Positions 1 to 15,859 of a stretch of DNA of 15,859 nt are shown one piece after another. Under the pieces are notes generated by a model. That model worked only from the letters and a program-made list of their open reading frames with translations. It was not told the origin of the DNA and made no database searches. The stretch spans positions 1 through 15,859 of the forward strand of contig JADZET010000436.1 of the NCBI GenBank assembly GCA_020850375.1, in the 5' to 3' direction. How positions within the stretch are numbered: the first letter of the stretch is position 1; each line of letters opens with the position of its first letter. This DNA comes from Phycisphaeraceae bacterium (GTDB lineage: Bacteria > Planctomycetota > Phycisphaerae > Phycisphaerales > Phycisphaeraceae). The position numbers and the translations under genes were made by a program.

Positions 1-401
1 AGGTGCAGGTCCACCGGCCGATCACCGATGTTGCACCCGCCCGGCATCGACACCCGGGCGTACCCTCGCTTGGCCAGGAGCGGCCCGAGCACGCACACGC
101 TCGCCCGCATCGTCCGCACCGTGTCGTAAGCCGCCTCGCTCTTGGACGGGTCCTTGACCACCATCCGCACCGTCTGGCCCATCTCGGGCCGGTCTCCGGG
201 CTCGAAGCCCACCTCCGCCCCCAGGTCCCCCAGCACCCGGGCCATGTTGCGGATGTCCGCCAGGTCCGGCACGTCGCGCAGCACGACGGGGTCATCCGTC
301 AGCAGGCAGGCCGCGAACTGCGGCAACGCCGCGTTCTTGGCCCCGTGAATGCGCACCCTGCCCCGCAGCCGTTTACCGCCTCGAATGACGAATGCATCCA
401 T
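1..401 (-). CDS. murA: UDP-N-acetylglucosamine 1-carboxyvinyltransferase (MurA), N-terminal part, runs off window
   Basis: MurA transfers enolpyruvate from PEP to UDP-GlcNAc, the first committed step of peptidoglycan synthesis, in the cytoplasm. The first 133 residues are visible. The start MDAFVIRGGK is followed by GAKNAALP (residues 20-27) with the substrate-binding Lys22-Asn23 pair, then TVRTMRAS (94-101), and PGGCNIGDRPVDLH (120-133). The last holds the catalytic-loop Cys123, the residue that fosfomycin alkylates in this family. Because Cys is kept rather than Asp, the enzyme should be of the fosfomycin-sensitive kind (family knowledge). The ATG at 401 gives the usual MurA N-terminus. The gene is divergent from apt, and the 144 bases between them hold an AT-rich patch (about 486-507) where promoters for both could lie, but no clear -35/-10 pair was found. 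The rest of the gene lies beyond position 1. Confidence 0.95.
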   Translation of the reverse strand, partial: MDAFVIRGGKRLRGRVRIHGAKNAALPQFAACLLTDDPVVLRDVPDLADIRNMARVLGDLGAEVGFEPGDRPEMGQTVRMVVKDPSKSEAAYDTVRTMRASVCVLGPLLAKRGYARVSMPGGCNIGDRPVDLH

Positions 402-545
402 GCCGCATGTTTTCCCAGAACGTGACGTTGCGGGCAAGGGGCGGGGGTCGCCTGACCAGTTAGACTCACCCCCGGCCATACCTCACCCATAAAAGATGGT
501 AAAACTCACGGCGCACACGCCATCCGCCACCCTCGGAATCTCGCC

Positions 546-1064
546 ATGGACCTCGCCTCCCTTCTCCGTGACATCCCCGACTGGCCCAAGCCCGGCATCG
601 TCTTTAAGGACATCACCCCGCTGCTGCGTAACCCCGCGGGCCTGGCCATGGCCGTCGAGTTGATGGCCAATCCCTTCCGGGGGCAGGGCGTCGAGCTGGT
701 CGTTGGCACCGAGAGCCGGGGCTTCATCTTCGGCGTCGCCGTCGCCCAGGCCCTCTCGGCCGGCTTCGTCCCCATCCGCAAGCCCAAGAAGCTCCCCTCC
801 AAGACCGTCGGCATCGACTACGCCCTCGAGTACGGCACCGACCGTCTCGAGGTCCACACCGACGCCGTCCAGCCCGGCCAGCGCGTCCTGATGGTCGATG
901 ACCTCCTGGCCACCGGCGGCACCATGGCCGCCTCCTGCCAGCTCATCCAGGGCCTGGGCGCCAAGCTCGTGGGCATCTCCGTCCTGATCGAGCTGACCTT
1001 CCTCCCCGGCCGCGATCAGCTCACGAAGTTCGCCCCAGTCCACTCGGTCATCAAGGTCGCCTAA
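546..1064 (+). CDS. apt: Adenine phosphoribosyltransferase
   Basis: Apt salvages adenine: adenine plus PRPP gives AMP and pyrophosphate, in the cytoplasm. The 172 residues match the usual length of the family. The start region IPDWPKPGIVFKDITPLL (10-27) is typical of bacterial Apt. It is followed by TESRGFIFG (55-63), the flexible-loop segment RKPKKLP (78-84), and the PRPP-binding motif VLMVDDLLATGGT (114-126) with its paired acidic residues Asp118-Asp119. The ATG at 546 gives the expected N-terminus, although only a weak GGA-type ribosome site precedes it. Five bases separate its stop codon from the next start codon, so it very probably shares a transcript with the CPBP protease gene. No functional link between the two is evident. 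Confidence 0.96.
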   Translation: MDLASLLRDIPDWPKPGIVFKDITPLLRNPAGLAMAVELMANPFRGQGVELVVGTESRGFIFGVAVAQALSAGFVPIRKPKKLPSKTVGIDYALEYGTDRLEVHTDAVQPGQRVLMVDDLLATGGTMAASCQLIQGLGAKLVGISVLIELTFLPGRDQLTKFAPVHSVIKVA

Positions 1065-1069
1065 CCGCC

Positions 1070-1903
1070 ATGTCCGTCCCCCGACGCAGCCGCTCGAACG
1101 CCGCCTCCGCACCCTCGCACGTGCGGCCCGATGGCTACTGGGCCCTGGCCCAGACGCCGCTGCAGTCCCTCTTCTTCCTCCTGCCCCTCTTGGTCATCTA
1201 CGAGATCGGCACGCTCTTCTACGTCTCCGACGCCGCCGGCGGCGCGACCCGCCACATCCTCGCCCACTCCATGCTCCGACGGTTCTTCGAGAACCTCGGT
1301 GTCGGCGAGGGGGCCTTCTATCTTCCGGGCCTGATCGTCCTGGTCGTCCTGCTCTGCCTGCACGTGACCCGCAAGGATTCCTGGAAGCCCAACCTGCACC
1401 TCTACCCCTGGATGGGCCTCGAGTCCCTGGCCCTGTCGCTGCCGCTGTTCATGCTCATGCTCGTCGGCTGGGGAACCGCCACGCCCCAGTCCGCCGTCGA
1501 GGCCATGAACCCGCCCATCCAGTCCATCTCGCACGCCGGCTCGCCCGAGCTCTCCTGGCAGGTTCTCCTGGTCTACTCCACCGGGGCGGGCATCTACGAA
1601 GAACTGCTCTTTCGGCTGATCATCATCGCCCTGGTGCACATGGTCCTGGTTGACCTCCTGGCCCTGCCCCTGAACGTCGGCGCCATCGGCGCCGTGGCCG
1701 TCTCGGCCGTGCTCTTCGCCCTCTACCACTTCGGCCCGGAGAACCCCTTCGACGCCGGCCGGTTCGTCTTCTACTGCATGGCCGGGGCCTACTTCGCCAT
1801 GGTCTACCTGCTCCGCGGCTTCGGCATCGTCGCCGCTTGCCACGCCTGCTACGACATCCTCGTCGTGGCCATGCAGGTCTACCAGCAGCAGCACGTGCAG
1901 TAA
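1070..1903 (+). CDS. CPBP-family (CAAX/Abi-like) intramembrane metalloprotease
   Basis: This is a polytopic membrane protein of 277 residues. Hydrophobic segments lie at about 33-52, 85-99, 118-134, 164-200, 206-220 and 233-262. The glutamate-type intramembrane protease signature is present: GIYEELLFR (174-182) supplies the EExxxR motif (Glu177, Glu178, Arg182), LFALYHFG (215-222) supplies the FxxxH motif with His220, and His258 in ACHACYD is the usual last conserved position. Family members include CAAX-prenyl endopeptidases and bacterial proteins linked to bacteriocin immunity or membrane stress. The substrate here cannot be told. It starts five bases after the apt stop, so it is co-transcribed with apt. 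A non-catalytic role is unlikely because all three motifs are intact. Confidence 0.9.
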   Translation: MSVPRRSRSNAASAPSHVRPDGYWALAQTPLQSLFFLLPLLVIYEIGTLFYVSDAAGGATRHILAHSMLRRFFENLGVGEGAFYLPGLIVLVVLLCLHVTRKDSWKPNLHLYPWMGLESLALSLPLFMLMLVGWGTATPQSAVEAMNPPIQSISHAGSPELSWQVLLVYSTGAGIYEELLFRLIIIALVHMVLVDLLALPLNVGAIGAVAVSAVLFALYHFGPENPFDAGRFVFYCMAGAYFAMVYLLRGFGIVAACHACYDILVVAMQVYQQQHVQ

Positions 1904-1950
1904 GTCCTTTGTTGCCGGATATTTCTGTCCTCTGTCGCGGCTGTGCCTCT

Positions 1951-1978
1951 TTGCCGCCGGCCCACTTTCCACTACCAT
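1951..1978 (+). promoter_or_regulatory. Possible sigma70-type promoter of cysC
   Basis: TTGCCG (1951-1956) and TACCAT (1973-1978) are separated by 16 bases, each matching four of six consensus positions. Transcription would start near 1985. The leader would then be about 39 bases and would contain a small hairpin, CCGGA / TCCGG (1990-1994 / 2001-2005), just before the ribosome-binding site AGGAG. The match is weak and could be chance. Read-through from the upstream protease gene is an alternative. Confidence 0.3.
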
Positions 1979-2023
1979 GCTCGCCCCCCCCGGAAGTTAC
2001 TCCGGTTTATCAGGAGCGATGCC

Positions 2024-2641
2024 ATGACTCAGCAGAAAGCCACCAACATCACCTGGCACGACGGCGCCGTCACCCCCGCCGAGCGTCAGAAGAACCTGGG
2101 CCAGAAGGGCGTCACCCTCTGGATGACCGGCCTGTCCGCCAGCGGTAAGAGCACGATCGCCGTCGCCCTCGAGCAGGTCCTGCTCCAGCGAGGCAAGCAC
2201 GCCTACCGCCTCGACGGCGACAACATCCGCCACGGCCTGAACAAGAACCTGGGCTTCAGCGCCGAGGACCGCGCCGAGAACATCCGCCGCATCGGTGAGG
2301 TGGCCAAGCTCTTTGCTGACGCCGGCCTGATCGCCATCACCAGCTTCATCAGCCCCTACGCCACCGACCGCGACAACGCGCGGAAACTCCACGACGACGC
2401 CAAGCTGCCTTTCATCGAGGTCTACGTCGATTGCCCCCTCGGCGAGGCCGAGAAGCGCGACCCCAAGGGCCTCTACAAGAAGGCCCGCGCCGGCCAACTC
2501 AAGGGCTTTACGGGCATCGACGACCCCTACGAGGCTCCCAAGAATCCCGAGCTGCACCTCCGCACGGACCAGCTCTCGATCGAGGAATCCGTCGAACAAC
2601 TCCTGACCCTGCTCGAGTCGCGCGGCCTGCTGAGCGCTTAG
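2024..2641 (+). CDS. cysC: Adenylyl-sulfate (APS) kinase
   Basis: APS kinase phosphorylates adenosine 5'-phosphosulfate at the 3' position with ATP to give PAPS, for sulfate assimilation or sulfate-ester synthesis. The 205 residues are a stand-alone kinase, not fused to ATP sulfurylase. Visible motifs are the P-loop GLSASGKST (36-44), [16 protein letters not shown] (64-79) followed by EDRAENIRR (81-89), the SFISPY segment with the serine phosphorylated in family members (Ser110), and [10 protein letters not shown] (148-157) followed by [11 protein letters not shown] (162-172). The frame is open further upstream, but the ATG at 2024 is chosen because AGGAG (2012-2016) sits seven bases before it and the protein then starts where relatives do. 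No sulfurylase or reductase gene lies nearby. Its TAG stop overlaps the TAA stop of the convergent response-regulator gene. Confidence 0.95.
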
Positions 2642-2652
2642 TCAACTGAGCG
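2635..2652. terminator. Stem-loop across the convergent stop codons of cysC and the response regulator
   Basis: CGCTTAG (2635-2641) can pair with CTGAGCG (2646-2652) around the four-base loop TCAA. In the rightward RNA this gives seven pairs including one U-G wobble; the leftward RNA has one mismatch. It spans both stop codons, where transcripts from the two strands meet. There is no U tract, so it is at best a weak or factor-assisted terminator. Confidence 0.3.
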
Positions 2653-3339
2653 ATTGACCTCCACGTCAAACCGATACCCCACCTCGCGCAGCGTCACGAC
2701 CCACCGTGGCCGGGCCGGGTCGTCCTCGATCTTCTTCCGCAGCGTGTTCACGCACCGGTCCACGCTCCGGCCCGTCACGAACACGTTGTACCCCCAGACC
2801 TGCCGCAGGATCTCGTCGCGCGTCATCGCCCTGCCCGTCCGACGCACGAGCAATTCCAAGAGCGCGTACTCCTTGGGCGTCAGCTCCACGGCCTCCCCCT
2901 CGCGCAGCAGCCGCCGCGACGCCACGTCCAGCTCGAACGTCCCAAACGCATACGTCTTGCCCGCCGGCTCCCGCGCCCGCCGCAAGTGCGCCTCGCACCT
3001 CGCCAACAGCTCCCGCACGCTAAAGGGCTTGGTCAGGTAATCGTCCGCCCCGAGGTTCAGCCCCAGCACGATGTCCGACTCCTCCCCCTTGGCCGTGAGC
3101 ATCACGATCGGCATCGTCAGCCCCTGCCCGCGGATCAGCCGGCAGATCTCGTACCCGTTGACCTTCGGCAGCATGATGTCCAGCACGATTAGGTCCGGCC
3201 GCGACTCGACCGCCGCCCGCAGCCCCGCCTCCCCGTCGGCCGCCAGGGCCACGCGATACCCCGCCAGCTCGAAGTTGTCCCGCAGCCCCCGGCGCATCGC
3301 CGGCTCGTCCTCCACGATCAGGATCGTTTCACCGGCCAT
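2638..3339 (-). CDS. OmpR/PhoB-family response regulator
   Basis: This is a two-domain DNA-binding response regulator of 233 residues. The receiver domain (about 4-120) has the acidic pair Glu10-Asp11, the phospho-acceptor Asp54 in IVLDIMLP, Thr82 in MLTAK and Lys104 in LTKPF. The C-terminal winged-helix domain (about 128-228) shows [14 protein letters not shown], the recognition-helix region [14 protein letters not shown], and the wing segment TLREVGYRF. It starts three bases after the stop of the kinase gene, with AAGGA inside the kinase C-terminus as a ribosome site, so the two are translated from one message. By position it is the output partner of that kinase and presumably regulates envelope genes. 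Its target sites cannot be read from the window. Confidence 0.95.
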
Positions 3340-3342
3340 GGC

Positions 3343-5328
3343 TCATCCTTGCCCCAGGTCCATGGTGCTCTTCTTCGGCAGACGCAGCTGGAACGTGCTG
3401 CCCTGGCCCTCGACGCTCCTGACCTCCACCGTCCCGCCGTGCGCCGTCATGATGAACCGCACCACGCTCAACCCTAACCCGCACCCGCCGGCCGTGCGCG
3501 ACAGCCGCTGGTCCACCTGGTAGAACCGCTCGAAGACCCGCCGCACCGCCCGCCGCGGGATGCCCACGCCGTGGTCGGTGACCTCGATCCCCACGTCCAG
3601 TCCCAGGTCCCTGGCCCGCACGTGGATCCGCTTGTCCTGCCCGCTGTACTTGAGCGCGTTGTCCAGCAGGTTCAGCACCGCCGTCGTCAGCGCATCGCGA
3701 TCGCCGACCACCCCCGGAAGATGCTCATCGACCTCCACAGTCAGCGCCCCGCCCGACGCCTCGATCCGTTCGTGCACGCTCTGCACGGCCGCGTCGATCA
3801 CGTCCGCCACGGCCACCGGCTCCATCACGAACGCCTGCTTGTTCCGCTCCATCCGGGAGAAGGCCAGGAAGTTGTCGATCAGCCGGCACAGCCGCGTGTT
3901 CTCCCGGGCGATCAGCCCCAGGTACTCCGCCGCCTGCCGCTCGTCCCGGCACCGCCCGTCGACGAGCGTGTCGATCAGCACCCGCATCCCCGCCAGCGGC
4001 GTCTTGAGCTCGTGCGAGACGTTGGCGATCAGGTCGTTCTTGAGCCGCGCCAGCCTGACCTGCTTCTGCAACGCATACCCCGCCGCCGCCGTCGCCACGC
4101 CGATGGCCAAGAGCGCCAGGATGCCCACCCACACCAGCACCAATTCCTGCCGGTGCGCCGCGGCGGCGAAGAGGCTGTCACCCTCGAGGCGCAGCGACAA
4201 CTGCCAGCCGGGCAGAAAGTCATCCATCGCCACCCACGCCAACGCGTCCGGATCCTGCGACGCGCCCGGCGGCAGCAGATCCAACGTCGTCCCCGTCAGC
4301 CCCAGCTTCCCGCTCAGCCAGGGACCGAACTGATCGACCAGGTGATCCTGCCGGATCAGTCCCACCATGCGATGATCGCTCGAAGCAACCCGCCAGACGC
4401 CCTTGACGCCGCTGGGCGCAGGCCCGTCGGCATCGGCCTCAAGCCGTTTGTGCAGGTATTCGTCCGCCAGCTCCTCCGCGGTTAACCACCGCCGAAGCTC
4501 CGGCCGATCCGTCGCGCTGAGCAACTCGGACAACAGGAACCGACGCTGGAATGCCGGCATGGACGGCGTCACCCGGTAATCCACCATCGCCACCAGCCGT
4601 GACAGGAGTTCGGCGTGCTCCGGCGTGTCCGGCGGCGCCGTCTGAAATCCCAGCAACAGGGCGTTGGGCGCGATCAACCGCCCCTGGTCGTCGGCCGCGC
4701 CCTTGGCCGAATCGAGCGATTCAGAAATCAGGTCCATCGCCTCGCCCCGCCGGCCCACGTGAATCAGGCAGCGAATCCGCGGGATCAACGTCCGTGCAAT
4801 CTGTGCGAGGTTATCCGGCTTCGCCCCGCCGGCCTGGATCTGCTCGTACGCCTTCAGAGCCAAAGCGTAATCGTGCTGCTGGAACTCAAGGCGCTCCGCC
4901 TCCAGCCAAGCTGGGGATGGATCGTCCCTTCCCAGGTCGGGACGGAGTTGGGGATACGCAAAAGAGCCGTTCTCATCAAGGACCACGACGGCGTCGAACA
5001 TCGGACGGTCCAGGCACGCGCGAAACACCTCCGCCGCCGCGAGAGAAGGAGGCATCGTCAGTTCCCCCCGCCGCTCATCCCACCACTGCCGCGCCCATTC
5101 CGGCGCGGGCGACAATTGCCGCCGGTACACCTCCGCCAGCCTCTGCCGCACCGCCAGGCGCTCGCTGCCCACGGCCCGGCTCAGGAACCACAGCACGCAC
5201 GCGCTGGGCACCACCGCCATCGTCACCAGCAGCGCCAGCACGGGCCAGAGATCCCTTCCGGGGTTTCCGGGGTTTCCGGGGGCTGGTCCCGTGCCGACGC
5301 GCCTGGTTCGCCGAAATAGACCCATCAT
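3343..5328 (-). CDS. Membrane sensor histidine kinase with large TPR-like extracytoplasmic domain
   Basis: This 661-residue kinase has two membrane spans (about 28-50 and 396-419) enclosing some 345 residues outside the membrane. The cytoplasmic part holds the H-box NVSHELKTPL with phospho-acceptor His439, the N-box LNLLDNALKYS (552-562), the G1 box DHGVGIP (585-591), the F-box region FERFYQ (599-604) and the G2 box GGCGLGLS (614-621), so it should be active. The outside part mixes a Cache-like look (VVVLDENGSF at 114-123; FLPGWQLSLRLEG at 371-383) with helical segments that resemble TPR units (about 140-210). A PGNPGNPG stretch before the first span comes from a 9-bp tandem repeat in the DNA. 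The start is MM at 5328 with only a weak ribosome site. It lies between the exported-protein gene (24 bases upstream) and the regulator (three bases downstream). The ligand is unknown. Confidence 0.93.
   Translation of the reverse strand: MMGLFRRTRRVGTGPAPGNPGNPGRDLWPVLALLVTMAVVPSACVLWFLSRAVGSERLAVRQRLAEVYRRQLSPAPEWARQWWDERRGELTMPPSLAAAEVFRACLDRPMFDAVVVLDENGSFAYPQLRPDLGRDDPSPAWLEAERLEFQQHDYALALKAYEQIQAGGAKPDNLAQIARTLIPRIRCLIHVGRRGEAMDLISESLDSAKGAADDQGRLIAPNALLLGFQTAPPDTPEHAELLSRLVAMVDYRVTPSMPAFQRRFLLSELLSATDRPELRRWLTAEELADEYLHKRLEADADGPAPSGVKGVWRVASSDHRMVGLIRQDHLVDQFGPWLSGKLGLTGTTLDLLPPGASQDPDALAWVAMDDFLPGWQLSLRLEGDSLFAAAAHRQELVLVWVGILALLAIGVATAAAGYALQKQVRLARLKNDLIANVSHELKTPLAGMRVLIDTLVDGRCRDERQAAEYLGLIARENTRLCRLIDNFLAFSRMERNKQAFVMEPVAVADVIDAAVQSVHERIEASGGALTVEVDEHLPGVVGDRDALTTAVLNLLDNALKYSGQDKRIHVRARDLGLDVGIEVTDHGVGIPRRAVRRVFERFYQVDQRLSRTAGGCGLGLSVVRFIMTAHGGTVEVRSVEGQGSTFQLRLPKKSTMDLGQG
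5256..5282. repeat. Three tandem copies of a 9-bp unit inside the kinase gene
   Basis: TTCCGGGGT (5256-5264), TTCCGGGGT (5265-5273) and TTCCGGGGG (5274-5282) are adjacent and encode the PGNPGNPG stretch in the cytoplasmic tail before the first membrane span. Because the unit is nine bases, gain or loss of a copy keeps the frame. Confidence 0.85.
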
Positions 5329-5352
5329 GGTCCGACATCCATGCGGTGAGAG

Positions 5353-7251
5353 TTACTGAACTTGCAGGCTCTGGATGACCTCGTCCATTCCCGCTCGCAT
5401 ACTCTCGAACTCGTCCTTCTCGATCCGGAACACGAACCAGTAGATCTGTTTGCCCAGCAGGTACGTCCGGTACTCGACCATTGATCGACCCTTGTCCATG
5501 TAGTCCGCGACATAGCTCGCCGCCGGCCGTCCGCCGATCGTCGACTCCTTCCAGCTCGCATCCCGCACGACGTAGTTCTTGAAGTACCCCTTGAGCGTGC
5601 CAATGTCCGCCTCGGCCACTTTCCGCGGCGTGTCCATGCCCGGCGGCAGCTCCGGCGTCGCCATGATGAACACGGCCCAGGCCCGCTGCCCCGGCGGCAG
5701 GATCTGCACCGTCATCTTGTCGCTCGAGCTCGGCGCTGCCTGCTCATACACGTCCCACCCCGCCGGCACGCAGAACGAAGCCGCTTCATTCTTCCACGTC
5801 GCCGGCTCATCCTTCCGCACGGTGGCGCTGACCAACTCCATCACGGCCTGACCCGCGTCATACTTCACAAGGTACTTGTGCTCATCGGCCGAGAACCACA
5901 GCGTGTGCCTCAGCGCGACAACCTGCCCGGACTTGATCGACAGCTTGACCTTGTAGCAGTCAAACGTCCCGGCCGGCACGCTGACCGTCTCCTTGCCCAG
6001 CACGTCGATATCGCACTCCACGACCACTCCGCCCTGGATCGGGTAGATTGGAAACTTGGTTGCATAGCCCTCGGCCAGCGGCAGACGGCGGATCAGGTAC
6101 AGCGCCTGCTCGTTGTCAAAGACCGGCTCCTCCAACGCCGTCTGGCTTGCTCTCTCCTGCCCGTCGGATGACTTGATCTTCAGGGCCACCTGCTGCGGCG
6201 AATAGTCGGCAATGAATTCCCCCATGTCGTTTTGGGTCACACCCATGATGGGCAGGAAGCTCTCGCGCTCCGCGTCCACTCGGGTGTACTGCAGAGCGTT
6301 GTTGATGGTGACCACCTGATTGGCTTCGATCCGCCAAGCCGGCCTGCCCGCGACCTCCACCGCCCGAGCCGTGTACGTCAGCGTCCCGATCTCCATCCCG
6401 GTCGGCATCGCCACCCGCAGCGACATCCGCTCGCCATCCACCCACGGCGCAGGACCGATCTGAAGGGGTCGCGCCGCTGGCTCGGACGCTTCCGCCGACG
6501 CTTCGTTGATCCGCCGGGCCCGGTCCGACAGATCCTGCGGGATCGGCGTGGGCTGGCCGTCGGCCGACTTGGTAGCGAACAGAATGACATAGCGGCGAGC
6601 CGGCCTGCCCGAGGGCGTCGCGAAGTTCTGGTAGCTCGGGCTGTTGATCCCGACCCAGTAGACCTTGCCCGGCTCGAGCCTGACCGACAGCGTGCAGGTG
6701 GTCCTGTCCGCGTCGTAGCGGGGCTTGCCGATGGTTTGGGGGAAAGTCTCTCCTCCGCCCGTCCAGGACCAGCTCCCGTCAAGCATCGTCTGGCTGAACG
6801 TGGCCGTGATCGCTTTCAGGTCCGCCGGCACGTCGTCGTCGAAAGCCGTGGGCGTGGTGGTCAGGACCACGGGATCGCCGTTCTGCTGGGCGTCGAGCTT
6901 CTGCAACTCCTGCTTCGCCTTCCGCGCCGCCGGCTGGCCCAGGTACTCATCCACCACCTTCTGAAACGACTGCCGGGCCTGGTCGCTGCCCTTCTTGAGC
7001 TGGCAGAGCCCGACGCGGTAGGTCGCCTCGGCCGCCTCGGACTTGCTCGAGTTCGGATCAGCCGCCACCTGCTCATACGTGGCGATCGCCGCGTCCAGGT
7101 CGCCGGCCGTCTTCTCCTGGTAATAACCCTTCTCCAGCGACGCCCCGCCGCCCCCGGAAGCCTTGGCCGGCGCTGCCATGACCGGCTGCGACGCAGCCAG
7201 CACCACCGTTCCGAGCATCAGGACCCAGACGATTGCCCTTAGCGCTTGCAT
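5353..7251 (-). CDS. Exported multidomain protein: TPR, Ig-like, DUF3108-like and DcrB/PsbP-like regions
   Basis: No named gene was recognised. The protein has 632 residues from ATG 7251. It has a signal peptide (hydrophobic 6-20, likely cut after VMA at 24-26), so it is secreted or periplasmic, and it lacks a lipobox. Next come a TPR-like repeat pair (about 38-120), an Ig-like beta domain (about 125-230, with TPTAFDDDV and LEPGKVYWVGI), a long middle part resembling DUF3108 (about 255-475, with VPAGTFDCYKVKL and LWFSADEHKYLVKYD), and a C-terminal DcrB/PsbP-like domain (about 485-632, ending DEVIQSLQVQ). The frame opens at a TTG (7269) with no ribosome site, whereas ATG 7251 has GGAGA six bases ahead and gives the better signal peptide. 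The kinase gene begins 24 bases downstream, so this protein may be co-expressed with, or sensed by, that system. Function is unknown. Confidence 0.8.
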   Translation of the reverse strand: MQALRAIVWVLMLGTVVLAASQPVMAAPAKASGGGGASLEKGYYQEKTAGDLDAAIATYEQVAADPNSSKSEAAEATYRVGLCQLKKGSDQARQSFQKVVDEYLGQPAARKAKQELQKLDAQQNGDPVVLTTTPTAFDDDVPADLKAITATFSQTMLDGSWSWTGGGETFPQTIGKPRYDADRTTCTLSVRLEPGKVYWVGINSPSYQNFATPSGRPARRYVILFATKSADGQPTPIPQDLSDRARRINEASAEASEPAARPLQIGPAPWVDGERMSLRVAMPTGMEIGTLTYTARAVEVAGRPAWRIEANQVVTINNALQYTRVDAERESFLPIMGVTQNDMGEFIADYSPQQVALKIKSSDGQERASQTALEEPVFDNEQALYLIRRLPLAEGYATKFPIYPIQGGVVVECDIDVLGKETVSVPAGTFDCYKVKLSIKSGQVVALRHTLWFSADEHKYLVKYDAGQAVMELVSATVRKDEPATWKNEAASFCVPAGWDVYEQAAPSSSDKMTVQILPPGQRAWAVFIMATPELPPGMDTPRKVAEADIGTLKGYFKNYVVRDASWKESTIGGRPAASYVADYMDKGRSMVEYRTYLLGKQIYWFVFRIEKDEFESMRAGMDEVIQSLQVQ

Positions 7252-7356
7252 GACCGTTCTCCGCTGCAAAGGTGGAAGGATTCAACCACACTGCGGGAGA
7301 GTTTCGCCCGGCCATGTTACCGGCTTGTCACCCTTTCTCGCCCCCTGAATCCTTTT

Positions 7357-8472
7357 TTACCTCTTTTTCTGGCACCACCGCTGGATCATCCGCACCCGCT
7401 CGATCGCCTCCTCGCCCAGTCCCTCGGGCACCTCGTCCGACACGCCCAGCACCAGCCGGGGGTGGAAAAGCTTGGTGACTTTCTCCACGCAGGCCATCAA
7501 TTCCTCCCGCGAGTACTGGTCCATGAACAGCACCGCCGGGATGCCGTCGAGCAGGATCTTGTCCCCCAGGTGCTCCTTGATTTCTTCCAGCGTCACGTCC
7601 CCCTGCGGCTGCGGCGTCAGGGCCTCGATCCCGTCGAAGGGCATGTCCTTGACGTAGCGCAAAAGCGTCCGGCAATATCCGTCAATGTGGCAGTGCGTGT
7701 AGATCCCCGCCCGCTGAAGCTGCCCCGATCGCTTGGAATACCACGGCAGCAGATACTTCTCGATGTACGCCGGCCCGATGAGCTGGTCGTGCAGGTTCTC
7801 GCCGAAGTTGACGATCCGCACCGCTTCGGCGTGCGGGACGAGCTGTTCATAGAGCCCGTCGTAGGAGTCGTCGATCAGCCGCATCGCCTCCTCGACCTCG
7901 TCGGGATAATCCGCCAGGCCGTAGATCAGCGACTCGAGCGTCATCCACCACTGGGCCAGGTGCTGATACGGGCTCTTGGGCAGCCAGAACTGCGGCACGC
8001 CGCGCTCGCCGATGTACTGATCGCCGATATCGAAACGCTGTCGGTCGAAGCTATAGGTCACGTGCCGGTACATCCATCGCAAGCACGCCAGATCGTCGCG
8101 CGTCTGCACGGGGTAGCGCACCGTCCGCCACACCTGGTCCTCATTGCGGACGTGCTCGCGCACCAGTTGGCCGTGCGGCGTGTCGTAATAGGTCCAGGAG
8201 CGGTCACTCTCCTCACGCTTGGTGATCTTGACCGCCGGGCCGAAGGTCTGCCGCACCGGATCGGGCTGGTCGGTGTAGTAGTGCAGGTAGCGCATCGACA
8301 CGCCCAGGTCGTCCATGAACCCGCGCGTGTCCATCCCCGCGTACCGGGCCGGCAACTTGCCCATCGTCCTGTGCCAGGCGAACCACGGCTCGACGCGCGG
8401 CTGAAAGAACACCGGGTCCGTCGGCCGGACGGTGCGTTCGAACACGGCAAGGTTCATCTGACGACGGTTCAT
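7357..8472 (-). CDS. Uroporphyrinogen decarboxylase superfamily protein (not HemE)
   Basis: The 371 residues fit the URO-D TIM-barrel superfamily, which holds heme-pathway HemE, corrinoid methyltransferases such as MtaA, and many uncharacterised members common in planctomycetes. The C-terminal half carries the clearest signal: THCHIDGYCRTLL (259-271), then MPFDGIEALTPQPQGDVTLE (277-296), then ILLDGIPA (306-313). HemE is unlikely because its N-terminal RQAGR motif is missing. At the position where MtaA-type enzymes carry His-x-Cys zinc ligands, this protein reads His262-Ile-Asp-Gly; nearby Cys261 and Cys267 could still matter. The substrate is unknown. Start at 8472 has GAGG upstream; Met6 (8457) is an alternative. 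It precedes the exported-protein gene by 105 bases on the same strand, so shared transcription is possible. It is divergent from the PHP gene. Confidence 0.82.
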   Translation of the reverse strand: MNRRQMNLAVFERTVRPTDPVFFQPRVEPWFAWHRTMGKLPARYAGMDTRGFMDDLGVSMRYLHYYTDQPDPVRQTFGPAVKITKREESDRSWTYYDTPHGQLVREHVRNEDQVWRTVRYPVQTRDDLACLRWMYRHVTYSFDRQRFDIGDQYIGERGVPQFWLPKSPYQHLAQWWMTLESLIYGLADYPDEVEEAMRLIDDSYDGLYEQLVPHAEAVRIVNFGENLHDQLIGPAYIEKYLLPWYSKRSGQLQRAGIYTHCHIDGYCRTLLRYVKDMPFDGIEALTPQPQGDVTLEEIKEHLGDKILLDGIPAVLFMDQYSREELMACVEKVTKLFHPRLVLGVSDEVPEGLGEEAIERVRMIQRWCQKKR

Positions 8473-8608
8473 GGCGGCCTCGGTCCCCCCGCCAAGATGG
8501 AAGTCCTACGCACCTCCATCATGCCCACGACGCACGTCGCGCGCCAACCGCCGGTGTCGCCGGCGTGGAAGATGTCATCCCAGCGGAACAGGCCGCCCCG
8601 GCCGGCCC

Positions 8609-8617
8609 TGCTACAAT
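8609..8617 (+). promoter_or_regulatory. Extended -10 promoter of the PHP gene
   Basis: TGCTACAAT forms an extended -10 element (TG at 8609-8610, TACAAT at 8612-8617) without a visible -35. Transcription would start near 8624, leaving a leader of about 29 bases that ends in the ribosome site AAGGA (8644-8648). The same nine bases TACAATTGG occur ahead of the GH2 gene on the other strand. Confidence 0.5.
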
Positions 8618-8652
8618 TGGGCCCGGATTTACGACCTGTTTTTAAGGAATTT

Positions 8653-9564
8653 ATGACCACACCCGCCCCCGCCTACTGCGACCTCCACGCCCACTCCACC
8701 GCCTCCGACGGCACGGTCTCCCCCGCCGAACTGGCCGAGCTCGCCCACCGCGCCGGCCTGTCCGCCCTCTCTCTGACCGATCACGACACCGTCGCCGGCC
8801 TGGCCGAATGCGGCAAGGCCTGCCAACGCCTGGGCCTCGCCTTCGTCCCCGGCATCGAGGTCTCCGCCCAGCCCCCGAGCCTGGCGGATCACGCCGACCC
8901 CTCCTCCGCCACGACCGTCGGCACGCTGCACCTGCTGGGCTACTTCATCCAGCCCAACGACCCCGGCCTGCACGACGCCATCGCCCAGCTCCAGGACGCC
9001 CGCCAGCAGCGCAACCCCCACATCATCGAAAAGCTCCAAGAGCTCGGCGTCGCCATCGACTACGACCAAGTCGTCGCCCTCGCCCAAAGCCAGGGCTCAA
9101 ACGTCGTCGGCCGGCCGCACATCGCCCAGGTCCTGATCGACAAGGGCTACGTCAAGTCCATGCACGAGGCCTTCCGCCGCTACATCGGCCAGGGCGCCCC
9201 CGCCTACGTCCGCAAGGACCTGCTCGCCCCCGCCGACGTCATCGCCACCATCCACCGCGCCGGCGGCCTGGCCGTGCTCGCCCACCCCGTCCAGCTCCGC
9301 ATGCCGGACTTCGACACGCTGGCCCACCAGATCGTCCAGTTCAAGAAGATGGGCCTCGACGGCCTGGAAGTCCGCCACTGCGACCACACCCCCGCCGACG
9401 TCCGCCGCTTCGAAGCCCTGGCCAAGGACCTCGACCTGCTCACCACCGGCGGCTCCGACTACCACGGCCCGCGCAAACCCATCGAGCTCGGCTCCCAACG
9501 CGTGCCGATGGATTACTACCACCGCCTCCGCGAAGCGCACGAGAAGATGGCGGTCGCCCGCTGA
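8653..9564 (+). CDS. PHP-domain phosphoesterase (nucleoside 3',5'-bisphosphate phosphatase / RNase AM type)
   Basis: This 303-residue protein is a PHP-family metal hydrolase. The residues expected to bind three metals are all present: His12 and His14 in DLHAHSTASDGT with Asp19, Asp43-His44 in LTDHDT, Glu69 in GIEVSA, His93, His156 in GRPHIA, His211 in LAHP, and Asp269 and His271 in GSDYHG. The closest known relatives by motif are YciV/RNase AM, which removes nucleotides from 5' ends of RNA and dephosphorylates pAp. That role would suit a cell making PAPS with the cysC product, but this link is inference. ATG 8653 is chosen because AAGGA lies four bases ahead and the DLHAHS motif follows at residue 10, as usual. 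The frame stays open for over 1.4 kb upstream, but that stretch is antisense to the UroD-like gene. Confidence 0.92.
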   Translation: MTTPAPAYCDLHAHSTASDGTVSPAELAELAHRAGLSALSLTDHDTVAGLAECGKACQRLGLAFVPGIEVSAQPPSLADHADPSSATTVGTLHLLGYFIQPNDPGLHDAIAQLQDARQQRNPHIIEKLQELGVAIDYDQVVALAQSQGSNVVGRPHIAQVLIDKGYVKSMHEAFRRYIGQGAPAYVRKDLLAPADVIATIHRAGGLAVLAHPVQLRMPDFDTLAHQIVQFKKMGLDGLEVRHCDHTPADVRRFEALAKDLDLLTTGGSDYHGPRKPIELGSQRVPMDYYHRLREAHEKMAVAR

Positions 9565-9645
9565 TCTGACGCACGGGGTGCGTGGGTGGTACGTCCGTCA
9601 GAGCCGGGCACTGTGTGCCCGGACCGGGCTCGCAGAGCCCGGCTC
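9565..9645. repeat. Cluster of nested palindromes (REP-like) after the PHP gene
   Basis: Three inverted-repeat units follow the PHP stop codon. TCTGACG (9565-9571) pairs with CGTCAGA (9596-9602) and encloses GCAC-GGG-GTGC (9571-9581). Then come CCGGGCAC-TGT-GTGCCCGG (9604-9622) and CCGGGCTC-GCA-GAGCCCGG (9624-9642), two perfect 8-bp stems with three-base loops. In addition, the outer GAGCCGGGC (9601-9609) can pair with GCCCGGCTC (9637-9645), so the pair of hairpins can refold into one long structure. No T tract follows. It could end the PHP transcript, be a dispersed REP-type repeat, or mark the edge of the accessory pocket. Confidence 0.75.
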
Positions 9646-9752
9646 GGATTGCGCCCACATCCCGTCCGTGCATCCACCGTCGTACATGCAGGCTCGCAAA
9701 AAGATACAACGATGTGTGATGCGACGTTCCTGCCTAAAACAAGCAGTGCCCA

Positions 9753-9882
9753 GCTCTGTAGAAAACCAAAATAATCACTGATGCGTATCGTCATACCTTG
9801 TCAGAATTCCTCGACAAATTCTGACGATCGGAGACAAGATCACGTAATTGATCTTATCAAAAATCATCCTTTTCTACAGAGC
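9753..9882. other. 130-bp element closed by a perfect 13-bp inverted repeat, cloverleaf-like
   Basis: GCTCTGTAGAAAA (9753-9765) is the exact reverse complement of TTTTCTACAGAGC (9870-9882). Inside lie three further stems: TGATG / CGTCA (9779-9783 / 9789-9793, one U-G wobble as RNA), GTCAGAATT / AATTCTGAC (9800-9808 / 9817-9825, perfect), and AAGATCA / TGATCTT (9836-9842 / 9849-9855, perfect). The segment is AT-rich compared with its neighbours. Two readings are possible: a short non-autonomous mobile element with terminal inverted repeats, or a structured RNA leader with a closing stem and three arms. A hexamer GCAGTG flanks both ends (9743-9748 and 9884-9889) but is not directly abutting on the left, so it is not a clean target-site duplication. 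The orientation as RNA is unproven, and no family was recognised. Confidence 0.6.
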
Positions 9883-9924
9883 CGCAGTGTCCCCTATCCC
9901 GTCCCACGGAGTACACTGGGGCCA

Positions 9925-10776
9925 ATGATCGCAGCGAAGCGTGACTGGATCAATGGAATTAGCGTGCTGATCGCGCCCGAGGGACAAACTCCCGATCAGC
10001 CACTTTGCGATCTTGACGGACGTGGGGCAGAATCGGTCGCGGTAGGTTTCCACGTGCGGGGCGAAGGCCCGCCGTTTGTAGGGAAGAGCACCGTCGGGTT
10101 GTTCTACTATGGTTACCGGTCCAGCCATGAGCGGCTGGAGGAGATACTCGCGGATTTCCTTCGATACGAAAGCGCGCGGCGGCGCGTGCCTATCTTGTTC
10201 GCCACCACGGGGATCGATTTAGGTTCGCTCTGCCGAAGGGCCCTGCAATCCACTCCCGGTCCGTCTACACTGCGACCGTCCGATCCCAGATGGCTCGTCC
10301 ACTCGACGTGCCTTACTGCGGGCCATGAGATCCGGCGCGATGGGGCGATCAAGAGCTATGCCAGGCTCTGTGCCGAAGGAAGAAGACCCGCATGGCACGC
10401 TCTGCGCTCGGAATCGCTTGGCGAATTGCCCGAATATGCAGACCAGATCAACCTCGGGCGAACAGGCAGCCCGTGGGTGGAGGTCGTCCCGGCATCCCAT
10501 GCAGCCGGAGAGTTCCTCTCTCCCGACAGCACCTACACGCCTGGTTGGAGGTTCTACTTCGATGCCCACGAACTGATACGGTCGGGGCGAGTGATCCGAG
10601 CGGTCGGGGAGTTCAAAGTGGAGCACGAACTGCCACTTTCCGGCCTGTGTGTTGCCCAGATCGACCGACAGGCCGTCGATCCTGACGGCCGCGTGAGCGA
10701 ATGGACGCCGCGGCAGTTCACGGCGATCGCCGATCAGGTTGCGGTAGTCTCCGCAGATGCTGGCGCAGCCGGGTGA
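9925..10776 (+). CDS. Unrecognised 283-residue protein, possibly ADP-ribosyltransferase-like
   Basis: I do not recognise this gene with confidence. From ATG 9925 the protein has 283 residues, no signal peptide and no membrane span. The N-terminal half holds VGLFYYGYRSSHERLEEILADFLRY-type alternation. The C-terminal half has WLVHST (123-128), RRDGAIKSYARL (137-148) and TPGWRFYFDAHEL (205-217), which look like conserved blocks. A His-Ser-Thr followed by an RDGxIKSY-like helix faintly recalls the start of KptA/DarT-type ADP-ribosyltransferase folds; this is inference only. The frame is also open from ATG 9781, but the 48 extra codons are AT-rich and overlap the inverted-repeat element, so the later start is preferred; its ribosome site is weak (GGGG at 9918-9921). 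Codon use is less GC-biased than in neighbours, which suggests transfer. Confidence 0.6.
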   Translation: MIAAKRDWINGISVLIAPEGQTPDQPLCDLDGRGAESVAVGFHVRGEGPPFVGKSTVGLFYYGYRSSHERLEEILADFLRYESARRRVPILFATTGIDLGSLCRRALQSTPGPSTLRPSDPRWLVHSTCLTAGHEIRRDGAIKSYARLCAEGRRPAWHALRSESLGELPEYADQINLGRTGSPWVEVVPASHAAGEFLSPDSTYTPGWRFYFDAHELIRSGRVIRAVGEFKVEHELPLSGLCVAQIDRQAVDPDGRVSEWTPRQFTAIADQVAVVSADAGAAG

Positions 10777-11207
10777 CCTGTGGTCGGAGCGGCCGCTTGC
10801 TCGCGTTACACGGGGCTGCAATGGACGCCAGCCGCTTTAGGTTCTGCATCGACGAGAGATAGGCCGAACGCACGCCAGGGCCTCTGGTGAATTGCGGTAT
10901 GATTGCCTTCGTCCGACAGCGTTGGTGTGGATACTGTCTGCCCGGAATGATTGTGGAGGAGTGAGTCTCTGCTGAGGTGCCACCACTCACCTTTCACCGG
11001 GGAAAGCCGGTGACAGCGGATTGGGAGGGACCGGTGAAACCGCAGTGCCAACCGGTGACGTACCATCCCGCCACGTGTGGAAGCTGCTGCTGTTGATGAA
11101 CTGGGGCTGCCAGAAGCCAGAGCGTTCTTAACCCCTCACCCACCAGACCCCCGGACGTGACACGCCTGGAATCAAAGTTCCTATCAGTTGGTAGAATCGA
11201 CGGACAG
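10777..11207. other. Gene-free stretch with four copies of the heptamer TCACCGG/CCGGTGA
   Basis: No convincing gene lies here. Short open frames on both strands have no recognisable product. TCACCGG (10995-11001) and CCGGTGA (11008-11014) form a hairpin with loop GGAAAG, and two more CCGGTGA copies follow at 11032-11038 and 11052-11058. A good -10-like hexamer TATGAT sits at 10898-10903 without a -35. The stretch may be eroded mobile or genic DNA, or a regulatory region. Confidence 0.4.
11189..11197 (+). promoter_or_regulatory. Possible extended -10 promoter of the GNAT gene
   Basis: TGGTAGAAT is an extended -10 (TG at 11189-11190, TAGAAT at 11192-11197) with no -35. Transcription would start around 11204, only a few bases before ATG 11208, so the message would be nearly leaderless. 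This agrees with the lack of a good ribosome site there. Confidence 0.3.
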
Positions 11208-11642
11208 ATGAACGGACGAACGGACATCTGCTTCAGAAGAGCCACAGCCGATGACGCTGCGGCCGTAACAGCGCTGTATCAGCAGCTGTCGCCGGACATC
11301 TCCAACCTGCAGCGAGACATCCCTGTTATTCTTGCAGACCCACATTCCCTCTGCATTATCCTTGACGTTGGCGGCGCAGCAGTCGGCGTGGCTTTTTGCT
11401 GTGTACGAACGTCACTATCCGCCGGAAGGAAGATGGTCATCGATGATTTGGTGGTGGACGCGCGGTACAGGAATAGAGGACTCGGCCGCGCTCTCATACA
11501 GCACCTAACGCGCCTCGCGCGAGAACAGGGCCTGGACTGCATCGAACTCTGCTGTTCTATTGACAAGCCTGAACTTCACACCTTCTATGAACGACTGGGG
11601 TTCTCGCACAGGATGGAGATGTACTCAATGTTCCTGACGTAG
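11208..11642 (+). CDS. GNAT-family N-acetyltransferase
   Basis: This 144-residue single-domain protein is a GNAT acetyltransferase, using acetyl-CoA to acetylate an unknown amine. It starts with the typical FRRATADDAAAVTALYQQL strand-helix (9-27). Motif A follows as VIDDLVVDARYRNRGLGRAL, with the pyrophosphate-binding RxxGxG-type loop RNRGLG at about residues 91-96. Motif B is FYERLGF near residue 130. The length is normal. A GTG at 11157 would add 17 residues, but they contribute nothing typical of the fold and have no ribosome site, so ATG 11208 is preferred. It lies alone in the accessory pocket. Nothing beside it resembles a ribbon-helix-helix antitoxin, so a TacT-like toxin role is not supported. 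Confidence 0.88.
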   Translation: MNGRTDICFRRATADDAAAVTALYQQLSPDISNLQRDIPVILADPHSLCIILDVGGAAVGVAFCCVRTSLSAGRKMVIDDLVVDARYRNRGLGRALIQHLTRLAREQGLDCIELCCSIDKPELHTFYERLGFSHRMEMYSMFLT

Positions 11643-11777
11643 CCTGTGCGCCATCGCTCTCTTGATCACATTGTCGAGGAGGAAATGGGGACGCTACAGA
11701 TGTCGTTCGCCGCCCGCCTCTCGGTCTTACCAGCTTTTAAAGCCAGTTGAAGCCCATGTTCCGGCCGTGTCGCGCGG

Positions 11778-11794
11778 GACCAGTGGGACTGGTC
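11778..11794 (-). terminator. Hairpin at the 3' end of sthA
   Basis: GACCAGT (11778-11784) and ACTGGTC (11788-11794) form a perfect 7-bp stem with a three-base loop. Its right arm overlaps the TGA stop of sthA (11793-11795). No U tract follows in the leftward RNA, so this is a hairpin of the right place but not a canonical intrinsic terminator. Confidence 0.4.
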
Positions 11795-13223
11795 AAACGC
11801 CCCTTCGCATCTTCCTCAGCACTCGCAGCCCCGCCACGCGGTACGCCTCAGCCAGCGTCGGGAAGTTGAACACGTTCTTGACGAAGTAGTCCACGTCCCC
11901 GCCGAGCGACATCACCGCCTGGCCGATGTGGATCAATTCCGTCGCCCCCGTCCCGATGATGTGCACGCCCAGCAGCTTGCCCGTGTCCTGGTGCACCAGC
12001 AGCTTTAAGAGCCCATCGTGATCGCCGAGGAGCTGCCCGCGTGCGATCTGTTGATACGACACCGACCCGGCCTCGAACGGGATCCCCTCAGCCGTCAATT
12101 GCTGCTCCGTCTTGCCGACCATCGAGATCTCCGGCACCGCATAGATCCCGTAGGGCAACAGCTCCGTCATCGCCGGCGTCTCGACGCCGCACGCCCAGCA
12201 CGCCGCCTGCCGCCCCTGCTCCATGGCCGTGCTGGCCAGCGCGGGGAAGCCGATGATGTCGCCCGCCGCGTAGATGTGCGGCACGGTCGTCTGGAAGTGC
12301 TCATTGACCTTGAGCCGGCCGCGGTCGTCGAACTCCAGCCCGACGTTCTCCAGCCCCAGCTCCCGGGCCGTGCCCTCGCGACCGACCGCATACAGCAGCG
12401 TCTGCCCGCGCAGGTGCTTGCCCGACTCGAGCGTCGCCTCGACCTCTTTCTCCGTCGCCGCGTCCGACGAGCCGTTGGGCCCCGCCGGCACGTCCTGGAG
12501 GTCGATCTTCGACACCTTCTCTCCCAATCGCAACGTGATCCCCGCCCGCCTCATCTGGTATTGGAACGACTCGCAGATCTCCTGATCCAGGAAGCCCAGC
12601 ACCTGGTTCTTTCCATCGATCAGCGTCACGTTCACCCCCAGCGTGGCCATGATGCACGCATACTCCGTCCCGATCACCCCCGCCCCCACGACGATCAGGC
12701 TCTTGGGCAGCTTCTTGAGGCTCAGGATCGTGTCCGAGCAGACGACGTTGACCCCATCGAACGGCACGCTCTGCGGCTTGGCCGGGCGCGTCCCGCTGGC
12801 GAGGATGAACTTGTCCGCCGTGACGATCTCCGCCTCCTCCGCCCGCACGATCTGCAGCAGGTTCGGCCCCTCGAAATGGGCCGTCCCCCACATCACCTCC
12901 ACGTCGTTGCGCTCGAACTGGTCCTGGAGCAGGTCCAGCTCGGTGTGGATGACCTGCTGGCTGACGTAGATCAGGTCCGCCACCGTGATGTCGCGCTTGA
13001 CGCGATAGCTTCGCCCGAAAAGTCCCCGCCGGCTCGCCCCGGTCAGGTGCAGCGCCGCCTCGCGCAGCGCCTTGCTCGGGATCGTCCCCGTGTTGACCGC
13101 CGCCCCGCCGAGCTTCTCCTGCCGCTCGACGACCACGACGTGCTTGCCCAGCTTGCTCGCCTGGATCGCCGCCTTCTGCCCCGCCGGCCCGGTCCCGATC
13201 ACCGCCACGTCATAGTGTCTCAT
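11793..13223 (-). CDS. sthA: Soluble pyridine nucleotide transhydrogenase (Si-specific)
   Basis: SthA moves hydride between NADPH and NAD in the cytoplasm and balances the two pools. The 476 residues show the FAD-binding GTGPAG (10-15) with Glu33 at the end of the second strand, the second dinucleotide motif VVGAGVIGTEYA (178-189), and the FAD segment YAAGDIIGFP. The region that in lipoamide dehydrogenase carries two redox cysteines reads GGAAVNTGTIPSK (39-51), so both are missing (Ala42, Thr47). The C-terminal block is FNFPTLAEAYR (452-462) instead of the HxHPT-E of disulfide reductases. Both points separate SthA from lipoamide or glutathione reductases. A short extra loop at about 248-265 is polar. 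Start ATG 13223 has GGTGGG ahead. The 189 bases upstream show only a weak TACCAT (13292-13297, leftward) as a -10 candidate. Confidence 0.93.
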   Translation of the reverse strand: MRHYDVAVIGTGPAGQKAAIQASKLGKHVVVVERQEKLGGAAVNTGTIPSKALREAALHLTGASRRGLFGRSYRVKRDITVADLIYVSQQVIHTELDLLQDQFERNDVEVMWGTAHFEGPNLLQIVRAEEAEIVTADKFILASGTRPAKPQSVPFDGVNVVCSDTILSLKKLPKSLIVVGAGVIGTEYACIMATLGVNVTLIDGKNQVLGFLDQEICESFQYQMRRAGITLRLGEKVSKIDLQDVPAGPNGSSDAATEKEVEATLESGKHLRGQTLLYAVGREGTARELGLENVGLEFDDRGRLKVNEHFQTTVPHIYAAGDIIGFPALASTAMEQGRQAACWACGVETPAMTELLPYGIYAVPEISMVGKTEQQLTAEGIPFEAGSVSYQQIARGQLLGDHDGLLKLLVHQDTGKLLGVHIIGTGATELIHIGQAVMSLGGDVDYFVKNVFNFPTLAEAYRVAGLRVLRKMRRGV

Positions 13224-13412
13224 GTCCCACCCATCTGCCGGCCGAGCCGGCGCGCAATAGTTACGGGATCAGTCCCGGCCCTCCCACAGACATGGTAGCT
13301 GGATCGACCGGCCCGCCGCGGCACTTGACGAATCGCACGGTTATCGCCCCCACACCACGGCTTCCCGGCCGAATCACCCCTGGCCGATCTCGCCACGCGA
13401 TAGACGAACAGA

Positions 13413-15755
13413 TCAATCCATCCTGACAGACCCGATGCCCGCCGGAATCTCCAGCTTGTCTAACCACCGCCGATAGTCCGCCAACTTGAACGGCCGCGAC
13501 CCCGCCAAGTAGTGGTTGAGATAGCTTCCCGCCGCGTCATCCCACCGCAGCAGGTACATCGCCTGCAGCGTTGATTGCGGCACAAACCCCATGCTCGCCT
13601 TCCCGTTGGCCTTGACCCCATACGCCGCGTCGAGCAGCACGCCCGATGTGTCCGCGTCCGTCACCGTCACGCGCCCCTCCGCCGGCCGCAGTGTGTCGTT
13701 GACCACGACAATCTCGTGTCGCCCCCCGGAAGGTTCACAGCAGATCGCGCAAACATCACGCTGCACCCGGTGAATGTACGTGTACGCCAGCTTCTTGCGG
13801 TTGTAGTAATCCACGATCGCGTCGGAGAAGATCGGCCAGCCATCTCGGAGGTTCCACCACAGGATCCCCGTCCGCCGCCACTTCGCGCTGCGGAACCACT
13901 CGATGAAGAACTTCTTCGCCTCCGCCTGGCTGATCTGCGAGGCCAGGACGTAGTCATCCAAGTTGTCCGGGATCGCGTCGAAGAGGATGCCGATCTGCTT
14001 GCTCATGAGGTTGATGCGGTAGTTCCACCCTGTGAAGTTGCGATGCGGCCGGGTGCAGTGCGTCAGCCACTGGTCATTGTCCCGCCAGGGCCAGACGTGC
14101 TCGGCATCGATCATTTCCTCGATCGTCCGCCGGTCCGGGCAGCCGTGGTAGCCGATCTCGCTGGCAAAGTGCGCCAGCGACCCCGTGTAGAAAGCCCCTT
14201 TAAAGTCATCGCGTGGCCCCCAGAGATGCCGTTCGGGCTGATTCTGCACATCCGTCCCCATGGCGACCATTTCCGGCGAACTGTAGGGCGAGCTCGGCAG
14301 ATACTCGCGGTACGGATCGAGTCGCCTCACCACCCCCGGAAGTGTTCCGCGGGAATGCTTGTCCGTGTTGGGATCGATCCCCGGAAGCAAGCGGTGATAG
14401 AAGACATCGATCTCGTTGTCCCCCGCCCACAGCGCCAGGCTCGGATGATTGCGCAGCTTCCGCACCACCGCCTCCACCTCGCGCGTCAGCTTGGCCGCGA
14501 ATTCCTCCGTCTGCGGGTAGATCGCACATGCCAACGCGAAATCCTGCCAGACCAAGATGCCGTGCTCGTCGCACAGGTCGAAGAAATCGTGGTCCTCGTA
14601 CACATTCCCCCCCCAACAGCGGATCATGTTGCAGTTGAGGTCCACCGCCAAGTCGATCGTCGCGCCAAGGTGCTGCCCATCCCGGCTGTGCAACGCGTCC
14701 AGCGCCACCCAGTTCGTCCCCTTGCAGAAGATCTTCTGCCCATTGACGACGAAGACGAATTCGCCAGGCTTTTCCGCCGTCGTCACCGCCGTCCGCACGA
14801 GCTTGACCGTCCGCAGCCCGATCCGGCAGTGATGCGCGTCGACGACAGCCCCGCTCTCATCGATTAATTCCACCGCCACGTCATACAGCCCCGCCTCGCC
14901 ATACCCCCGCGGCCACCACAACTCCACGTCCGTCAGATCGATCGTGTACCGCCCGTGCGTGTCGATCACCGCCAGCTCCGTGCGATGCACCTCCTTGCCG
15001 CCGCGCCGCAGCGTCGCCCGCACCTTCATCGCGTCGATGTCGAGCCTGTCCGTCACGAAGTCCCAATGGGCAAACACGCGGGCCGTGCGCTTCCCAGCAT
15101 CCACCGCCACCGTCGCCCAGTACACGCTCCGCAGCCGCGTGGGATGGAGCACGTCCAGTCGCACCGGCCGCCACAGCCCCGCACTGATCAATCGTGGCGT
15201 GATGTCCCACCCATACATGTGCGGCGCCTTGCGCACCGAGATCGACTCGTAGTGCATCCGATCCGCCCACTCGATCGGCTCATTCTCGTGCCTGCGCCCC
15301 TCAAGGATCGCCGAATCAATCCGCACGAACAGCTCGTTCTCCCCACCCGTCCGCAGGTGCTCCGTCACGTCGAGCCGATGCTCGATGAGCATGTTCTGCG
15401 TACGCCCGACCTCGACGCCGTTGAGAAAGATCACGCCCAGGCAATCCAGCCCCTCAAACACCAGCTCGACGCGCTGCCCCACCTCGATCCCCGGCGAAGC
15501 GAACGTCCGCCGATACCACCAGCGATGCGTCTCAAGCTCCCGCAGCAGCAGGATGTTGTTCCCCTTCGAGATCTCCGGCAGCTCACCCGCCGCCATCAGG
15601 TCGATCTCGACGTTTCCAGGAACCGTCGCCGGAATCGCCGGCCACTTCGCCGCGACCAACTCCCCCGGCGTCCCCGGCGCCTCCGCCCCCGCCCTCGGAA
15701 GCTGCGGGCCATGGAAAAGGTGCCAGGAACCATTTAGCGAGGTGGAGCGGGCCAT
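13413..15755 (-). CDS. Glycoside hydrolase family 2 protein, beta-mannosidase-like
   Basis: This is a cytoplasmic-looking GH2 enzyme of 780 residues from ATG 15755, likely cleaving terminal beta-mannosides from oligosaccharides. The N-terminal jelly-roll sugar-binding domain begins LNGSWHL and includes WWYRRTF and FLNGVEVGRTQNM. The Ig-like domain ends around WWPRGYGEAGLYDV. The TIM barrel follows, with NGQKIFCKGTNW, MIRCWGGNVYEDHDFFDLCDEHGILVWQDF, the acid/base Glu448 in WAGDNE, and the probable nucleophile Glu533 in FASEIGYHG. GDNE replaces the more usual GNNE, but the Asn-Glu pair is kept. The frame stays open to the window edge. ATG 15755 is preferred because upstream residues look non-coding and a promoter-like TACAAT lies there; its own ribosome site is poor, so a start at 15806 cannot be excluded. 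No signal peptide is seen with either start. Confidence 0.9.
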   Translation of the reverse strand: MARSTSLNGSWHLFHGPQLPRAGAEAPGTPGELVAAKWPAIPATVPGNVEIDLMAAGELPEISKGNNILLLRELETHRWWYRRTFASPGIEVGQRVELVFEGLDCLGVIFLNGVEVGRTQNMLIEHRLDVTEHLRTGGENELFVRIDSAILEGRRHENEPIEWADRMHYESISVRKAPHMYGWDITPRLISAGLWRPVRLDVLHPTRLRSVYWATVAVDAGKRTARVFAHWDFVTDRLDIDAMKVRATLRRGGKEVHRTELAVIDTHGRYTIDLTDVELWWPRGYGEAGLYDVAVELIDESGAVVDAHHCRIGLRTVKLVRTAVTTAEKPGEFVFVVNGQKIFCKGTNWVALDALHSRDGQHLGATIDLAVDLNCNMIRCWGGNVYEDHDFFDLCDEHGILVWQDFALACAIYPQTEEFAAKLTREVEAVVRKLRNHPSLALWAGDNEIDVFYHRLLPGIDPNTDKHSRGTLPGVVRRLDPYREYLPSSPYSSPEMVAMGTDVQNQPERHLWGPRDDFKGAFYTGSLAHFASEIGYHGCPDRRTIEEMIDAEHVWPWRDNDQWLTHCTRPHRNFTGWNYRINLMSKQIGILFDAIPDNLDDYVLASQISQAEAKKFFIEWFRSAKWRRTGILWWNLRDGWPIFSDAIVDYYNRKKLAYTYIHRVQRDVCAICCEPSGGRHEIVVVNDTLRPAEGRVTVTDADTSGVLLDAAYGVKANGKASMGFVPQSTLQAMYLLRWDDAAGSYLNHYLAGSRPFKLADYRRWLDKLEIPAGIGSVRMD

Positions 15756-15817
15756 GTGTGGAAGATTCCAGAAGCAGGGGTACTGCCAGGGCTCAATAGG
15801 CCCCATGAGGCGGACCA

Positions 15818-15823
15818 ATTGTA
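15818..15823 (-). promoter_or_regulatory. Possible -10 element of the GH2 gene
   Basis: Leftward TACAAT at 15823-15818, followed by TGG, matches the -10 of the PHP gene over nine bases. CTGGAA, 17 bases upstream, is a poor -35. Transcription would begin near 15811, giving a leader of about 56 bases to ATG 15755. Confidence 0.35.
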
Positions 15824-15859
15824 CGACCCACCCCCAATCCTTCCAGCTCACGCGCACCA

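Follow-up and report, generated by a model that had tools for sequence, protein, structure and literature searches.

A stretch of 15,859 nucleotides (the window) contains an AT-rich segment of 130 bases that can be drawn as a cloverleaf, and the question raised by this locus is whether the segment specifies a structured RNA or is a mobile element. Both explanations were offered in a sequence-only reading of the same DNA. Our analysis strongly indicates that the segment is an IS5-type miniature inverted-repeat element (MITE), which is non-autonomous, and not a folded RNA gene.

Boundaries and insertion marks of the element

The perfect 13-bp inverted repeat with arms 104 nt apart, from which the sequence-only reading started, was recovered by a repeat search at 9753–9765 and 9870–9882. 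The element reaches one base beyond this repeat on each side, and it is flanked by direct repeats which the earlier reading had overlooked. The following features were assigned:

9752–9883, no strand: probable MITE of 132 bp with ends NGCTCTGTAGAAAA...TTTTCTACAGAGCN; ends, target duplications and length were compared with those of other copies
9752–9765, + strand: left terminal inverted repeat, complementary to the right end at 13 of its 14 bases; the outermost A is unpaired
9870–9883, − strand: right terminal inverted repeat
9743–9751, + strand: left copy of the 9-bp target-site duplication, GCAGTGCCC, identical to the right copy at 8 of 9 positions
9884–9892, + strand: right copy of the 9-bp target-site duplication, GCAGTGTCC
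9766–9869, no strand: interior of 104 bp, with small hairpins at 9779–9793, 9800–9825 and 9836–9855
9925–10776, + strand: conserved hypothetical gene encoding 283 aa, a separate neighbor lying 41 bp downstream

The agreement between the two flanking repeats would be expected by chance with a probability of ~1e-4; target duplications are usual for MITEs. The contrast in composition that had been pointed out is also real, as the GC content is 38.6% in 9752–9883 versus 65.1% in the whole window. No ORF of at least 80 aa lies wholly inside the element, which at 132 bp is too short to hold a transposase gene.

Copies and autonomous partners in other genomes

The sequence-only reading had proposed a search for further copies. 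We scanned ~85,000 genomes, one per species, for TCTGTAGAAAA and TTTTCTACAGA separated by 89–119 bases and obtained 61 stretches with paired ends, which by record title belonged to Planctomycetota (40), DPANN archaea (8, all Nanoarchaeota or Woesearchaeota) and other groups (13). The GC that completes the ends was missing in 12 of these last 13. Copies were thus found to be dispersed, with differing flanks, as the earlier suggestion of a miniature inverted-repeat element had anticipated. In relatives, a single genome may hold many of them, e.g., 31 end matches in 1.2 Mb in G416. Viral contigs yielded no 13-bp paired ends 85–115 bases apart, and a plasmid search with the element or with an IS described below (L207) gave no match.

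Target duplications were analyzed in 63 rows, which included the window and in which L033 was counted twice. GC was present on both sides in 45 rows, and 33 of these 45 GC-ended copies, the window among them, had flanks that matched as direct repeats in 7 or more of 9 bases at exactly 9 bp, perfectly so in 19 of the 33. When the offset was changed by −2, −1, 1, 2 or 3, a direct repeat was seen in at most 2 of the 45, and flanks swapped between loci gave 45 of 1980. Direct repeats of this kind at the exact 9-bp offset mark a transposon. In a set of 149 end pairs, 83 had a direct 9-bp repeat, 5 had inverted flanks only and 61 had neither. When up to four mismatches were allowed, 107 of 489 end pairs had a duplication, of 9 bp in 88 and of only 8 bp in 19.

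Several other observations were made on these sets. Duplications of 8 bp occurred at L007, L018, L020, L130, L212, L215–L218, L220, L221, L224, L290, L293, L304, L324 and L370, many of them in genome G004. A few copies (L062:612–1670; L050, L053 and L163) had inverted flanking repeats, which in L062 were 39 nt long and 97% complementary. Inverted flanks as a rule were rejected, because the 5 of 149, a count that includes L007 with its 8-bp duplication, compare with ~2 expected if pairs followed the control rate (1.26%). In L010 and L050 (Bacteroidota records), the TCTGTAGAAAA pairs were located inside longer palindromes, e.g., with GCCCCGTAGGGGC arms, and lacked GC ends; these loci possibly represent a different repeat family. 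Clustered TGTAGAAAA-type motifs were seen in L033 and L034, from a Melainabacteria record and an uncultured bacterium, and both loci were rejected as family members because they failed the end test.

We also counted single 13-base ends against the reversed pattern in three class samples, as sums over per-genome tables; the samples include genomes known as carriers, and diverged copies escape exact-end matching. The class of G003 had 212 matches, spread over 60 of the 327 genomes sampled (reversed pattern, 18), and the Woesearchaeota class of G412 had 112 matches in 20 of 234 genomes (9 reversed), of which 50 came from one 1.1-Mb genome, G1228. In the class of G006, 146 matches in 52 of 347 genomes compare with 51 reversed matches in 46 genomes, and the excess was confined to a few genomes with many matches. 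Lone end matches in this class are therefore partly due to chance, as 52 genomes hardly exceed the 46 of the control. The class samples of G014 and G001 contain, centers aside, the same genomes as that of G003 and added little.

The same ends also border larger elements. In G014 they enclose an element of 1013 bp (L062) with a transposase frame of 350 aa, which has a TTG start and extends ~80 bases beyond the element end. The transposase matches PF01609 (6.5e-18), and its best NCBIfam model is IS5_2 (E 2e-37); we call the partner IS5-like rather than a member of IS5_2, because its score of 129.3 bits is below the curated cut-off of 140. ISs with the same ends were found at seven loci:

L062: 1013 bp
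L122: 1016 bp
L124: 985 bp
L207: 1006 bp
L172: 989 bp
L339: 971 bp
L381: 896 bp

The last six match the L062 transposase by tblastn. L122, L124 and L207 are bounded by 9/9 duplications, L122 and L124 being complete ISs with the ends of the MITE, whereas no 9-bp duplication was found at L062 (2/9), L172 (4/9), L339 (4/9) or L381 (1/9). A candidate IS of 1002 bp was also detected at L423. L381, from a genome of the Woesearchaeota class, has GGCTCTGTAGAAAA ends and holds a transposase relative with 29% identity over 276 residues (tblastn), the longest open frame on the transposase strand being a C-terminal piece of 114 aa.

Among 20 genomes chosen as carriers of the end, 5 had transposase matches, at 7 loci, and in 6 of the 7 the end sequence was located at or beside the transposase gene; the other 15 carrier genomes had no match at 1e-10. 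Of 392 Planctomycetota genomes, 15 contained matches at E 1e-25 or better (24 loci). Six of these loci were IS copies with 9/9 duplications, namely L122 and L124 and four relatives with GTTGAA-type ends (L128, L137, L140 and L143). With 4033 of 7997 scored proteins matching at 1e-10, the transposase belongs to a large family, and PF01609 was present in all of the best 120 of the 4033 relatives. A PDB sequence search with the transposase found no match.

Because the same ends border ISs of ~1 kb that encode an IS5-like DDE transposase, we interpret the element as a MITE moved in trans. It has terminal inverted repeats and a target duplication, lacks an internal transposase gene and has, in other genomes, an autonomous partner; this particular copy was probably moved by an IS5-like transposase. 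In the mechanism we propose, such an enzyme, supplied from an IS at another place that has the same ends, would bind the terminal repeats of 13–14 bp, the two ends would be paired by looping of the roughly 130 bp between them, and the element would then be moved and inserted by staggered cuts of 9 bp (8 bp in some lineages). Insertion would be preferred at weakly palindromic sites with an A-rich left flank and a T-rich right flank. The target profile, obtained from 84 distinct sites of 88 elements and with symmetry not forced, was A-rich at −7 to −3 with G at 0 on the left, favored G1, T3, C4, G6 and A7 within the duplicated 9 bp, and favored C10, C11 and T at 13, 14, 16 and 17 on the right. 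Some sites resemble AAAAGG-GGTCAGACC-CCTTTT. The site in the window, cctAAAACAA GCAGTGCCC ... CCTATCC, is only a partial fit.

The partner shares with the IS5 family the DDE transposase (PF01609, with IS5_2 as best model), a length of ~1 kb with a single transposase gene and target duplications of 9 bp (8 bp in some copies), and its distant relatives have TGCTTTGTTGAAAA-like ends. It differs in that the ends here read TGCTCTGTAGAAAA and in the NCBIfam score noted above. We take the closest IS5 subgroups to be IS903/ISH1-like; the ends of IS903 are similar, and its target duplications are likewise 9 bp long. As far as the available text of their descriptions goes, bacterial MITEs such as that of Porphyromonas gingivalis (PMC4596501) and MITEAba12 (PMC6382973) are likewise short and gene-less with terminal inverted repeats. 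In the present family, the ends are common to a phylum and to DPANN archaea, the interiors are unrelated between lineages, and the length is near 132 bp or differs from it by about whole turns. The inverted flanks seen at L062, L053 and L163 resemble the insertion into palindromic targets without direct duplication that is described in the accessible part of PMC5678879 for the IS1272/IS1182 family; however, direct 9-bp duplications prevail here (83 of 149, against the 5 inverted only). Planctomycetes were named as an IS reservoir in PMC9208149, the available part of which describes no such MITE. Within the accessible text of the open-licence literature, no description of such a family was found by a search for planctomycete MITEs, and the end sequence did not occur in a mobile-element context; its sole occurrence there concerns Candida.

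Preferred lengths and possible helical phasing

Lengths were compared among 88 elements detected strictly, i.e., with no more than four mismatches over both ends and direct flanking repeats that match in 7 of 9 bases. Of these, 83 were shorter than 400 bp, and three (L063, L064 and L256) were dropped for N. Runs of N in the genome records lie inside these three and inside L053, which failed the duplication test, and the lengths of all four are therefore unsafe. The remaining 80 elements formed 36 interior clusters, 15 of which had a modal length of 129–134 bp; in a looser set of 96 elements and 45 clusters the number was 16 (the window element is 132 bp), the first scan having been restricted to 117–147 bp. 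We consider the tight mode at 132 bp firm. Other favored lengths were about 121, 142, 153 and 164 bp.

This spacing of approximately one DNA turn suggests that the two ends have to be brought together by the transposase on the same side of a short DNA loop. We lean, with no great confidence, towards a model in which interiors are replaceable and transposition retains only lengths at which the two ends lie on the same loop face, i.e., ~121, 131.5, 142, 153 and 164 bp, in Planctomycetota and DPANN archaea alike. The looping step would then explain the preferred lengths. A phase test with a period of 10.5 bp and a phase of 131.5, applied to clusters outside 127–136, gave V 0.51 and p 4.5e-5 for 27 clusters of 60–240 bp, period and phase having been chosen after the first set was viewed. 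Clusters of later loci only gave V 0.59 (n = 8, p 0.0085), and clusters with only 8-bp duplications, most of whose lengths had been seen before the test, gave V 0.50 (n = 8, p 0.022). For the earlier set with the main peak excluded, p was 0.037 (50–240 bp), 0.010 (110–175) and 0.076 (60–175), and when the 36 clusters were tested against a smoothed null it was 0.0045 and 0.0073. Subsets were best fitted by periods between 9.6 and 11.2, and the last fit gave 10.8; some clusters were out of phase, namely two at 75 bp and others at 124, 135 and 138. Whole-turn spacing is likely, not proven.

A less probable but credible explanation is that the element is a MITE whose family owes its preferred lengths to common descent, the interiors having diverged since, and not to a helical constraint. 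Weak similarity indeed persists between clusters counted as separate (L026–L052, L251–L254, L243–L008 and L305–L303), and several of the lengths of 162–166 come from related archaea; descent could explain a part of the length pattern. However, freer merging into 37 clusters left the signal unweakened (V 0.58 and p 1.5e-5 for the 23 that lie outside the main peak), and insertions and deletions should shift exact lengths before sequence similarity is lost. Both points argue against this explanation.

The influence of length on IS50 was reportedly the subject of an experiment in 1994. A periodicity of ~10 bp is described, in the accessible text of PMC3464196, for the lengths of the internal eliminated sequences of Paramecium, where it was attributed to looping in a transpososome-like complex. 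Those elements are likewise short, but they are eukaryotic, are excised by a domesticated piggyBac transposase, number 45,000 copies and have lengths from 26 bp, whereas the present family is prokaryotic, with its main peak at 132 bp and tens of clusters. A search of the available open-licence literature for MITE length with helical terms found no prokaryotic title.

Folding and the neighboring gene

The sequence-only reading had also considered an undescribed structured RNA with a cloverleaf fold, either a leader of the gene at 9925 or a small RNA. We consider this very improbable. The stems themselves exist: the perfect 9-bp stem (9800–9808/9817–9825) was recovered by the repeat search, and the 5-bp stem with a U-G wobble (9779–9783/9789–9793) and the 7-bp stem (9836–9842/9849–9855) are in the + strand fold. 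The region 9733–9902 folds on the + strand with −48.8 kcal/mol (z −7.3), and on the − strand with z −4.8. The fold of the whole is strong, but the 104-nt interior alone gave only z −2.6 (+) and −2.7 (−), so that much of the strong z is owed to the closing repeat. Interior z was below −2 in just 21 of 44 copies on each strand.

Comparative data also argue against an RNA. The ends recur in other genomes with target duplications and with other interiors; interiors are unrelated between lineages, and that of the window is alone in its cluster, the element having chance-size matches only in 294 Planctomycetota genomes (best 22 bp, E 5.5e-4). There was no Rfam match at the gathering threshold and no tRNA in the whole window. 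Covariation, which the earlier reading had wished to see examined, was near zero in two subfamilies: the terms were 0.06 kcal/mol (4 of 34 pairs doubly changed, 10 sequences) and 0.85 kcal/mol (1 of 47, 8 sequences), and in both, pairs broken in some row outnumbered doubly changed pairs. In favor of the RNA, the central hairpin of L051, in one subfamily, has GGTGG/CCACC for GGGGG/CCCCC and by eye appears compensated, which an alignment offset may hide. A family-wide cloverleaf was rejected, as about half of the interiors had no excess folding and little covariation was seen in the two subfamilies; the fold is not a family trait.

The element is intergenic, and its position just before a gene, as had been noticed, would suit a leader. 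The product of that gene had no Pfam or NCBIfam match, and none of 10 other relatives had a precomputed Pfam domain. Five aligned relatives start from 8 residues before to 11 residues after the 9925 start, and none of the five shows the N-terminal extension from 9781. No sigma-70-like promoter or terminator-like site was found in 9560–9960, and because no such promoter was found in or near the element we claim no effect on the gene. Two adjacent GC-rich, short-loop hairpins at 9601–9645 (CCGGGCAC/GTGCCCGG and CCGGGCTC/GAGCCCGG), after the end of the upstream ORF at 9564, are REP-like and have no terminator-like T run.

Chance inverted repeats in an AT-rich spacer, already judged improbable in the earlier reading, may be dismissed. 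Perfect 13-bp repeats with arms 50–200 nt apart do arise at a low rate (mean 0.09, maximum 3, in 100 first-order Markov sequences; one in the window), but these paired ends are found repeatedly, in most cases in Planctomycetota, and with 9-bp duplications, and the reversed end gave 0 elements versus 88 for the real end in fetched loci chosen for the real end.

Our analysis thus brings to light a family of MITEs, together with an IS5-like partner, that extends across Planctomycetota and into some DPANN archaea. Should the length rule be true, these natural elements would record how far mechanics limits the pairing of two transposon ends, a matter otherwise accessible only with engineered constructs, and under the helical-twist reading they would be the prokaryotic equivalent of the eliminated sequences of Paramecium with their 10-bp length periodicity. 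The case also cautions that a spacer with a strong fold in Planctomycetota may be a MITE rather than an RNA gene.
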